This document shows positions 1-64,000 of a stretch of DNA of 64,000 nucleotides, piece by piece. Under the pieces are notes generated by a model that was given only the letters and a program-made list of their open reading frames with translations, was not told the DNA's origin and ran no database searches. This DNA comes from Gluconobacter kondonii (GTDB taxonomy: Bacteria > Pseudomonadota > Alphaproteobacteria > Acetobacterales > Acetobacteraceae). The DNA lies in NCBI RefSeq assembly GCF_002723995.1, contig NZ_BEWP01000003.1:62001-126000 (forward strand), in the 5' to 3' direction. A program made the position numbers and the translations under genes. Each line of letters starts with the position of its first letter. Positions within the stretch are counted from its first letter, which is position 1.

Positions 1-184
1 TCCCCGGCGTCGCCAGAAGGGCCTGCGTCTGCACATCCGCTCCCCCGATCTGCGCCGCCACATCGCACCAGGCCGCTTCAACGCACACCACACGCACAGG
101 GGGCTGCGACGGCTCGGCCTGAGCAGCGGCTGCACCTCCTGAAATCAGTGCAGCCAGCAACAAAGCTGGAAAAAAACGCATCAT
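1..184 (-). CDS. Zinc ABC transporter substrate-binding protein, N-terminal part (runs off the window)
   Basis: Only the first 61 codons lie in the window; the rest continues beyond base 1. Two ATG codons in tandem (184 and 181) open a frame with a clear signal peptide (residues 2-21, ending near AAAAQA) followed by VRVVCVEAAWCDVAAQIGG. That pattern resembles the start of ZnuA-type periplasmic metal-binding proteins, which hand zinc or manganese to an ABC importer. The metal ligands would lie beyond the window edge. A Zur-like palindrome 30 bp upstream supports zinc as the substrate. The family call rests on a short segment plus the operator. Confidence 0.6.
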   Translation of the reverse strand, partial: MMRFFPALLLAALISGGAAAAQAEPSQPPVRVVCVEAAWCDVAAQIGGADVQTQALLATPG

Positions 185-213
185 GGTCCTCGGGGCAGGG
201 GTCAAGGATCAGG

Positions 214-231
214 TGTTATAAAGTAACATTT
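214..231. promoter_or_regulatory. Zur-type zinc operator
   Basis: The sequence TGTTATAAAGTAACATTT is an interrupted palindrome (TGTTA...TAACA) that closely follows the enterobacterial/alphaproteobacterial Zur consensus TGTTATAnTATAACA. It lies 30 bp before the start of the ZnuA-like gene, where it would overlap the promoter. The match was made by eye. Zur-zinc would be expected to repress the gene. Confidence 0.6.
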
Positions 232-259
232 ACGACCTGACCATCCTCCCCGGAACGCC

Positions 260-667
260 TTATCCCTGACGCAGATAAAGTGCCGCCGCCGCGGCCACAA
301 CCCTGCGCTGGTAATCCAGATTGAGCGGCAGTGTGCGGGAATGATAATCCCCGATCGCCTTCATCAGATTGCCATGCTCCTCATTCAGCGCCCTGCGCAG
401 GATCATCGCCGCCGCCGCGATATTGAAACACGGCTCCAGCGCCAGACGCGCCGCAACCTGCGACACCGGCTGATGGGTCATGGAGGCGATCGGCAAAATC
501 CAGCGCGAATTGATCTGCATGAGCCCAATATCCACCGAACCGTCCGTATTGGTGCTGACATGCCCCATCGTCCCGCCCTCGACCCGCTGGATTGCAGGCA
601 GGATGCGCGGCGGCAGATGGTAATGTAAAGCCGAAGCCAGCATGCAGGCCAGCAGACCGCCAGCCAT
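260..667 (-). CDS. Small lytic transglycosylase (SLT domain)
   Basis: This 135-residue protein has a hydrophobic N-terminus (residues 3-16) that could be a signal peptide, followed by an SLT/lysozyme-like fold. RVEGG near residues 28-32 supplies the probable catalytic glutamate, IGLMQIN (about 47-53) is the typical GLMQI motif, and a C-terminal YHSRT segment replaces the usual YNaG. Such short enzymes cleave the glycan strands of murein and are often linked to envelope-spanning machines, but no conjugation or secretion genes are adjacent. It is divergent from ybaK with a 106-bp gap. The ATG at 667 has no clear ribosome-binding site. Confidence 0.7.
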   Translation of the reverse strand: MAGGLLACMLASALHYHLPPRILPAIQRVEGGTMGHVSTNTDGSVDIGLMQINSRWILPIASMTHQPVSQVAARLALEPCFNIAAAAMILRRALNEEHGNLMKAIGDYHSRTLPLNLDYQRRVVAAAAALYLRQG

Positions 668-773
668 GGTTATGAACGGACCACAGGGTGAATCATGCCC
701 CGGACCCTAGCATCAGACGCGCCTGCCTGCCATCCTGAACCCCTCGTGATGACCGCAAAGGACAGGAGGACAC

Positions 774-1250
774 GTGCAGGACACATCCGCGACCCTGACA
801 CTGGACGCTCTCGGCATTTCCTATGAACGCCATGTCTATGAGTATGACCCCTCAGCAGGAAAACTTGGCGTGGCCGCCGCCGCAGCGCTGGGCCTGTCGC
901 CGGATCACGTCCTCAAGACCCTGATGGTGCAGATCGACGGACGCCCCGCCTGCGTGGTGCTGCCTGCGGATCGCGAACTGGATTTCGCCCGCGTGGCACA
1001 GGCCTTCGGAGGCCGGAAAGCCAAGATGCTCTCCCGCCCCGATGCCGAACAGCGCACCGGCTACCGCATCGGCGGCGTGAGCCCCTTCGGACAGCGCAGC
1101 GCCGTCCCCACGGCCTTCGAGCAATGCGGCATGGACGGCCCACCCGTGGTCATCAATGGCGGAAGCCAGGGCCTCCTGATCGAACTGTCCCCGCAGGACG
1201 CCCTGACCGCCACCGGTGGCCTTGTGGCCGATCTGGTCAAACCCCTTTAA
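774..1250 (+). CDS. ybaK: Cys-tRNA(Pro)/Cys-tRNA(Cys) deacylase, YbaK family
   Basis: A 158-residue single-domain YbaK/ProX-type editing protein. Members hydrolyse cysteine mischarged onto tRNA-Pro in the cytoplasm. The lysine of VLKTLMVQ (near residue 45) sits where the family keeps its essential lysine, and GGVSPFGQR and the GSQGLLIELSP ending are family hallmarks. The start is GTG at 774, chosen because AGGAGGA (764-770 region) lies at ideal spacing. The stop overlaps the stop of galE on the other strand by 4 bp. Confidence 0.85.
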   Translation: MQDTSATLTLDALGISYERHVYEYDPSAGKLGVAAAAALGLSPDHVLKTLMVQIDGRPACVVLPADRELDFARVAQAFGGRKAKMLSRPDAEQRTGYRIGGVSPFGQRSAVPTAFEQCGMDGPPVVINGGSQGLLIELSPQDALTATGGLVADLVKPL

Positions 1251-2236
1251 GCAGCGCCGTATCCGTCGGGATGGTCCACACGCCAGCGCAGGGCCGTCTC
1301 GACGATATCATCAAGCTGACTGAACTTCGGGTCCCAGCCCGTTTCCTTGCGGATCTGCGAGGAATCCGCCACCAGAACCGCCGGGTCTCCCCCACGGCGC
1401 GGCGCCCATTCCCAAGGCACTTTCCGGCCGCTGACACGCTCGACACTCTGGACGACTTCCAGATTGGTAAAGCCCAGCCCATTGCCCAGATTATACGTCA
1501 CGGACCGCTCATCGAGCTGCCCCATGGCGCGGATATGCGCATCGGCCAGATCCGTCACATGGATATAGTCGCGCACACAGGTGCCATCGCGCGTCGGATA
1601 GTCATTCCCGAACAGCTTCAGCCCAGTTCGACGTCCCAGCGCCGCGTCGATCGTCAACGGAATGAGATGCGTCTCCGGCCGATGATCCTCACCCAGACGT
1701 CCCTGTGCATCCGCACCCGCCGCATTGAAATAACGCAGGCACGCGCTCTTCATACCGCAGATCCGGTCCGCCCAGACCAGCGCCCGCTCGATCAGATATT
1801 TGCTCTCGCCATAAGGCGACCCCGGATCAACCGGCGCATCCGCCGAAATCAGCGGCGGACGATCATCGCCACCAAACAAAGCCGCCGTCGAGGAGAACAC
1901 GAAGCGCTTTACGCCATGCCGCGTGCAGGCCTCGATCAGGTTCAGAGCCGTGATGTAGTTCCGGCGCAGATAGAGGAAAGGCTGGCTCATGCTTTCGCCC
2001 ACAAGAGACAGCGCCGCGAAATGCAGAACCGCATCCCACTGCCCCGAAGCTACCGCCCGGTCTGTCGCTTCCGCATCCGCCAGATCGACATGAATGAACT
2101 GTGCGCCCTGCGGCACGGCGGCCCGATGACCGGTGCTCAGATTGTCGAGAACAACAACCTCATGCCCGCCATCCACCAGAGCCTGTGCCAGATGACTTCC
2201 GACAAACCCGGCCCCACCCGTAACGAGATACTTCAC
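1247..2236 (-). CDS. galE: UDP-glucose 4-epimerase
   Basis: A 329-residue extended SDR enzyme that interconverts UDP-glucose and UDP-galactose for surface polysaccharide synthesis and galactose use. The NAD-binding GGAGFVGS is at residues 7-14, the catalytic Ser/Thr is at 115-117 (SST), and the YxxxK pair is Y142/K146. The C-terminal half has the NLGNG and RRGGDPA motifs seen in GalE. It stands alone, with no gal operon around it. Length and motifs fit the family; another UDP-sugar epimerase specificity cannot be excluded. Confidence 0.88.
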   Translation of the reverse strand: MKYLVTGGAGFVGSHLAQALVDGGHEVVVLDNLSTGHRAAVPQGAQFIHVDLADAEATDRAVASGQWDAVLHFAALSLVGESMSQPFLYLRRNYITALNLIEACTRHGVKRFVFSSTAALFGGDDRPPLISADAPVDPGSPYGESKYLIERALVWADRICGMKSACLRYFNAAGADAQGRLGEDHRPETHLIPLTIDAALGRRTGLKLFGNDYPTRDGTCVRDYIHVTDLADAHIRAMGQLDERSVTYNLGNGLGFTNLEVVQSVERVSGRKVPWEWAPRRGGDPAVLVADSSQIRKETGWDPKFSQLDDIVETALRWRVDHPDGYGAA

Positions 2237-2265
2237 TGATACAGTTGTCCTTTTTCCAGAAATAC

Positions 2266-2298
2266 CCGGCCCGTCACGGCTGATCCATGACGGGCCGG
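2266..2298 (-). terminator. Hairpin terminator after the DUF2501 gene
   Basis: An 11-bp perfect stem (2266-2276 with 2288-2298) encloses an 11-nt loop. It lies 27 bp after the DUF2501 stop codon. The T-tract is poor, so this may be a weak or factor-assisted terminator. Confidence 0.5.
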
Positions 2299-2324
2299 CT
2301 CAAGTAAGAGAAGACCAGATCAGG

Positions 2325-2762
2325 TTAGAGAAGATTCTGGGCGCGGCTAAGGATCATGCTGCACAGTTTCTGCTTCAGCTGGCCCTTGAGGCTCGACAGC
2401 GACAGCGGATCGCTGCCTCCCGTCAGAAGCTGCCCCTGCTGTCCTGCCGCATAATCGCTGGTGGACGTCACGCCCTGCTTGCCCGTCAGGCTGCTCAGGG
2501 CCGAAGTAGCGCTGCTGCCGCTCAGATAGTTGTTCTGCACACAATAGCTCAGAACACCCGCAACATTGCCCGTGCTGGCAGAAGACACGTTCGGCAGCAT
2601 GCTGCCCATGATGCCGGTGCCCCCGGTCATGCCACTCATACCCGACATGCCGCTCATGGCATTGCCCGCACTGCCAACACCCGGAATGGACTGGGCATGG
2701 GCCGAAGACACAACAAGAGCAGCGGCCACAAGACCCGCGAAAAGACCGTTCGAGTAACGCAT
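2325..2762 (-). CDS. Secreted DUF2501 (YjjA-like) protein
   Basis: This 145-residue protein has a classical signal peptide (residues 1-23, ending SSAHA). After a low-complexity GMSGMSGMSGM stretch (about 36-46) comes a segment with VLSYCVQNNYLSG, followed by a C-terminus rich in L, G and Q with a second Cys (KLCSMIL). The layout matches DUF2501/YjjA proteins, which are periplasmic and of unknown function. The two cysteines could form a disulphide. It stands as a single gene with its own terminator and a palindromic element upstream. Confidence 0.65.
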   Translation of the reverse strand: MRYSNGLFAGLVAAALVVSSAHAQSIPGVGSAGNAMSGMSGMSGMTGGTGIMGSMLPNVSSASTGNVAGVLSYCVQNNYLSGSSATSALSSLTGKQGVTSTSDYAAGQQGQLLTGGSDPLSLSSLKGQLKQKLCSMILSRAQNLL

Positions 2763-2825
2763 CCTATTTCTCCTTCAGAAGACGCTCAGGGCAGCACCTG
2801 TCAGAAGTCACCGTCGCTGCCGACA

Positions 2826-2849
2826 TGTTTACCGAAAGTGACGGTAACA
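2826..2849. promoter_or_regulatory. Interrupted palindrome upstream of the DUF2501 gene
   Basis: TGTTTACCG and CGGTAACA form inverted half-sites separated by 7 bp, 64-87 bp before the DUF2501 start and 25 bp after the stop of the epimerase gene. The location suits an operator. No regulator is identified, and it could also be the weak terminator of the upstream gene. Confidence 0.35.
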
Positions 2850-2873
2850 TAGGATTGCAACGGGTTCATCCGT

Positions 2874-4046
2874 CTAACGTCCGCAGAACTCCCGCGCCGC
2901 ACCATAAATATGGTAGAGCGAACTGGCCGGAACGTCCGGGACTGTCGCATTTCCGAAGGCGTCGAAGCGGTCCATCCACAAGGCGCTTTTCTGGTCGGAA
3001 CTGAAGGTTCCAAAGAAATGCTCCGTCAGCCCCCGCAGAATATCCGGTCTCTCATTGCGACAGACCAGCAGACGGCAAAGCTCGGTCTGCGGCCAGATCC
3101 GTGTTGCGTTTTCAACGGTCTGCCCTCCATCCGTCACGGCATCCCGCACGACGGCGCCCTCCCCGACCCGCGCTACGCCATGCGCCATTCCGAACGCGAA
3201 CAGCCCTTCCGCCGCCCGGCCAATCGCCCCGGCTTCCGGCGTCCCAGGCTCCAAACGCAGATAGTCCCGCAGCAGCCAGGACCATTCGAAAAGATGCCCC
3301 GGCTCCACACGATTACTCCCTACGGGAGTTGTCGGGCGCCAGTCTGTCATGAAATCTTCAAGGAGCGCTCCCGATCCGGGCTGGATGAGCTTCCCCAGAG
3401 CCAGCCGCACCAGAGACCGCGCCTCGTCCAGATAAAAGCTATCCCCCGAGACCTCGAACAGCACCAGAAACGCCTCAAGCAGATGCATATGCGGATTCTG
3501 ATGCCGGACCGCCCCTATCAACGGCACCTCGTCCAGAAACCCGCCATGCTCCGCTCGGAAAATCTGATGCAGTTCCAGCACGGTCTGCCGCGCCACCACC
3601 AGATAATCCGGATTGCCGCTCAGGCGATATGCCCAGCCATAGGCAAACAGAATGAAGGCATGCGCATACAGATCCCGCTTCGTCCCGACCGGGGTTCCGT
3701 CCGGTGCGACGGAAAAGATCCACCCCGCTTGCCCGTCCCGATGGCGATAAAGCCGCTCGACCTCTTCCAGACACATCAACGCCTGTCCGGACGCCTCATG
3801 CAGCCCGTCCAGCGCCGCCCGACAGAATGTCGAAATCTGCCGCGCCTGCACCATCAGCCGCGACGCTTCCAGAACCAGAGGCTCCCCGGCAAACGTCAGA
3901 CGCTCGTGATACAGGCGCTTTGTGCGATCAAACCCGGCATCGCTCCAGAATGGCAGCACCGTCCGCGTCAGCCAGCCGCCCCAGAGCGACCGCTGATCAG
4001 CATCCATGAGGGGCGGCAAAGAGGCGTAAGGCGTTCCGGTCTGCAT
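2874..4046 (-). CDS. AGE-family epimerase/isomerase
   Basis: About 390 residues with the alternating helical segments of the (alpha/alpha)6 barrel typical of N-acylglucosamine 2-epimerases, mannose isomerases and cellobiose 2-epimerases. Visible family features include FWSDAGFD, YHERLTF, YAHAFILFAYGWA, NPHMHLLEA (conserved His), GHLFEWSWLL (His-Glu) and a C-terminal LYHIYG. The substrate is probably a free or phosphorylated hexose such as mannose, but specificity cannot be read from sequence. I prefer ATG at 4046; an in-frame GTG at 4088 would add 14 residues, and neither has a good ribosome-binding site. It is a single gene downstream of tRNA-Ala. Confidence 0.8.
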   Translation of the reverse strand: MQTGTPYASLPPLMDADQRSLWGGWLTRTVLPFWSDAGFDRTKRLYHERLTFAGEPLVLEASRLMVQARQISTFCRAALDGLHEASGQALMCLEEVERLYRHRDGQAGWIFSVAPDGTPVGTKRDLYAHAFILFAYGWAYRLSGNPDYLVVARQTVLELHQIFRAEHGGFLDEVPLIGAVRHQNPHMHLLEAFLVLFEVSGDSFYLDEARSLVRLALGKLIQPGSGALLEDFMTDWRPTTPVGSNRVEPGHLFEWSWLLRDYLRLEPGTPEAGAIGRAAEGLFAFGMAHGVARVGEGAVVRDAVTDGGQTVENATRIWPQTELCRLLVCRNERPDILRGLTEHFFGTFSSDQKSALWMDRFDAFGNATVPDVPASSLYHIYGAAREFCGR

Positions 4047-4145
4047 CCGACTGCCGTATGAGAGCTGAACGCCCGCGTCAACAGACACAGATCAGCCACA
4101 GCAAAGCCGGACCGAAAATTTCAAATTTTTAAGGCGGAAGGAAAC

Positions 4146-4221
4146 TGGTGGAGCCAATCGGGATCGAACCGACGACCTCCTGAATGCCATTCAGGCGCTC
4201 TCCCAACTGAGCTATGGCCCC
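4146..4221 (-). tRNA. tRNA-Ala (anticodon GGC)
   Basis: On the minus strand the 76-nt sequence folds as a standard cloverleaf: acceptor GGGGCCA with TGGCTCC (one G-T pair), D-arm GCTC/GAGC, anticodon stem CCTGA/TCAGG with loop ATGGCAT giving anticodon GGC, T-loop TTCGATC, and an encoded CCA end. Confidence 0.95.
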
Positions 4222-4325
4222 ACATGTTTCATCTGCGGCCCCTTTGGGACGGAGCCGGATGAGGGCGGTATATCGTCATGATTTCGCCCTGACAAGCCTG
4301 AAAAACAGATTTTAGCAGCAGTTTT

Positions 4326-4937
4326 TCACGTAGAAATCGCCTTCAGCCTCCGCAGTTCCCCCAATAACGGAAGCAGCGGCAGCCCCAGAACGGCGTCCTG
4401 CGTCCCGTCAACTGCCGAAAAAAGCTGTATTCCAGGGCCTTCCAGCCGATACGCCCCCACACAGGACAAGATGGCAGCCCCTTCCCGCTCCAGATAGGCC
4501 TCAAGGAACGCCTCCGAAAACGCCCGCATCGTCAGACGCGGCGACGCCAGATGCTCCCAGATTTTCTCGCCCCCTTTATAGAGAACGACCGCAGTGCGCA
4601 GAACATGCGTCCGCCCCCGCAGCCGGCGCAGATGCTCCCCTGCCTCAGCAACAGAGTCCGGCTTGGCAAACGCCACACCGTCCAGATCGAGAATCTGGTC
4701 CGCCGCAACCGTCAGATCCTCGAAGCCCAGATCCCGTGTCGCGAGATTGGCTTTTGCATCCGCCAGAGCGATCGCCGTTTCCGAAAGCGTCTGTCCCTGC
4801 GCCTCGCAGGATCGCCGCAGCGCTTCCTCATCGAGATCGACCGGTCTCGCCTGCACCGTAAGACCTGCATTTTCGAGCAACATGCGCCGGGCTGATGACC
4901 CGCTGGCAAGAATCAGGGAAGTACTGAAAGACATCAT
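4326..4937 (-). CDS. maf: Maf-like nucleotide pyrophosphatase (first copy)
   Basis: A 203-residue Maf/Ham1-fold protein. Family members hydrolyse non-canonical nucleoside triphosphates to monophosphates and guard nucleotide pools. LILASGSSARRMLLENAG (about 8-25) is the N-terminal signature, with the catalytic-type TVAADQILDLDG (about 75-86) and QDAVLGLPL near the end. It differs from the second copy at 43.05-43.7 kb, which has ASTSPRR instead. It ends next to tRNA-Ala and starts at the edge of the putative origin. A maf gene beside hemE at the origin is a known alphaproteobacterial arrangement. Confidence 0.85.
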   Translation of the reverse strand: MMSFSTSLILASGSSARRMLLENAGLTVQARPVDLDEEALRRSCEAQGQTLSETAIALADAKANLATRDLGFEDLTVAADQILDLDGVAFAKPDSVAEAGEHLRRLRGRTHVLRTAVVLYKGGEKIWEHLASPRLTMRAFSEAFLEAYLEREGAAILSCVGAYRLEGPGIQLFSAVDGTQDAVLGLPLLPLLGELRRLKAIST

Positions 4938-5290
4938 GATGTACGACTCCGTACTATCGACTGCGGAAAGAAGGACGAGTACTGCAAGAAACCCTGTGAA
5001 GGCATTGCGTCAGTACTGGGGTACATGGGGATAGTACCTGCCCTCCCGAAAGGAGTACCGAGTACCGTGGATTGTACGGTACACCAGCCGGAACTGGGGG
5101 TTGTACACAGCCTCTCTGTGGGCAATTCGGGATAGAATCAACGACTCCCTTGCAGACTGCGGTCTTCAGAGTTGTACACAGTGTGAACAAGACGGGGTAC
5201 ATTTTCAGAAAGCCGGGTACCCCGGTATCCACAGGGATCATCTTAACCTCCAGCATTTCTTTCTTTTTTCTTTTATGATTAGTGGGCGGC
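4938..5290. other. oriC: Putative chromosomal replication origin (oriC) between maf and hemE
   Basis: This 353-bp segment has no credible gene. TTGTACACA occurs at 5101-5109 and 5172-5180, its inverted relative TGTGAACAA at 5182-5190, and GTATCCACA at 5225-5233. All are one or two bases from the DnaA box TTATNCACA. A pyrimidine-rich AT-rich run follows (about 5237-5281), a possible unwinding element. GANTC, the CcrM site, occurs at 4945, 5135 and 5143. GTAC occurs 14 times between 4941 and 5220. In Caulobacter and several other Alphaproteobacteria the origin flanks hemE. It could instead be an elaborate hemE promoter; no GC-skew test was possible. Confidence 0.6.
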
Positions 5291-6364
5291 ATGATTTCGG
5301 AAAACGCATCTTCCTCACCCTCGTCGAAACCGCTTTCGAAGCCTCTTCTTCGAGCCCTCCGTGGTGAAGCCGTCTGGCCGCCTCCGGTCTGGCTCATGCG
5401 TCAGGCAGGCCGCTATCTCCCCGAATTCCGCGCTATGCGCGATAAGGCCGACTTCCTGACCCGGTGCATGACCCCGGACATGGCTACCGAGCTGACGATC
5501 CAGCCGATCCGCCGCTACGGCATGGACGGCGCGATCCTGTTTTCCGACATCCTGATCCTGCCCTGGGCCATGGGTCAGTCCCTGGACTTCATCGAAGGCC
5601 GCGGCCCGGTCCTCGGTGCCATTCGCTCCGAAGCCGATCTCGCCCGGCTCGATCCCAAGCGCGTACAGGACGCCGTCGCACCCGTGCGCGAGACCTTGTC
5701 CCGCCTCGCCAAAGAGCTTCCCGACGTCACGACCCTTCTGGGCTTCGCAGGCAGCCCGTTCACGGTCGCCTGCTACATGGTTGAGGGCGGTGGATCGCGG
5801 GATTTCGCTGAAACCCGCCGCATGATGCAGACCAACCCGGCGCTGTTCGATCGCCTGATCGACACCCTGACTTCGAGTACCGCCGAGATGCTCTGCGGTC
5901 AGATCGAAGCGGGCGCAGAAGCCGTAATGCTGTTCGATTCCTGGGCTGGAATCCTGCCGCCTTCGGCATTCCGCCGCTATGTGATCGAACCGACGCGCCA
6001 GATCGTCGCGTACATCCGCGCCCGTCACCCCAACATCCCGCTCATCGGCTTCCCACGCCTCGGCGGCATCATGGTCCGCGAATACGCGCAGAAAACCGGC
6101 ATCAACACGCTGGCGCTCGACACGGTCGCTGACCCCGCCCAGATTTCCGAACTGCTGTCCGAAGCCGTCCCGGGCCTCACCCTTCAGGGCAACATGGACC
6201 CGATGATCCTGTTCTCCGGCGGTGAAAAAATGATCCGCGAAGCTCAGGCCATCCGTGACGCCATGCGCGGAAAACCTCATGTTTTCAATCTCGGACACGG
6301 CGTCATGCAGCATACGCCCCCTGAAAACGTGGCGGCCCTCGTCGAGGCGGTACGGTCCATATGA
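5291..6364 (+). CDS. hemE: Uroporphyrinogen decarboxylase
   Basis: A 357-residue cytoplasmic enzyme that converts uroporphyrinogen III to coproporphyrinogen III in haem synthesis. WLMRQAGRYLPEFR near the N-terminus carries the substrate-binding arginines, ILFSDILILPWAMG supplies the catalytic aspartate, and FNLGHGVMQHTPPEN is the C-terminal signature. I use ATG at 5291; an in-frame GTG at 5282 adds three residues and neither has an obvious ribosome-binding site. The stop overlaps the next start (ATGA), so hemE, the HAD gene and hemJ are translationally coupled. Confidence 0.95.
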   Translation: MISENASSSPSSKPLSKPLLRALRGEAVWPPPVWLMRQAGRYLPEFRAMRDKADFLTRCMTPDMATELTIQPIRRYGMDGAILFSDILILPWAMGQSLDFIEGRGPVLGAIRSEADLARLDPKRVQDAVAPVRETLSRLAKELPDVTTLLGFAGSPFTVACYMVEGGGSRDFAETRRMMQTNPALFDRLIDTLTSSTAEMLCGQIEAGAEAVMLFDSWAGILPPSAFRRYVIEPTRQIVAYIRARHPNIPLIGFPRLGGIMVREYAQKTGINTLALDTVADPAQISELLSEAVPGLTLQGNMDPMILFSGGEKMIREAQAIRDAMRGKPHVFNLGHGVMQHTPPENVAALVEAVRSI

Positions 6365-7065
6365 CAACCGCCCTGGATCCAGCAGGCCAGCTGAAACTGG
6401 TCATTTTCGACTGTGACGGCGTTCTCGTGGACAGTGAAGGTCCGTCCTGCCGCGCCACGGCGGAATTCGCCCGCTCCAAGGGAATGTCCATCTCCGACGA
6501 AGAGGCGCATCAGCGTTTCGCAGGTATGGCCCTGCCGCAGATCGTAACCGAACTCGAACACGAAATCGGTCATGCCCTCCCGGCAGAAACGGCAGTCATG
6601 CTACGCGAAAATCTCGTACAGATGATGCAGAAAATCGCAGAACCTGTAGGCGGTGCGCCCGAAATGCTGGCAGGCGTACGGTCTTTGGGACTGCCGGTTC
6701 GCGTCGGTTCGAACTCTTCCGTCCGTGAGATGGAAATCAAGTTCGAAAAAACCGGAATGTCGCAGTATTTCCAAGAAAACCGCGTTCACTCCGCCAACGA
6801 TATGGGCTGCCCCAAGCCCGCCCCGGACGTCTATCTGTACGCGGCAAAAGTAGAGGGCGTCCTGCCAGAAAGCTGTGTCGTTATCGAAGACAGCGATACT
6901 GGAGCAGAAGCCGCCTGGAAGGCTGGCATGGCCTGTGTGCTGCTTCGTCCTGAAGACATGCCTGCACCGCCCTTCTGGCCCGTCGAAGGCTCGGTCCGCA
7001 TCGCCCATCTGGATGAGCTGGTACCGCTGCTGCGCCGGACGCTTGAAAGCCAGAAACACGCATGA
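6361..7065 (+). CDS. HAD-family phosphatase (phosphoglycolate phosphatase / beta-phosphoglucomutase-like)
   Basis: A 234-residue HAD hydrolase. IFDCDGVLVDSEG gives nucleophile D17 and acid/base D19, VGSNSS is motif II, KPAPDVYLYA is motif III and VIEDSDTGAEAAWKAGM is motif IV. A helical cap lies between motifs I and II, as in Gph, PgmB and YieH. It acts on a small phosphorylated metabolite that cannot be named from sequence. It is embedded in a haem operon and overlaps both neighbours by 4 bp, which may only reflect shared expression. Confidence 0.8.
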   Translation: MTTALDPAGQLKLVIFDCDGVLVDSEGPSCRATAEFARSKGMSISDEEAHQRFAGMALPQIVTELEHEIGHALPAETAVMLRENLVQMMQKIAEPVGGAPEMLAGVRSLGLPVRVGSNSSVREMEIKFEKTGMSQYFQENRVHSANDMGCPKPAPDVYLYAAKVEGVLPESCVVIEDSDTGAEAAWKAGMACVLLRPEDMPAPPFWPVEGSVRIAHLDELVPLLRRTLESQKHA

Positions 7066-7508
7066 CCGACTTTCTCGCGACGTATCAGAGCTGGATATTG
7101 TCCCTGCACATCATGGCGTTCATCGCCTGGATGGCCGGGACGTTCTATCTCCCGCGCCTGTATGTCTATCACTGTCAGGCGGTACCGGGCTCTGTCGAGA
7201 GCGAGCGGTTCAAGGTCATGGAGCGCAAACTCCTGCGCCAGATTATGACGCCCGCCATGATCGTGACATTCCTCGCAGGGGGCGCCCTCGCCTCCATTCC
7301 CGGACTGATCGACTGGAACGCAGGCTGGTGGTGGACAAAGCTGATCTGCGTCTTCGGTCTCGCCGGATTCCACGGTGCCTGCGGCACATGGCGTCGCGGT
7401 TTCGCCGAAGACCGCAACCAGCACCCGGAAAAATTCTACCGGATCGCCAACGAAGTCCCCACCATCCTGATGATGATCATCGTCATCATGATCATCGTCC
7501 GCCCCTGA
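7062..7508 (+). CDS. hemJ: Protoporphyrinogen IX oxidase, HemJ type
   Basis: A 148-residue inner-membrane protein with four predicted transmembrane helices (about 8-30, 57-79, 85-105, 128-147). SLHIMAFIAWMAGTFYLPRL places the conserved histidine at residue 16, and the loop with ERKLLRQIMTPAM is typical of HemJ (formerly UPF0093). HemJ oxidises protoporphyrinogen IX at the membrane, probably passing electrons to quinone. Its coupling to hemE strongly supports the assignment. Confidence 0.88.
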   Translation: MTDFLATYQSWILSLHIMAFIAWMAGTFYLPRLYVYHCQAVPGSVESERFKVMERKLLRQIMTPAMIVTFLAGGALASIPGLIDWNAGWWWTKLICVFGLAGFHGACGTWRRGFAEDRNQHPEKFYRIANEVPTILMMIIVIMIIVRP

Positions 7509-7520
7509 GAAAGATCCCGA

Positions 7521-7605
7521 ATAAAAGTTTTTGGTGAAGCTTTTTCTAAAAAGCTTCAAAAGACCGTCACCTTTTTGAAAAAAGGCGACACCAAAAAACT
7601 TTTAT
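7521..7605. repeat. Composite inverted repeat with three stems, between hemJ and the SDR gene
   Basis: An outer stem (7521-7536 with 7589-7605, one bulged base) encloses two perfect or near-perfect hairpins: 7536-7557 (10 bp, 2-nt loop) and 7566-7589. A/T runs border each arm on both strands. It lies between the convergent 3' ends of hemJ and the SDR gene, so it can serve as a bidirectional terminator. The elaborate three-way shape suggests a dispersed palindromic repeat family, which cannot be confirmed from one copy. Confidence 0.6.
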
Positions 7606-7610
7606 CACTT

Positions 7611-8582
7611 TCAGATCAGGCCGTATTTTACGCCGGTCATCTGTTCCGAGACGGTCCACAGACGCGCGGCCAGTTCGGGTACGTGCGCCAGAGCCGGAAG
7701 CCCGGCGATCCCCGGCACGCCACGGCGTTCTCCCGGCCCCTGTGGGCCATAATAGCTGCCGTCATGCGCCTGCGGACTGGCAAGAGCATAGAGCAGCGGC
7801 CACGCGCCTTCCTCGACCGTCTGCCCCATGGCATGAAACACCGGCCCGGCGACACTGCGCGCCAGACTGCGCATGAACCGCGCGGCTTTGTTGGCGGACT
7901 GGTCCAGACTGCCGTTATTCGCGACGATATCACTCGCCGCCCAGCCTGGATGCGCCGCACGCGAATGAATGGGCCAGGGCGCTTTTGCCGCCCGGCGGTT
8001 CAGTTCGAGCGCAAACAGCAGGTTGGACAGCTTGCTCTGACGATACCGCACCATCGGATTGTAAGAATGCCGCGCATTCAGATCGCCGAACGGGACTTCG
8101 CCCTTCAGCGCCGCCAGAGACGCCACCGTCATGACCGTCGCATTCCCCGCCGCCAGCAACGGCAGCAGCCGTCCGGTCAGAGCAAAATGCCCGAGATGGT
8201 TGGTCCCGAACTGCAACTCGAACCCGTCTTTTGTCGTCAGACGCGTCGCAGGCCCCATAACCCCGGCATTGTTCGCCAGAAGATGGATCGGCTCGCCCCG
8301 GCTGTGCATCGCGGAGGCAAAAGCCTCGATCCCGGCCAGAGACGCCAGATCCAGCAGCTCGAACCGCGATTTGACGAACGGCACCCGTTCATGAAGCCGT
8401 GCTAACGCCGCCTGTCCCTTGTCATGACTGCGACCGCTCAGCACGATCGCAGCACCCTGTTTCGCCAGCCCGCAGGCGACCTCGAACCCCAGCCCCCCGG
8501 TCGATCCGGTGATGAGCGCCGTCTTTCCGTCCAGACGTTCAAGAGAGTCCGTGGACCATGCGGGAGCGGAGGGCTGTGTCAT
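7611..8582 (-). CDS. Short-chain dehydrogenase/reductase (retinol dehydrogenase-like)
   Basis: A 323-residue SDR. The cofactor motif TGSTGGLG lies at about residues 26-33, LANNAGVMG at about 104-112, and the catalytic tyrosine and lysine occur in YRQSKLSNLLFALEL (YxxxK spacing). The overall layout, with the active-site Tyr preceded by HSYNPMV, resembles the WWOX/retinol dehydrogenase branch of oxidoreductases, which is NADP-dependent as a rule. The natural substrate is unknown. It is followed on the same strand, upstream, by the DedA gene with a 24-bp gap, so the two may be co-transcribed. Confidence 0.8.
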   Translation of the reverse strand: MTQPSAPAWSTDSLERLDGKTALITGSTGGLGFEVACGLAKQGAAIVLSGRSHDKGQAALARLHERVPFVKSRFELLDLASLAGIEAFASAMHSRGEPIHLLANNAGVMGPATRLTTKDGFELQFGTNHLGHFALTGRLLPLLAAGNATVMTVASLAALKGEVPFGDLNARHSYNPMVRYRQSKLSNLLFALELNRRAAKAPWPIHSRAAHPGWAASDIVANNGSLDQSANKAARFMRSLARSVAGPVFHAMGQTVEEGAWPLLYALASPQAHDGSYYGPQGPGERRGVPGIAGLPALAHVPELAARLWTVSEQMTGVKYGLI

Positions 8583-8606
8583 GACGTCTGTCCTTCCAAG
8601 TCTGTG

Positions 8607-9296
8607 TCAGCTCGGTTTTTTGTCCATACGCGATTCCTCGCGCTTTTCGTCTTCCTCGGCCTGCCGGAGCGCCTCATCCGTCAGGCGCTTCTCGTTCTTC
8701 TTGAGAAAAACGAGTGCTCCGATCAGACAGCAGACCCCCACGACCGCCATGGCGATCCCGACCGGCCCGGTGATCTTCTCGATCTGCTTGCCAAGCTCAT
8801 AGGTCACAAAGGCATAGCCACCGGCCCAGCAGATGCCACCGAGCGCATTGAAGAACAGGAACGAATGCCAGGGCATCCGGTTCGCTCCCGCCAGCAATGC
8901 GACGAACACGCGCAGCACCGCGACGAAACGCCCCAGAAACACGACGATCCCGCCATGCCGACGGAACAGATAGCGCCCCAGCATCAGCCGCTCTTCGGTC
9001 AGACCAACTTTCTGGCCGTGCTTTTTCAGAATGCCGTAACCGAAGTGATGGCCGATCAGATAGCCGATATTGTCGCCCATAATGGCGCCGAGCACGGCTG
9101 ACAGCGCGATCCAGCGGATTTCCAGATGATGGGTGCTGCCTGCATAAAGCGAAGCGGCGATAATGACGCTCTCCGCCGGAAGTGGAAGTCCCATGCTCTC
9201 GAACATGACGGTGATGCCGACGACGCCATAGCCATACTGCATCAGCATGTGATCGAGAAAATGACTGAGATGAAACAGCGGTTTGGTCCTGTTCAA
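8607..9296 (-). CDS. DedA-family membrane protein
   Basis: A 229-residue protein with five to six hydrophobic segments. FESMGLPLPAESVI is the acidic DedA motif and GRYLFRRHGGIVVFLGRFVAVLRVF the basic G-x3-R motif of the family. DedA/VTT proteins are undecaprenyl-phosphate or phospholipid translocases linked to envelope integrity and proton-motive force. The C-terminal tail is cytoplasmic, charged and ends with KKPS. The start is uncertain: TTG at 9296 extends the first helix, while ATG at 9248 gives a shorter form. Confidence 0.85.
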   Translation of the reverse strand: MNRTKPLFHLSHFLDHMLMQYGYGVVGITVMFESMGLPLPAESVIIAASLYAGSTHHLEIRWIALSAVLGAIMGDNIGYLIGHHFGYGILKKHGQKVGLTEERLMLGRYLFRRHGGIVVFLGRFVAVLRVFVALLAGANRMPWHSFLFFNALGGICWAGGYAFVTYELGKQIEKITGPVGIAMAVVGVCCLIGALVFLKKNEKRLTDEALRQAEEDEKREESRMDKKPS

Positions 9297-9356
9297 GCTG
9301 TGGCGGAAGAGAGTGCCACGGGCTACGATACTACGGCATCGGAGACAGGATGAAAA

Positions 9357-11276
9357 ATGACGCCCCCTTCCCCCGCATCTTCCGCAGCCTTATCGGGACA
9401 CTGGCCGTCCTGGGTCACGCCCGAACTCGTGGCCGGACGCACCCTGTCCTTCTCCGAACTGCGCACTGCTGGGGAGTGGATCTTTTGGCTTGAAAGTCGC
9501 CCGGACGAACAGGGCCGCTCCGTCATCACGGCCCGCGACCCTGAAGGCCACATCCACGACCTGATCCCGCCAGAATACTCGGTCGGCACTCGTGTGCATG
9601 AATATGGCGGCGGCGCATGGGACGTGCGCCTGAAAGACAACGCCCCGCAGGTCGTCTTCAGCGATCGCAAACGCGGCGGCGTCTGGTTCAGCGACGGCAC
9701 CACCGCCACGCAATGGGCGACGGCGGGTGAAAGTCCCGAACACCGCTACGCCGACCTGACATTCGATCCCGCTGCCGATGCCGTATTCTGCGTGCGTGAA
9801 AGCCACGGCGACGGCGTGCCCGTCGCAGCCCTCGTTCACGTTCAGGCCGACGGACGCGAAACCGTGCTGGTCGAAGGCGCGGATTTCTACGCCGCTCCCC
9901 GGCCCTCACCCGATGGACGTTTTCTGGCCTGGTTCAGCTGGAACGACCCGGCCATGCCCTGGACCGCCACGACGCTTTCCGTCGCCCCCTTTGACCGCAC
10001 AACCGGCACTCTCGGCCCCGTTACCGACCTGACCGGACCCGAACCCTGCAGCATCATCGAACCCTGCTGGACCCCCAACGGCACGCTCTACGCCACGTCC
10101 GACGCCTCGGGCCGCTGGACTCCCATCCGCTTTTCCCATGACGAAACAGGCTGGCACTCCCACTCCCTCGACGGCGCCAACGCCGAAATCGGCCTGCCGC
10201 ACTGGGTGTTCGGACAGCGCAGCATGGCCCCGCTGCCCGGAAACCGCCTGCTGGCCCTCGGCATCCGCCACGGCCTCAACCATGTCCTGCTGGAAGACAA
10301 CGGACACTGGACCGACCTTGCGCTCGGCACGCCCGTCAACGTCCCCGAACCTCTCGGAAACGGACAGTTCGCATGGATCGACGCCCCAACAGACGTCCCC
10401 GCCGCCATCGCCTTCGGCCGCCCCGGCGAAGCCTGCGACCGCTTCCGCATCAGCGTCACCCTCCCGCACGGCGTCACGAAAGCCGATATCGCAACCCCCA
10501 TCCCCCTGAGCTTCCCAACTGCAAACGGCGCAGAAGCTCACGCTTTGGCCCATGCCCTGTTCTACGCCCCCGCCAGCAGCACCAGCGCCCTGCGGGAAGG
10601 CGAAAAACCCCCGCTCGTCGTCATGGCGCATGGCGGCCCGACCGGCCGCGCCAATCCGTCCTTCGCCTTCAAGGTGCAGTGGTGGACCTCGCGCGGTTTT
10701 GCCGTCCTCGACGTCAATTATCGCGGTTCAACCGGCTTCGGCCGCGCTTACCGCGAAGCACTGGACGGACAATGGGGTGTCGCGGATATCGAAGACTGCC
10801 TCGCTGGCGTGCAGGCGGTGCTTGATCGCGGTCTCGCTGACCCCGCCCGCTGCGTCATCCGTGGCAGCAGCGCCGGCGGCCTGACGGTCCTCGGCGCCCT
10901 CGCACAGTCGGACCTCTTCGCCGCCGGAGCCTCCCTCTACGGCGTCACGGATCTGCGCGCTCTCGCCGAAGAAACCCACAAATTCGAAGCGCGCTATCTG
11001 GACGGCCTGATCGGCCCCTATCTCGAAGATGAGGCCGTGTATCTGAAACGTTCTCCCATCACGCAAGCCGAGGGCATTACCGTTCCTGTCCTGTTCCTGC
11101 ATGGCGGCGCAGATAAGGTCGTTCCCCTGTCACAGGCGGAGTCCATGCGCACAAAACTCGAACATTCCGCCCTGCACGTCTATCCCGAAGAAGCCCACGG
11201 CTTCCGCGCCCGAGAAACCATAGAAGACGCCCTGCAACGGGAACTCGCCTTCTATCAGCAGGTTTTTAGTGCATAG
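9357..11276 (+). CDS. S9-family serine peptidase (acylaminoacyl/dipeptidyl peptidase-like)
   Basis: A 639-residue two-domain protein. The N-terminal half (to about 380) has the repeating pattern of a beta-propeller (SDRKRGGVWFSDG, FDRTTGTLGPVTDL and similar), and the C-terminal half is an alpha/beta hydrolase. The nucleophile is the serine in GSSAGG (about 504), the acid is in GGADKVVP (about 586) and the histidine in EAHGF (about 614). It is probably cytoplasmic because no signal peptide is visible. Such enzymes trim short peptides or acylated N-termini. An AGGA ribosome-binding site precedes ATG 9357. Confidence 0.88.
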   Translation: MTPPSPASSAALSGHWPSWVTPELVAGRTLSFSELRTAGEWIFWLESRPDEQGRSVITARDPEGHIHDLIPPEYSVGTRVHEYGGGAWDVRLKDNAPQVVFSDRKRGGVWFSDGTTATQWATAGESPEHRYADLTFDPAADAVFCVRESHGDGVPVAALVHVQADGRETVLVEGADFYAAPRPSPDGRFLAWFSWNDPAMPWTATTLSVAPFDRTTGTLGPVTDLTGPEPCSIIEPCWTPNGTLYATSDASGRWTPIRFSHDETGWHSHSLDGANAEIGLPHWVFGQRSMAPLPGNRLLALGIRHGLNHVLLEDNGHWTDLALGTPVNVPEPLGNGQFAWIDAPTDVPAAIAFGRPGEACDRFRISVTLPHGVTKADIATPIPLSFPTANGAEAHALAHALFYAPASSTSALREGEKPPLVVMAHGGPTGRANPSFAFKVQWWTSRGFAVLDVNYRGSTGFGRAYREALDGQWGVADIEDCLAGVQAVLDRGLADPARCVIRGSSAGGLTVLGALAQSDLFAAGASLYGVTDLRALAEETHKFEARYLDGLIGPYLEDEAVYLKRSPITQAEGITVPVLFLHGGADKVVPLSQAESMRTKLEHSALHVYPEEAHGFRARETIEDALQRELAFYQQVFSA

Positions 11277-11295
11277 ATCCTGGCAGATCCCGGTT

Positions 11296-11742
11296 TCAGT
11301 CGTCGGAGAGTCCGAACTGGCTGGGATAGGGCATGGCGTTGCGGCCGAGCTTTTTCTTTTTCCAGTCCGCTAACGCCCTGTCATATTCGACATGACGCAG
11401 GGCGAACTGCAGCGCTTCCACATGCCGCTCGTCGGCCGGGTCCATCATGTTCCGGCGCCAGCCCGCCGCAATCAGCCAGTATTCCCCGGCCAGTCGCCAG
11501 TCCCCGGCCTCATGATGCTCCAGCGCCAGACGCTCAAGCCCATGATATTTATTCTTCGGATTGGCGAGCGCTTCGGGCGTAAGAATGAAATCATCCCCTT
11601 TCCAGAGGAAGGTCGATTTCATGTAGGGAAACTGCCGGGTCATCACACCCGGATCTCCAAAATGTTCTTTAATCAGCATCGGAACCAGTCTGTCGTAAGA
11701 CCTACGCCATTCGCACTGCACAGACTGTCTCCTGAAGATCAC
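11296..11742 (-). CDS. Conserved hypothetical protein, possibly ANR-like
   Basis: A 148-residue protein of unknown role. The middle (GLERLALEHHEAGDWRLAGEYW, and then a run of charged helices to residue 128) recalls the small ANR regulators in pattern only, and I would not assign it to them. The tail has KKKKLGRNAMPYPSQFG. There is no signal peptide or membrane segment. The start may be ATG 11742 or the in-frame ATG at 11679. It is convergent with the peptidase gene. Confidence 0.5.
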   Translation of the reverse strand: MIFRRQSVQCEWRRSYDRLVPMLIKEHFGDPGVMTRQFPYMKSTFLWKGDDFILTPEALANPKNKYHGLERLALEHHEAGDWRLAGEYWLIAAGWRRNMMDPADERHVEALQFALRHVEYDRALADWKKKKLGRNAMPYPSQFGLSDD

Positions 11743-11853
11743 GTTAAATAGAGTGCCGTCTCTATAACGAACCGCTCTTCCAGAGTCGATTTTTTGCCAA
11801 TTTTGCCTCTGGCACCGGATATAAAAAATTACCGCAGCAGACGGGAGAAAATT

Positions 11854-12846
11854 TTAAAACACGGCATTAATAGCAAATTGTGGTGACGCCTGAATATTCT
11901 TGTTATGCCCCGCAAAATAAAAAGGCGAACCAACAATTATTCCCCAACGCGCGTTCCAGTTATATTCGATCGCCGGAGAAATCTGCCAATCCGTTTCAGA
12001 AGCTCCAGTTTTATGGATGTAAGCGCCGCTCTGGTCGTGCCCGCGCAAAGTGGAACCATTCGCCCAGTCCCGCGCAAGGTCCATGGCCAGAACCCATTTC
12101 TGGTTTATTCCATATTCTAATGAAAACCCTGTCTGTCCGCTCATCCCAGGCTGACCGTAGCCGCGAAAGCCATTTGTCGTTCCGTAACTTGTCATATCAG
12201 TTAGTTTTGCTGACGTAACAGCGCGCCGAAACCAGTTCCAAACTCGAAGACGCAGTTCATGATGACCTGGCAGGGTGTAGGTTGATTGTTCAGTCAAAGC
12301 AAAGCGGAAAACATAAGCACCGCTTCCCATACCGTCCTGAGAACTGCCAAGTTTTGTATAATTTCCTGTGGGGAAAATCATGCCCGCAAAAAGATTAAAA
12401 GCCGGAATATAACGCGTGGGATCAGGTCGAATAAGACGATAAATCAGATCGACAGGCATATCGCCTGCCTGAGGACCATGAGAATGCCCGTCATTATGCT
12501 TCCATCCGTAGTTGACGATGGTATGAACCTGAATGCTGAAATTTTCGGAAATGCCATATTTCCAGAGCGTGGAATTGGTAAACATGCGCTGCATTGGATG
12601 CGTGGCGGGTAATGTCTGTCCGTGTGAACCGAACCGTCCCAGCGGCTGGCTATAGGAAGAATAAGGTTCAACATTCAGAACACCTTTTTGCGTAGTGCCT
12701 GACGGTGAAACCAGTGATCCAGTGTACCATTGATCTGCGTAAGCAGGAGATACGAAAACGCCTGTCGCAAGAAGAAGGCAAAAACCTGATTTTCTTATGA
12801 ACGATGTGCTTGTCCCGCAGACCTTATGTTGAATACGGGCTATCAT
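11854..12846 (-). CDS. Outer-membrane beta-barrel protein (MetA-pathway phenol degradation / transporter-like)
   Basis: A 330-residue protein with a signal peptide (about 1-37, ending AYA), alternating beta-strand pattern throughout and a C-terminal phenylalanine, all as expected of an outer-membrane barrel. Segments such as GMIFPTGNYTKLGSSQDGMGSG and a periplasmic-facing VNYGWKHNDGHSHG loop resemble the phenol_MetA_deg/transporter family. The substrate is unknown. It lies downstream of aspD-aspT on the same strand, with an 80-bp gap, and shares their lower GC content, so it may belong to the same acquired block and could give passage to aspartate or alanine; that is inference. Confidence 0.65.
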   Translation of the reverse strand: MIARIQHKVCGTSTSFIRKSGFCLLLATGVFVSPAYADQWYTGSLVSPSGTTQKGVLNVEPYSSYSQPLGRFGSHGQTLPATHPMQRMFTNSTLWKYGISENFSIQVHTIVNYGWKHNDGHSHGPQAGDMPVDLIYRLIRPDPTRYIPAFNLFAGMIFPTGNYTKLGSSQDGMGSGAYVFRFALTEQSTYTLPGHHELRLRVWNWFRRAVTSAKLTDMTSYGTTNGFRGYGQPGMSGQTGFSLEYGINQKWVLAMDLARDWANGSTLRGHDQSGAYIHKTGASETDWQISPAIEYNWNARWGIIVGSPFYFAGHNKNIQASPQFAINAVF

Positions 12847-12926
12847 TTATTGACCTGCTTTTGTTTTTCATAATCAGAAAATCCGGTAATGCCGAAAGGG
12901 ATTTCCCTTTCGGCATCGGACTGAAT

Positions 12927-14531
<1,605 letters not shown>

Positions 14532-14539
14532 TTAAAGAT

Positions 14540-16261
14540 TTAGGAAAATGCGACCACAAGGGGTCCAAGAAGAGTAAGAAGAACGTTTGCAACTGCGTAT
14601 GTAATGGCGAAAGGCGTCGTGGGAACGGCGTTCCCCGCCTTGTTCAGAACCTCACCAAAAGCTGGATTGGCACTGCGTGATCCCGCCAGAGCCCCGGCGA
14701 AAATGGCCGTATTGTCGTAGCGAAGCACATAACGTCCAAAGAGCATTGTCAGGATCAGTGGCACCAGCGTTACCACAACACCCAGAAGAAAAAGCGTCAC
14801 GCCATGCTGCATGATCGTGGCAATCGCTTGCTGACCTGTTTGCAGTCCCGTTACGGACACAAAACCAGCCAATCCGAAATCGACCAGAAATGTTGACGCC
14901 GCGCGGGGCATATTCCCGGTCGCGGGATGACGGCTTTGATACCAGCCAAACAGGAGCCCCGAGAGAAGGGCGCCCCCACCGCTTCCAAGTGTGAGCGGGA
15001 CTGAACCCAAATGAACCACGCCCAAACCGATTAACAACCCGACGGCCACACCCAGCCCATGGAACACCAGATCGGTTTTGAGGCTTGGAACAAGTGGGGT
15101 GCCGATTTCTGCTACGGCCCGCTCCACGTCTGCGGACGTGCCCAAAAGCGTAACAACGTCCCCGGCCATAATCTTCAAGGAGCCTGTAACTGGAACAGCC
15201 TTTCCGGCACGGGAAAGGGCAACCAGATAAACGCCATGCCGGACAGCTGCCGAAATAGACTGCACACATTGATCGATCGTTTGTCCCACAAAATCCTTGC
15301 GAGACAGAACAACATCCCGGCGGATTAGGGAAAGGTCCAGATCAGGCGATTCACCGATCTCCTGACCAATTTTTTGTCCCGCAGCCAGCACCTCTGAACG
15401 ATGGCCAACCAGCAGCACCCTGTCTCCCGAAATCAGTGGTGTCGTGCTCTCTATTCCAATCGGCTTGTCATCCCGGATCACTTTCTCGACCGTGATCCCG
15501 GCTGCCATTTTTTCAATCGCTTCAATGGTCAGCTCGGATTGGGTCAAACGGTAGGCGCGTCCAACCAGATGAGGAAAAGCAGAAACTTCCCCCTCACCGA
15601 CGATATGCACGCCACCCGCCTGCTCAGCTTCGGCCCGGATAGCATCCTCACGAATGCTGCGTTTCATGAACCAGGGCAAAACATTGACGCAAAGAAGAAT
15701 GGGGCCAATGGACCCAAAAATATAAGTTACCGCATATCCGACCGCGACATTGCCCTGAAGTTGCTGGACCTGTGCAATCGGCAGGCCGATTTTCTCCAGT
15801 GATGATCCCGCTGTGCCGATAATGGCAGACTGGGTAAGGCCCCCCGCCGCAAGCCCCGCTGCAAGGCCTTTATCAAGATGGAACATGCGTGCAACGGCTA
15901 CAACGGTGATTAATCCCGTAACAGCCAGCACAACAGCCATTAGAATTTCTTTAACGGATTGGCGTCCTAGAGACCTAAAAAACTGAGGGCCGCTTTGATA
16001 ACCAACAGCATAGATGAAAAGTGCGAAGAGAACGGCTTTGATACCAGAGTCGATATGCACACCGATCTGACTGATAAGGACGGCGGCGAGAAGCGAGCCT
16101 GCCACGCCACCAAGCTGAAATGACCCGAAACGAAAACGCCCTATCCAACAGCCCAGAACCAGGGCGAGGAACAGGGCGATTTCCGGACACGCACTAAAAA
16201 TACTGGAAAGAAAAGTAGTGAGTGTTTGCACAATGAGAGCTCCCGGAAAGCTGTTTCCCAA
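14540..16261 (-). CDS. aspT: Aspartate:alanine antiporter (AAE family)
   Basis: A 573-residue inner-membrane transporter. Hydrophobic helices at both ends flank a central hydrophilic region (about 200-375) holding two TrkA-C-like domains (AFPHLVGRAYRLTQSELT and DVVLSRKDFVGQTIDQ), the layout of AspT/YbjL proteins. It exchanges external aspartate for internal alanine; the exchange is electrogenic. It is transcribed with aspD. The start is ambiguous within the first dozen codons. GC content is lower than in neighbouring core genes. Confidence 0.9.
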   Translation of the reverse strand: MGNSFPGALIVQTLTTFLSSIFSACPEIALFLALVLGCWIGRFRFGSFQLGGVAGSLLAAVLISQIGVHIDSGIKAVLFALFIYAVGYQSGPQFFRSLGRQSVKEILMAVVLAVTGLITVVAVARMFHLDKGLAAGLAAGGLTQSAIIGTAGSSLEKIGLPIAQVQQLQGNVAVGYAVTYIFGSIGPILLCVNVLPWFMKRSIREDAIRAEAEQAGGVHIVGEGEVSAFPHLVGRAYRLTQSELTIEAIEKMAAGITVEKVIRDDKPIGIESTTPLISGDRVLLVGHRSEVLAAGQKIGQEIGESPDLDLSLIRRDVVLSRKDFVGQTIDQCVQSISAAVRHGVYLVALSRAGKAVPVTGSLKIMAGDVVTLLGTSADVERAVAEIGTPLVPSLKTDLVFHGLGVAVGLLIGLGVVHLGSVPLTLGSGGGALLSGLLFGWYQSRHPATGNMPRAASTFLVDFGLAGFVSVTGLQTGQQAIATIMQHGVTLFLLGVVVTLVPLILTMLFGRYVLRYDNTAIFAGALAGSRSANPAFGEVLNKAGNAVPTTPFAITYAVANVLLTLLGPLVVAFS

Positions 16262-16543
16262 GGTAGATATCCAAGAAAATATGTAAATGACTCAGATCAA
16301 TCAACAAATATAAATGTTAAAACCCATTCCGAATTTGGAATAATAATTTCTGTGCATATAGAAATCTATTGTATTCTATATTGGAGTCAACCGGATTATT
16401 TAAATAAAATCAATCCCCCTCGCATTGCTTGGTCAAAGGGGGGGAAGCGTAATAAACCAATTTGATTCAGGGCTCTCTTTTCAGAGAGGGATGGACGGGC
16501 CGTCCAAGCTGGATATTTTCCAGAAAACCAATGGGTCTTGACG
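16262..16543. other. AT-rich intergenic region between aspT and the MATE gene
   Basis: The 282-bp gap is strongly AT-rich around 16280-16420 and ends with a short G run (16438-16443). A small palindrome ATTCC-N6-GGAAT lies at 16326-16341, upstream of aspT, and might be an operator. No credible gene, RNA or terminator is seen. It probably marks the promoter side, and perhaps the edge, of the aspartate island. Confidence 0.45.
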
Positions 16544-17929
16544 CTACGGCTTCATAATATCCGGCTCCAGCTTCCGGATCACCCGGAACGCCGTCACCAC
16601 TGCCAGACTGCCAAACAGCACCACGCCCAGCGATTGCCCAACCAGAATCCCGACCGGCCCATAAGCCGACCCGAACCAGACGAACGGAATGGTCCCCAGC
16701 GTCGCCCGTCCCCAGTTGAAACCGGTGGAATAAAACGGGTGCCCCAGATTGTTGAACGCCGTATTGGCCACAAACAGGAGCCCCACGAACATGTAACTCA
16801 GCACCAGCCAGCAGCAGAACAGCCGCACGATATCGACGCCCACACCCTGAAGCTCGAAAAGCTGGATGATGTACGTGTGCGCAGCTGCCAGAACCAGCCA
16901 CGTCGTGCCCACACACAGCGCCGTCAGCTTCAGCGCCGCCAGAAGCGCCTCCTGCACGCGATGGATCTGCCGTGCGCCGAGGTTCTGCGCCATGATCGGC
17001 CCGACCGACCCCGTCAGTGCGAAAACCAGCGAAAACGCCACCGGCACGATCCGGTCGATGGTCGCCTGTCCCGAAACGGCATTGAGCCCGAACCGCGCCA
17101 TCGCATGCGTCACGAACAGTGCGCCCGTCGGCGTGGCCAGATTGGTCGCAATCGCCGGAACCGCAATCCCGCCAATCAGCCGCGTGGACGGCCCGAAAGC
17201 GGAACGCTCCGGCCATTCCAGCATGGCATGACCCCGAAGATTCAGAAATCCACTCGCCGTAATGGCCAACCGCGCCAGAACCGTGCTGATCGCCGCACCT
17301 TCAAGCCCCAGATGCAGCCCGAAAATCATGATCGGGTCCAGACAGGCGGATACAGCCGCCCCCGTCAGTGTCACCCGCATCGAGCGTTTGGCATCTCCCA
17401 CTGCCCGCAGAAGCGCTGACAGCGCCATCCCAAGACACACAAGCGGCAACGCTGGCGATACAATGTGCAGGAATGTGGCGGCATTTTTCTGCGCCTCGCC
17501 ATGCGCGCCCAGCAAACCAAGCAGAGGCGTGGCGAATGTCGCCGTCAGCAGGCCCAGAACGGCGGCAATCGCCACCATAACCACCAGAAATGCCGAGGCC
17601 ATCCGACGCGCCTCGGCATGCTGACATGCCCCGATCAACCGTCCCGTGCAGGCACCAAGTCCGATCGTCATCCCGATGGAAACCGATACCTGCACGTAAC
17701 TGATAGCCGTCGCAAACGCGATCGCCGCCGTCAGCGTCTTGTCATGCAGATGTGAAATATAACCGTAATTGAGCAGATCCACGGCAAACACGGCCATCAG
17801 CCCGATCGCCCCGGTCCCAGCCATCGTCACCACATGACGCATGATGTTGCCATGAACGAATCTGGCCGGTTTTACCGGAGAATCGTCAGGAATACAGGGC
17901 TTTTGGGGATCGTCGTCTGGCTCTGGCAT
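16544..17929 (-). CDS. MATE-family multidrug efflux transporter
   Basis: A 461-residue inner-membrane protein with about 12 hydrophobic helices in two homologous halves. Each half starts with a family-type segment (GTGAIGLMAVFAVDLLNYGYIS near 37-58; GGIAVPAIATNLATPTGALF near 255-275). MATE proteins export cationic drugs or metabolites using Na+ or H+. It is divergent from the flagellar genes with 207 bp between, which also contain the first part of an upstream-open reading frame that I do not regard as coding. Substrate unknown. Confidence 0.85.
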   Translation of the reverse strand: MPEPDDDPQKPCIPDDSPVKPARFVHGNIMRHVVTMAGTGAIGLMAVFAVDLLNYGYISHLHDKTLTAAIAFATAISYVQVSVSIGMTIGLGACTGRLIGACQHAEARRMASAFLVVMVAIAAVLGLLTATFATPLLGLLGAHGEAQKNAATFLHIVSPALPLVCLGMALSALLRAVGDAKRSMRVTLTGAAVSACLDPIMIFGLHLGLEGAAISTVLARLAITASGFLNLRGHAMLEWPERSAFGPSTRLIGGIAVPAIATNLATPTGALFVTHAMARFGLNAVSGQATIDRIVPVAFSLVFALTGSVGPIMAQNLGARQIHRVQEALLAALKLTALCVGTTWLVLAAAHTYIIQLFELQGVGVDIVRLFCCWLVLSYMFVGLLFVANTAFNNLGHPFYSTGFNWGRATLGTIPFVWFGSAYGPVGILVGQSLGVVLFGSLAVVTAFRVIRKLEPDIMKP

Positions 17930-18136
17930 GCCCCCCCATCATGCCCGCTTCAGGCCCGGAGAACCAGAGGCCGACAGCGTTTTTTCGTCCCTATCCTGGC
18001 TCTGTCTCTGTTCGTAACAGTAGGCGAATCCGCCCTTTTTGCGCTTGTAAGGACTTCTTTAATATCCGGTGTGGAATCTTCGGCAGCGATGCTCGGGCAT
18101 ACGACCCGCAGCCTGTTCCATGTCCGGGAGTATGCC

Positions 18137-19396
18137 ATGTCCTCGATCATCAATGCAGTTCACACTGCCGTCAGCGGCCTGAACTCGCAGTCACACGCCT
18201 TCAGCGATCTGTCCAATAACATCGCCAACAGCCAGACCACCGGTTACAAGGCCAGCACCACCAGCTTCGAGGACTACGTCACCAACAACGAACTGGCCAG
18301 CGACGGCGAAGCCCTGAGCGACAGCGTCGTCGCTACCACCCGCCAGCACAACGACAACCAGGGTATGGTGACGACCTCGACCAACAGCACGGCCCTCGCC
18401 ATTTCGGGAAACGGCTTCTTCAACGTCGTGCAGGCCACCGGCCAGAGCAACGACAGCACCCCTGTTCTCGGCACACAGCAGTATTACACCCGCAATGGTG
18501 ACTTCTCGCAGGACAAGAACGGCTATCTGGTCAACACGTCGGGCTATTACCTCGAAGGCTACAATGTCAACGCCTCCACAGGCACCCTGAGCACAGCCCT
18601 CAGCCCCATTCAGGTGCCCTCCACCGTCAAATTCCAGCCGACGGAAAGCACGAAGCTGACCCTGACCGGCCAGATCGGTAGCACCGCGACATCCAGCGGC
18701 GGCAGCGCCACCACGTCGGCCACGGCCTATGACAGCAAAGGCAACGCCCAGACCGTCTCCCTGAACTGGACGCAGGTCGACGCCACCACCTGGACCGTCA
18801 GCAACGCCAGTGACGCGACCAACAGCGCGACCGTGAAATTCGATTCCTCCACCGGCGCGATTGCCTCCGTCAACGGACAAAGCCAGGCCACCGGCTCCAC
18901 CGCCAGCTTCGAATATGATGGCTCACCCCAGGACATGACCGTCAGCCTCGGAACCATCGGCGGCACGAGCGGCGTCAGCCTCGCAACGGACGGCTCAACG
19001 CCGACCGGCGTTACAGCGGTGTCCGACAGCGTGACCACCGGCACGTTCTCCGGCATTTCCATGCAGACGGACGGCTCGGTCATGGCAACGTTTGACAACG
19101 GCTACTCCCAGCTCGTCGCCAAGATCCCGCTGACAACCTTCGCCAGTCCGAACAACCTGTCTCCCCAGAACGGACAGGCCTACACCGCCACGTCCCAGTC
19201 CGGCACCCCGCAGATCAACGCCGTCAATACCAATGGTGCTGGCACCCTGAGCACGGCCTCGGTCGAAGACTCCACAACCGATCTGACTGGCGATCTCAGC
19301 AAGCTGATCGTGGCCCAGCAGGCCTATGGCGCGAACACGAAAGTCGTCTCCACGGCCGATCAGCTTCTTCAGACAACCCTGGCGATGATCCAGTAA
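18137..19396 (+). CDS. flgE: Flagellar hook protein FlgE
   Basis: A 419-residue protein that polymerises into the hook linking the basal body rod to the filament. The N-terminal MSSIINAVHTAVSGLN plus SNNIANSQTTGYK (about 27-39) is the D0 rod/hook signature, GFFNV/GNGFFNV marks the FlgE/F/G core, and the C-terminal VAQQAYGANTKVVSTADQLLQ is the closing coiled coil. The frame is open upstream to 17834, but ATG 18137 has GGGAG seven bases before it and begins the conserved domain. Serine, threonine and alanine are abundant, typical of secreted axial proteins. It heads flgE-flgK-flgL. Confidence 0.93.
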   Translation: MSSIINAVHTAVSGLNSQSHAFSDLSNNIANSQTTGYKASTTSFEDYVTNNELASDGEALSDSVVATTRQHNDNQGMVTTSTNSTALAISGNGFFNVVQATGQSNDSTPVLGTQQYYTRNGDFSQDKNGYLVNTSGYYLEGYNVNASTGTLSTALSPIQVPSTVKFQPTESTKLTLTGQIGSTATSSGGSATTSATAYDSKGNAQTVSLNWTQVDATTWTVSNASDATNSATVKFDSSTGAIASVNGQSQATGSTASFEYDGSPQDMTVSLGTIGGTSGVSLATDGSTPTGVTAVSDSVTTGTFSGISMQTDGSVMATFDNGYSQLVAKIPLTTFASPNNLSPQNGQAYTATSQSGTPQINAVNTNGAGTLSTASVEDSTTDLTGDLSKLIVAQQAYGANTKVVSTADQLLQTTLAMIQ

Positions 19397-19421
19397 ACAC
19401 GACTGAAGGGACACCGGCTCC

Positions 19422-20954
19422 ATGGGACTGAACAGCGCACTCTCGATTGCAACTTCCGGCCTGAATGTCGTTCAGAATGCTATGGCCGTTGCCTCCAACA
19501 ACGTCTCCAATGCAGGGACAAGCGGCTATATCAAGGAAAGCGCCAACGTCCAGTCGAGCGTGGCTGGCAATACAGGCAACGGTGTCCGCACCGCCGCCAC
19601 CACACTCGCGACCAACCAGCAGGTCCAGAAGGCGCTTTACGCCCAGAACGCGGACGTGGCGGCCTACACGGCCACCAGCAATTCCCTGTCCAACATCACA
19701 GCGCTTCAGGGCTCTACCAGCGCCACATCCGGCAGCAGCGGAACGCTTTCGGATGAATTGGGCAATCTTCAGTCGGCGCTAACGTCCCTGACCTCCACTC
19801 CCGATAGTGCTTCGGCCCAGAGCACGGTCGTCTCCGCCGCGTCCACCTTCGCCCAGTCCGTCAACACGCTGGCTTCGGCCTATCAGACCCAGCGTCAGAC
19901 AGCGCAGAATGCTGTCGTTTCTTCGGTCTCGGACATCAATACCGATCTCACCACGATCGGCACCCTGTCCACCAAGATCATGAACCTCAAAAGCACCGGT
20001 CAGGACACGGCCGCGCTGGAAAACCAGCGCTATACGGCCCTCTCCTCCCTGTCCTCCGAGCTTTCCGTCTCATGGTCCGAGTCCGCAAACGGCGACATGA
20101 CCATCGCCACGGCCGACGGCATCACCCTGCCCACGCGTGACACCAGCAGCTCCAGTGGCGCGACCGTCTCGTCCACATGGCCGCTCACCACGTCGTCCGC
20201 TCAGATTTCGGTCAGCACGACCTATCCCGGCACATCGTCCAGCAACACCATTCCCGCCATCACCCTGAACGGTCGCGATGTCACCACGCATCTGACGGGC
20301 GGGACGCTGGGCGCAAACATCACCCTGCGCGATACGACGCTCCCCACCATGCAGGCGCAGCTGGACTCCCTGTCTTCGACGGTCGCCACACGCTTTCAGG
20401 CTCAGGGCATGTCCCTGTTCACGACATCGGGCACAAACGGCGTTGTTCCGGGAACCTCCCAGACAGACCTTATTCCCACCGGCAGCGTCGGCTTCTCGCA
20501 GGACATCAGCGTCTCCAGCACCTATTCCAGCGACCCATCCAAACTGCTCGACAGCACGACGTCCGGCACCCAGACCATCCAGAACGTCCTGAGCTATACG
20601 TTCGGCACAACTTCCGACTCTTCCGGAACCGCCCAGACGGCCGCACCCAGCAGCAATCTTGGAATGACCGGAACCCTGTCCACGGGATACACGGGCAACC
20701 AGAAAATCATTTCCCTTGCGACCTCTCTGACCGCCAATCAGGCCGCCACGGCCAGCGATGCAAGCAGCGGCCTTGCCTTGTCGCAGACAACACAGACCAG
20801 CCTGACGTCCAATCTGTCCGGAACGTCCACCGTCTCCATCGATACGGAAATGGCGAATATCGTCACGCTCCAGAACGCCTACGCTGCCAACGCCAAGGTT
20901 GTTTCGACCGTCCAGACAATGTTCAGCGCCCTGCTGAGCGCAATCGGAACCTGA
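19422..20954 (+). CDS. flgK: Flagellar hook-associated protein 1 FlgK
   Basis: A 510-residue axial protein that joins hook to filament. N-terminal SNNVSNAGTSGYIKE (about 26-40) and C-terminal NIVTLQNAYAANAKVVSTVQTMFSALLSAIG are the paired terminal helices of HAP1. The middle is a Ser/Thr-rich variable region. It follows flgE by 25 bp with AAGGGA before the start. It is shorter than the enterobacterial protein (about 547), which is common in this class. Confidence 0.9.
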   Translation: MGLNSALSIATSGLNVVQNAMAVASNNVSNAGTSGYIKESANVQSSVAGNTGNGVRTAATTLATNQQVQKALYAQNADVAAYTATSNSLSNITALQGSTSATSGSSGTLSDELGNLQSALTSLTSTPDSASAQSTVVSAASTFAQSVNTLASAYQTQRQTAQNAVVSSVSDINTDLTTIGTLSTKIMNLKSTGQDTAALENQRYTALSSLSSELSVSWSESANGDMTIATADGITLPTRDTSSSSGATVSSTWPLTTSSAQISVSTTYPGTSSSNTIPAITLNGRDVTTHLTGGTLGANITLRDTTLPTMQAQLDSLSSTVATRFQAQGMSLFTTSGTNGVVPGTSQTDLIPTGSVGFSQDISVSSTYSSDPSKLLDSTTSGTQTIQNVLSYTFGTTSDSSGTAQTAAPSSNLGMTGTLSTGYTGNQKIISLATSLTANQAATASDASSGLALSQTTQTSLTSNLSGTSTVSIDTEMANIVTLQNAYAANAKVVSTVQTMFSALLSAIGT

Positions 20955-20956
20955 TC

Positions 20957-22018
20957 ATGACCGGAACCATCTCCAGCTTCGGCTTTGGCGGAATCTCCAG
21001 CCAGCTCCTTCTCGGCGTCCAGAATCTGTCTCAGGCGAAAGACGCCCTTCAGCTTCAGGCCAGCACCGGCGTTCTCGCCAGCAGCTATGCCGATCTCGGG
21101 TCTTCGCGGACACAGGCTCTTGCGCTTCAGCCCGCCATCACGCAGGTTTCTGCCTGGACAAGCAACGTCACGAACGCCCAGACGACGCTGACGACAACAC
21201 AAAGCGCTCTGTCCCAGATTTCCACCATCGCCCAGGACCTGACGAGTTCGCTTTCCACTCTCGGCAGCACGCTGTCTTATTCAACCGTCACGACGGCTGC
21301 CTCTGCCGCCCAGTCGGCGCTGACTTCTCTGGGCAACCTGCTCAACACCCGGCAGGGCGACAGCTACGTCTTCGCTGGGCAGCAGAATACGATTGCCCCC
21401 GTCAGCACGGATCTGGGCACATCGGACCTCGCGACCCAGATCGCCCAGGCCGTCAGCCAGCTCGGCTCGACTAACGCAGCGGATGTGCTCAGCACAACGG
21501 AAAATCTGGCCGCCAATACTTCTGTCGGGCAGCCTTTCTCGGCCACGCTGTCCACAGCGCCCGATCAGGCAAAGCAGCAGAACACGCGCGTCGTCGTCGG
21601 TCAGTCTGAGACAGTGTCCGTCGGAATGGTCGCCACACAGGGCGCGACATCCACGTCCACCACTTCCCCGATCCGCGATCTCATGCGCAATCTGATGGTG
21701 GTCGCCTCCCTCGGCTCGTCTTCAACCAGCACCACGGACTATTCGAGCCTGATTTCCGGTCTTCAAAGCTCCATGGACACGGTCACGAGTGGTCTGGGCA
21801 CCATGAGCGGTCTGCTGGGTGTCCAGCAGAACAGCCTGACCAACCAGACCGCCATGCTGACCCAGATGTCCTCGGCTTTGACGACTCAGCTCGGTCAGGT
21901 GAAAGATGCTGATCTTGCACAGGTTTCCACGCAGGTGACGGATACAAACAACCAGCTTCAGGCGTCCTATTCCCTGATCGCGGACATGAAAGGCATGACG
22001 CTGGCTTCTTACCTCTGA
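20957..22018 (+). CDS. flgL: Flagellar hook-associated protein 3 FlgL
   Basis: A 353-residue flagellin-fold axial protein that sits between FlgK and the filament. The N-terminal helix contains LSQAKDALQLQASTG and the C-terminus has LGQVKDADLAQVSTQVTDTNNQLQASYSLIADMKGMTLASYL, in line with the flagellin C-terminal helix. The frame is open from 20177 inside flgK, but ATG 20957, two bases after the flgK stop, starts the conserved domain and suggests translational coupling. Confidence 0.87.
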   Translation: MTGTISSFGFGGISSQLLLGVQNLSQAKDALQLQASTGVLASSYADLGSSRTQALALQPAITQVSAWTSNVTNAQTTLTTTQSALSQISTIAQDLTSSLSTLGSTLSYSTVTTAASAAQSALTSLGNLLNTRQGDSYVFAGQQNTIAPVSTDLGTSDLATQIAQAVSQLGSTNAADVLSTTENLAANTSVGQPFSATLSTAPDQAKQQNTRVVVGQSETVSVGMVATQGATSTSTTSPIRDLMRNLMVVASLGSSSTSTTDYSSLISGLQSSMDTVTSGLGTMSGLLGVQQNSLTNQTAMLTQMSSALTTQLGQVKDADLAQVSTQVTDTNNQLQASYSLIADMKGMTLASYL

Positions 22019-22036
22019 TCAGGCCTCTGATCCCGG

Positions 22037-22065
22037 TTGAAAAACCGTTTGTGACATCGCATATC
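22037..22065 (+). promoter_or_regulatory. Possible heat-shock (RpoH-type) promoter of htpG
   Basis: TTGAAA at 22037-22042 and CATATC at 22060-22065 are separated by 17 bp, upstream of htpG by 31 bp. The pattern recalls alphaproteobacterial sigma-32 promoters (CTTGAA plus CYTATNT). The match is by eye and imperfect. Confidence 0.4.
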
Positions 22066-22096
22066 AAGATCACTTTCCTAAACGGAGATTGATGAG

Positions 22097-23968
22097 ATGA
22101 GTGAAACGAACAACCAGCAGCCCGCCGAAAAGCATGAGTTCAGTGCAGAGGTTGGACGGCTGCTGGACCTTGTGGTCCATGCCCTTTACTCGGATCGTGA
22201 AATCTTTCTGCGCGAACTCGTCGCCAATGCGGCGGACGCGACGGACAAGCGCCGTTTCGAAGCCCTGACAGACAGCGCTCTGGCGCTTCCCGAGAATGCG
22301 TCCATCCGCATCAATCCGGACAAGAGCCAGAAAGAGCTGACAATCTCCGATGACGGCGTGGGTATGACCCATGACGAACTGGCCCAGAATCTTGGCACGA
22401 TCGCCCGCTCCGGCACGCGCGCTTTCGGAGAAAAGCTGAATTCGGCAAAGCCTGAAGACCGCCCGAATCTGATCGGTCAGTTTGGCGTCGGTTTCTACGC
22501 AGCCTTCATGGTCGCGGACCGTGTGGAGGTCACCTCCCGCAAGGCCGGTTCCGATCAGGCCTGGACCTGGTCTTCGGACGGCAAGGGCGCCTTCACGCTG
22601 AGCCCCGCATCCCGCTCTACGCCGGGCACCGACATCGTCCTGCATATGAAGGACGATGCCGACGAGTTCCTCGACAGCTGGCGTCTGCGCTCCATTATCC
22701 GCAAATGGGCGGACCATATCTCCTGGCCCATCACCCTGCGTGAAACCAAGGAAGACGGCACCACGGAAGATCAGGCTGCTAACGAAGGCACGGCCCTGTG
22801 GAGCAAGCCGAAATCCGAAATCACGCCGGAACAGTATGCCGAATTCTACCGGCATATTTCTCATGCTTTTGACGAACCCTATGCGACGCTGCACTGGCGC
22901 GCGGAAGGTGTGACCGAATTCACGGCCCTCCTGTTCTTGCCCAGCGCTCGTCCGTTCGACTTCATGGAACAGTCCCGCGAAAGCCGGATCCATCTCCATG
23001 TCCGCCGGATGTTCATCACCGACGAAGCGGAACTGGTTCCGAACTGGATGCGCTTCGTGCAGGGCGTGGTCGATACGGAAGACCTGCCGCTCAACGTCTC
23101 GCGCGAAATGCTTCAGGCCACCCCGGTTCTGGCCCGCATCCGTAAAGCGGTCACCAAGCGTGTCCTGACCGAGATTCGCAACCGTGCGAAGGAGGCCGAT
23201 GGCGGTTTCAACACGTTCTGGGAAAACTTTGGCGCGGTCATCAAGGAAGGTCTGTGGGAAGACGCCGAGCACCGGACGGAAATCGCCGGTTTCGCCCGTT
23301 TCCATTCCACCCAGGGCGACGATCTCGTCACGCTGGACGACTATATTGCGCGCATGAAGGATGGTCAGGACGCCATCTATTATCTGACCGGCGACAATCT
23401 TGACGCACTGAAATCCTCTGCCCAGCTTGAAGGCTTCCGCGCGCGTGGCCTTGAAGTCCTGCTGCTGTCTGATCCGGTTGACGGCTTCTGGCCGGAGCGC
23501 CTGTCCTCCTATCAGGAAAAGCCGCTGCGTTCCGTAGCCCATTCCCACGGCGATCTGGAAAAATTTGAGTCCACGGATGCCGATACGACCGAAGCCGCCG
23601 ACGTCGAAAAGCTGGTTCCGGCCCTCAAGGACGCTCTTGGCGAGCAGGTGAAGGATGTTCGCAGCACGGTGCGTCTGACGGGAAGTGCCGTCGTTATCAC
23701 ATCCGATGGCGGCCCGGACCTGTCGATGCAGCGCCTGATGCGCCGCTCAGGTCAGGCCATGCCCGCCATGCCGCCGATCCTCGAAATCAATCCGAAGCAC
23801 CCGCTCATCAAGGCTCTGGCCGAGCGTGTTGCAAAGGGCGAGAGCATCACCGCCTATGCCAGCGTCCTGCTGGATCTGGCGCGTGTGCAGGAAGGCGAAC
23901 CCCTGCCCGACCCGACCGGTTTCGGCCGCTCGCTCGCCACGCTGCTGGCTGGTCCGGCCGTCGGGTGA
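22097..23968 (+). CDS. htpG: Chaperone HtpG (Hsp90)
   Basis: A 623-residue cytosolic Hsp90 chaperone. The N-terminal GHKL ATPase shows [15 protein letters not shown] (about 36-50), ISDDGVGM and [17 protein letters not shown]. The middle domain has [11 protein letters not shown], and the C-terminal dimerisation domain contains [20 protein letters not shown]. The length equals the usual bacterial form. It has its own promoter region and is followed by a strong terminator. Confidence 0.96.
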
Positions 23969-24008
23969 ACGGGATCTGAACGCAGCATTCGCTCCGTTCC
24001 TGTCCATC

Positions 24009-24043
24009 AAAGGCGAGGGAGTTCATCCCTCGCCTTTTCTTTT
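24009..24043 (+). terminator. Rho-independent terminator of htpG
   Basis: A perfect 11-12-bp stem (24009-24020 with 24026-24037) with loop GTTCA is followed by TTTTCTTTTT. It lies 40 bp after the htpG stop. Confidence 0.88.
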
Positions 24044-24097
24044 TGCTAAGCTCCTGTGAGATATAAAACAGGCGCATGACTGAAGGAGTAGCAGGCC

Positions 24098-25537
24098 GTG
24101 ATCGACGATTTCCGCTTTGGCCGCATAACGGTTATCGGCGACCTGCTGCTGGATCAGTATATTTCGGGCGGCGTCAGCCGCATTTCTCCTGAAGCTCCCG
24201 TTCCGGTCGTTCTTCATGATGGCCTGCGCTGTGTGCCCGGAGGAGCGGCAAATGTCGCGGTTAATGCTGCCGCTCTGGGCGCGCAGGTGCATCTGGTCGG
24301 TCTCGTCGGCGAAGATGAGTCGGCCCAGCGACTGAAAGACAGTCTGAACCTCTGGCCCACCATCCAGACGGACGGCATCGTATCTTCCCCCGACTGGACC
24401 ACCATCACCAAGACCCGTGTTGTCAGCGGTCGTCAGCAGATCGTGCGTATCGACGTCGAAAAACTGATACCCCTTTCCGAAATACTCCAGAAACGTCTCA
24501 TGGACGAAGCCCTCCGCGCGATAGACGTCTCAGACGTGCTCGTCTGCTCGGATTATGCCAAGGGTGTTCTGACGGATGAGGTCCTGCGGGTTATCATCGC
24601 AGCCGGTCGTGCCAAAGGCATTCCCGTTATCGTCGATCCCAAAAGACGCACGCTGGAAGCTTATGCCGGCGCCACACTCGTGACACCCAACCGGATCGAA
24701 GCGGAACAGGCCAGCGGGCTTTCCGCCCGAACCGATGGTGACGTCCTGAAGGTGGCGGAAACCCTCTCCAGTCAGTTCGGCGGCGACGTTCTTGTCACCC
24801 GCTCGGAAGACGGAATGACGCTCTGGCAGCGTGATGTGAAACCGCTGCATGTCGCCAGCCGCAAGTCCGAAGTCTTCGATGTTTCCGGTGCCGGAGATAC
24901 CGTCGTCGCCACGGTTGCCGCAGTGCTGTCTGCTGGTCAGACGCTGGAAACTGCCGTTGTCATCGCGACCGCCGCCGCTGCTCTTTCGGTCAGCAAGTTC
25001 GGCACCGCAACGGTATCCCGCGAAGAGTTGTCACGTGAACTGCTTCAGGAAATGCCCGAGACAGGCGCGCTCGTTCCGGTTGAGCAGGCCGCGCGTATCG
25101 TGGAAAGCTGGCACCGGCATGGTGCGAAAGTCGTGTTCACGAACGGGTGCTTCGATCTGGTCCATCCAGGGCATGTGAGTCTGCTTCAGGCTGCCGCCCG
25201 CGAAGGAGACCGCCTCATCGTGGCGCTCAACACCGACAGCTCTGTCAGCCGCCTTAAAGGGCCAACCCGCCCGGTCCAGAAGGAAGATGCCCGGGCCAGA
25301 GTGATCGGCGCCCTGCGTCCAGTCGATCTCGTCGTGCTGTTCGACGACGACACCCCCCTCGACGTCATCCGCATCCTGAAGCCCGATATTCTCGTTAAAG
25401 GCGCGGATTACACGGAAGATCAGGTCGTCGGTGCCGATGTGGTGAAAGGATATGGTGGCAAGGTGGTACTGGTGGACCTCGTGGACGGCCAGTCCACCAC
25501 ACGTCTCGTCAAAGGGATGCAATCAGCCCCGGCCTGA
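24098..25537 (+). CDS. hldE: Bifunctional heptose-7-phosphate kinase / heptose-1-phosphate adenylyltransferase
   Basis: A 479-residue two-domain enzyme making ADP-heptose for the LPS inner core. The N-terminal ribokinase domain (to about 315) has GGAANVAVNAAALGA and the catalytic DVSGAGDTVVA (about 261-271). The C-terminal nucleotidyltransferase domain starts at about 340 with FTNGCFDLVHPGHV, containing the HxGH motif. The other heptose genes are not in the window. Its end overlaps the AraC gene on the opposite strand by 15 bp. Confidence 0.94.
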   Translation: MIDDFRFGRITVIGDLLLDQYISGGVSRISPEAPVPVVLHDGLRCVPGGAANVAVNAAALGAQVHLVGLVGEDESAQRLKDSLNLWPTIQTDGIVSSPDWTTITKTRVVSGRQQIVRIDVEKLIPLSEILQKRLMDEALRAIDVSDVLVCSDYAKGVLTDEVLRVIIAAGRAKGIPVIVDPKRRTLEAYAGATLVTPNRIEAEQASGLSARTDGDVLKVAETLSSQFGGDVLVTRSEDGMTLWQRDVKPLHVASRKSEVFDVSGAGDTVVATVAAVLSAGQTLETAVVIATAAAALSVSKFGTATVSREELSRELLQEMPETGALVPVEQAARIVESWHRHGAKVVFTNGCFDLVHPGHVSLLQAAAREGDRLIVALNTDSSVSRLKGPTRPVQKEDARARVIGALRPVDLVVLFDDDTPLDVIRILKPDILVKGADYTEDQVVGADVVKGYGGKVVLVDLVDGQSTTRLVKGMQSAPA

Positions 25538-26389
25538 GGCCCGTGTCCCCGGCCGCATGGCCGCCCTCTGCCGGATTTCGCGTGGAGACGCACCGAATTT
25601 CTGCCTGAAACGCCGGGAGAAATGCGCGGCATTGCGAAAGCCGTGGTTCAGCGCGATCTGGGCAATCGGGAGTGCATCATGTGCCGGACTTGTCAGGTCC
25701 GAGTGGATGCGTTCCAGCCGACGGTTGAGAATCCAGCCTGCGACTGCGCCTTCTTCTCCGTCGAAAAGCTGGTAAAGCGCCCGCGTCGAAATCCCGGAAG
25801 CCTCCGCAATGCTTTGCGGGGTCAGATCATGTTCATGCAGACGCGATTCAATATAGCGTCGGATATGCTTCTGCCGATGCCGCCGCCGCCCTGCCACACT
25901 GACTTCCAGATCCAGACAATCCAGAATCGTCGTAATCAGCAGATCCGTGACATGTTGCAAAAGGCGCTGGCGTGTTTGTGGAGCGGCACTCTCCAGAGCT
26001 CCGGCTTCGAGCATGGAGGCAGCCAACAGGAGAAAAGCTCCCGGTCCCCGAACCAGATCGAAAGAGAGCAGTGGGAGCCCGGAAAGCATGGGAAGATGTC
26101 GCAGCAATGCCTGACGCGTGACGCTGAGCAAAAAGACGTCGACAGTTGGTTCGATGCCAGGCGGTTGTGCCAGCGTGGAAAACTGATGCGGGTCCAGATA
26201 CAATTTACCTGTGGATTGCCGCGATAGAACCAGAACTGTCCGCCCCTGATCCAGTAGAGCAGTAATTGCGGGTGACAGTGCCGTGCTGAGACGAACGACA
26301 GCCGGATCCATCCCACGCGGAGGTGCCGCAAGAGTCGCCAACGGAATAATCCGCTGTGCACTCAGGTTTCCCGGCGCAGTATCCGTCAC
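25523..26389 (-). CDS. AraC-family transcriptional regulator
   Basis: A 288-residue regulator. The N-terminal half (about 1-180) is an AraC-binding-like domain with ALLDQGRTVLVLSRQSTGKL, related to the FeaR/NitR type sensory domain. The C-terminal part (about 190-285) has two helix-turn-helix motifs: LTPQSIAEASGISTRALYQLF and PIAQIALNHGFRNAAHFSRRFRQKFGASPREIR. The effector and target are unknown. The gene stands alone next to an AT-rich gap, so an island-type neighbour may have been lost. Confidence 0.85.
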   Translation of the reverse strand: MTDTAPGNLSAQRIIPLATLAAPPRGMDPAVVRLSTALSPAITALLDQGRTVLVLSRQSTGKLYLDPHQFSTLAQPPGIEPTVDVFLLSVTRQALLRHLPMLSGLPLLSFDLVRGPGAFLLLAASMLEAGALESAAPQTRQRLLQHVTDLLITTILDCLDLEVSVAGRRRHRQKHIRRYIESRLHEHDLTPQSIAEASGISTRALYQLFDGEEGAVAGWILNRRLERIHSDLTSPAHDALPIAQIALNHGFRNAAHFSRRFRQKFGASPREIRQRAAMRPGTRASGRG

Positions 26390-26598
26390 GACCGTGTTCT
26401 GGAGAAAATTTTGGGAATGTCGCTAAATACCATTTTTGGTAGTAAAACCATATGAAACAACCATAACGGAATGGCTATAGAAAGAATCGTATCAAATGGA
26501 AATAGTTGATATGTATTTCATATTGTGTCTTGATGCGGAATCACTTATTCTGATGAAATATTAACGAATAAAATGGTAAATATTTTTTATATAATAAA
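26390..26598. other. AT-rich gap between the AraC gene and the YhaN-like gene
   Basis: The 209-bp region is very AT-rich and holds several A/T runs. It would contain the AraC gene promoter. No gene, RNA or terminator is supported. The composition continues into the 3' end of the YhaN-like gene. Confidence 0.4.
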
Positions 26599-29500
26599 TT
26601 ATAGCTTTATAATGTATGGAATTTCTTTTGATTTATTTGTTATATACCCATGGTGGGTAAAAAATAAAACCTGCGTTTTCTCTGAAAACTCCACCAATAT
26701 CTGTAATCCGACATTCGTTCGCTCTTCATCGAACGTCACGAACAGATCATCCGCCAAAAATGGCAGACGAATGCCCCTCTCCAGAGCTTGCTCAACTGAC
26801 GCCAGACGCAGCGCCAGATAAAGCTGATCGCGTGTGCCCTCGCTCATGGCGTGAACCGGAACAGGCGTTGTGCTCGCCATGCGCTGCCCCGCCAGAACCA
26901 GCCCGTCCGGCCCGCTCTCTTCCGTCACAAGCCCTTCATAACGCCCAAGTGTCAGACGTGAGAACAGGGCCCCCGCCCGCGACAGAAGAGGTCCATGCGC
27001 CTGCTGACGGCCCTGCTCCACCAGCCGTGACAGCATCAACTGCTGGAGCCGGAGCGAAACATACCGGCTGGCCCGCTCGGCAATTTCCGCTTCTGTTTCC
27101 TGAATATCTTCCGCGACCTCACGCACTCCACGGGCACTTTCCAACTCCGCCAGCACGCTTCGCGCCTGCAATAGCCGTTCTGTCACTGCTGATCTGCGGG
27201 CATCGAGTGCAATCGTTTCAGCTTCGATCTCCTCGAAGTCCCGCTCAAGCTGCTCGGGGTCCGTCATACGTGCTTCGTCCAAAAGCGACTCAAGGGAGCG
27301 GCCATTCCCGGCCTGAAGAATCTGCTCCCGCAACTCGTCGCGCCTGTCGCACAGCCCTGCTCGCTCCCGTGCCCGGGATAACGCATGACGCAGGTCGTCC
27401 TCTGCCCCAAGACCCAGAAGACGGCGCGCAGGGTCCAGCCCCTGCTCCAGTTCGACAATTCGCAGATCGGCCTGCGCGATCTCGTTCGTAAGAGCCGCGT
27501 GCTGCTGCATAACGGACTTCCGTTCCCGCTCGCGCTCCAGTTCCAGCGTCAGAAACCGCTCAAGCTCTGCCGCAGATCCCTGCCCGTAGCGCTGAAGAAA
27601 CCCGCCCAGTTCCGTACGGAACGCTGCGATATCGCGCGCTTCGGTGTCCTGTTCCTTCTGCTCGCTCTCCAGCCGCGTCTGGATTGTCAGCGCCTCTGCC
27701 ACATCCCGCAGATCGGCCTGCTCCGCCCGCCCCGGATAGCGACAGTCCCGACACGCCCGTGCCCAGTCTTCTTCCCAAAACGCCAGCTTCTGCTCCACGC
27801 CGGACAGGGCCGCCCGGTCTTTAAGTAAAGCCTCTTCCCGCTGGAGGCGATCCTTTTTCCGCGCATCCGCCGTCTTGGCCTCGTCTTCGCCCTGCTCCAG
27901 CAAGGATGTCGCCTGCCGGATCTGAGCCGCCAGTTGCTCGGACGTAGATTCCACGCCAAAAACCCGCAATCGTCGGCTCATATCGGCCCGGCTGTCCGTC
28001 GCGGCCTGAAGCTGCTTTTTCGCACTCTGCAACGCCTCTTCAGCGGCCAGAGCCTCCTGTCGCCGGGCCACCCAGACCTGCAATGACGCAGGCGGCAGCA
28101 CCGGCGCCCCGAATGTTTCCAGCAAAGCGCTCCACGTGGTCTGACGCCGGTCCAGTTCGTCCTGCGCCCGCATCCCCCGACGACGGGCTTCCTCCGCCCG
28201 AAGCGCAAGATCCTCACCCTGACGCAACAGGGTCGCAAGCTGCGCCGACTGTTCGGCATGGGCATGGCGTCGGTCCGCCAGACTATCCGCATTCTGGATC
28301 AGAACCCCGAACGCCTCCCGCGTCGCAGGAGCGGGGCACCCGCCGGAGTGGAACTGATCCTCCATGCTCTGCCAGAGCCGGTCGCGTTCCTGTCGTGCTG
28401 CGGAAAGCTGCTCCCACGACACGGCCTGCCCGTCTTCTTCCAGACGCCGACACTGCTGTGCCAGACGCGCCCCTTCCGTTTCCGCCGCCTGCGTCTCGTC
28501 CCGTGCAACGCGCCGCTGTTCGTCCAACGTTGCCCAGAGCCGTGCCTCGTCCTCCAATGCTGTTCCATCAGGCAGGGCAAGTGCTGTTAGTTCTCCCTTG
28601 CGATCGGCCGTGCTAGCGCGCCATGGCATCAGCGCCCCATAAGCCGCAGCCGTGGCGTCTCCCAACCGCAAGACTTCGGCGGCAAGACTGTCGATCCGGT
28701 CGTCCAGAGCGCCCAGACTGCGGGCTTCATCCAGCTCCAATCGGAACCGGCGCAGATTTTCAGGACGGATTTTTTCGTTCGTTTCCGAAACGGACTGAGG
28801 ATGCAGAATATTCAGCGCCTGCTCCGTTTCCTGAAGCCGCGCTCGCAGATCCTGTTCCTGTGTCCGCAACAGCGCCCGCGCCTGAAGCCTCTGACCCAGA
28901 TCGTCCAGTTCTTCCCGATTGGGTAACGCACCTGCCTCACAACCATGCCGTGCCCAGAACTGTTCGAGCGAAATCGCATCCCGCGTCAGTCGTATTTTCC
29001 GCTCTTCGACCTTTGTTTCAAGGAGCGCAACCAGATCGCTGCGCTTCAGAAGCGCTTGGATGGCATCCTGTTCCGCAAAAACTGGGGAGGTGTCGCCAAA
29101 TGCCTGAATTTTCTCGCATAACGCTTCGAACCGCTGTCGTAAAATAGAGGCGTTGTGAGCTTCACGTTGTAACAATTCAAGAATATTCTCAAAACGAGTA
29201 CAGTCTTCAATCGTTAGATTCCAGTTCGAAAAAAAACCTATTTCCGTTTCAATTTGAATTAGTTTCTGAAAAGGAACGGATATCATTTTCAGTCGGGAAT
29301 TGGTTCTGCGGCGTGTGCCAAGTTCCTGTGCTGCTGCATCGCAGGATTGTTTGTCTGTTTCTGATTCAGAAAGTTCCTTATTCGCAACAGAAAGTTTTTT
29401 GACGGTTACGACGTCGCTCCGTAGTGCCGTCTGTAACGCCGTCAGCTTCAGTCTGGCCTGTTGCAACGCCGAGCGTGCGCGTCCCGATTTCCATTCCGCA

Positions 29501-30009
29501 CCGACATCTTCCTGCAGTCGCGCACTCAGTTTTCCAACGCCCTCAAGTCCCAGTCCGGCCGCCAGAATCTGAAGTCCGGCATCGTCTTTCAGGCGGCGCA
29601 TCTCCTCGCCGCCCTCACGCAGTCGCGTATGATCCAGCGCCCAGGCCGCCTCAAATCCTTTCGAATCCAGTCCCCCCAGCCAGGTCCGCAATGGCAGATC
29701 CTCCAACGGCGTCCTGTCATCCGCTGCAAACAGCGTCTGGGTCCGCCCCCGGCGCCGCACGCCCTCAAAAACCGTTCCATCCTGTTCCAGACTGGCCCCG
29801 ACCCGCAGCAGCGATGCCGCCGTCATCCAGTCCCCGGCGATATGGTGCGGGAACCCGAACAGGAAATCCCGGATCGCACAGAGCGTCGTCGATTTCCCGG
29901 CTTCATTCGCACCGTAAATAACGTGCAGGTCCCGCGCCCCTTTCGGAAAATTCAGCGTGGTCTCCTGAAATCCGCCATAACGCAGAAGATCGAGGCGTTC
30001 GAACCGCAT
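26599..30009 (-). CDS. AAA-family ATPase, YhaN type (SbcC-like)
   Basis: A 1136-residue SMC-related protein. Walker A GANEAGKST is at residues 33-41, the long middle is coiled coil (about 180-880) rich in E, Q, R and L, and the C-terminus carries LADDLFVTFDEERT with Walker B. With the nuclease encoded directly upstream it should form a DNA end-processing complex like SbcC/SbcD or Mre11/Rad50. The start overlaps the partner stop by 1 bp (TAATG). The last about 20 residues (after FFTHHGY) are encoded by AT-rich sequence and lack the usual YhaN ending, so the 3' end may be replaced or truncated. Confidence 0.87.
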   Translation of the reverse strand: MRFERLDLLRYGGFQETTLNFPKGARDLHVIYGANEAGKSTTLCAIRDFLFGFPHHIAGDWMTAASLLRVGASLEQDGTVFEGVRRRGRTQTLFAADDRTPLEDLPLRTWLGGLDSKGFEAAWALDHTRLREGGEEMRRLKDDAGLQILAAGLGLEGVGKLSARLQEDVGAEWKSGRARSALQQARLKLTALQTALRSDVVTVKKLSVANKELSESETDKQSCDAAAQELGTRRRTNSRLKMISVPFQKLIQIETEIGFFSNWNLTIEDCTRFENILELLQREAHNASILRQRFEALCEKIQAFGDTSPVFAEQDAIQALLKRSDLVALLETKVEERKIRLTRDAISLEQFWARHGCEAGALPNREELDDLGQRLQARALLRTQEQDLRARLQETEQALNILHPQSVSETNEKIRPENLRRFRLELDEARSLGALDDRIDSLAAEVLRLGDATAAAYGALMPWRASTADRKGELTALALPDGTALEDEARLWATLDEQRRVARDETQAAETEGARLAQQCRRLEEDGQAVSWEQLSAARQERDRLWQSMEDQFHSGGCPAPATREAFGVLIQNADSLADRRHAHAEQSAQLATLLRQGEDLALRAEEARRRGMRAQDELDRRQTTWSALLETFGAPVLPPASLQVWVARRQEALAAEEALQSAKKQLQAATDSRADMSRRLRVFGVESTSEQLAAQIRQATSLLEQGEDEAKTADARKKDRLQREEALLKDRAALSGVEQKLAFWEEDWARACRDCRYPGRAEQADLRDVAEALTIQTRLESEQKEQDTEARDIAAFRTELGGFLQRYGQGSAAELERFLTLELERERERKSVMQQHAALTNEIAQADLRIVELEQGLDPARRLLGLGAEDDLRHALSRARERAGLCDRRDELREQILQAGNGRSLESLLDEARMTDPEQLERDFEEIEAETIALDARRSAVTERLLQARSVLAELESARGVREVAEDIQETEAEIAERASRYVSLRLQQLMLSRLVEQGRQQAHGPLLSRAGALFSRLTLGRYEGLVTEESGPDGLVLAGQRMASTTPVPVHAMSEGTRDQLYLALRLASVEQALERGIRLPFLADDLFVTFDEERTNVGLQILVEFSEKTQVLFFTHHGYITNKSKEIPYIIKL

Positions 30010-31259
30010 TATTCCGTCTCCCCCAACAGCCGCGCCCTTAATGCCGCCCGCGCCTGTTCAAGCGGGAACTGCCCCTCCGGTATCAGGCTGTCACGCTCCA
30101 CACAGGAGGGCAGGGCAGAGAAAAATCCTTCGAAATCGTCGGGCAGGGAGGTCAGAAACGCCTCGTCCTGCATGAGTCCGTCCAGCGCTAGATCAAGCTC
30201 CCGCGTTTCTGCCACGCCGCTCTGCCGACGGGGCGCGGACGTCTCGTTGCGGATTTTCTCCAGCGCAATCTGTGCCGTCCCGTCGGCGGACTCCTGCGCC
30301 ATCGACACCGCAATGCCCCGCAGATCGTCCTCCCAACCTCGCGACGCACATAACCGGTCATGCAAAACGCTGCGTCCCGTCAGCACAATCCGCGCAACCA
30401 CTGTGCGTCCCTCCGCTTGGGAAAGAGCGTGTTCCATCTCCCGCCGCGCGGCCCCCAGAACACCATCCATGCTCTGAATGTCGCTGACATCCAGTTCCAG
30501 CCGACACCAGCGCACGACATCACAGTTCACGAAATCGACCGAGCGGACGACCCCATCCTCAACGCTCACTAGAGCACAACCACAGGCCCCGGTCTCGCGC
30601 GCATGACGCCCCTGAAGCACGCCCGGAAACACAATCCACGGATGCTCACAGACGATTTCGCGCGCATGGACATGCCCCAGCGCCCAGTAATCATATCCCT
30701 TCGCCGATAGCGTTTCGACGGAGCAGGGCGCGTAGGTCTCGTGTTCCCCATATCCCGACAGCGACGTATGCAGCACCCCAATATTGAAACACCCCGCGAC
30801 AGGCGCGGGATAGGCCCGCGTCATGTCATGCGGGACATGACGGTCGCGAAAACTCTGTCCATGCAGCGCCACGCCGAGTTCCGGCCAGTGAAATGTCTGC
30901 GGGGCCTCATAGGAAAAATGCTTAATTCCGTCGGGCAGCGGCAGTTCGCGCGCAATGACCGACTGCGCATCATGATTGCCCGAAAGCGTCACGACCCGGA
31001 TGCCCGCCTGAACCAGTCGGCTCAGGGCTTTGAGCATGTAAAGTCCGGTCCCCACATCCTGCCAGGTCCCGTCATACAGGTCCCCCGCCAGAATAACGAA
31101 ATCGATTTTTTCAGTCAGGGCCGTCTCGACCAGCCGGTCCAGCGCGCGCCGTGTGGCCCCCCGGATTTCCTCTTCGGGAAGCCCTTCGTAACGGCTCAGC
31201 CCCCTCAGGGGGCTGTCGAGGTGAATGTCAGCAGCGTGGAGAAATCGGAAAGAGGACAT
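30009..31259 (-). CDS. DNA repair exonuclease, YhaO type (SbcD/Mre11-like)
   Basis: A 416-residue calcineurin-like metallophosphoesterase. The metal-binding blocks are in order: HAADIHLDSPL (near 8-18), LAGDLYDG (about 62), LSGNHDAQ (about 96), VLHTSLSG, and GHVHA (about 198). It would act as a nuclease on DNA ends together with the YhaN ATPase, which is encoded next in the operon with a 1-bp overlap. The C-terminal third matches the YhaO accessory domain rather than the SbcD cap. No sbcCD elsewhere is visible in the window. Confidence 0.88.
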   Translation of the reverse strand: MSSFRFLHAADIHLDSPLRGLSRYEGLPEEEIRGATRRALDRLVETALTEKIDFVILAGDLYDGTWQDVGTGLYMLKALSRLVQAGIRVVTLSGNHDAQSVIARELPLPDGIKHFSYEAPQTFHWPELGVALHGQSFRDRHVPHDMTRAYPAPVAGCFNIGVLHTSLSGYGEHETYAPCSVETLSAKGYDYWALGHVHAREIVCEHPWIVFPGVLQGRHARETGACGCALVSVEDGVVRSVDFVNCDVVRWCRLELDVSDIQSMDGVLGAARREMEHALSQAEGRTVVARIVLTGRSVLHDRLCASRGWEDDLRGIAVSMAQESADGTAQIALEKIRNETSAPRRQSGVAETRELDLALDGLMQDEAFLTSLPDDFEGFFSALPSCVERDSLIPEGQFPLEQARAALRARLLGETE

Positions 31260-31308
31260 CCGCGAAGTTTACGCCCTCCACGATGTCTTGCAAGCAGCCC
31301 CGCTAGGA

Positions 31309-31812
31309 TCAGGCCGCCGCCAGATATTGCGACACGATATCCGGCATCAGGCTCTCAAGCGCCTCGACCGAAGCTGTCTCTTCGTCCTTCAGACATTCCA
31401 GTGTCGCTGCATCCTGCGTAAAACCAAGTTGCCCCGCCAACACGATCAGCATCTGAAGTGACGTGATCTGATGCGCCCGGTATCCACTCGCCGCCAGCAC
31501 GTTCTTCAGAACGTCCCGCGTTTCGCCGCCATGCAACAGCCCCGAGACGGTGCTGAGAATGGACGATACCGTCTCATGCGGAACCGGGGCAGGGTGCCCG
31601 TGCCGCGACAGAAGGATCGTGATCTCCCGCGCATGGCTCCGCCCCATCGCCAGATCCTGCTCCATCCGCTGGCACAGCCCCGGATACTGCTCACACACGG
31701 GCAGTTCGGAAAGTGCGGTCTCGATGGCCTTGGATTCAATGGACAGATGATCCCGAAGAGCGCCCAGATAGATATCCAGAGCTGACCTGTCCGTCGTTTT
31801 CGTTCTGCCCAC
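31309..31812 (-). CDS. Ferritin-like YciE/YciF (DUF892) family protein
   Basis: A 167-residue all-helical protein. Glutamates in ALRDHLSIESKAIETAL and CQRMEQDLAM...HAREI, together with the second pair in ECLKDEETASVEAL, are placed as in the four-helix bundle of the YciF (DUF892) family. Members are stress-linked and may bind a di-iron centre. It is 49 bp from the YhaO start on the same strand, so could be expressed with the repair pair, although it is upstream of them. Assignment is by pattern; function is open. Confidence 0.6.
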   Translation of the reverse strand: MGRTKTTDRSALDIYLGALRDHLSIESKAIETALSELPVCEQYPGLCQRMEQDLAMGRSHAREITILLSRHGHPAPVPHETVSSILSTVSGLLHGGETRDVLKNVLAASGYRAHQITSLQMLIVLAGQLGFTQDAATLECLKDEETASVEALESLMPDIVSQYLAAA

Positions 31813-31910
31813 CGTCTTTCCTTATGTGTCGCTAATGTGGATTTAAATGGCCATATTGCCCCATGGAGCGCAAGAGCGCAGCGTCATGCTGGGAATACTT
31901 TTGCAGGCAT

Positions 31911-31942
31911 AAAAAAACCCCATGCCGGAGACCGGCATGGGG
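31911..31942 (-). terminator. Rho-independent terminator of the TonB receptor gene
   Basis: An 11-bp perfect stem (31918-31928 with 31932-31942), 3-nt loop, followed on the minus strand by seven T. It begins 28 bp after the receptor stop codon. Confidence 0.9.
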
Positions 31943-31969
31943 CATTCAGGGTTAACAAGATTTGAAGGA

Positions 31970-34486
31970 TCAGAAACCAGCGCTGATGGAACCGGTTGCA
32001 GCGAACGGTGCCGCGATCATGTACGTCGGAGCTGTTCCTTTGACGGTGGTTCCGAATATCCCGCGCTGTGTTTGTGCGTTGGTCTGAACGCCGGTCGGAA
32101 AACCGAGGTAATGGTTGTTGGTGATGTTGGTCAGGTTGAATTTGATGTTCGGTGCTTGCAGGAAGCCCAGGTTTTTGAAGCGATAGCCGACCGAGATATT
32201 CATTTTAACGTAACCCGGAATGTGCTGGTCGTCCATGAATGTCGAATACTGCTTGGCAACGTACTTCAGGCTGTAAGCGCCAAAGATATTACCGTCGTCA
32301 TAGTCGAGGTTGAAGCCAACTTGGTATTTGGGGGTCTCAGGAGCAAATTTTCCAGCGGTATGCAGGTAGTCGCTTGATGCACCGCTACCAGCACGCAGGT
32401 TACTGGTGGTCCGGGCGTCAACGTACTCGAAGGACGCATAGGGCCGCAGGTGATAGAAAATCGGACGTGTTCCGATTTCGGCATCCACACCGTTCGTGCT
32501 CTGGCCACCGGCATTGATGTTCGTCGTGGCGTAGTTGCTGCACGACGCATTCAGGCACTCGGTCTGAGAGAACAGACGGTTTGTGAAGTTGTAGTGGAAG
32601 TACGTGATTGAGGCCATGACCGTTGGGCCTGTGTAACGCCAGCCGGCTTCTTCCGAAATGGAAATTTCAGGCTGTTGGTTTGCATTGGCCTGCGTGCTGT
32701 ATCCGCCGTTTTTATAATATGTACCCGCGTCATAGAGCGAGTAGTTCATCGGGATACGGAAGTTTGTCGCACCAGACACGAAGACCTGCATTTCCGGATT
32801 GATCTGATAGCGGATCGATGCTGTTGGCAGGGGCTGGTAGAATGTTTTGTTAATGTAAGGGCCTGTCGACGTATCGGGCAGCATATTGTGACCGTCACGC
32901 ATGACAATCGCATACTTCAAACCGGCATCAATGGTCAGCTTGTTGTTCAGCAGCGACAGGCTGTCACCAATAAACATGACGTGGGTGCGGGTCTGGGTCA
33001 AACTGGCGCGGTACTGATAGGTCGTGCCGTCATTGAAGATGAAGTTCGGACCACTGCCCCAGATGTTCCAGGGTGTACCGTTGGATGCGATGCCCGTTGC
33101 AGGCGCCGTCTGGATTTGCTTGGCGTATTCGAACCAGTATCCGACCATCAGGCGATTAACGCCGGTTGTCAGCGTCAGTTTCGTGACGGCACCCGGGCGA
33201 TAGGTCGTGGTGAGCGAGGGCTCATACATCAGCGTGCTGTTAGAGGGCTTTTTGCCGTTTAGTGTGCCAGTCATGCTCGTGGCGCCCCAACTGGTTGGTG
33301 TCGTGTAAGCACCGCCGCCGCTGCCATCACCGTACCAGAAGTAAGGGGTTTCCGTGAGGACGAGGTGATCCGTCAACTTGAAGGTCGATGGGGCACTAGT
33401 ATAGATATTGGTAAATGGATTTTGATGAAGTTTGTAGTAATTACTATTGTTTTCTTTGTATGTTCCATTATATACTGTATTGTTTATTGTGGCGTTGCTT
33501 GTGTTTTTAAAGGTGGTTCCATTCGGGCGAGTGCAAGTGGAACCCGCATAACACGGTGCAACGAAACCCGTTTTCTCGCCAAAACCATACGCATTCCACG
33601 ATGGAAGATTTACGCTTGGTGACAGGTAGTTATAGAGGCGGTTTCCGACGATGGCGAGCGAGACGCGGTTGCCATCACCCCAGTCGTTCACGAATTTCGC
33701 TTCAGCATGGAGCTTGCGGTTCGTTGCTTCAGAGTGGATGGCGTCTTCTGTGGCATAGGAGCCAGAGAAGTAGGCGCGCAGATTGGTGTTGCCGATTTTT
33801 CCGGTGTCCAGACGCAGGAAGCCGCGCGTGTAGTCATAGGAACCGTAAGAGACGTCGAATGCGCCACCCTTTTTCATCTTTGGGTCGATCATATACATGT
33901 CGACCACGCCGCCGGTGGCGCTCAGATGAGGGCTGTCGAGGTCAGCAGAACCCTGTGCGAGGCTGATCTTGCGCAGGTTTTCGGAGTCCACGATTTCCTG
34001 GGAGTAGACCGCGAAGTTCCCGATATCGTTGAGCGGGAAGCCTTCAAGCGTGAAGCCCATTTGCGATTGGTCGAGGCCGCGGGCGCTCATATGGCTGCCT
34101 GTCAGACCTGCCGGATCGGAGGACGTGACGTTTGCACCCGGAAGCAGAGCGATGAGCTGCATCGGGTCCTGACCCGGTGCCTGCTTTTCGATGTAGTCGC
34201 GCGAGATGGCTGAAACGGACTTCGCTGCGTCCTGTTTCTGCATCAGACCACCACCAACATCGCGGCGTGTTACGCCATCGAAATAGGTGTGATGACCGCT
34301 GACAGAGACATGTTCTTCATGTTCGTCTGTTGGAGCCGTGTTGCCCATCATGGACGGAGCGGCAGCAGCGACTTTCGTAGGGCTCTTCTTCGTGGAAGGA
34401 GCCGTGCTGTTTGCGGGTGCGGCAAATGCCGACACCGTACCAAACGCAAACAGGGCCGAAGTCGAAAGCAGGCGAGCAAGGCGCAT
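31970..34486 (-). CDS. TonB-dependent outer-membrane receptor
   Basis: An 838-residue receptor with a signal peptide (1-22), an N-terminal plug starting near residue 60 (HVSVSGHHTYFDG, a TonB-box-like segment) and a 22-strand type beta-barrel ending in phenylalanine. Plug motifs such as GLDQSQMGFTLEGFPLNDIG resemble receptors of the alphaproteobacterial group that take up siderophores or other large ligands. An AT-rich stretch around 33380-33560 encodes an Asn/Thr-rich extracellular loop. The ligand is unknown. It stands alone with its own terminator. A sulfotransferase-like gene lies upstream on the same strand, 225 bp away. Confidence 0.87.
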   Translation of the reverse strand: MRLARLLSTSALFAFGTVSAFAAPANSTAPSTKKSPTKVAAAAPSMMGNTAPTDEHEEHVSVSGHHTYFDGVTRRDVGGGLMQKQDAAKSVSAISRDYIEKQAPGQDPMQLIALLPGANVTSSDPAGLTGSHMSARGLDQSQMGFTLEGFPLNDIGNFAVYSQEIVDSENLRKISLAQGSADLDSPHLSATGGVVDMYMIDPKMKKGGAFDVSYGSYDYTRGFLRLDTGKIGNTNLRAYFSGSYATEDAIHSEATNRKLHAEAKFVNDWGDGNRVSLAIVGNRLYNYLSPSVNLPSWNAYGFGEKTGFVAPCYAGSTCTRPNGTTFKNTSNATINNTVYNGTYKENNSNYYKLHQNPFTNIYTSAPSTFKLTDHLVLTETPYFWYGDGSGGGAYTTPTSWGATSMTGTLNGKKPSNSTLMYEPSLTTTYRPGAVTKLTLTTGVNRLMVGYWFEYAKQIQTAPATGIASNGTPWNIWGSGPNFIFNDGTTYQYRASLTQTRTHVMFIGDSLSLLNNKLTIDAGLKYAIVMRDGHNMLPDTSTGPYINKTFYQPLPTASIRYQINPEMQVFVSGATNFRIPMNYSLYDAGTYYKNGGYSTQANANQQPEISISEEAGWRYTGPTVMASITYFHYNFTNRLFSQTECLNASCSNYATTNINAGGQSTNGVDAEIGTRPIFYHLRPYASFEYVDARTTSNLRAGSGASSDYLHTAGKFAPETPKYQVGFNLDYDDGNIFGAYSLKYVAKQYSTFMDDQHIPGYVKMNISVGYRFKNLGFLQAPNIKFNLTNITNNHYLGFPTGVQTNAQTQRGIFGTTVKGTAPTYMIAAPFAATGSISAGF

Positions 34487-34711
34487 TGTGTTTTCGGTCT
34501 TTCTCGGTCAGGTGAACTTTCGGCCGAGAAAAAGCATGAGTGCATGCCTCATTTCAATCAGATGTGGTGTGATACACTATGACATGAGGGGGGTATGGCA
34601 ATTTAGTCACATTTCACCTTCGGAACGGCGATAAATGCTAGGAAACTCCCCGCTGATTGTGACATTTGGAAGACATATCCTGTTTTTCTGAACAAAGATC
34701 GTTTCGAAACA

Positions 34712-35479
34712 TTATCTTGCAGGACGCAAATCTTCATCTGCGCTGTAGATCTGTCGAATCCTCTTGGCCTGCGCTGGGGTAGCCGCGGCATCGTGGGTGT
34801 TGCCGTTCAGATGAGGCACGATCCGGCCACGCAGGGTGGGCACCAGATCGGGGAGAGACGAGATCCGGTCCATCGGAATAAGCTGATCCACCGCAAGCCG
34901 ACCATTCCGATCACAGACATAAAGGCTCTGGGGCCGGAACACATGGTCCATGTCATAAACGGAGGAGCAGGATTCCACATGATCGATGGCATCATCCAGC
35001 GTGTGGAATGAGCGGTAGAGTCCACTGACGGAGGGATGGATTCTGACTCGCGTCGTTCCGCCGCGCCGTGCAAAAGACCATGCGGATACGAAACGCTTCA
35101 CAGGATCGCGCCAGATTGCAAAGCTGGGTACGGTCCGACAGAGTTCTGGCGCGACATGATGATAATAACGCCATGTCTCATGAAGCATGATCCCGCCATA
35201 GAGCAGGTCACAGACCGACGTGCCGCCATTTTTGGGAACATGAATGAACATGGCCCCGGCTTCCCGGATACGTTCAAGCCGCTGAAGACGCTTTCGACCG
35301 AGCGGGAGCCGCAGTCGCAGATCGGCGGCACGCGCATGGACATCGGGATACTGCTGTACTCCGAACAACTGACACAACATCCGCTGCGGAAGGCCGGATC
35401 CTTCTGGCCCGCGATCGACGGGGTCAGCGAGAAGGACATGGGTCTCGTCAGTCATCCGAACGGCAGAAGGGGGCGTCAT
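34712..35479 (-). CDS. Sulfotransferase family protein
   Basis: A 255-residue protein. MFIHVPKNGGTSVC (about 77-90) is the PAPS 5'-phosphosulfate loop with a lysine at 83, and FAIWRDPVKRFVSAWSF has the R-DP-x3-R-x2-S pattern of the 3'-phosphate loop. Members transfer sulfate to carbohydrates or other small molecules, but the acceptor cannot be told. The N-terminal 70 residues are Arg-rich and variable. The ATG at 35479 is taken as start; 35455 is possible. No sulfate activation gene is adjacent. Confidence 0.7.
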   Translation of the reverse strand: MTPPSAVRMTDETHVLLADPVDRGPEGSGLPQRMLCQLFGVQQYPDVHARAADLRLRLPLGRKRLQRLERIREAGAMFIHVPKNGGTSVCDLLYGGIMLHETWRYYHHVAPELCRTVPSFAIWRDPVKRFVSAWSFARRGGTTRVRIHPSVSGLYRSFHTLDDAIDHVESCSSVYDMDHVFRPQSLYVCDRNGRLAVDQLIPMDRISSLPDLVPTLRGRIVPHLNGNTHDAAATPAQAKRIRQIYSADEDLRPAR

Positions 35480-35649
35480 GAGCGTGTCCTGATCCGGTCT
35501 CTGTTGAGACGGACACTGGCGGCGCTAGGAAACAGAGGCAAAGGGTAGATTGTAACAGAGTGAAAGCCATGTTGCGGACTTTACTGTGTCAAATCTGTCA
35601 CAAAAGGTCTTTTGTATTTGACTTGCCCTGTGCAGGGCGCTTCATGACA

Positions 35650-35833
35650 GCTGACGGTGCCCGTTTGCGCGGGTGAAAAGGGAATGCAGTGTGAAACTGC
35701 GGCTGCCCCCGCAACTGTAAATGCTGGCTGCTGCCTCACAAGGCGGGTGGCGCGATTTCAGGACATGAACCCACTGGCGCAGGCCGGGAAGGGGCCTGAA
35801 GACGGAGCATGAGCCAGGAGACCTGCCGTCAGC
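35650..35833 (+). promoter_or_regulatory. Cobalamin riboswitch
   Basis: The closing stem GCTGACGG (35650-35657) pairs with CCGTCAGC (35826-35833). Between them are GGTGC/GGGTGAAAAGGGAATGCAGT, CTGCCCCCGCAACTGTAAAT, CCACTGG, the GCCGGGAAGG segment and the B12 box GCCAGGAGACCTGCC (35813-35827), which is the canonical order. It lies 119 bp before btuB, so adenosyl- or other cobalamin should shut off the import operon when abundant. The stretch from 35480 to 35650 shows no gene. Confidence 0.95.
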
Positions 35834-35951
35834 ATGAGTTGTCCGAAGGACGGTCCGGGCGGGGTGCATCGGAACGCCGGGTCAGACTGCGCGACGGCGG
35901 GTCTGCCTCCTTCTTGAGGGCAACGCAGAACGACGAGACACCACCATCACC

Positions 35952-37910
35952 ATGCCCCGTATCTCCCGCCTTCTTCTTGCGACAAGCATGCTCGTCGCTG
36001 TTCCGGCGCTGGCGTCCGTGCCGGCACAGGAGCCGGTTTCGCCGCCGAAGCCCAAGGCATCTCCGGCTCCGAAAGCCGTTTCATCGTCCATCCCCGAGAC
36101 TGTTACGGTGACGGCGAACCGCATCCCGCAGGATCTGAGCAAGGTCGGCTCGCAGGTTACGGTTGTGACCCAGCGTGACATTGAACTGCTCCAGCGGCGT
36201 GACCTCGCGGACCTTCTGTCTCGTGAGCCGGGCCTGAACATGGTGCGGACGGGTGGCCCCGGTGGTACGGGGTCGATCTTCATGCGCGGCACCAACGCCA
36301 ACGAAGTGAAAGTGCGGCTGGACGGGATGGACATCAACGATCCGTCCACCCCGGCCGGGGCGTTCGATACGGCGCAGTTCCTGACGGATGGGCTGGCCCG
36401 CGTGGAAATCCTGCGCGGACCGCAGAGCGGCCTGTATGGTGCGGATGCGATGGGTGGTGTCATCGATATGACGACCAAGCAGGGGCAGGGGCCGCTGCAC
36501 GGTTTCGTCCGGCTCGAAGGCGGCAGCTATTCCACCAAGAACCAGACGGCCGGGTTCTCGGGATCGCTTCATCGCTTTCATTATATGGTCGAAGTCTCGC
36601 ACAACCATGTCGGCGATTATCAGGCCGTGCCGAAAGACATTCGCGCACAGGTTCACGGCCATGACATTGCGTCCAACCGCAACGACAACCGCACCGCCAA
36701 TGTGCGCCTCGGCTATGACGTGACGGACAATTTCGATCTCGGCTTCACGGCCCATCTGACGCAGGCGGATTACGAATACGTCGCCGACGATTACAGTTCC
36801 TACCCGACGCTGCCCTCAGCCCAGCAGAATGAGAGCGATCTCAAACAGGCCATCCTGCGCGGAACGGCCCATCTGAAATCCTTCAAGGGTGTGTTCGAGC
36901 AGACGCTGGGCGTCGGGTACGTCACCTATCGCCGTCACGACATCACGGCCGGGGAATCAGACATCGCGTCCAATCGTGGCGACCGGTTGAAAGTGGACTG
37001 GCAGGGCCTGACCCATCTCGGTCATAACGGCTCTTTCCTCGTTGGATATGATTATATCCGCGAGCGCATCCTGACACCGATCGACGCCCAGACCACGACG
37101 AACGCCGCCTGGGGGCAGCTTGAGGGGCACTGGCACGACATTCTCTTCGGCTCGGCCAATATCCGCTACGACAACAATTCGCGTTACGGCAATTACGTGA
37201 CATGGCGTGTGGCCCCGGCTGTAAAAATCCCCGGAACGGGTCTGACGCTTAAGGCCAGCGGTGGCTCGGGCTTCCACGGCCCGTCCCTGAACCAGCTTTT
37301 CGTCAGCTACCCGGCCTATTATTTCCTCGCGAACCCGAACCTGCGGGCCGAGCGCCTTCTGGGCTTTGACGCCGGGTTTGAAGAGCGCCTTCTGAACGGC
37401 AAGCTGACCTTCGGTGCCGACTATTACGGCAACCATGTCCGCAATCTCATCAATACCGCGCTGTCGGGCTATAACTACACCTATGTCAACGTGGCCCGCG
37501 CCCAGACGCATGGTGTTGAGGCATTCGTTGATTACCGCATCATCAAGAGTGTCGATCTGCGCGGCACCTATACCTGGACGGACGCCACGGATCGCAGCAC
37601 GGGTGCGGCTCTCGTGCGTCGCCCGCGTCACAAAGCCACGGCCAGCGTCATCTGGACGCCGACCAAGCGCCTGAGCATCACACCAAGCCTGCTGTATGTC
37701 AGCGGCTGGCACGATCTCGACCGGTATACGTCCATGAGCACGATCGGCCATGATTATGTGACGGTGAACATTGCCGCCGAATACAAGCTGGCCAATTTTG
37801 TCACCCTGTTTGCGCGTGGCGACAATCTGGGGAACCGGTATTATGAAAACCCGGTCGGCTACCTCCAGCCGGGCCGGTCTTTCTACGGCGGTGTGACGTT
37901 TGGCCTTTAA
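35952..37910 (+). CDS. btuB: TonB-dependent vitamin B12 receptor
   Basis: A 652-residue receptor. A signal peptide (1-21) precedes a Pro-rich linker and the TonB box region ETVTVTANRIP (about 49-59). The plug contains VVTQRDIELLQRRDLADLLSREPGLN and IFMRGTNANEVKVRLDGMDINDPS, close to the BtuB type, and the barrel follows. The riboswitch and the downstream BtuFCD-type genes make cobalamin or a related corrinoid the expected ligand. The next gene starts inside its last codons (11-bp overlap). Confidence 0.93.
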   Translation: MPRISRLLLATSMLVAVPALASVPAQEPVSPPKPKASPAPKAVSSSIPETVTVTANRIPQDLSKVGSQVTVVTQRDIELLQRRDLADLLSREPGLNMVRTGGPGGTGSIFMRGTNANEVKVRLDGMDINDPSTPAGAFDTAQFLTDGLARVEILRGPQSGLYGADAMGGVIDMTTKQGQGPLHGFVRLEGGSYSTKNQTAGFSGSLHRFHYMVEVSHNHVGDYQAVPKDIRAQVHGHDIASNRNDNRTANVRLGYDVTDNFDLGFTAHLTQADYEYVADDYSSYPTLPSAQQNESDLKQAILRGTAHLKSFKGVFEQTLGVGYVTYRRHDITAGESDIASNRGDRLKVDWQGLTHLGHNGSFLVGYDYIRERILTPIDAQTTTNAAWGQLEGHWHDILFGSANIRYDNNSRYGNYVTWRVAPAVKIPGTGLTLKASGGSGFHGPSLNQLFVSYPAYYFLANPNLRAERLLGFDAGFEERLLNGKLTFGADYYGNHVRNLINTALSGYNYTYVNVARAQTHGVEAFVDYRIIKSVDLRGTYTWTDATDRSTGAALVRRPRHKATASVIWTPTKRLSITPSLLYVSGWHDLDRYTSMSTIGHDYVTVNIAAEYKLANFVTLFARGDNLGNRYYENPVGYLQPGRSFYGGVTFGL

Positions 37911-38760
37911 GGCGTTCCTTCACGTCCTTTCAGCTCCGGCGGCAGTGCTTCTGCTGTCGGGCGCTCTCGCCGGATCGGCCTGTGCCGGTCCGGTGCGAAC
38001 CCGTATCGTCTCGCTTAATCTGTGTACGGACGAATTGCTGCTCGAACTGGCGGACCCATCCCATATCCTCGGCCTGAGCCCGTTGGCGACGGATTGCGCG
38101 GAATCCGTCCGCTGTGAACTGGCACAGACTTATCCCGTGCAGCGTCCTGACGGCGAGAACCTCGTCGCCACTCATCCCGATCTTGTTCTGGACGGCACAT
38201 GGCACCGCCCGACCGCCGCGCTCGTGACGGACGCCCTGCACGTTCCGTTCGTCCAGCTTCCCTCTATCGCCTCCCTTGCGGATATTCCCGTTCAGATCCG
38301 GACCGTCGCCCACGCCATTGGCGAAGAGGCGCGCGGTGAGGAGATGATCCGCTCCTTTGCGGACCGGCTTGAAAGCCTCCATCCCGCCCAGCCGGAAAAA
38401 ATCCTGACGGTTACGGTTGTCGGTGCGAATCTTGCGGGAGAAGAGGGCGGGCTGATCTCCGATCTTCTCAAACGCGCCGGGTTCCGTCTCTCCGCCTCCG
38501 AACGGCCGGACGGCACCATCGCGCTGGAAACCCTGATCGCCCATCCGCCAGACCTTCTGGTGACCGGCATGATTTCCGAAGGCGCGTCTTTGGCCGAAAA
38601 TGTTGTTCACCATCCCGTCTTGCAGGGACGATTTACAGGCGCGCACCGTCTGGCACTCCCCGGCCGTCTGACGATGTGCGGCACGCCCGAGACCCTTGAT
38701 GCGCTGGAGGCCCTGATCGCCGTGCATGATCGCCTGACTGCAGCGGAGCCTTCGCCATGA
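37900..38760 (+). CDS. btuF: Periplasmic cobalamin-binding protein, BtuF type
   Basis: A 286-residue periplasmic solute-binding protein of the helical-backbone (cluster III) class. A signal peptide ends near residue 28 (GSACAG). RIVSLNLCTDELLLELADPSHILGLSPLA is the family start, and LVATHPDLVLDGTWHRP follows. It should pass B12 from BtuB to the BtuCD importer. The start is TTG at 37900 and overlaps btuB; GGCGG before it can serve as ribosome-binding site. The stop overlaps the next start (ATGA). Confidence 0.85.
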   Translation: MAFKAFLHVLSAPAAVLLLSGALAGSACAGPVRTRIVSLNLCTDELLLELADPSHILGLSPLATDCAESVRCELAQTYPVQRPDGENLVATHPDLVLDGTWHRPTAALVTDALHVPFVQLPSIASLADIPVQIRTVAHAIGEEARGEEMIRSFADRLESLHPAQPEKILTVTVVGANLAGEEGGLISDLLKRAGFRLSASERPDGTIALETLIAHPPDLLVTGMISEGASLAENVVHHPVLQGRFTGAHRLALPGRLTMCGTPETLDALEALIAVHDRLTAAEPSP

Positions 38761-39743
38761 GCCGTTATGTCCTGATCGTCGCTGTTCTGGGGGTATTGGT
38801 TCTGGCCCTCGCCATCCTGTCTCTGGCCGCGGGTCCGGCGGGGATTGGCGTCCTTCAGGGGCTGTCCGATATGCTGCATGGCCGCGAGACGATCGCTGCG
38901 ACCATCATCGGCCAGATCCGCCTGCCGCGCATGATTCTTGCCCTGCTGGTTGGCGGGACGCTCGGTCTGTCGGGGGCGGCGCTTCAGGGACTGGTCCGCA
39001 ATCCGCTCGCCGATCCGGGAGTATTGGGCATTTCGGGCTGCGGCGCGCTTGGGGCGGTCCTCGTCTTTTATACCGGCGTCTCGGCAGTCTGGGCGCCTGC
39101 GCTCCCCTTGGCGGCGCTGTCTGGCGCCGGGTTGGCCACGCTTCTGCTTCTGGCCCTGACGCGCGGCGGGACGCTCGTTCTGGTACTGGCCGGTGCGGCA
39201 CTGGGCTCCATGAGTGCCGCGCTTCTGGCCCTGACGCTCAATCTCGTGCCGAGCCCCTATGCCTCCTACGAAATCATGCACTGGCTCATGGGCTCCCTTT
39301 CCCGTGCGAGCCTGCATGACGTTCTGATCGCTTTGCCCGGTCTGCTGATCGGGTCGGGGTTTCTGCTCGGGACCGGTCGGTCTTTGGATGCCCTGACCCT
39401 TGGTGAAGATGTGGCCCACACGATGGGTTTTTCTCTGCGTGCGGTGCAGTGGCGCGTCGTGATCGGAACGGCGTTGGCTGTTGGAAGTGGTGTGGCGGTC
39501 GCGGGCGGGATTGGGTTCGTCGGCCTCGTCATGCCGCATCTGCTGCGTCCGCTCGTCGGAGCGCGACCCTCACGTCTGTTGTTGCCGTCCGCGCTGGGAG
39601 GGGCTGCACTGCTGCTGGCAGCGGACCTGTTCGTGCGCTTGCCTGTCAGTGGCACCGAACTGCAACTCGGCGTCGTCACTTCCCTGATCGGAACGCCGGT
39701 TTTTTTCTGGCAGGTCTGGCGCCTGCGCGGACGGCCGGTATGA
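38757..39743 (+). CDS. btuC: FecCD/BtuC-family ABC transporter permease
   Basis: A 328-residue inner-membrane permease with about ten helices. RLPRMILALLVGGTLGLSGAALQGLVRNPLADPGVLGISGCGALGAV contains the family LxxxxxGxxxxxGxxxQxxxRNPLA(D/A)P signature, and GGIGFVGLVMPHLLR is the C-terminal signature. It would form the channel of the corrinoid importer with two copies of BtuD. Overlaps btuF by 4 bp. Confidence 0.93.
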   Translation: MSRYVLIVAVLGVLVLALAILSLAAGPAGIGVLQGLSDMLHGRETIAATIIGQIRLPRMILALLVGGTLGLSGAALQGLVRNPLADPGVLGISGCGALGAVLVFYTGVSAVWAPALPLAALSGAGLATLLLLALTRGGTLVLVLAGAALGSMSAALLALTLNLVPSPYASYEIMHWLMGSLSRASLHDVLIALPGLLIGSGFLLGTGRSLDALTLGEDVAHTMGFSLRAVQWRVVIGTALAVGSGVAVAGGIGFVGLVMPHLLRPLVGARPSRLLLPSALGGAALLLAADLFVRLPVSGTELQLGVVTSLIGTPVFFWQVWRLRGRPV

Positions 39744-39753
39744 GGCACGGATC

Positions 39754-40524
39754 ATGATCCTTCAAACCGACACACTCAGCCTGACCCTTCAGGGGAACAG
39801 GCTCCTGCACGACATCACGCTCGACGTCCGTCCCGGTGAAGTCCTTGGCGTGATCGGCCCGAATGGCGCAGGCAAAAGCACACTCCTGCGTGTCATGGCC
39901 GGACTGCTCCGTCCCGAGACCGGCCGTGTCTTGTTGGACGGACAGGACCTGTTCTCCATGCCCCCCGAACAGCGCGGGCGGCATCTGGCCTATCTCCCGC
40001 AGGACGCCCCGGCCGCCATCGGCATGAGCGTGCGGGACGTTGTGACGCTCGGTCGTCTGCCCCATCGCCGCACAGCCTCGGCGAAACAGGACATAGCTGC
40101 CGTTCAGCAGGCGCTTGAGGCCGTGGGAATGCGTGCCTTCGCTGACCGCTCCTGCGCCAGTCTGTCAGGGGGCGAACGCGCGCGTGTTCTGCTCGCCCGG
40201 GCGCTTGCGGTGGAGGCTCCCGTCCTGCTGGCGGATGAGCCGATCGCAGCGCTCGACCCCGCGCAGGCCCTGACGGTCATGGAACTGTTTAACCGTTATG
40301 CGGCGCAGGGTCAGGCCGTGGCCGTCGTCCTGCACGATCTGGCGCTTGCAGCCCGTTTCTGCACCCGGATCGCCGTATTGTCGGAAGGTGCTCTCGCCAG
40401 CATCGGCACGTCGTCAGACGTGCTGACGGACGCGCTCTTCGCTGAGGTTTACGGTGTGGCGGTGCGGCGCTGCGGAGAGGTCGTCGTCCCCTGGTCGCTG
40501 GTATCGAGGAATCGCGTGCTATAG
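39754..40524 (+). CDS. btuD: ABC transporter ATP-binding protein of the cobalamin importer
   Basis: A 256-residue ATPase. Walker A GPNGAGKST is at 35-43, the signature LSGGERARV follows and Walker B plus DEPIAALD come after it, with the H-loop in VVLHDLALAARFC. It drives uptake through the BtuC permease. The 3' end overlaps the SBF symporter gene on the opposite strand by 76 bp, so the last 25 codons of both genes are shared antisense. Confidence 0.92.
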   Translation: MILQTDTLSLTLQGNRLLHDITLDVRPGEVLGVIGPNGAGKSTLLRVMAGLLRPETGRVLLDGQDLFSMPPEQRGRHLAYLPQDAPAAIGMSVRDVVTLGRLPHRRTASAKQDIAAVQQALEAVGMRAFADRSCASLSGGERARVLLARALAVEAPVLLADEPIAALDPAQALTVMELFNRYAAQGQAVAVVLHDLALAARFCTRIAVLSEGALASIGTSSDVLTDALFAEVYGVAVRRCGEVVVPWSLVSRNRVL

Positions 40525-41471
40525 CGCCGGGCCAGCAGCGTGCAGGTGAAAAGCTGGATCTGGTGATAAATCATGAGCGGCAGCACGATAATGCCGACCG
40601 ATGCTGCCGGAAAAATGACGCTCGCCATCGGCACGCCTGACGCCAGAGACTTCTTCGATCCGCAGAACTGAAGCGCGATGCAGTTTGATGTTGTCTGTCC
40701 CAGTCCTTTGCCCATCAGCTGCGACAGCCCCAGAACCAGCGCCAGCATGGCACTGTCGAGCAATGCGACCTCCAGAAGATGCGCGCCCGAAACGCGATGC
40801 CAGATCCCCTCCACCACGGCGGAACTGAACGCGGTATAGACCACGACAACGATAGATCCGCGATCGGTAAACGAGATCAGGATCTTGTGCTTGCGCACGA
40901 TCGGCCCGACCCATTTCTGAAGGATCTGTCCCAGCGCGAAGGGCAGCAGAAGCTCTTTGCTCACGTCGAGGATGGAACCCAGCGGCGAGTGCTCCGCCCC
41001 CACATGTCCAAGCACCAGCCCGGTCAGCAGCGGCGTCATTGCGATACCCGCAATATTGGAAACCGTCGCAGCACAGATCGCCGCCGTGACATTTCCCCTC
41101 GCAATGGAGGTCAGTGCGATGGAAGACTGCACGGTGGACGGCAGGCAGCACAGGAACAGCACGCCCGACCACAGTTCCTCGCCAAACAGCGCATCGGGAA
41201 AAACCGCCCGGAACAGCAGATGCAGCCCGACCCCAAGCACAGGAAACAGAGCGAACGTGCAGAGCAGAACGCTACCCTGAAGTTTCCAGTCCTTCACGCT
41301 GTCCACAATGGCGTGACGTTCGAGCTTCGCGCCCTGAAAGAAGAACATGAACGTGATGAGGATCGTCACGACATGCTGAAGGATATGCTCCATCTGTCCG
41401 CGGCAGGGCAGGATGGAGGCCAGCGCAATCGCGCAGATCAGGGAGAAGAGGAAAGGGTCAAGGCGCTTCAT
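40449..41471 (-). CDS. Bile acid:sodium symporter family (SBF-like) transporter
   Basis: A 340-residue inner-membrane protein with about ten hydrophobic segments, ending in a hydrophilic tail. LCCLPSTVQSSIALTSIARGNVTAAICAATVSNIAGI is the SBF/YfeH signature with the substrate-binding cross-over. The PF13593-type members are putative sodium-dependent organic anion transporters; the substrate here is unknown. Convergent with btuD and overlapping it by 76 bp. Confidence 0.82.
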   Translation of the reverse strand: MKRLDPFLFSLICAIALASILPCRGQMEHILQHVVTILITFMFFFQGAKLERHAIVDSVKDWKLQGSVLLCTFALFPVLGVGLHLLFRAVFPDALFGEELWSGVLFLCCLPSTVQSSIALTSIARGNVTAAICAATVSNIAGIAMTPLLTGLVLGHVGAEHSPLGSILDVSKELLLPFALGQILQKWVGPIVRKHKILISFTDRGSIVVVVYTAFSSAVVEGIWHRVSGAHLLEVALLDSAMLALVLGLSQLMGKGLGQTTSNCIALQFCGSKKSLASGVPMASVIFPAASVGIIVLPLMIYHQIQLFTCTLLARRYSTRFLDTSDQGTTTSPQRRTATP

Positions 41472-41699
41472 GCCGCACTATGTCCGCATCCGACCCGGAC
41501 ATGCAACGGTCCTGGAGGTCATATCCTGTTTGTTGTCTGTCCAGCGCCTGTAGGTTTTTATCCCTCTGCGTCGAACGAAAAGGCTCATCATGACGACGCC
41601 CCGTATCGGGCGCAGATCAAGACCGTAATGGTCTCAGAAGTCGCACGTATTCCGCCACTCTGAAATGCTGTGCAGGATAATCATTTTGAGGGAGTAATA

Positions 41700-41775
41700 T
41701 GGTGCCCAAGGGCGGAATCGAACCACCGACACTGCGATTTTCAGTCGCATGCTCTACCAACTGAGCTACTTGGGC
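41700..41775 (-). tRNA. tRNA-Phe (anticodon GAA)
   Basis: A 76-nt cloverleaf on the minus strand: acceptor GCCCAAG/CTTGGGC, D-arm GCTC/GAGC, anticodon stem TGCGA/TCGCA around loop CTGAAAA (anticodon GAA), T-loop TTCGATT, and encoded ACCA. It lies just after yacG, an arrangement common in Alphaproteobacteria. Confidence 0.95.
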
Positions 41776-41835
41776 ACCGAGCTTCAGGGCGAACCCCGTT
41801 GCGGAGATGGGATGTAGCTTATGATTGCGGTGGGA

Positions 41836-42015
41836 TCAACCCTCTCCGTCGCGATATTCGTCCTGTTCTTCGTCATTGTCCTGACGAAAGGACGGAACGC
41901 GGTATGTTCCGCTGAACCAGCGGCCCAGATCGACGTCTGCACAGTGCCGGGAGCAGAATGGGCGGAACTGGGGATCTGTGGGGCGGTGGCAGATCGGGCA
42001 GGTGGACTCGCTCAT
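41836..42015 (-). CDS. yacG: DNA gyrase inhibitor YacG (small zinc protein)
   Basis: A 59-residue protein. Four cysteines at 6, 9, 21 and 25 (CPIC ... CSRHC) bind a zinc, and the tail is acidic (DNDEEQDEYRDGEG). YacG binds GyrB in E. coli and inhibits gyrase. I read it directly from the minus strand; its ATG at 42015 overlaps the stop of the RNase G-like gene by 4 bp, so the two are translated together. Confidence 0.9.
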   Translation of the reverse strand: MSESTCPICHRPTDPQFRPFCSRHCADVDLGRWFSGTYRVPSFRQDNDEEQDEYRDGEG

Positions 42016-43055
42016 GACAGGCTCCAGCTTGCAGGGGAGGCGTTGGGGTCAAGGACAAGGTCTAACGTTCGCGCGCGCCGGGACGTGAAATCAGCGAGAG
42101 CTTCAGGATCACTTTCCAGCGCCTTGATGAGGCTGATCGAGGCCGTCAGCGTCTGTCCGGGGCGCTCTTCGCGCAGGATCGTCCGCAGGATGGACAGGGC
42201 CAGACCCTGTGGAGAAGATAGAAGTTCATGAAGGGGCGGGCGACGGCGCGGGCGCGTCAGTTCCATTAGCCCCGACGGCGTTGCGCCGAGAACATCCGGC
42301 TTGAGTGGATCGTCGGACAGGGCTTCGCGCAGGAATGCGACCAGCGCGGGGCGTTTGCGCGTCTTTACACCCGCCGGATCTACCAGAATCGTGCCTGAGA
42401 GGTTCCGCAGACGGATCTGCCGGGCAAGGTTTGGAAAGGCTGCGACATTACTCTTGAAGTCAGGAGCGCCAGTGCTGTCGAGGTCGATGGCGATCAGGGC
42501 GGGAGTCGGAAAAAAACTAGCGGTCAGCAGGCCCAGATCGGCTTCAGAACTGCCAAGACTGTCGAAATCGGCCTCAAGCGCCCCATCGAACGCCCGCTGG
42601 CAGCGCTGAAGGCGCGGACGCAGCCGCACAGGCAGTTTTGCGGCAATACCCGGATCATCCACGAAAATTGGCGCATCCCGATAACGGTCCGCCAGTTCGT
42701 CCAACGGGGTCGGGCCGCGTTCCAGAAGTTTCGGAGCGGAAGGGGCTTCGGCAGGCATTTCGGCCCTACGCAGACGCAGACCTTTCCCGTTCTGTGCCGA
42801 GCGACTGACGCGGGCTGCGAGCAGAGTGCCTTCGATCAGGGCATCGCGTGTGGGGAGAAAACCACTCTGGTCGTCTTCGAGCAGGACGAATGCGCCGCCC
42901 AGAGCCGGGGCGGCCTTCTGGACGCGGACAACGTGCCAGTCTTCCAGACCATCCGGGCAGCCGGGACGCCAGAGTGCGACGTCCAGCAGCGTGTCATGGT
43001 CGGTAACGGCAATCCGCACTTCGCCCGGAGAACAGGCTGCGCGGATTTCAGTCAT
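42012..43055 (-). CDS. Ribonuclease E/G-like protein (short form)
   Basis: A 347-residue protein, shorter than RNase G (about 490). The N-terminal third contains a degenerate S1 fold with FVLLEDDQSGFLPTRDAL. The C-terminal half shows AIDLDSTGAPDFKSNVAAFPNLARQIRLRNLSGTILVDPAG, which aligns with the RNase E/G catalytic core carrying two metal-binding aspartates. No Zn-link CxxC is present. The same gene order (infA, maf, this gene, yacG) occurs in other Alphaproteobacteria. It may process rRNA or tRNA or be an RNA-binding relic. Confidence 0.72.
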   Translation of the reverse strand: MTEIRAACSPGEVRIAVTDHDTLLDVALWRPGCPDGLEDWHVVRVQKAAPALGGAFVLLEDDQSGFLPTRDALIEGTLLAARVSRSAQNGKGLRLRRAEMPAEAPSAPKLLERGPTPLDELADRYRDAPIFVDDPGIAAKLPVRLRPRLQRCQRAFDGALEADFDSLGSSEADLGLLTASFFPTPALIAIDLDSTGAPDFKSNVAAFPNLARQIRLRNLSGTILVDPAGVKTRKRPALVAFLREALSDDPLKPDVLGATPSGLMELTRPRRRPPLHELLSSPQGLALSILRTILREERPGQTLTASISLIKALESDPEALADFTSRRARTLDLVLDPNASPASWSLS

Positions 43056-43708
43056 GCGATCCAGCCACCCGAAGGTTTACCCACCAGTTGTCCGCGCAGG
43101 AGCTGCGCGGTTTCAAACAAAGGCAGCCCCACAACAGCCGAATAGCTGCCACCAATCTGGCGGATATGGGCGCCAGCAGCGCCCTGAATGGCATAACCGC
43201 CCGCCTTGCCCTTCCAATCCCCCTGCGCGATCAGGGCGTCGATCTGTGCGTCCGTCAGGCGGTGGAAAATGACGAAGGTTTCCACCAGCCGCTCGCAGGA
43301 ATTGCCTTGCGGCCAGCCCGCGCTCGGGCGCAGGACAACAGCGGTCAGAACCTTGTGCCGACGGCCCGACAGCAGCTTCAGGCAGGCGCGGGCCGTCTTT
43401 TCATCTTCGGCTTTCGGCAGGATGCGCCGACCGACGGACACCACGGTATCCGCGCCGAGAACCAATGCGGCATCCGTGCGTTGCGCGGCCACATGCTCCG
43501 CCTTCTGGCGGGCGAGGCGCTGCGCGAGCGGGCGCGGCAGTTCGCCGGGGCGCGGTTCTTCGTCGATATCGGCGCTGACGACGGCGTCGGGCACGATGCC
43601 GATCTGTTCCAGCAGGCTCAGGCGGCGCGGGGAGGTGGAGGCCAGAACGAGCTTCGGACGGTCCAAAAGGCCGGATGACCCTTCTGCGGAAGACGGGGAT
43701 GCGGTCAT
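43052..43708 (-). CDS. maf: Maf-like nucleotide pyrophosphatase (second copy)
   Basis: A 218-residue Maf protein with LVLASTSPRRLSLLEQIGI near the N-terminus, VLGADTVVSVGRRIL in the catalytic region and GLPLFETAQLLRG at the C-terminus. It matches the YhdE branch (dTTP/UTP pyrophosphatase) more closely than the first copy. It overlaps the RNase G-like gene by 4 bp and lies 13 bp after infA, so all belong to one operon. Confidence 0.9.
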   Translation of the reverse strand: MTASPSSAEGSSGLLDRPKLVLASTSPRRLSLLEQIGIVPDAVVSADIDEEPRPGELPRPLAQRLARQKAEHVAAQRTDAALVLGADTVVSVGRRILPKAEDEKTARACLKLLSGRRHKVLTAVVLRPSAGWPQGNSCERLVETFVIFHRLTDAQIDALIAQGDWKGKAGGYAIQGAAGAHIRQIGGSYSAVVGLPLFETAQLLRGQLVGKPSGGWIA

Positions 43709-43721
43709 GCGGCGGACTGTC

Positions 43722-43940
43722 TTACTTGAAGCGGAACGTGATCCGTCCCTTGGACAGGTCGTAGGGCGTCATTTCGACGTTGACGCGGTCACCGGCCAGA
43801 ACGCGGATGCGGTTCTTGCGCATCTTGCCGCTCGTATGGGCGAGGATGGTGTGCTCGTTGTCGAGCGTGACGCGGAACATGGCGTTGGGGAGCAGTTCCA
43901 TGACGGTGCCGGTAAACTCGATCAGGTCTTCTTTTGACAT
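43722..43940 (-). CDS. infA: Translation initiation factor IF-1
   Basis: A 72-residue OB-fold protein. [24 protein letters not shown] and [36 protein letters not shown] are nearly invariant in the family. It binds the A-site of the 30S subunit during initiation. The gene heads the maf-RNase G-yacG operon. Confidence 0.97.
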
Positions 43941-44106
43941 GTGAATCCTTGCTTCAGGGACAGGGTAATGATCTGCGCGCGGCAGTGGCTCCGGTGCGGA
44001 GCCAGAAAATCCAGCCCGCTATGTGCGGACTGTCAGCCGAAAGGTCAAGCGCGACCGGCCCCTGTCCCGGGATTCTTGCGGTTTTTATGCCGGCTCGACG
44101 TGGTTT

Positions 44107-45411
44107 TCAGGAGGCTTTGCCAGCGGCCTGCGCTCCACCCTGAGCCGCGGCACGGGCGGCCATCTTTTCCTCTTCGGTCCAGACGCGGCGCTCGCGCACC
44201 TTCTGCGGCTTGACCTGCTTGACCGGACCGCCGCCGAGGACGGGCGGGCGCATGGTGGAGTTCCGGGCCTTTTCGCAGTGCCATTCATGGCTGTCATGAA
44301 CGTCCAGAGTCCGGCCGATCTCACGCTCCACGGCATGGAGCCAGGCGCGCTGTTCTGCATCGCACAGCGTAATGGCAAAACCGCTGCGGCCCGCACGGCC
44401 CGTGCGGCCGATCCGGTGGACATAGCTCTCCGGCAGGCTCGGCAGGTCGTGGTTGATGACATGCGTGACCGTATCGACGTCAATGCCGCGCGCCGCGATA
44501 TCAGTCGCCACCAGAACCTGAACGTCGCCTTCGCGGAATGCGTTCAGCGCCCGCTCGCGCTGGCCCTGCGACCGGTTGCCGTGCAGCGCTTCCGCCGTGA
44601 TGCCGGACTCCGTCAGGAAGGTGCAGACCTCGTTGGCGATGTTCTTTTGCAATGTGAAGACGACGGCCTGACCGATGCCCGGCGTCTGAAGCTGGGACAG
44701 GAGGGCCGCTTTCTTGTTGGACGCATCAAGGAACATGACCGACTGCGCGATGCGGTCCACCGTGGTGGAGGGCGGTGCGATTTCGACCTTGGCCGGGTCG
44801 CGCAGGAGGCTCTCGACGAGGGCCGTAATGGATTTCGGCATGGTCGCGGAAAACAGCACCGTGTGCCGGTCTGCGGGGAGTGTTGCGACAATGCGTTCGA
44901 TCGGCTTGGCAAAGCCCATGTCGAGCATCTGGTCGGCTTCATCCAGCACCAGCGCCTCAAGCTGCGACAGATCGCACAGGCCCTGCTCAATCAGGTCCAG
45001 CAGGCGGCCCGGTGCGGCGACGATGATGTCCACGCCCTCTTCAAGCGCCTTGACCTGATGGACCTGACTGACACCGCCGAAAATCGTGGTGACACGCACG
45101 GGCTGGTGACGGCTGAAGCTCTCGAATCCGTCCGCGATCTGCGAAACCAGTTCGCGCGTGGGCGCCAGAACCAGAATGTGCGCGCCGTTCTTAGGGGCTG
45201 GGCGCGGGGTTTCGGCAAGCCGGTGCAGCAAAGGAAGCGCGAAAGAGGCTGTTTTACCCGTGCCGGTCTGTGCCAGTCCGAGCAGATCGCGGCCTTCCAG
45301 CAGAAACGGAATGGACTGGGCCTGAATGGGCGTCGGCTTGACGTAGCCTGCGTCGTCCAGAGCACGAAGGATTGTGGGCGTAAGGCCGAGATCGGCAAAA
45401 GTTACGGACAT
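44107..45411 (-). CDS. DEAD-box RNA helicase (RhlE-like)
   Basis: A 434-residue helicase. The Q motif PTPIQ (27-31), Walker A AQTGTGKT (47-54), PTRELVSQI, DEAD, SAT and HRIGRTGRAG motifs appear in order. A basic C-terminal tail (about 400-434) may bind RNA. It unwinds RNA for ribosome assembly or mRNA turnover. Single gene, 166 bp from infA. The tail type and length place it with RhlE rather than DeaD. Confidence 0.9.
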   Translation of the reverse strand: MSVTFADLGLTPTILRALDDAGYVKPTPIQAQSIPFLLEGRDLLGLAQTGTGKTASFALPLLHRLAETPRPAPKNGAHILVLAPTRELVSQIADGFESFSRHQPVRVTTIFGGVSQVHQVKALEEGVDIIVAAPGRLLDLIEQGLCDLSQLEALVLDEADQMLDMGFAKPIERIVATLPADRHTVLFSATMPKSITALVESLLRDPAKVEIAPPSTTVDRIAQSVMFLDASNKKAALLSQLQTPGIGQAVVFTLQKNIANEVCTFLTESGITAEALHGNRSQGQRERALNAFREGDVQVLVATDIAARGIDVDTVTHVINHDLPSLPESYVHRIGRTGRAGRSGFAITLCDAEQRAWLHAVEREIGRTLDVHDSHEWHCEKARNSTMRPPVLGGGPVKQVKPQKVRERRVWTEEEKMAARAAAQGGAQAAGKAS

Positions 45412-45538
45412 AATAAGGCGGCGCCTCCGGCGCTGAGTAAAGCTGCGCCTGATGGGGCTTCGCGGATTCAGAAAGCGGGCTTGTACGAATGATGCTTCCC
45501 GCCGTCAACGCGACCGAAAAGCATGCAGACTCAGCCCG

Positions 45539-45979
45539 TCAGGACAGTTTGGAAATATCGCGCATGGCGACGACAAGATTCATATGTGACGCCAGAAGCC
45601 TCTGCGGCAGGGACGGCAGATAAATGCGGATGGCCTCAAGCCGTTTGGACTCCGGAAGGGCTGCAAACGGCGTGCGCGACCCCGGGCCGTCACTCCCCGC
45701 GTCATAGCTTTTTGCAATCGCGGCCAGCAGAGTGGCGGGGACGGAGGCCAGAAGCGCTTTCTGCGCCGGATTCAGAAGACGGTCCCGCAGGGGGCCGGAG
45801 AGCGTGCGCTCTTCGGCGATTTTCGGTTCTTCATAAGGCTTGAGCTGGCTCAGCGGGAACTCGACCTCCACGCCATTGGCCTGCTCGACATAGCCGGTGG
45901 TGCCGTCGATATCGACCAGCCTGCCGTCATGCGTGCCCTTGAGGTCAGAAACACGGTCACCGATCGACAGGCGGGCCAT
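45539..45979 (-). CDS. Conserved protein of unknown function at the end of hisG-hisD
   Basis: A 146-residue soluble protein. The first about 50 residues (GDRVSDLKGTHDGRLVDIDGTTGYVEQANGVEVEFPLSQLKPYEE) form a short beta-rich, KOW- or Tudor-like pattern. The second part is helical with ends in LPQRLLASHMNLVVAMRDISKLS. It starts exactly where hisD stops (1-bp overlap), so is coupled to it. Its role in histidine synthesis is not known. No active-site motif is visible. Confidence 0.6.
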   Translation of the reverse strand: MARLSIGDRVSDLKGTHDGRLVDIDGTTGYVEQANGVEVEFPLSQLKPYEEPKIAEERTLSGPLRDRLLNPAQKALLASVPATLLAAIAKSYDAGSDGPGSRTPFAALPESKRLEAIRIYLPSLPQRLLASHMNLVVAMRDISKLS

Positions 45980-47271
45980 CAGTTCTTCTCCAGTCGGGCT
46001 GACAGGCTGAGGGCATGGGCGTCCAGTCCTTCGGCGGTCGCCAGAGCCACACCGGCCGGGCCGATCCGGCGCAGACCGGCTGCGTCGGTTTCGATGGTGG
46101 TGGTGCGCTTGATGAAGTCGAACACCGACAGACCGGAGGCGAACCGCGCCGTACGGCTGGTCGGCAGGACGTGATTCGGACCGCCGACATAGTCGCCCAC
46201 GGCTTCGGGGCAGTTGCGGCCCATGAAGATCGCACCCGCATGGCGGACCATCGCCGAGAAGTCACGCGGGGCGTCGAGCATGACTTCCAGATGCTCGGGC
46301 GCCAGCGCATTCACGATCTCGGCGGCTTCCTCAAGCGAGCGTACGACAATGACCGCGCCATGATCGTCCCAGCTTTTCGAAGCGATGGCGGCACGGGGCA
46401 GGGTTTCCAGCTCTTTGCGGACGGCCTCCGCGGCACGTTCGGCAAAAGCGGCATCCGTTGTCACGAGAATGGCCTGAGCCTGCTCGTCATGTTCGGCCTG
46501 TGCGAGCAGATCGAGGGCCACCAGACGCGGATCGTTCTGCCCGTCGGCGACGACCACGACTTCGGACGGCCCGGCGATGCTGTCGATGCCGACATGCCCA
46601 AAGACCTGCCGCTTGGCTTCTGCGACATACGCATTGCCCGGCCCGACGATGCGGTCCACCGGGGCGATAAGGTCCGTGCCGAACGCCATGGCGCTGACGG
46701 CTTGCGCGCCGCCAATACGGTAGATTTCCGTCACGCCGCAAAGCTGCGCGGCCGCGAGAACCAGCGGGTTCAGCACGCCGTCCGGGGCCGGGACACACAT
46801 GGCCAGCCGCTTCACACCCGCCACACGAGCGGGCAGGGCGTTCATCAGCACGGAGGACGGATAGGCCGCCTTGCCGCCCGGAACATAAAGCCCGACCGCA
46901 TCCAGCGGGGTCCAGCGCATCCCGAGGCGGATGCCGTCCTCATCCGTGAAGTCCAGATCCTTGGGCATCTGGGCCGCATGAAACGTCTCGATCCGGCGGG
47001 CGGCGGTGCGGAGGGCGTCCATCAGGTTCGAGGGCACGCGCGCGGCTTCGGAGGCGATTTCTTCGGCGCTGATGCGGAGTTTGTCAGCAGGCAGGGTCAG
47101 CCGATCGAACCGGGCGGTATAGTCGCACAGGGCCTCGTCGCCCCGGCTGCGGACGTCTGCGAGGATCGCACGGACCGGTTCGGCCACGCTGCGTTCGTCG
47201 CTGCCACGCGCGGCGAGGAGTGTTGCGAAGTCTGCGGAAAAATTAGCTGCGGACGTATCGAGGCGTTTCAT
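45979..47271 (-). CDS. hisD: Histidinol dehydrogenase
   Basis: A 430-residue enzyme that oxidises L-histidinol to L-histidine in two NAD-dependent steps. Typical blocks are GLYVPGGKAAYPSSVLMNALPA (about 131-152), IAGPSEVVVVAD and the catalytic Glu-His in LAPEHLEV (about 326). Zinc ligands are present in the usual place. It follows hisG with a 1-bp overlap. Confidence 0.96.
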   Translation of the reverse strand: MKRLDTSAANFSADFATLLAARGSDERSVAEPVRAILADVRSRGDEALCDYTARFDRLTLPADKLRISAEEIASEAARVPSNLMDALRTAARRIETFHAAQMPKDLDFTDEDGIRLGMRWTPLDAVGLYVPGGKAAYPSSVLMNALPARVAGVKRLAMCVPAPDGVLNPLVLAAAQLCGVTEIYRIGGAQAVSAMAFGTDLIAPVDRIVGPGNAYVAEAKRQVFGHVGIDSIAGPSEVVVVADGQNDPRLVALDLLAQAEHDEQAQAILVTTDAAFAERAAEAVRKELETLPRAAIASKSWDDHGAVIVVRSLEEAAEIVNALAPEHLEVMLDAPRDFSAMVRHAGAIFMGRNCPEAVGDYVGGPNHVLPTSRTARFASGLSVFDFIKRTTTIETDAAGLRRIGPAGVALATAEGLDAHALSLSARLEKN

Positions 47272-47996
47272 CAGACCGCACCTTCCGTGGCGAGGGCTGT
47301 ACGGAAGCGTTCGATCAGGGCGCTGATTTCTTCAGGCCGGGTCTTGAGCGCGACGCGGTTGACGATCAGGCGGCTCGTGACATGGGCGATGGTCTCGGTT
47401 TCCATCAGGCCATTGGCGCGCAGGGTGGAGCCGGTATCGACCAGATCAACAATCACGCTCGCCAGGTCCAGCGTCGGTGCGAGTTCCATAGCGCCGTTCA
47501 GATGCACGATCTCGGCATTGATGGCGCGGGACGCGAAGTGACGGCGGGCAATGGTCGGGTATTTTGTGGCAACCCGCAGACGGGACTGACCCGTTGCGGG
47601 ATCTTCGATCATGGTTTTTGGGCGCGCCACGCAAATGCGGCAGCCCCCGATGCCCAGATCGAGCGGCGCATAGATGTCCGGATAGTCGAATTCCATCAGC
47701 ACATCTGCGCCGCATACGCCGATATCCGCACCGCCATACGCCACGAACGTCGCGACATCGAAGGAACGGACCCGCACGACATCCAGATTCGGATCGGATG
47801 TGCCAAAGCGCAGGCGGCGGCTGCTTTCGGTCAGGCAGTCCGGGTCGGGCTCGATGCTCGTTCGCGTCAGGACCGGAGCCAGCGCCTTGAGGATGCGGCC
47901 TTTCGGAAGGGCGAGGATCAGCGGCGTATGATGATGCGCGGTTGCGTCCGTTCCGTTCCGGGTCATGATCGGGGGGTCGGTCTGGAGCGCTGTCAT
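47271..47996 (-). CDS. hisG: ATP phosphoribosyltransferase catalytic subunit
   Basis: A short-form HisG of about 241 residues that catalyses the first step of histidine synthesis, ATP + PRPP. LILALPKGRILKALAPVL, GADIGVCGADVLMEF and VDLVDTGSTLRANGL (PRPP loop) are typical. Short HisG proteins need a HisZ partner, which is not in the window. The open frame continues upstream to 48191, but ATG 47996 (or 47966) fits the family; the extra part overlaps the promoter of the divergent GntR gene. Confidence 0.93.
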   Translation of the reverse strand: MTALQTDPPIMTRNGTDATAHHHTPLILALPKGRILKALAPVLTRTSIEPDPDCLTESSRRLRFGTSDPNLDVVRVRSFDVATFVAYGGADIGVCGADVLMEFDYPDIYAPLDLGIGGCRICVARPKTMIEDPATGQSRLRVATKYPTIARRHFASRAINAEIVHLNGAMELAPTLDLASVIVDLVDTGSTLRANGLMETETIAHVTSRLIVNRVALKTRPEEISALIERFRTALATEGAV

Positions 47997-48156
47997 GCGA
48001 CGTCTGGTCCTTGGCTGTCCGCAGGCACTGGGAACGGCAGCGCATATCACGAAGCCGGAGTCTTCCCAAGCCTTGCGCGGTTTCAAACGGTCTTGAGTGG
48101 ACTTTGACACGGAATCTTCTTGACGGACGTTCCGAAAGCGGATCACTCTTGTATGC

Positions 48157-48597
48157 ATGTCTGCTGACATAGAAACATTACTCTTCCCCACCTCACTTTC
48201 GGAGGCCAGCGCCCTGCCGCTACGCGTTCAGATCCGCGAGCGCGTGCTGGCCGCCATCGGTGCGGGTCTGCTGAAACCCGAAGATCGCCTGCCGACCATG
48301 CGCGCGCTCGCCGTTCATCTGCGGGTGGATCTCAACACCGTCCAGCGAGCCTATGCGGAGCTTGAACGAATGGGCGCGATCCGGACGCTGCGGGCCCGGG
48401 GCAGTTTCGTCAGCGACACGCCGCCACAGCCGGACGGCGCGCTCAAAGCCGCGGAAGCCCGGGCGCTCGCGGCCTCCACCATCGCCCGCAGTCAGGCCGC
48501 GGGGCTTGATCCCGAAGCGGTCGTCATCGCCATGCGCGATCTTCTCGGTCTGCCTCCCACCTCATCCGAGCCCGAGAGCGGCTCTGCCAAAGGCTGA
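48157..48597 (+). CDS. Small GntR-family regulator (YtrA-like)
   Basis: A 146-residue protein. The N-terminal winged helix (ALPLRVQIRERVLAAIGAGLLKPEDRLPTMRALAVHLRVDLNTVQRAYAELERMGAIRTLRARGSFVSD, about 15-85) is typical. The C-terminal part is a short helical dimerisation segment, as in YtrA. It is coupled to the slipin gene by a 1-bp overlap (TGATG), which suggests that it controls the pair, perhaps in response to membrane state; that is inference. Confidence 0.83.
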   Translation: MSADIETLLFPTSLSEASALPLRVQIRERVLAAIGAGLLKPEDRLPTMRALAVHLRVDLNTVQRAYAELERMGAIRTLRARGSFVSDTPPQPDGALKAAEARALAASTIARSQAAGLDPEAVVIAMRDLLGLPPTSSEPESGSAKG

Positions 48598-49547
48598 TGT
48601 CCATGCCGGATTTTCCCGTGCTTCCTTCCATGTCGCTGGTGCCATCCATGAAGCGGAAACTGCCCCTCAACACGATTTCGGCCTCCATCGCAGCGGTCGT
48701 TTTTCTGATCTCGGCCGGGCTGACAGCTCTGACGCGACAACCCGGCTGGGTTATCGGTGGCTTTGTGCTCGCCCTGCTCGTGCATCTGTCGCTCAAGATG
48801 TGCAATTCCTGGCAGCGCGTTCTTGTCCTGCGGGCAGGAAAGATTCAGGGATTGCGTGGTCCGGGCCTGTTCCTGATCGTTCCCTTCCTCGATCAGATTG
48901 ACGCCGTTGTGGACCAACGCATCCGCACGGTGCCCGTGCATACGCGTCAGACCCTGACGCGTGATACGACGCCGGTGGATGTGGACGCGGTCGTGTTCTG
49001 GATGGTGCATGATCCGCTGCGGGCCATCACGGAGCTGGACAATTACGAGGGCTCGGTCTCGATGGTCGCGCTCACGACGTTGCGCGAGGTTGTCGGCAGT
49101 TCGGATCTGGCCACGCTGCTGGAAGACCGTCGCCGCATTGACGGCGAACTGCGAGACCTCATCGAAAGCAAGACCCGCGAATGGGGCGTTACAGTTCAGT
49201 CCGTCGAAATCCGCGACGTGCAGCTCCCTGACAGCCTTCAGGACGCCATGAGCCGTCAGGCGCAGGCCGAGCGCGAGCGTGCTGCCCGCGTCACCCTTGC
49301 TTCGGCGGAGCGGGAAGTGGCGCATGAACTGGCGCAGGCGGCCAAGACTTACGAAGCCGCGCCGATCGCGCTCCAGATCCTTCAGATCAACCGTATTTTT
49401 GAAATGAACAAGAACCGCGGCACCACCATCCTGATGCCGACGACCATGGCGGATGCCATGACATCCGCAACCGCCTTCGCCGCCGCGATGCAGACCGTCC
49501 AGCCGGATGCAGGTGCCCCGGCTGCGACCGGTGAAGTCAGCGGCTGA
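48597..49547 (+). CDS. Slipin (SPFH/band 7 stomatin-like membrane protein)
   Basis: A 316-residue protein. Two hydrophobic segments near 28-66 form a hairpin, followed by the SPFH domain (NSWQRVLVLRAGKIQGLRGPGLFLIVPFLDQ, about 72-102) and the coiled segment MSRQAQAERERAARVTLASAEREVAHEL. Slipins scaffold membrane microdomains; many occur with an NfeD protease partner, which is absent here. The extreme C-terminus is low complexity (DAGAPAATGEVSG). It overlaps gmk at the 3' end by 11 bp. Confidence 0.86.
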   Translation: MSMPDFPVLPSMSLVPSMKRKLPLNTISASIAAVVFLISAGLTALTRQPGWVIGGFVLALLVHLSLKMCNSWQRVLVLRAGKIQGLRGPGLFLIVPFLDQIDAVVDQRIRTVPVHTRQTLTRDTTPVDVDAVVFWMVHDPLRAITELDNYEGSVSMVALTTLREVVGSSDLATLLEDRRRIDGELRDLIESKTREWGVTVQSVEIRDVQLPDSLQDAMSRQAQAERERAARVTLASAEREVAHELAQAAKTYEAAPIALQILQINRIFEMNKNRGTTILMPTTMADAMTSATAFAAAMQTVQPDAGAPAATGEVSG

Positions 49548-50163
49548 AGCTGGCGACCATGTCGGGCAGATTGCGCTGACGTCGCGTTGACAGCCGCGCG
49601 GCTGTCAGGACGGAGCGCGCCTGCGAAATCGCTGTGTCCAGCTCCGAATTGATGATTGTGTGATCGAATTCGGACCAATGGGAAATCTCGTTCAGCGCCG
49701 CCTGCATCCGCTTGGCGATTTCTTCGGGATGGTCCGAAGCGCGCTTGTTCAGCCGGCGTTCCAGTTCTTCCAGCGAAGGCGGCAGAACGAACAGGCTCAC
49801 CACATCGTCCGGCAGAGCCGCGCGTAGAAGGCGGTGTCCCTGCCAGTCGATATCGAACACCATGTCATGTCCGGCGTCCAGTGCTTCCTCAACTGGTGCG
49901 CGCGGCGTGCCATAACCCCGGTCGAAGACTTCCGCCCATTCCAGAAGCTCATCATCCGCAGCCATGCGGCGGAACTCCGCGATATCCCGGAAATGGTAAT
50001 GCACACCCTCGACCTCGCCCGGACGCGGCCCGCGCGTCGTAACCGAGACGGAATGGCGCAGGGTTGGCTCCGAAGCGCGCAGGGCGTTGGCAATGGTGGA
50101 CTTGCCCGCACCAGACGGGGCCGAGATCACCAGACAGACGCCACGGCGAGGCAGTTGGGTCAT
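49537..50163 (-). CDS. gmk: Guanylate kinase
   Basis: A 208-residue enzyme that phosphorylates GMP to GDP. P-loop SAPSGAGKST at residues 14-23, GMP-binding SVTTRGPRPGEVEGVHYHF, and FDIDWQG are characteristic. Convergent with slipin, with 11 bp shared. Confidence 0.96.
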   Translation of the reverse strand: MTQLPRRGVCLVISAPSGAGKSTIANALRASEPTLRHSVSVTTRGPRPGEVEGVHYHFRDIAEFRRMAADDELLEWAEVFDRGYGTPRAPVEEALDAGHDMVFDIDWQGHRLLRAALPDDVVSLFVLPPSLEELERRLNKRASDHPEEIAKRMQAALNEISHWSEFDHTIINSELDTAISQARSVLTAARLSTRRQRNLPDMVASFSR

Positions 50164-50257
50164 GGGGTCTCCTTGGAAGAATGAACTGGACGGGACTGTT
50201 CTGCGGAAGCGTCTAGCGTGAAAGGGGCAGTTTTGACCAGATATTCAGAGCCTGTTT

Positions 50258-50365
50258 AGGGCTCTGCCCTGAAACCCGCCAAAGGCCAAGGCCTTTGGAA
50301 ACCGCTTAATTTGGAATCAGGATCAAAGGGGCGAGCCCCTTTGTGGGGCTCGGGGCAAAGCCCCG
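50258..50365. repeat. Four tandem hairpins between gmk and the AI-2E permease gene
   Basis: Within 108 bp four perfect inverted repeats follow one another: 50258-50270 (5-bp stem), 50279-50298 (8-bp, 4-nt loop), 50325-50342 (8-bp, 2-nt loop) and 50351-50365 (6-bp, 3-nt loop). The last one is 4 bp from the permease stop and can act as its terminator. Similar GC-rich palindromes (AAGGCCTTTGG, GGGGCNNNGCCCC) look like a dispersed repeat of this genus, which is an inference. Confidence 0.55.
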
Positions 50366-50369
50366 ATCC

Positions 50370-51629
50370 TCACGGCTCGGACTGCAACTGCGCAACAATG
50401 GCACTACTGATCGTCCGCCGCGTCGGGCCACCCAGAATATGTCCGAGCGGCGCCAGCACTTCGATATGGTCACAGACGATCTTGAAAACTGCGAGCATTG
50501 GCACGGACAGGAACGCGCCGGAGATGCCCCACATCCAGTCCCAGAACAGCAGCGATCCCATAACGAAAACGGGATTGAGCGTGAAGCGCCGGGCCAGCAG
50601 CATAGGCGTGATGGTCTCGCCTTCCAGCACATGGATCAGCAGATAGATCGACGGCGGAAGGAGCGCGTAAAGCAGGGAGGGGAAGCTGAAGAGTCCGACC
50701 ACGAAATAGACCACCACACCCGTGAGCGGCCCGATGATGGGAATGTAGTTCAGCAGGAAGGCCAGGACGCCCCACAGAAGCGGATTGGGCATTCCGGTCG
50801 CCCAGCACTGGATCATGTTCACCAGCCCCACACCCAGATTCATCATCGTGATCGTCACGAGATAGAGCGAGACGTTCTGTTCGATCTGTGTCGCCATTTC
50901 CACGAGGCGGCGTTTCTTGGCGTAAGTCGGCATGATCTCGACGCAGCGGCGCAGAAGCGTGTCGCCTTCCGTCATGAGAAAGAACAGCATCAGCAGCATC
51001 GAGAAGAAGCCGCCTGCAAGCTCCCGCGTCCCGGCCAGAACGGAAGAGCCGAGCCGCGAGAGTGCCGTCTCCCCGCTGATCGGACCGGTGACGCCATGTG
51101 CTGTATGCGTGCTGCCGGAATGGCCGCTGAACATGGCCGACAGACGCATGTAATCGTGCTGGATCATGTCGATCGGCCCGCTGAGAACGGCCAGCTTGCT
51201 TTGCAACGCGGGGAGCGTCTGCGGCGCGCGGGTGATCCAGCCAGCCGCCGGGACGGAAATCGTCGTGGCGATTCCACCCACAATTCCAAACATCATGACA
51301 ATCAGCAGTAGTCCCGCCAGATGCCGGGGCAGGCGCAGGCGTTGGGTCAGGAATCGCATGGGTGCGATCATGAGCAGGTTCAGCACGAGCGCGAAGACGA
51401 AAGGCAGGAGGATGGGGGCCGTGAAATACAGCGAATAGAAGACGGCGAGAATCGTCAGGATCAGGACACACATGTCCCGGATGTTCAGATGGTCGCGCAG
51501 CAGGTTCCGGTCGAGCGTAGGGTCCGGAAAATCGCCGTCCGGGAGCAGTTTTTCACCAGCTTTCCCAGACGGGGACGCGGTATCGCTACAGGCAGGGTCG
51601 GCGGAGGACGCAATGGGACGGCCGGACAT
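50370..51629 (-). CDS. AI-2E family (PerM/TqsA-like) transporter
   Basis: About 419 residues with seven or eight hydrophobic segments and the conserved FLLNYIPIIGPLTGVV and LEGETITPMLLARRFTLNPVFV motifs near the C-terminus. Family members are secondary transporters; some export autoinducer-2, others exchange ions, and the substrate here is unknown. The open frame reaches 51932, but the longer form would overlap pqqA; ATG 51629 (MSGRPIASS) is the sensible start. Confidence 0.82.
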   Translation of the reverse strand: MSGRPIASSADPACSDTASPSGKAGEKLLPDGDFPDPTLDRNLLRDHLNIRDMCVLILTILAVFYSLYFTAPILLPFVFALVLNLLMIAPMRFLTQRLRLPRHLAGLLLIVMMFGIVGGIATTISVPAAGWITRAPQTLPALQSKLAVLSGPIDMIQHDYMRLSAMFSGHSGSTHTAHGVTGPISGETALSRLGSSVLAGTRELAGGFFSMLLMLFFLMTEGDTLLRRCVEIMPTYAKKRRLVEMATQIEQNVSLYLVTITMMNLGVGLVNMIQCWATGMPNPLLWGVLAFLLNYIPIIGPLTGVVVYFVVGLFSFPSLLYALLPPSIYLLIHVLEGETITPMLLARRFTLNPVFVMGSLLFWDWMWGISGAFLSVPMLAVFKIVCDHIEVLAPLGHILGGPTRRTISSAIVAQLQSEP

Positions 51630-51812
51630 GTTTTTTTGCCTGCAACGAAGACGGAGCTTACGGACCAGAACGGTCCGCGAAAGGACACAGTTACGTGTTC
51701 TGCCCAAAAAACCCCTTGAACTCCAGTGGCATCCGGTCACTAAATCATGAGGAGCGCCTGTGGATGTGTTGTTGTCACATCTGCCGGTTATCGGAGACCA
51801 AGGAGAAAAATC

Positions 51813-51893
51813 ATGGCCTGGAACACACCGAAAGTTACCGAAATCCCGCTGGGCGCAGAAATCAACTCGTATGTCTGCGGCGAGAAGAAATAA
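51813..51893 (+). CDS. pqqA: Pyrroloquinoline quinone precursor peptide PqqA
   Basis: The 26-residue peptide from which PQQ is made. Glu16 and Tyr20 (EINSY) are the two residues joined and built into the cofactor, in the invariant spacing E-x3-Y. AAGGAGA precedes the start by the right distance. It lies alone in front of a hairpin, then pqqB. The peptide matches known acetic acid bacterial PqqA in every position I remember. Confidence 0.97.
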   Translation: MAWNTPKVTEIPLGAEINSYVCGEKK

Positions 51894-51930
51894 GCCTCTT
51901 CCCCGAGGCCCCGTCCTTGAGGAATATGGC

Positions 51931-51960
51931 ACGGCCGCTCCCCTTCGGAGCGGCCGTTTT
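51931..51960 (+). terminator. Hairpin between pqqA and pqqB (terminator or attenuator)
   Basis: An 11-bp stem (51931-51941 with 51947-51957), 5-nt loop, then a short T run. It lies 37 bp after pqqA and 47 bp before pqqB. It should stop most transcripts after pqqA and leave a lower level of pqqBCDE mRNA, so the peptide substrate is made in excess of the enzymes. Confidence 0.75.
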
Positions 51961-52007
51961 CATTCATGGGAGCCGCAGGGCGCCCGATTCAGACGGTTTG
52001 TGAAAAA

Positions 52008-52922
52008 ATGATTGATGTCATCGTGCTTGGTGCGGCGGCAGGGGGCGGTTTTCCGCAGTGGAATTCCGCAGCGCCCGGCTGTGTGGCCGCCCGCACGCGA
52101 CAGGGCGCGAAAGCCCGGACCCAGGCCTCCATCGCCGTCAGCGCCGACGGAAAACGCTGGTTCATTCTCAACGCCTCGCCCGATCTGCGTCAGCAGATCA
52201 TCGAGACCCCGGCCCTGCATCATCAGGGCAGTCTGCGCGGAACGCCTATTCAGGGTGTCGTTCTGACCTGCGGCGAAATCGACGCCATCACGGGGCTTCT
52301 GACGCTGCGCGAGCGCGAACCCTTCAGACTGATGGGCAGCGACTCGACGCTTCGGCAACTGGCGGACAATCCGATGTTCGGCGCGCTCGACCCTGAGATC
52401 GTACCGCGCATCCCGCTGCCTCTCAACGAACCCATGTCCCTGATGAACAAGGACGGGATTCCCTCGGGCCTGCTGCTGACGGCCTTCGCAGTGCCGGGCA
52501 AGGCCCCGCTTTATGCGGAAGCCGCAGGCTCGAAGCCCGATGAAACGCTGGGTCTGTCCATAACGGACGGGCTGAAAACGCTGCTCTTCATTCCCGGCTG
52601 CGCGCATATCACGCCGGAGATCGTGGAGCGGGTGGCTGCGGCGGATCTCGTGTTATTTGACGGGACGCTGTGGCGGGACGACGAAATGATTCGCGCTGGG
52701 CTAAGCCCCAAGAGCGGCCAGCGGATGGGACATGTTTCGGTCAATGACGCCGGCGGCCCGGTCGAATGTTTCACGATATGTGAAAAACCTCGCAAGGTCT
52801 TGATTCATATCAACAACTCCAACCCGATTCTGTTCGAAGACAGCCCCGAACGAAAAAGCGTCGAACGCGCCGGATGGACGGTTGCGGAAGACGGCATGAC
52901 TTTCAGACTGGACACACCATGA
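52008..52922 (+). CDS. pqqB: PQQ biosynthesis protein PqqB
   Basis: A 304-residue metallo-beta-lactamase-fold protein. MIDVIVLGAAAGGGFPQWN at the start and FIPGCAHITPEIVERV are family marks. PqqB is a probable iron-dependent hydroxylase acting on the crosslinked Glu-Tyr intermediate. The frame is open to 51966, but ATG 52008 begins the invariant MIDV segment. Overlaps pqqC by 4 bp. Confidence 0.95.
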   Translation: MIDVIVLGAAAGGGFPQWNSAAPGCVAARTRQGAKARTQASIAVSADGKRWFILNASPDLRQQIIETPALHHQGSLRGTPIQGVVLTCGEIDAITGLLTLREREPFRLMGSDSTLRQLADNPMFGALDPEIVPRIPLPLNEPMSLMNKDGIPSGLLLTAFAVPGKAPLYAEAAGSKPDETLGLSITDGLKTLLFIPGCAHITPEIVERVAAADLVLFDGTLWRDDEMIRAGLSPKSGQRMGHVSVNDAGGPVECFTICEKPRKVLIHINNSNPILFEDSPERKSVERAGWTVAEDGMTFRLDTP

Positions 52923-53638
52923 CGCTCCTCACCCCTGACCAGCTTGAAGAGAGGCTTCGGCAGATCGGTGCCGAGCGGTATCACAATCGGCATCCGTTTC
53001 ACCGCAAGCTGCATGACGGCAAGCTCAACCGCGCGCAGGTTCAGGCCTGGGCGCTAAACCGCTATTATTATCAGGCCCGCATCCCGGCCAAGGACGCGAC
53101 CCTCCTTGCACGTCTGCCCACAGCCGAACTGCGCCGGGAATGGCGGCGCCGGATCGAGGATCATGACGGCACCGAGCCCGGAACGGGGGGTGTCGCGCGC
53201 TGGCTGATGCTGACGGATGGTCTGGGGCTGGATCGCGACTATGTGGAAAGCCTCGACGGCCTGCTTCCGGCGACGCGTTTTTCAGTTGATGCGTATGTGA
53301 ACTTCGTGCGGGACCGCTCCATTCTGGCCGCCATCGCGTCCTCGCTGACGGAGCTGTTTTCGCCCACGATCATTAGCGAGCGCGTCTCGGGGATGCTGCG
53401 GCACTATGATTTCGTGTCGGAAAAGACGCTGGCCTATTTCACGCCCCGTCTGACCCAGGCGCCGCGGGATTCTGATTTTGCTCTGGCCTATGTCCGCGAA
53501 AATGCCCGTACGCCCGAGCAGCAGAAAGAGGTTCTGGAAGCTCTGGAGTTCAAGTGCTCCGTGCTGTGGACCATGCTGGATGCGCTCGATTATGCCTATG
53601 TAGACGGCCACATTCCGCCGGGCGCCTTCGTGCCATGA
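52919..53638 (+). CDS. pqqC: Pyrroloquinoline-quinone synthase PqqC
   Basis: A 239-residue haem-oxygenase-fold, cofactor-free oxidase that performs the final ring closure and eight-electron oxidation of AHQQ to PQQ. NRYYYQARIPAKDATLLARL, HDGTEPGTGGVARWL and SLTELFSPTIISERVSGMLRHYDFV are hallmark segments. Starts within the pqqB stop (ATGA) and ends in the pqqD start. Confidence 0.96.
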   Translation: MTLLTPDQLEERLRQIGAERYHNRHPFHRKLHDGKLNRAQVQAWALNRYYYQARIPAKDATLLARLPTAELRREWRRRIEDHDGTEPGTGGVARWLMLTDGLGLDRDYVESLDGLLPATRFSVDAYVNFVRDRSILAAIASSLTELFSPTIISERVSGMLRHYDFVSEKTLAYFTPRLTQAPRDSDFALAYVRENARTPEQQKEVLEALEFKCSVLWTMLDALDYAYVDGHIPPGAFVP

Positions 53639-53922
53639 TGGACCAGTCCTGTGTTGCGGAGGAGAGTGTTCTCTCCTTTGCGCGCGGTCATCGGCTTCAG
53701 CACGATCGCGTGAGAGACCTGTGGATCGTGCAGGCGCCTGAAAAAGCGTTTGTGATCGAGGGTTCCGCACCGCATATTCTGCGGCTTCTGGATGGAGAGC
53801 GCAGCGTCGGCGACATCATCCAGCAACTTGCAAACGAATTTTCCGCCCCGCGTGAGGTCATTGCGAAGGATGTCCTCGCGCTTCTTTCTGAACTGACAGA
53901 AAAGAACGTCCTGCACACATGA
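53635..53922 (+). CDS. pqqD: PQQ biosynthesis chaperone PqqD
   Basis: A 95-residue winged-helix RiPP recognition protein that binds PqqA and presents it to Pqq[23 protein letters not shown] and [19 protein letters not shown] are family features. I use ATG 53635, overlapping the pqqC stop; the longer upstream frame is not coding. Confidence 0.93.
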
Positions 53923-54989
53923 CTCTTCCTTCGCCGCCGATGAGCCTTCTGGCTGAACTGACGCATCGTTGCCCGCTTTCCTGCCCCTATTGCTCCAATC
54001 CGCTTGAACTCGAACGAAAAGCCGCCGAACTCGACACAGCCGGCTGGCGCTCTGTGCTGGAACAGGCCGCCGAACTCGGTGTGTTGCAGGTTCATTTTTC
54101 CGGCGGTGAGCCGATGGCCCGACCCGACCTCGTCGAGCTGGTCGCCCTCGCGCGGGACCTCAATCTGTATTCCAACCTGATCACCTCCGGCGTCCTGCTT
54201 GACGAGGCGAAGCTGGAGGCGCTGGACAAGGCGGGGCTGGACCACATCCAGCTGTCCTTTCAGGACGTGACGGAGGCGGGCGCCGAGCGGATTGGCGGCC
54301 TCAAGGGGGCGCAGGCCCGCAAGATCGAGGCGGCACGGCTTATTCGGGCGTCCGGTATTCCGATGACGCTCAACTTTGTGGTGCACAGGGAAAATGTGGC
54401 CCGTATTCCCGAGATGTTTGCTCTGGCGCGGGAACTCGGGGCCGGTCGGGTGGAGATCGCGCATACCCAGTATTATGGCTGGGGACTGAAAAACCGCGAC
54501 GCGCTTCTGCCCAGCCGTGAGCAGCTTCAGGAGGCCACACGCGCTGTCGAGGCAGAGCGTGCGAAGGGTGGTCTTTCGGTTGATTATGTGACGCCGGATT
54601 ATCATGCAGACCGGCCAAAACCCTGTATGGGAGGTTGGGGTCAGCGTTTCGTGAATGTCACACCCTCAGGACGGGTGCTGCCGTGCCATGCGGCTGAAAT
54701 TATTCCCGATGTTGCCTTCCCGAATGTGCAGGACGGGACCCTGTCGGACATCTGGAACTGTTCGCCCCTGTTCAATATGTTTCGGGGGACGGACTGGATG
54801 CCGGAACCCTGCCGGTCCTGCGAGCGCAAGGAGCAGGACTGGGGCGGATGCCGCTGTCAGGCGCTGGCGTTGACGGGGAATGCCGCCAACACCGACCCGG
54901 TCTGTAGTCTCTCGCCGTTTCACGACCGTGTGGAAAAGGCCGTGGAGGAAGCATCAGAAAAGCCGGAACTTGTGTACCGGCGTTTCTGA
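53919..54989 (+). CDS. pqqE: Radical SAM PqqA crosslinking enzyme PqqE
   Basis: A 356-residue radical SAM enzyme that forms the C-C bond between Glu16 and Tyr20 of PqqA. The [4Fe-4S] motif CPLSCPYC uses Cys18, 22 and 25. SPASM-domain cysteines follow in [16 protein letters not shown] and [16 protein letters not shown]. Overlaps pqqD by 4 bp, completing the coupled cluster B-C-D-E. No pqqF/pqqG protease is in the window. Confidence 0.97.
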
Positions 54990-55013
54990 CAGGCGGCGCT
55001 TTTCCAGCAGGGA

Positions 55014-55493
55014 TCAGGAGCGGACGGGCACGTTGCGCAGGAAGGCCAGTGTTTCGACACAGGCCGCTGCGGCTTCACGGCCTTTGTTTTCGGCGTCTTC
55101 GCGGGAGCGGTCCACGGCCTGCTGTTCGGTGTAGGTCGTCAGGATGCCGAAAGCGATCGGCACTTCGGTGGCAAGCTGGGCCTGCATGATGCCGATGGTG
55201 GCACCCAGCGAGATGAACTCGAAATGCGCGGTGTCACCCTTGATGACGCAGCCGAGGCAGATCACGCCCTCGTATTGGCCGGATTTCGCCAGACGCTGGG
55301 CCAGAATGGGGAGTTCGAACGCGCCCGGCGCGTCATAGACGTCCACATCGGTGATGCCGCGCTCTTCGAGCCATTCCAGCGCGCCGTTCTTCAGGCCGCC
55401 GGTGATGCTCGTGTTGAAGCGGCTGGAGATGATGGCCACTTTCGGTGCGGGAGAAAGCTGCAGGTCGGGGGCTACGGGGATATGGGTGCTCAT
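55014..55493 (-). CDS. ribH: 6,7-dimethyl-8-ribityllumazine synthase
   Basis: A 159-residue enzyme for the penultimate step of riboflavin synthesis. SRFNTSITGGLKNGAL, APGAFELPILAQRLA and LGCVIKGDTAHFEFIS are diagnostic. It overlaps the ribBA stop by 4 bp and is the last gene of the operon; pqqE ends 24 bp away from the other side. Confidence 0.95.
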   Translation of the reverse strand: MSTHIPVAPDLQLSPAPKVAIISSRFNTSITGGLKNGALEWLEERGITDVDVYDAPGAFELPILAQRLAKSGQYEGVICLGCVIKGDTAHFEFISLGATIGIMQAQLATEVPIAFGILTTYTEQQAVDRSREDAENKGREAAAACVETLAFLRNVPVRS

Positions 55494-56743
55494 GCCGGCT
55501 GTTCCTGAAGGAAATGGCCCATCCGTGTGCGTTTGGTCGCAAGATAGGCGCGGTTGAAAGGATTGGCTTCGATTTCCAGCCGCTCGCTGGACTGCACGTC
55601 AAAGCCGAAGCGGACGAGGTTGGATTCCTTGTCCGGATTGTTCGTCAGAAGACGGAGCGAACTCACGCCCAGATGCCGCAGCAGGTCCGCCGCTGCGTCC
55701 CATTCGCGGGCATCGGCGGGCAGGCCAAGGGCCTCGTTGGCCTCGACCGTGTCCATGCCATGATCCTGAAGCTCGTAGGCGCGGATCTTGTTGGCCAGTC
55801 CGATCCCACGGCCTTCATGGCCTCGCAGATAAACCAGCACGCCGGACTCGGATGCCGAAATCCGCTCCAGAGCCTCGCGGAGCTGCGCGCCGCAGTCGCA
55901 GCGCATGGAGCCGAGCGCATCGCCCGTCACACATTCCGAATGCAGACGCACCAACGGCACGCCCTTGGATGGATCGCCCTTCACCAGCGCGACATGCTCT
56001 ACGCCATCGACGGCGCGGAAGGCGTGGATGCGCAGATCGTGGCCGCCGAAAATGCTGGGGAGGGCGGATTCGGCCACCATTTCGCCCGCAGCCGGAACGG
56101 GCGTGCAGATCAGATCGTGGCCCGCGATGGCGCCACGTCCATGCTCGCGGCACCAGTCCTGAAGGTCGGCGATGCTGACGATGGGCATGTTGTGGCGGGC
56201 GGCGTATTTCCGCAGTTCCGGCAGGCGCATCATGCTGCCGTCATCGGCCATGATCTCGCAGATCACGCCCGCGGGTTCCAGCCCGGCCAGACGCGCGATG
56301 TCGATGGACCCCTCCGTATGACCGTTGCGGCCCAGAACGCCCTCGGGATGCGCGCGGAGCGGGAAGATATGCCCCGGCGAGACGAGGTCGTCTGGCTTAG
56401 CTGCGGGGTTGGCGGCGATGACGATCGTGCGGGCGCGGTCTGCGGCAGAAATGCCGGTCGTCACACCTGTTGCCGCTTCGATCGAAACCGTGAAGGCTGT
56501 GCCACGCGGGTCGCGGTTGCGGGCCACCATGGGGGGCAGGGCCAGACGGTCCGCCTGTTCGGCTTCCAGTGGCAGGCAGATCAGGCCGCGCGCCTCACGA
56601 ACCATGAAGTTGATGGCTTCCGGCGTGGCGAACTGCGCCGCCATGACCAGATCGCCCTCGTTCTCCCGGTTTTCGTCATCGACCATGACGACCATGCCGC
56701 CAGCGCGGATGGCCTCGATGGCGGTTTTCAGGGACGGCTTCAT
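55490..56743 (-). CDS. ribBA: Bifunctional DHBP synthase / GTP cyclohydrolase II
   Basis: A 417-residue fusion. The N-terminal part (about 1-205) makes 3,4-dihydroxy-2-butanone 4-phosphate (DDENRENEGD at 22-31, HTEGS at 142-146). The C-terminal part is GTP cyclohydrolase II with zinc cysteines at 271, 282 and 284 and GRGIGL. Both halves keep their active-site residues. It overlaps both neighbours by 4 bp. Confidence 0.95.
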   Translation of the reverse strand: MKPSLKTAIEAIRAGGMVVMVDDENRENEGDLVMAAQFATPEAINFMVREARGLICLPLEAEQADRLALPPMVARNRDPRGTAFTVSIEAATGVTTGISAADRARTIVIAANPAAKPDDLVSPGHIFPLRAHPEGVLGRNGHTEGSIDIARLAGLEPAGVICEIMADDGSMMRLPELRKYAARHNMPIVSIADLQDWCREHGRGAIAGHDLICTPVPAAGEMVAESALPSIFGGHDLRIHAFRAVDGVEHVALVKGDPSKGVPLVRLHSECVTGDALGSMRCDCGAQLREALERISASESGVLVYLRGHEGRGIGLANKIRAYELQDHGMDTVEANEALGLPADAREWDAAADLLRHLGVSSLRLLTNNPDKESNLVRFGFDVQSSERLEIEANPFNRAYLATKRTRMGHFLQEQPA

Positions 56744-57378
56744 GAGGCCACCTTTCCAAGGCTGGGGGAGAACCGCAGCAGGTTCTCGACATATTTGGAC
56801 AGCACATCGACTTCCACATCCATCCGGTCTCCGACCGACAGCGTGGAGAGGTTGGTGTGCTCCCAGGTGTGCGGGATGATCGTCAGGCCGACTTCAAAAC
56901 CGGGCTGATTGCCGCGCGTGATGTCGTCATGCAGATCGTTTACCGTCAGGCTGATGCCGTCGAAGGTGATGGAGCCCTTTTCCACGACATACTGGCGCAG
57001 CGCCTGCGGGACGAACACGCGCAGGGCATAGGAATCCCCGGCTTTTTCAACGCTGGCGAGGGTCGCCACGCCATCCACATGACCCTGCACGATATGGCCC
57101 GAAAGGCGCGTACTGGCGGCGACGGCGCGTTCCAGATTGACGCGCGATCCGGTTTTCAGCTGATCCAGCGGTGTTCGGGACAGCGTCTCGCCGCTGAGAT
57201 GGAACGTCGCCACGCCTGCTGAATCGAAAGTCTCGACCGTCAGACACACACCATTGATCGCCACGCTTTCGCCGAGTTCCAGATCGGGGAATCCGGTCTC
57301 TACGGTCAGGTCCATGGCCTTGTCGCGGACGGAGGCGGCGCGGACTGTGCCCAGACGCTCTATGATTCCAGAGAACAT
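56740..57378 (-). CDS. ribE: Riboflavin synthase, alpha subunit
   Basis: A 212-residue protein of two lumazine-binding repeats. MFSGIIERLGTV at the start and GHIVQGHVDGVA in the first half, with FEVGLTIIPHTWEHTNLSTLSVGDRMDVEVDVLSKYVE in the second, are typical. It catalyses the dismutation of two lumazines to riboflavin. Its start lies 19 bp inside the ribD end. Confidence 0.95.
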   Translation of the reverse strand: MFSGIIERLGTVRAASVRDKAMDLTVETGFPDLELGESVAINGVCLTVETFDSAGVATFHLSGETLSRTPLDQLKTGSRVNLERAVAASTRLSGHIVQGHVDGVATLASVEKAGDSYALRVFVPQALRQYVVEKGSITFDGISLTVNDLHDDITRGNQPGFEVGLTIIPHTWEHTNLSTLSVGDRMDVEVDVLSKYVENLLRFSPSLGKVAS

Positions 57379-58394
57379 GCGTTTTCCCTCAGCAGTCGCA
57401 GCGGGCTTTCGTCCCGCGATTTCAGATCGATGCGGTCAGTGGCCGCAGTTTTATGAATGGTGAGCCAGTCGTCCCACAGCCCGGCCTCGGCGACGGAGGC
57501 CAGCAGGGCCGGTCCGGCTTCGATCATCGCCCAGTTTGCGCCGCGCTCCGCCAGCAGGGCCGGGACGGAGAGCAGGTCGGAACTGGTAAGGACCTCGAAC
57601 CCATTTTCTGTCATCTCCGCAACCCAGTCCGCCGGAAGGCGGCCGTGGCGGTCGCAGACGACCAGAAGGCGCGGCTTGCGGCCCTCATGGTCCGGGATAT
57701 GCCGGACTGTGAAGCGCGGGCGGTCCGCCAGAACGGTGCCGATCCCGGTGATGATTGCGTCCGTCGCCCGGCGTAGGCGATGCGCGAGGGTGAGCGAGGT
57801 CGGGGAGGTGAAGGTTTTCTGGCCCGGCGGTGGCACCATGGAGCCGTGTTTGTCCAGCGCCTGTTTAACACTGATCCATGGGCGGTGCCGGACGACGCGG
57901 CTTGCGAAAGGGGCCAGAAGGGCCTGGCAGTCGCGGGCCAGATCGGCCATGTCCGGCCGGTCCGCCAGCATGACCACGCGTTTTGCACCGGGCTCTTCGC
58001 GCAGCCGGACGGCTCCACCCGATGCCTGCGGGTTCGGATCGGCCACACCAATCCAGACCTCCCGAACCGGGCTGTTGCGCAGGGCCTCGCTGCACGGAGG
58101 GGTGCGCCCGGTGTGATTGCAGGGCTCCAGCGTGACGAGGGCCACCCGTGCCTGATCCAGTACACCCGCCGCACGCGCCTGCGCCAGAGCCATGGCTTCA
58201 GCATGGGGCTGTCCCGCGCGTGGATGAACGCCGACCGTCAGCACACGGCCTTCCGCATCCAGTAGCGCACATCCGACGGACGGGTTGGGTGCCGTGGCAC
58301 CAAAGGTCTCGACAGCCTGCGAGATGGCCGCACGAAATCCGTCGCGAATGGTGCTCGGTGCTACGGTGTCGGAAAAGGTGGTCTGGTCAGGCAA
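57360..58394 (-). CDS. ribD: Bifunctional riboflavin deaminase/reductase
   Basis: A 344-residue enzyme. The N-terminal deaminase carries the zinc site HAE (64-66), PC (91-92) and C101; the C-terminal half (about 150-340) is the NADPH-dependent reductase. It converts the GTP cyclohydrolase II product towards the ribitylamino-uracil. First gene after the FMN riboswitch, with a 120-bp leader. Confidence 0.94.
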   Translation of the reverse strand: MPDQTTFSDTVAPSTIRDGFRAAISQAVETFGATAPNPSVGCALLDAEGRVLTVGVHPRAGQPHAEAMALAQARAAGVLDQARVALVTLEPCNHTGRTPPCSEALRNSPVREVWIGVADPNPQASGGAVRLREEPGAKRVVMLADRPDMADLARDCQALLAPFASRVVRHRPWISVKQALDKHGSMVPPPGQKTFTSPTSLTLAHRLRRATDAIITGIGTVLADRPRFTVRHIPDHEGRKPRLLVVCDRHGRLPADWVAEMTENGFEVLTSSDLLSVPALLAERGANWAMIEAGPALLASVAEAGLWDDWLTIHKTAATDRIDLKSRDESPLRLLRENACSLES

Positions 58395-58513
58395 GTTGCG
58401 TCTTCTGGTCCCGTTACGATCGGGACGTCCGCAAGGCGCACGCTGCCCTTAGCCGGAACGGAAAACAGGCGGGGCGGCAAGTGCCCAACCTGTCCGTGAC
58501 CGGACAAGTGCTG

Positions 58514-58665
58514 CGTTCTCTTCCATCCGGACTATGACCGTCGGCTCCGGAGTCTCACCGGATCTGCTTGTCCCTTCCGGACCGAAATCCGGAAGGCGCT
58601 CGCGGGCTGAGGCGGATAAATCCGCCAATACCGCCGGTGGGGAGTTTCACCCCGCCCTGAGAACG
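58514..58665 (-). promoter_or_regulatory. FMN riboswitch
   Basis: On the minus strand P1 is CGTTCTC (from 58665) pairing with GAGAACG at the other end (58520-58514). Conserved elements GGGCGGGGTGAAACTCCCCACCGGCGGTA, GAGCGCC, GGTGAGACTCCGGAGCCGACGGTCATAGTCCGGATG match the RFN element. It precedes ribD by about 120 bp. The leader from 58395 to 58513 contains small GC-rich palindromes, consistent with an expression platform. FMN would switch off rib transcription or translation. Confidence 0.95.
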
Positions 58666-58764
58666 TCTGTGTTCGAATCAAACTATGGAACCGTCCGGAC
58701 AGGAATGACAAGCAAAAATCTACAAAGGCCTGTTCTCCAAGCCGAAGTCAGGACGTGCCGATAC

Positions 58765-58794
58765 AAAAAAACCGCCGGTCGGGGACCGGCGGTT
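58765..58794 (-). terminator. Rho-independent terminator of the entericidin gene
   Basis: An 11-bp stem (58770-58780 with 58784-58794) with 3-nt loop, followed on the minus strand by seven T. It starts about 30 bp after the lipoprotein stop. Confidence 0.88.
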
Positions 58795-58825
58795 CTGAAA
58801 GCCCGAACTGGGGTTTTCGCGAAAA

Positions 58826-59014
58826 TCAGGGGGAAACGCCCGTGTGACGGTCAATCGCGCCCTGCGTTGCGGTTGCGCCGCGGGTAACGTTGTGACCGAC
58901 GGAGCTCACGTCCTGACCAGCGCCGCGCACGGTGTTGCAGGCAGACAGCGTGACGGCCGAACCCGAGAGAAGGGCCAGCGAAAGAGCAATACGTGCAATG
59001 AACTTGGTGGACAT
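58826..59014 (-). CDS. Entericidin-like small lipoprotein
   Basis: A 62-residue protein with a lipoprotein signal peptide (LSGSAVTLSAC, lipidated Cys near residue 26) and the entericidin-type NTVRGAGQDVSSVG segment after it. Entericidins are small cell-envelope proteins linked to stress. The frame is open upstream to 59056, but ATG 59014 follows a GAGGA ribosome-binding site and starts the family domain. Confidence 0.85.
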   Translation of the reverse strand: MSTKFIARIALSLALLSGSAVTLSACNTVRGAGQDVSSVGHNVTRGATATQGAIDRHTGVSP

Positions 59015-59193
59015 GAAAAAATCCTCTTGAAGAGCGTTTCGCCATCTAAACGACATTTCATGACAATGGTTCGCGGCTGTGGGAGAAATTTTTTCAGACT
59101 ATCCCCGGTCCGGATTGAAAGTCGTTTCATCCGCTCTGAACGAATGGTGCTGTGAGGCGCTTTGTGAAGAGTTTTCGCTTTTTGTGAGGATCC

Positions 59194-60654
59194 ATGCCCC
59201 GTTCCCGGACCCAATCTTCTTCTTCCCGACAGACCCGGCCAGCCATCGTCTGGTTTCGGGACGATCTGCGTCTGGCGGACCATCCTGCGCTGCATGAGGC
59301 GGCGTCCGGTCGGCCGCTGATCTGTGTTTATGTTCTTGATGACGTGACCCCGGCTCTGCATCCGGTCGGATCGGCGTTGCGGTGGTGGCTTCATGGGGCA
59401 CTGGCGGATCTACGCGCGCAACTGGAAAGTCGGGGCGGGACATTGTTGACTCTCGCGGGGTCTGCCGAGGATCTGCTTCCGCAGCTTGCGCGGCACATGG
59501 ATGCGGGTTCAGTACACTGGCACTATCGTCTGCATGAACGCGAACGGGCGCAGGACGATCGGATCCAGCAGGCTCTGGAACAGCAGGACTGTGAGGTTCG
59601 GGCGCACTGGGGAACGGTTCTGCTTGATCCGGACACGGTGCGGACGAAGCAGGGTGGATTCTATAAAGTCTGCGGTTCATTCTGGAAAGCGCTTCAGACG
59701 CACATCGTACCGGAGCCGTTGGGAATGCCGGACGGGCTATCATTTCAGGATGTTCCGGACTCTGTTCTGCCGGATAAACGGTTGAATGAAGCGGATCTCT
59801 GTCCGCGGGTTCCGGACTGGGCAGCGGGGTTCCGCACAACTTGGGAGCCGGGAGAAGCGGAAGGGCAGGAGCATCTTGAAGATTTTCTGAAAGATGCTGT
59901 TGCAGAGTATCCGAGGGGTCGGGACAGGGTGGCGGAGGAAGGAACGTCGCGCCTGTCGCCGTATCTTGCGTCCGGTGCGGTTTCACCTCGTCAGGTCTGG
60001 GCGGCGTTGCAGACGCATGGCGCGCATACGGATGGGCCGCGGATTTTCCTGTCAGAGCTCGGATGGCGGGAATTTGCCCGCTACACGCTGTATCACCTGC
60101 CGCAACTGCCGTTTGAAAACCTTAGTGCGAAATTTTCCGGGATGCGTTGGCGGAACAGTGCCGCAGATCTGAAGGCGTGGCAGCGCGGGCAAACCGGGGT
60201 GCCGATCGTGGACGCGGGGATGCGCCAGCTCTGGCAGACGGGCTGGATGCATAACAGGGCGCGGATGATCGTGGGGTCGTTTCTGACGAAGCATCTGCTG
60301 ATCGACTGGAAAGAAGGGGAGGCGTGGTTCCGCGATACGCTGGTGGATGCGGATTTTGCGAACAACGCCATGAACTGGCAGTGGGTCGCGGGGACGGGCA
60401 TCGAAGCCACGCCGTTTTTCCGGATTTTCAACCCGACGCGACAGGCCGAAAAGTTTGACCCGGACGGCGATTATATCCGTCAGTGGGTGCCTGAACTGCG
60501 CCGTCTGTCAGGAAAAGCGCTGTTCGAGCCTTGGGCCGCGAAGGAGGCGGATCTGCGACAGGGGGGAGTGATTCTGGGCAAGACCTACCCGCGCCCCATC
60601 GTCGATCTGAAAGACGGGCGGGATCGCGCCCTTCAGGCCTTCAGGGCGCTTTGA
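59194..60654 (+). CDS. phrB: Deoxyribodipyrimidine photolyase
   Basis: A 486-residue flavoprotein repairing UV-induced cyclobutane dimers with blue light. The antenna domain starts with IVWFRDDLRLADHPAL. The FAD domain has SRLSPYLASGAVSPRQ, ELGWREFARYTLYH, WQRGQTGVPIVDAGMRQLWQTGWMHNRARMIVGSFLTKHLLIDW (the classical signature) and ANNAMNWQWVAGTG. A short basic Gln/Ser-rich leader precedes it. GAGGA lies before ATG 59194. Confidence 0.94.
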   Translation: MPRSRTQSSSSRQTRPAIVWFRDDLRLADHPALHEAASGRPLICVYVLDDVTPALHPVGSALRWWLHGALADLRAQLESRGGTLLTLAGSAEDLLPQLARHMDAGSVHWHYRLHERERAQDDRIQQALEQQDCEVRAHWGTVLLDPDTVRTKQGGFYKVCGSFWKALQTHIVPEPLGMPDGLSFQDVPDSVLPDKRLNEADLCPRVPDWAAGFRTTWEPGEAEGQEHLEDFLKDAVAEYPRGRDRVAEEGTSRLSPYLASGAVSPRQVWAALQTHGAHTDGPRIFLSELGWREFARYTLYHLPQLPFENLSAKFSGMRWRNSAADLKAWQRGQTGVPIVDAGMRQLWQTGWMHNRARMIVGSFLTKHLLIDWKEGEAWFRDTLVDADFANNAMNWQWVAGTGIEATPFFRIFNPTRQAEKFDPDGDYIRQWVPELRRLSGKALFEPWAAKEADLRQGGVILGKTYPRPIVDLKDGRDRALQAFRAL

Positions 60655-60666
60655 GGCCCTGAAATT

Positions 60667-60688
60667 CCGGCCCCGCGAAAGGGGCCGG
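60667..60688. terminator. Bidirectional hairpin between photolyase and the secreted protein gene
   Basis: An 8-bp perfect stem (60667-60674 with 60681-60688) with loop GCGAAA lies between the convergent 3' ends. T-runs are poor on both strands, so termination is likely but not certain. Confidence 0.55.
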
Positions 60689-60698
60689 AGCGACCGGA

Positions 60699-61154
60699 TC
60701 AGAGGCCGCCGTTCAGGAAGTTGCTGACATCGCCGCGGGTTTTGCTGCCCAGAGCGTTGAGGCGGTTGCGCTGTTCCTGCGGGGCATTCTTGAGCTGCTG
60801 CAAGCGCTGGTTTTCCTGATCGCGCAGGTTGGTCAGCTTGGACTGTTCGCCAGCGATCTGCTTCTGAAGACGCGCCTTCTCGTTGGCCGGAGCGTTCGTG
60901 TATTTGTCCTTCAGGTCCTGAATCCGCTTTTCGCGCGCGGCCTGAGCGTCCTGCGACTGCTTCTGGTAGTTCTGGACCTTGCTGTTCAGGCAGTCTTCCC
61001 GCTGTGCCAGACGTCCGATGACATCATTCTGGCCAGTCTGCTGGCAGGCGCTGGATGCTGTGGTGCCCGCCGCATAAGCCTGCGGAGCAAGGGAAACGGC
61101 TCCGGCAATCAGTCCGACAGCAAGCATCGTGCGGGGGGAAGGAATGAAAATCAT
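60699..61154 (-). CDS. Secreted coiled-coil protein of unknown function
   Basis: A 151-residue protein. A signal peptide (about 1-29, ending AYA) is followed by two cysteines (residues 37 and 54) and a long Gln/Arg/Lys-rich helix (about 58-130) that should form a coiled coil. It ends SNFLNGGL. It may be periplasmic or surface-attached. No homology is recognised. It lies between the convergent photolyase gene and the FNR-type gene on the same strand. Confidence 0.6.
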   Translation of the reverse strand: MIFIPSPRTMLAVGLIAGAVSLAPQAYAAGTTASSACQQTGQNDVIGRLAQREDCLNSKVQNYQKQSQDAQAAREKRIQDLKDKYTNAPANEKARLQKQIAGEQSKLTNLRDQENQRLQQLKNAPQEQRNRLNALGSKTRGDVSNFLNGGL

Positions 61155-61226
61155 GACATCTCCTGTAAACGATCAGTAAAACATAGAGCGTCCTGATGGC
61201 GGGAATGTGGCTTTTTGAAAAGGGTC

Positions 61227-61949
61227 CTATTCCATGCCTTCTGCGATCGTCGATATCCGTTCAGGCATCAGTAATGTGATGTGGGTAATGCTTCGGATAC
61301 TGATGAGTTTTTCTTTTTTGAAGGCGCTGAGGATCCGGCTGACCGTTTCAATAGTGAGTCCGAGATAATCCGCGATATCAGTCCGGGGCATTGGCAGGTC
61401 GAGTTCGACCGGGTGGGAGAGGTCTGGCTTTTCCAAGTGCTGGCAGCGTTCGATCAGGAAGGTGGCCACGCGCTCGCGGGCTGTCTTGCGGCCCAGCAGG
61501 GTCATGCGGGCCTGCATCAGGGCGAGTTCGCGGGAGGCTTCTTCGCGCAGGCGGTGTTCAAGGTTGGGAAAACGTTCGGTCAGGCGCTGCATGCCGGCAT
61601 GGGGGAAGCGGCAGAGCGTTGCTCCGCCGAGGGCTTCGGCGCCGAAAGCGTAGCTGGTCGAGGCGGCGAGTCCGAGAAAATGTCCGCCTTCTGCAAAGCC
61701 TGTAATCTGGCGCCGCCCATCCGGCAGAAGCGTGAAGAGTTTGACCCTGCCGCCGGTCACCACAAAGAAATCGTTGGCCGGTGCGCCCTCTTCTATAAAG
61801 GATCGACCGTCGGCAACGGTCATTCGTGAAGACTCGTTGGCAAGAATGGCAAGGTCACAGTCGTCAATGCTGCTGCACACGCTCAGACGTCGTCCTACGC
61901 AATGGGCGCATCGATCATGGACATCTTCAGGAGTATGTGACGCAGACAT
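61227..61949 (-). CDS. FNR-type transcriptional regulator (Crp/Fnr family)
   Basis: A 240-residue regulator. The N-terminal cysteines at 14, 17 and 25 plus C113 match the C-x2-C-x7-C ... C pattern that holds the oxygen-sensing [4Fe-4S] cluster in FnrN-type proteins; C31 is an extra one. The cNMP-like fold covers about 35-150 and the helix-turn-helix TDIADYLGLTIETVSRIL carries the E-x2-S-R triad specific for TTGAT half-sites. From memory the gene corresponds to GoxR (GOX0974) of G. oxydans, a regulator of respiration and redox genes. The upstream codons to 62000 are less likely coding. Confidence 0.88.
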   Translation of the reverse strand: MSASHTPEDVHDRCAHCVGRRLSVCSSIDDCDLAILANESSRMTVADGRSFIEEGAPANDFFVVTGGRVKLFTLLPDGRRQITGFAEGGHFLGLAASTSYAFGAEALGGATLCRFPHAGMQRLTERFPNLEHRLREEASRELALMQARMTLLGRKTARERVATFLIERCQHLEKPDLSHPVELDLPMPRTDIADYLGLTIETVSRILSAFKKEKLISIRSITHITLLMPERISTIAEGME

Positions 61950-62022
61950 GATGAATCCTGTTCCCGTTGTGCTGAGCGCAGCCTGAAGACTTTCAGCCAC
62001 ACTACCACATAATTTACCAGAC

Positions 62023-62036
62023 TTGATTCAGGTCAA
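62023..62036. promoter_or_regulatory. FNR box between the FNR-type gene and ompW
   Basis: TTGAT-TCAG-GTCAA matches the FNR consensus TTGAT-N4-ATCAA in 9 of 10 positions. It lies 74 bp upstream of the regulator start and 59 bp upstream of ompW, so it may control both, including autoregulation. The regulator carries the E-SR recognition triad that fits this half-site. Confidence 0.72.
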
Positions 62037-62094
62037 TGTGATGGAAGGGGAGGAGTGCTTTGTGAGGCTCAACGAATGGTGATGGAAATTCCAG

Positions 62095-62886
62095 ATGAAA
62101 TTTAACGCTTTCGCGCTGGCTGCCGCAGTCGGCGCCGTTGCAACTCCCGCGTTTGCACAGGTTTCTGCTCCGGCTCCGCAGGCCACGGTCAGTGCGCCGA
62201 TGACGGCGGCTCCTGTGCCGTCCGTGAACATCCATGCACCTGCGTCCGGCCATTGCGGCCTCTTCCAGACCTGCGCCAACACGCGCATCGGTCTGGGCAA
62301 GGGTGACTTCATCGTTCGTCTGTCCGCCCTTGGCGTCATGCCGGAAGACCGTGACAGCAGCCTGAGACTGAACGGCGCGCATCTCGGTGGCCGCGTCAAG
62401 ACGACGCGTCAGGTCATGCCGGAGCTGACGTTTGAATATTTCTTCACGGACAACGTTTCGGTCGACCTGATTGCCGCCAGCACGCGTCATGAGATCGCTG
62501 CTGAAGGCGTTCCGGGTCTGGGCAAGGTTGATGTGGGCAGCGCCTGGGTTCTGCCGCCGACCGTCACGTTTGCTTGGCATTTCCGTCCGCACAAGCGCTT
62601 CAACCCCTATGCGGGTATTGGTGCGACGCTGGCATGGTTCCATAACGTGTCCCCTGCTGGTGGTCCGCTCACGCAGAAGCTCAATATCGGCGTGACGGGT
62701 GGCCCGTCTGTCAATGTCGGTTTCGACTATCAGGTCGTTGGCAACTGGTTCTTCAACTTCGACGTCAAGCAGATGTTCATGCGGGTCCATGCCTGGGCGC
62801 AGAACAATGCCGAGACCACGAAGATCACGGCGCATGACTCGCTCGATCCGACCGTCGTTGGTGCAGGTATCGAATACCGCTTCTGA
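62095..62886 (+). CDS. ompW: OmpW-family outer-membrane protein
   Basis: A 263-residue protein. The signal peptide is residues 1-21 (ending AFA), followed by a low-complexity linker to about 60, then an 8-stranded OmpW barrel ending in phenylalanine. KGDFIVRLSALGVMPED, LPPTVTFAWHF, NPYAGIGATLAWF and FDVKQMFMRVHA are typical. OmpW forms a hydrophobic channel and is under oxygen control in enterobacteria, which fits its place across from an FNR-type regulator. Confidence 0.88.
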   Translation: MKFNAFALAAAVGAVATPAFAQVSAPAPQATVSAPMTAAPVPSVNIHAPASGHCGLFQTCANTRIGLGKGDFIVRLSALGVMPEDRDSSLRLNGAHLGGRVKTTRQVMPELTFEYFFTDNVSVDLIAASTRHEIAAEGVPGLGKVDVGSAWVLPPTVTFAWHFRPHKRFNPYAGIGATLAWFHNVSPAGGPLTQKLNIGVTGGPSVNVGFDYQVVGNWFFNFDVKQMFMRVHAWAQNNAETTKITAHDSLDPTVVGAGIEYRF

Positions 62887-62914
62887 TTTTCGGGTCAGAA
62901 ACTGGCGTATCAGG

Positions 62915-62946
62915 AAAGCGGCCTTTCTCCGGAGGGCCGCTTTTTT
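62915..62946 (+). terminator. Rho-independent terminator of ompW
   Basis: An 8-9-bp GC-rich stem (62915-62923 with 62935-62943) with an 11-nt loop is followed by T6. It begins 29 bp after ompW. Confidence 0.85.
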
Positions 62947-63146
62947 GCATTTTTGCGGCAATCACATAAAACTTTTGCAATCCGGTCATTCGGTCAGTGC
63001 AAAAATCTCTTCGTTTCCGTATGTGACGTCTGGCGTCCTTCCATGGGATATGAAATCGTTCGGGTCGTGGCCAACAGGCCATTCTCTAGACGTTTCAGTC
63101 AAAACGGGACGTCTGTCCTGACAGAGTTACGGGGTTTTCTATCAGC

Positions 63147-64000
63147 ATGCGCGTTACCCGCGTCGGCGCGTGGGCCATTGGCCTGCTGTGCCTGACCATC
63201 CTTCTCGTCGTCGTTCTGCGATTCCGATCCCCGCATTCGACTGTTGCAGCGACCGAACCTCCTATGGTGACGCAGTCGAAGGGCGGTCTTGTCGTCCGGG
63301 AAGGTAGTCCGCTTGAGAAGCGTCTGACGATACAGGCCGCTGTAAGCGTCTCGCGTGATCACGGCATTCTGCTTCCCGCGCAGGTCATGACGGAACCCGA
63401 CCGGCAGGTGAATGTGTATGCGCCGGTCGCGGGTCGGATTACGGATGTTCTGGTCCATCTGGGTCAGCATGTGCAGCGCGGACAGGTTCTGGCCACGATT
63501 GCTGCCGGTGATCTGGATCAGGCCTGGGCTGACGATACCCGTGCTCGTGCCGCTCTTGATTTCGCACGCCGTGCCTATGCCCGCGCGCAGGGTGTTCAGG
63601 CGATCGGTGGAAATGCCGTCAAGGATATCGAAGCCGCCCGTAACGATCTGACGCAGGCACAGGCCGAAGCCGAGCGCACGCAGCGCAGGCTTCAGGTTCT
63701 GGGCGCGCGCCCAGGCTATTCCGCAAAGGGACAGGCGCCGCTCGTGTCCCCCGTGGATGGTGTCGTCTCCACGACGATCATGGCACCGGGGGAAAACATC
63801 ACCGATCCGACCGCCATCCAGATGACGGTTCTGGACCTGTCGCAGGTCTGGATTGCCGCGGCCATTCCGCAGGAAAATCTAGCGCAGATCGGTGAGGGCA
63901 ACGTGCTGTCCGTCACGTTCGACGAGTTTCCGGGACGGACCTGTTCGGGTCAGGTCATCAGTTTTGATCCGGCACTTCATATCGATACGCGCCGGATCAA
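63147..64000 (+). CDS. RND efflux periplasmic adaptor (HlyD/CzcB-like), 5' part
   Basis: Open to the window edge; 284 codons are visible. An N-terminal hydrophobic anchor (about 9-24) leads to a linker and a lipoyl-like half (VYAPVAGRITDVLVHLGQHVQRGQVLATI, about 91-119), then a helical hairpin and the second half (LVSPVDGVVSTTIMAPGENITDP, about 196-218), as in CusB/CzcB adaptors. It connects an RND pump to an outer-membrane channel to export metals or drugs. Pump and channel genes should follow outside the window. Confidence 0.85.
   Translation, partial: MRVTRVGAWAIGLLCLTILLVVVLRFRSPHSTVAATEPPMVTQSKGGLVVREGSPLEKRLTIQAAVSVSRDHGILLPAQVMTEPDRQVNVYAPVAGRITDVLVHLGQHVQRGQVLATIAAGDLDQAWADDTRARAALDFARRAYARAQGVQAIGGNAVKDIEAARNDLTQAQAEAERTQRRLQVLGARPGYSAKGQAPLVSPVDGVVSTTIMAPGENITDPTAIQMTVLDLSQVWIAAAIPQENLAQIGEGNVLSVTFDEFPGRTCSGQVISFDPALHIDTRRI

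Follow-up and report, generated by a model that had tools for sequence, protein, structure and literature searches.

An array of GTAC tetramers in Gluconobacter kondonii is almost certainly an element of the replication origin (oriC), and a solitary methylase evolves together with the GTAC found at this origin in the Acetobacteraceae. GTAC is, in all likelihood, the target of this enzyme. We consider it likely that the array carries an independently evolved methylation mark, comparable to that on GATC in Escherichia coli and set by the solitary, RsaI-type methylase; an effect of the mark on initiation and a protein that reads it are both putative.

The window analysed here (64,000 nucleotides of contig NZ_BEWP01000003.1, positions 62,001 to 126,000 of the forward strand) contains 56 GTAC, 15 of which lie within 4921-5220 (4921, 4941, 4951, 4979, 5013, 5021, 5034, 5055, 5062, 5074, 5079, 5103, 5174, 5197, and 5217). 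The initial annotation had listed 14 of them, all at their exact coordinates, and had overlooked the one at 4921, which falls within the start of maf. The palindromes that it described, CAGTACTG (5011-5018) and GGGTACCC (5215-5222), and the inverted repeat at 5062-5082 were verified in the sequence, and its estimate of a tenfold excess proved conservative, as the enrichment is approximately 13-fold by composition and approximately 50-fold by the contig's own rate. Composition predicts 1.09 GTAC for 4938-5220, where 14 are present, and 2,000 dinucleotide shuffles of 4938-5290 averaged 2.09, with no more than 8 in any of them. Of the 16 palindromic 4-mers, GTAC is locally the most enriched in the window (15 in its best 300 bp, 57 times its window mean), followed by TATA (seven copies, 30 times the window mean). 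Over the whole window there are fewer GTAC than in shuffles (56 versus a mean of 74.9), and 281 are spread over the 287,581 bp that remain of the 288-kb contig (0.30 per 304 bp), with four in the densest 300 bp when scanned in 8-kb bins.

Screening one strand of the genome with a pattern of three GTAC at short distances returned 24 places, the majority of them in the array and the rest in a second cluster or as singles. The second cluster is located on a 9-kb contig (G000:C35, 7320-7415) and has at least six GTAC in about 100 bp. We considered plasmid iterons and rejected them, because the cluster falls within a putative ORF (7284-7883, minus strand) that encodes a repetitive-looking peptide. 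Elsewhere in the window, eight GTAC lie in 32021-33335, in a stretch of lower GC content, and there are two riboswitches (FMN, 58511-58668, minus strand; cobalamin, 35638-35844, plus strand).

The array lies between an ORF that we take to be maf (4326..4937, minus strand), whose first codons contain the GTAC at 4921, and an ORF that is presumably hemE, encoding uroporphyrinogen decarboxylase (5291..6364, plus strand; ATG at 5291, with GTG at 5282 also possible). It comprises a left conserved core (5013..5065; GTAC at 5013, 5021, 5034, 5055, and 5062, spacing 8-13-21-7) and a right conserved core (5103..5220; GTAC at 5103, 5174, 5197, and 5217), the latter with a spacing of 71-23-20 that is 70-23-20 in most relatives. 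If TTWTNCACA is assumed as the DnaA-box consensus, there is no exact box in 4881-5320, and the boxes there carry one mismatch. Two are copies of TTGTACACA on the plus strand with a GTAC inside (5101..5109 and 5172..5180, both conserved); the others from the one-mismatch scan are TTGTTCACA (5182..5190, minus strand) and GTATCCACA (5225..5233, plus strand), where many relatives have a ATCCACAGG-type box. GTATCCACA is the last DnaA-like box before a T-rich stretch (5256..5276, plus strand) and is abutted by the GTAC of GGGTACCC. The stretch is T-rich in relatives as well and is a candidate unwinding element (DUE).

The initial annotation had placed this segment at a probable replication origin, and several observations support this assignment. 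The array region is directly upstream of hemE and combines DnaA-like boxes with a T-rich element, features of hemE-linked origins. In a genome assembled as a single 2.18-Mb contig (G046), the array is at 1,836,306 and GC skew turns from negative to positive between 1,780 and 1,930 kb, to return from positive to negative between 680 and 770 kb (20 sampled 20-kb stretches, resolution about 100 kb). The stretch with the array has eight GTAC in 300 bp, and the other 19 have at most two. In the window's own contig, the array is about 29 kb to the left of the GC-skew minimum, and the negative-to-positive turn is at about 32000-34000 of the window (about 27-29 kb to the right of the array), an offset that possibly reflects a rearrangement. 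Two words that match what we assume to be the parS motif are situated 23 and 46 kb to the left. According to PMC1914354, the mapped origin of Caulobacter is linked to hemE and has DnaA boxes, and the Cori regions of Caulobacter and Rickettsia resemble the region described here in this respect. They differ from it in that the array is a GTAC array and its left neighbour is maf rather than COG1806. We regard the GTAC-array origin as a clearly distinct variant of the hemE-linked origin of Alphaproteobacteria.

The position between the start codons of hemE and maf is also what would be expected of a regulatory region for either gene. However, three genomes (G032 and G118 of genus g33, and G101 of genus g101) have no array beside hemE and carry it 20-26 kb away on the same contig, and GTAC density in the array is far above that of every other place sampled. 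A promoter element of hemE or maf was rejected on account of the displaced arrays, and we regard the probability of this reading as negligible. As DnaA-like sites interleave with the GTAC, the skew of G046 points to an origin, and hemE is distant in three genomes, we assign the array to oriC. The GTAC maximum, which the initial annotation expected at the maf-hemE gap in many genera, is not located there in these three genomes.

Relatives of hemE were found in 117 of 120 family genomes. Among the 30 loci examined, which are the 30 best hemE matches of these 117 genomes, 22 have 8-15 GTAC within 520 bp upstream of hemE, and 27 have a maf relative (tblastn, E<=1e-3), mostly beside the 5' end of hemE. 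The right-core spacing (70/71-23-20) is present in all 22 array loci, with an extra site dividing the 70 in two, and the left-core series (8-13-21/22-7) is complete in 12 of them, with sites absent or shifted in the other ten. Allowing slight play, the right four-site pattern occurs in 108 of 397 Acetobacteraceae genomes, including 14/14 of the window's genus, and in 25 of the 102 genera sampled. One genome, and with it one genus, is a chance match (G245), so classified because its sequence is not array-like and it has no methylase; a word-reversed control pattern hit scattered genomes with 0-3 matches each per strand. Four of 385 genomes of the class have the pattern, all four from Acetobacteraceae, and it is absent from all 380 sampled genomes that belong to the class but not to the family. 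A stricter pattern matched 111 stretches in an 84,980-species collection, and the 80 listed by title are all from Acetobacteraceae. Among the matches listed are Gluconobacter, Acetobacter, Komagataeibacter, Gluconacetobacter, Novacetimonas, Asaia, Commensalibacter, Bombella, Saccharibacter, Acidomonas, Tanticharoenia, and Brytella, all of which we take to be members of the family. The cluster is thus conserved in many genera, as had been predicted, and no ordinary promoter in the sampled sequence has an equal density of GTAC.

Searching 14 other genomes for hidden arrays with a relaxed three-site pattern yielded four places in three genomes, fewer than the reversed-word control. A three-GTAC search of ten genomes recovered the G025 array as a run and the last triple of the G046 array; in eight genomes without a strict array there was no run of more than four GTAC, except for a simple repeat in G116. 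One genome without a strict array, G100, has a GTAC triple beside hemE and six GTAC in 206 bp. Of the 26 genomes that encode the methylase described below and lack a strict array, 23 have only 1-3 GTAC within 450 bp of hemE, which is few for a SeqA-like mechanism. Three genomes of about 2 Mb (G066, G029, and G116) fall inside the array clade of the hemE tree and have neither methylase nor array; their branches are long, and their placement is possibly unreliable. Instead of an array, the hemE locus of G066 contains perfect boxes of the TTATCCACA type.

The tetramer itself appears to be what is maintained. When 126 distinct arrays were thinned to 37, GTAC exceeded every other 4-mer in over-representation by a wide margin (432 versus 67.5 expected, z 51; GGTA as runner-up, z 17.9), and masking of the conserved positions left 169 GTAC versus 34.9 expected (4.8-fold; maximum of 51 in 100 shuffles). 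These non-core sites have a weak, symmetric flank preference (R before in 73%, Y after in 67%), and flanks are variable whereas the 4-mer is kept. An excess of non-core GTAC with only a weak flank preference is the trace expected of an enzyme or reader with four-base specificity. The same symmetry could be the footprint of a dimer, and the array might then be the operator of a homodimeric (R)GTAC(Y)-binding protein that acts on initiation, as CtrA does in Caulobacter, with methylation being incidental. The right-core positions, fixed in every array locus (22/22), fit such an operator; the variation of the flanks around a constant 4-mer does not, and the link with a GTAC-type methylase would be left unexplained. 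We consider an operator of this kind unlikely.

Some of the GTAC are closely tied to DnaA-box-like sequences. TTGTACACA is present in all 24 arrays at hemE, in one of 26 methylase genomes without an array, and in none of 57 genomes without the methylase (G032, G101, and G118 were left out of this comparison). Exact DnaA boxes are scarcer in array origins than in methylase-negative hemE gaps (0.21 versus 0.88 per 450 bp; p 0.012, with kinship ignored). In deep methylase-bearing lineages, the DnaA box closest to the T-rich stretch is often preceded immediately, on its 5' side, by a GTAC (GGTACCCCGTTATCCACAGG and its variants), and many genomes without the methylase have TCCCCGTTATCCACAG or similar in the same place; a regular expression for a GTAC immediately preceding this type of box matched 43 of 53 methylase genomes versus 15 of 57 without it. 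It is therefore conceivable that the DnaA boxes of this clade have simply diverged to include GTAC (TTGTACACA and similar), with DnaA as the sole reader, given that two conserved sites are DnaA-like at one mismatch and that TTGTACACA marks 24/24 arrays at hemE versus 1/83 other hemE gaps. Yet only 2 of the 15 GTAC lie within a DnaA-like 9-mer at one mismatch, and the 4.8-fold enrichment concerns GTAC outside the core. Moreover, the domain IV motif RDHTTVMHA is identical in the 25 DnaA proteins compared (G088 left out), with and without an array, and a DnaA of altered specificity was rejected for this reason. DnaA as the only reader is thus a very improbable explanation.

Searching 23 genomes for PF01555 (N6_N4_Mtase) produced a match of 201-226 bits in each of them, presumably CcrM, and a second conserved PF01555 gene in all 17 array genomes among them and in G100. 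In the window's genome, this second gene is encoded at G000:C1:230745-231560 (minus strand), adjoining an mltA-like gene. The 17 aligned orthologs share 59-79% identity with this copy and have TSPPY and DPF.G.G; in all of them, motif IV (TSPPY) precedes motif I, which is the order of the beta class with SPPY. The protein from the window's genome scores 144 bits for PF01555 and has no D12 match, and the G040 copy matches D12 below the cut-off (17.6 of 22). NCBIfam equivalog cut-offs were not passed, neither for YhdJ (PRK11524; 97.6 versus 292 bits) nor for CcrM (72.6 versus 830 bits). By alignment search, the methylase occurs in 171 of 397 family genomes, in a single copy in nearly all of them. 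These include all 107 true array genomes (107/108 pattern-positive genomes, the exception being G245) and 64 genomes without the strict pattern; the other 225 have neither. Outside the family it was absent at E<=1e-40 from the rest of the 385 class genomes and at E<=1e-50 from the rest of 200 phylum genomes, and relatives do occur on Paracoccus plasmids. A plasmid of Acetobacter persici (NZ_CP014688.1, 9949-10695) encodes a different methylase that is only 31% identical.

In 19 of 20 neighbourhoods, Tim44-like and MltA-like genes precede the methylase gene (exception, G100). Pfam annotation of the G046 copies of the neighbours (Tim44-like, MltA, a di-haem peroxidase, and an Smr protein) revealed no obvious reader gene. 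In two deep genomes, G109 and G067, the methylase occupies the Tim44-mltA neighbourhood at 7.5-7.8 kb from hemE, thus near the origin. A search of 30 methylase genomes with a single phage nuclease as the query detected no credible R.RsaI-like gene in any of them (five weak matches, the best with E 0.05). The methylase thus looks solitary, as far as a search that could miss a distant nuclease can tell.

The methylase and origin GTAC evolve together. We scored origin GTAC as at least one copy within 250 bp of hemE (by the displaced array in G032, G101, and G118) and methylase absence at E<=1e-20, many of the assemblies being incomplete. The tree, built from the single gene hemE, holds 110 of the 117 hemE genomes; G039, G068, G080, G093, G105, G110, and G082 (no upstream DNA) are outside it. 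All 53 methylase-positive genomes have origin GTAC versus 22 of 57 methylase-negative ones, with 35 having none. The association on the tree (phi 0.66) was not reached in any of 1,692 retained independent simulations (of 5,000), and the empty cell of methylase without GTAC was obtained in two of the 1,692. A Pagel test agreed (LR 21.55, 4 df, p=0.00025, with some rates at bounds), estimating GTAC loss as zero with the methylase and 1.26 without. Among the genomes that lack both, 26 of 35 fall in one clade, which leaves few independent double losses, as the other nine occupy about six placements. G062, a methylase-negative genome that is 100% complete, retains origin GTAC.

That concentration in one clade would suit a coincidence of ancestry, with an RsaI restriction system having left behind a domesticated methylase that guards against GTAC-cutting elements, and the relatives of the methylase in cyanophages are indeed restriction-modification methylases. 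Against such a leftover stand the association that persists when the tree is taken into account, the restriction of dense GTAC to the origin in the sampled sequence, the stable Tim44-mltA neighbourhood (19/20), and the lack of a credible partner nuclease in 30 genomes. We judge an accidental link with the origin to be highly unlikely.

The specificity of the methylase is predicted from its relatives. Synechococcus phages ACG-2014j and Syn19, which carry some of its closest phage relatives, encode methylases that are 43-44% identical over about 255 residues and share SPPY and a middle stretch, and the gene next upstream of each is annotated in the database as R.RsaI endonuclease. A viral survey with the Syn19 methylase as the query covered 53 loci, many of them near-copies; of the 48 with at least 600 bp upstream, 38 have an R.RsaI-like gene there, directly adjacent in 37. 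The methylase of phage ACG-2014f, a slightly closer relative, has no R.RsaI annotated beside it. The closest named relative, from a Paracoccus alcaliphilus plasmid (49.6% identity), has no R.RsaI-like neighbour by tblastn. RsaI recognises GTAC, as stated in PMC4357717, and in the SMRT methylome of the RsaI source strain, m4C at GTAC was assigned to M.RsaI (PMC6256690), in agreement with the SPPY motif of the solitary methylase. Two other GTAC methylases, M.PabI and M.CviQI, are described as making m6A (PMC4357717). From relatives at 43-50% identity we infer GTAC specificity and, as the modification, probably GTA(m4C). The suggestion in the initial annotation of a site for a methylase is thus well backed by a co-distributed solitary methylase of the RsaI (GTAC) type, with GTAC methylation itself being a prediction. 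Titles and opening lines of abstracts in the open-access literature searched contained no report on a methylome or a GTAC origin of acetic acid bacteria.

If this prediction holds, the methylase would mark GTAC genome-wide, with many copies at the origin only, and passage of replication would leave the array hemimethylated. Hemimethylated GTAC inside or against DnaA boxes could then alter DnaA binding, or a putative reader could hold the array, until the methylase restores the mark, by which a used origin might be told from an unused one. A direct effect on DnaA binding is conceivable because several GTACs adjoin DnaA-like boxes or fall within them (TTGTACACA twice; GTACCCCGGTATCCACA). On balance we lean towards a role of the array or its mark in the control of initiation. 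The complete scheme, an independently evolved m4C licence in which the origin, once fired, is hemimethylated and DnaA is blocked or retuned at its GTAC-bearing boxes until remethylation, is a tentative proposal that we place slightly short of probable.

Control of initiation by methylation at the origin is best known from the GATC/Dam/SeqA system of gammaproteobacteria, with Dam belonging to the D12 (MethyltransfD12) family. As in that system, a palindromic tetramer is clustered at oriC (15 GTAC here; 11 SeqA sites in E. coli oriC, as given in PMC5145175), it partly overlaps or abuts DnaA sites, and a conserved solitary methylase is predicted to target it. Unlike Dam, the methylase of the window's genome belongs to N6_N4_Mtase (PF01555) and not to D12, and it probably generates m4C rather than m6A; the tetramer is a different one, the lineage is unrelated, and GTAC is rare elsewhere in the contig. 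With another tetramer, another methylase family, and a reader that is putative, the array would be Dam-like in its working and not a member of that system. M.RsaI of Rhodobacter blasticus 28/5 (CP020470, locus 04320) is linked to the solitary methylase through the cyanophage relatives, which are paired with a nuclease, whereas the Acetobacteraceae gene has no restriction partner that we could find, is kept beside mltA, and is tied to the origin array. CcrM, the solitary cell-cycle methylase of Alphaproteobacteria (GANTC), is from the same Pfam family but is encoded by a separate gene, and its cut-off is far from reached. M.Ssp6803II of Synechocystis also makes m4C and reportedly influences replication (PMC6560206); its motif (GGm4CC) differs from GTAC.

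If the proposed reading is true, methylation logic at origins evolved more than once, with another tetramer, methylase family, and probably base. We know of no earlier origin array built on N4-methylcytosine, so this would be the first. The evolutionary path would be traceable, leading from deep lineages with one GTAC beside the DnaA box on the T-rich side to the acetous clade with its 8-15 copies. Genomes with neither methylase nor GTAC, with the methylase and one GTAC, and with the methylase and an array form a natural series for testing the mark, and acetic acid bacteria are harmless, genetically tractable organisms of industrial use.

The array also has a practical use, as it locates oriC in acetic acid bacteria, where dnaA is distant. 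The dnaA promoter was considered as a second GTAC target, and no cluster was found there (0-2 upstream GTAC in 25 loci, several of which are ended by the contig start). In the seven genomes measured (G046, G070, G025, G013, G022, G060, and G040), the distance between dnaA and the array amounts to 34.5-49.9% of the chromosome or main contig. Base 1 is therefore far from the origin in several of these contigs, because they start at dnaA. In G046, dnaA is at 656,708, near the positive-to-negative skew switch (680-770 kb) that corresponds to the terminus.
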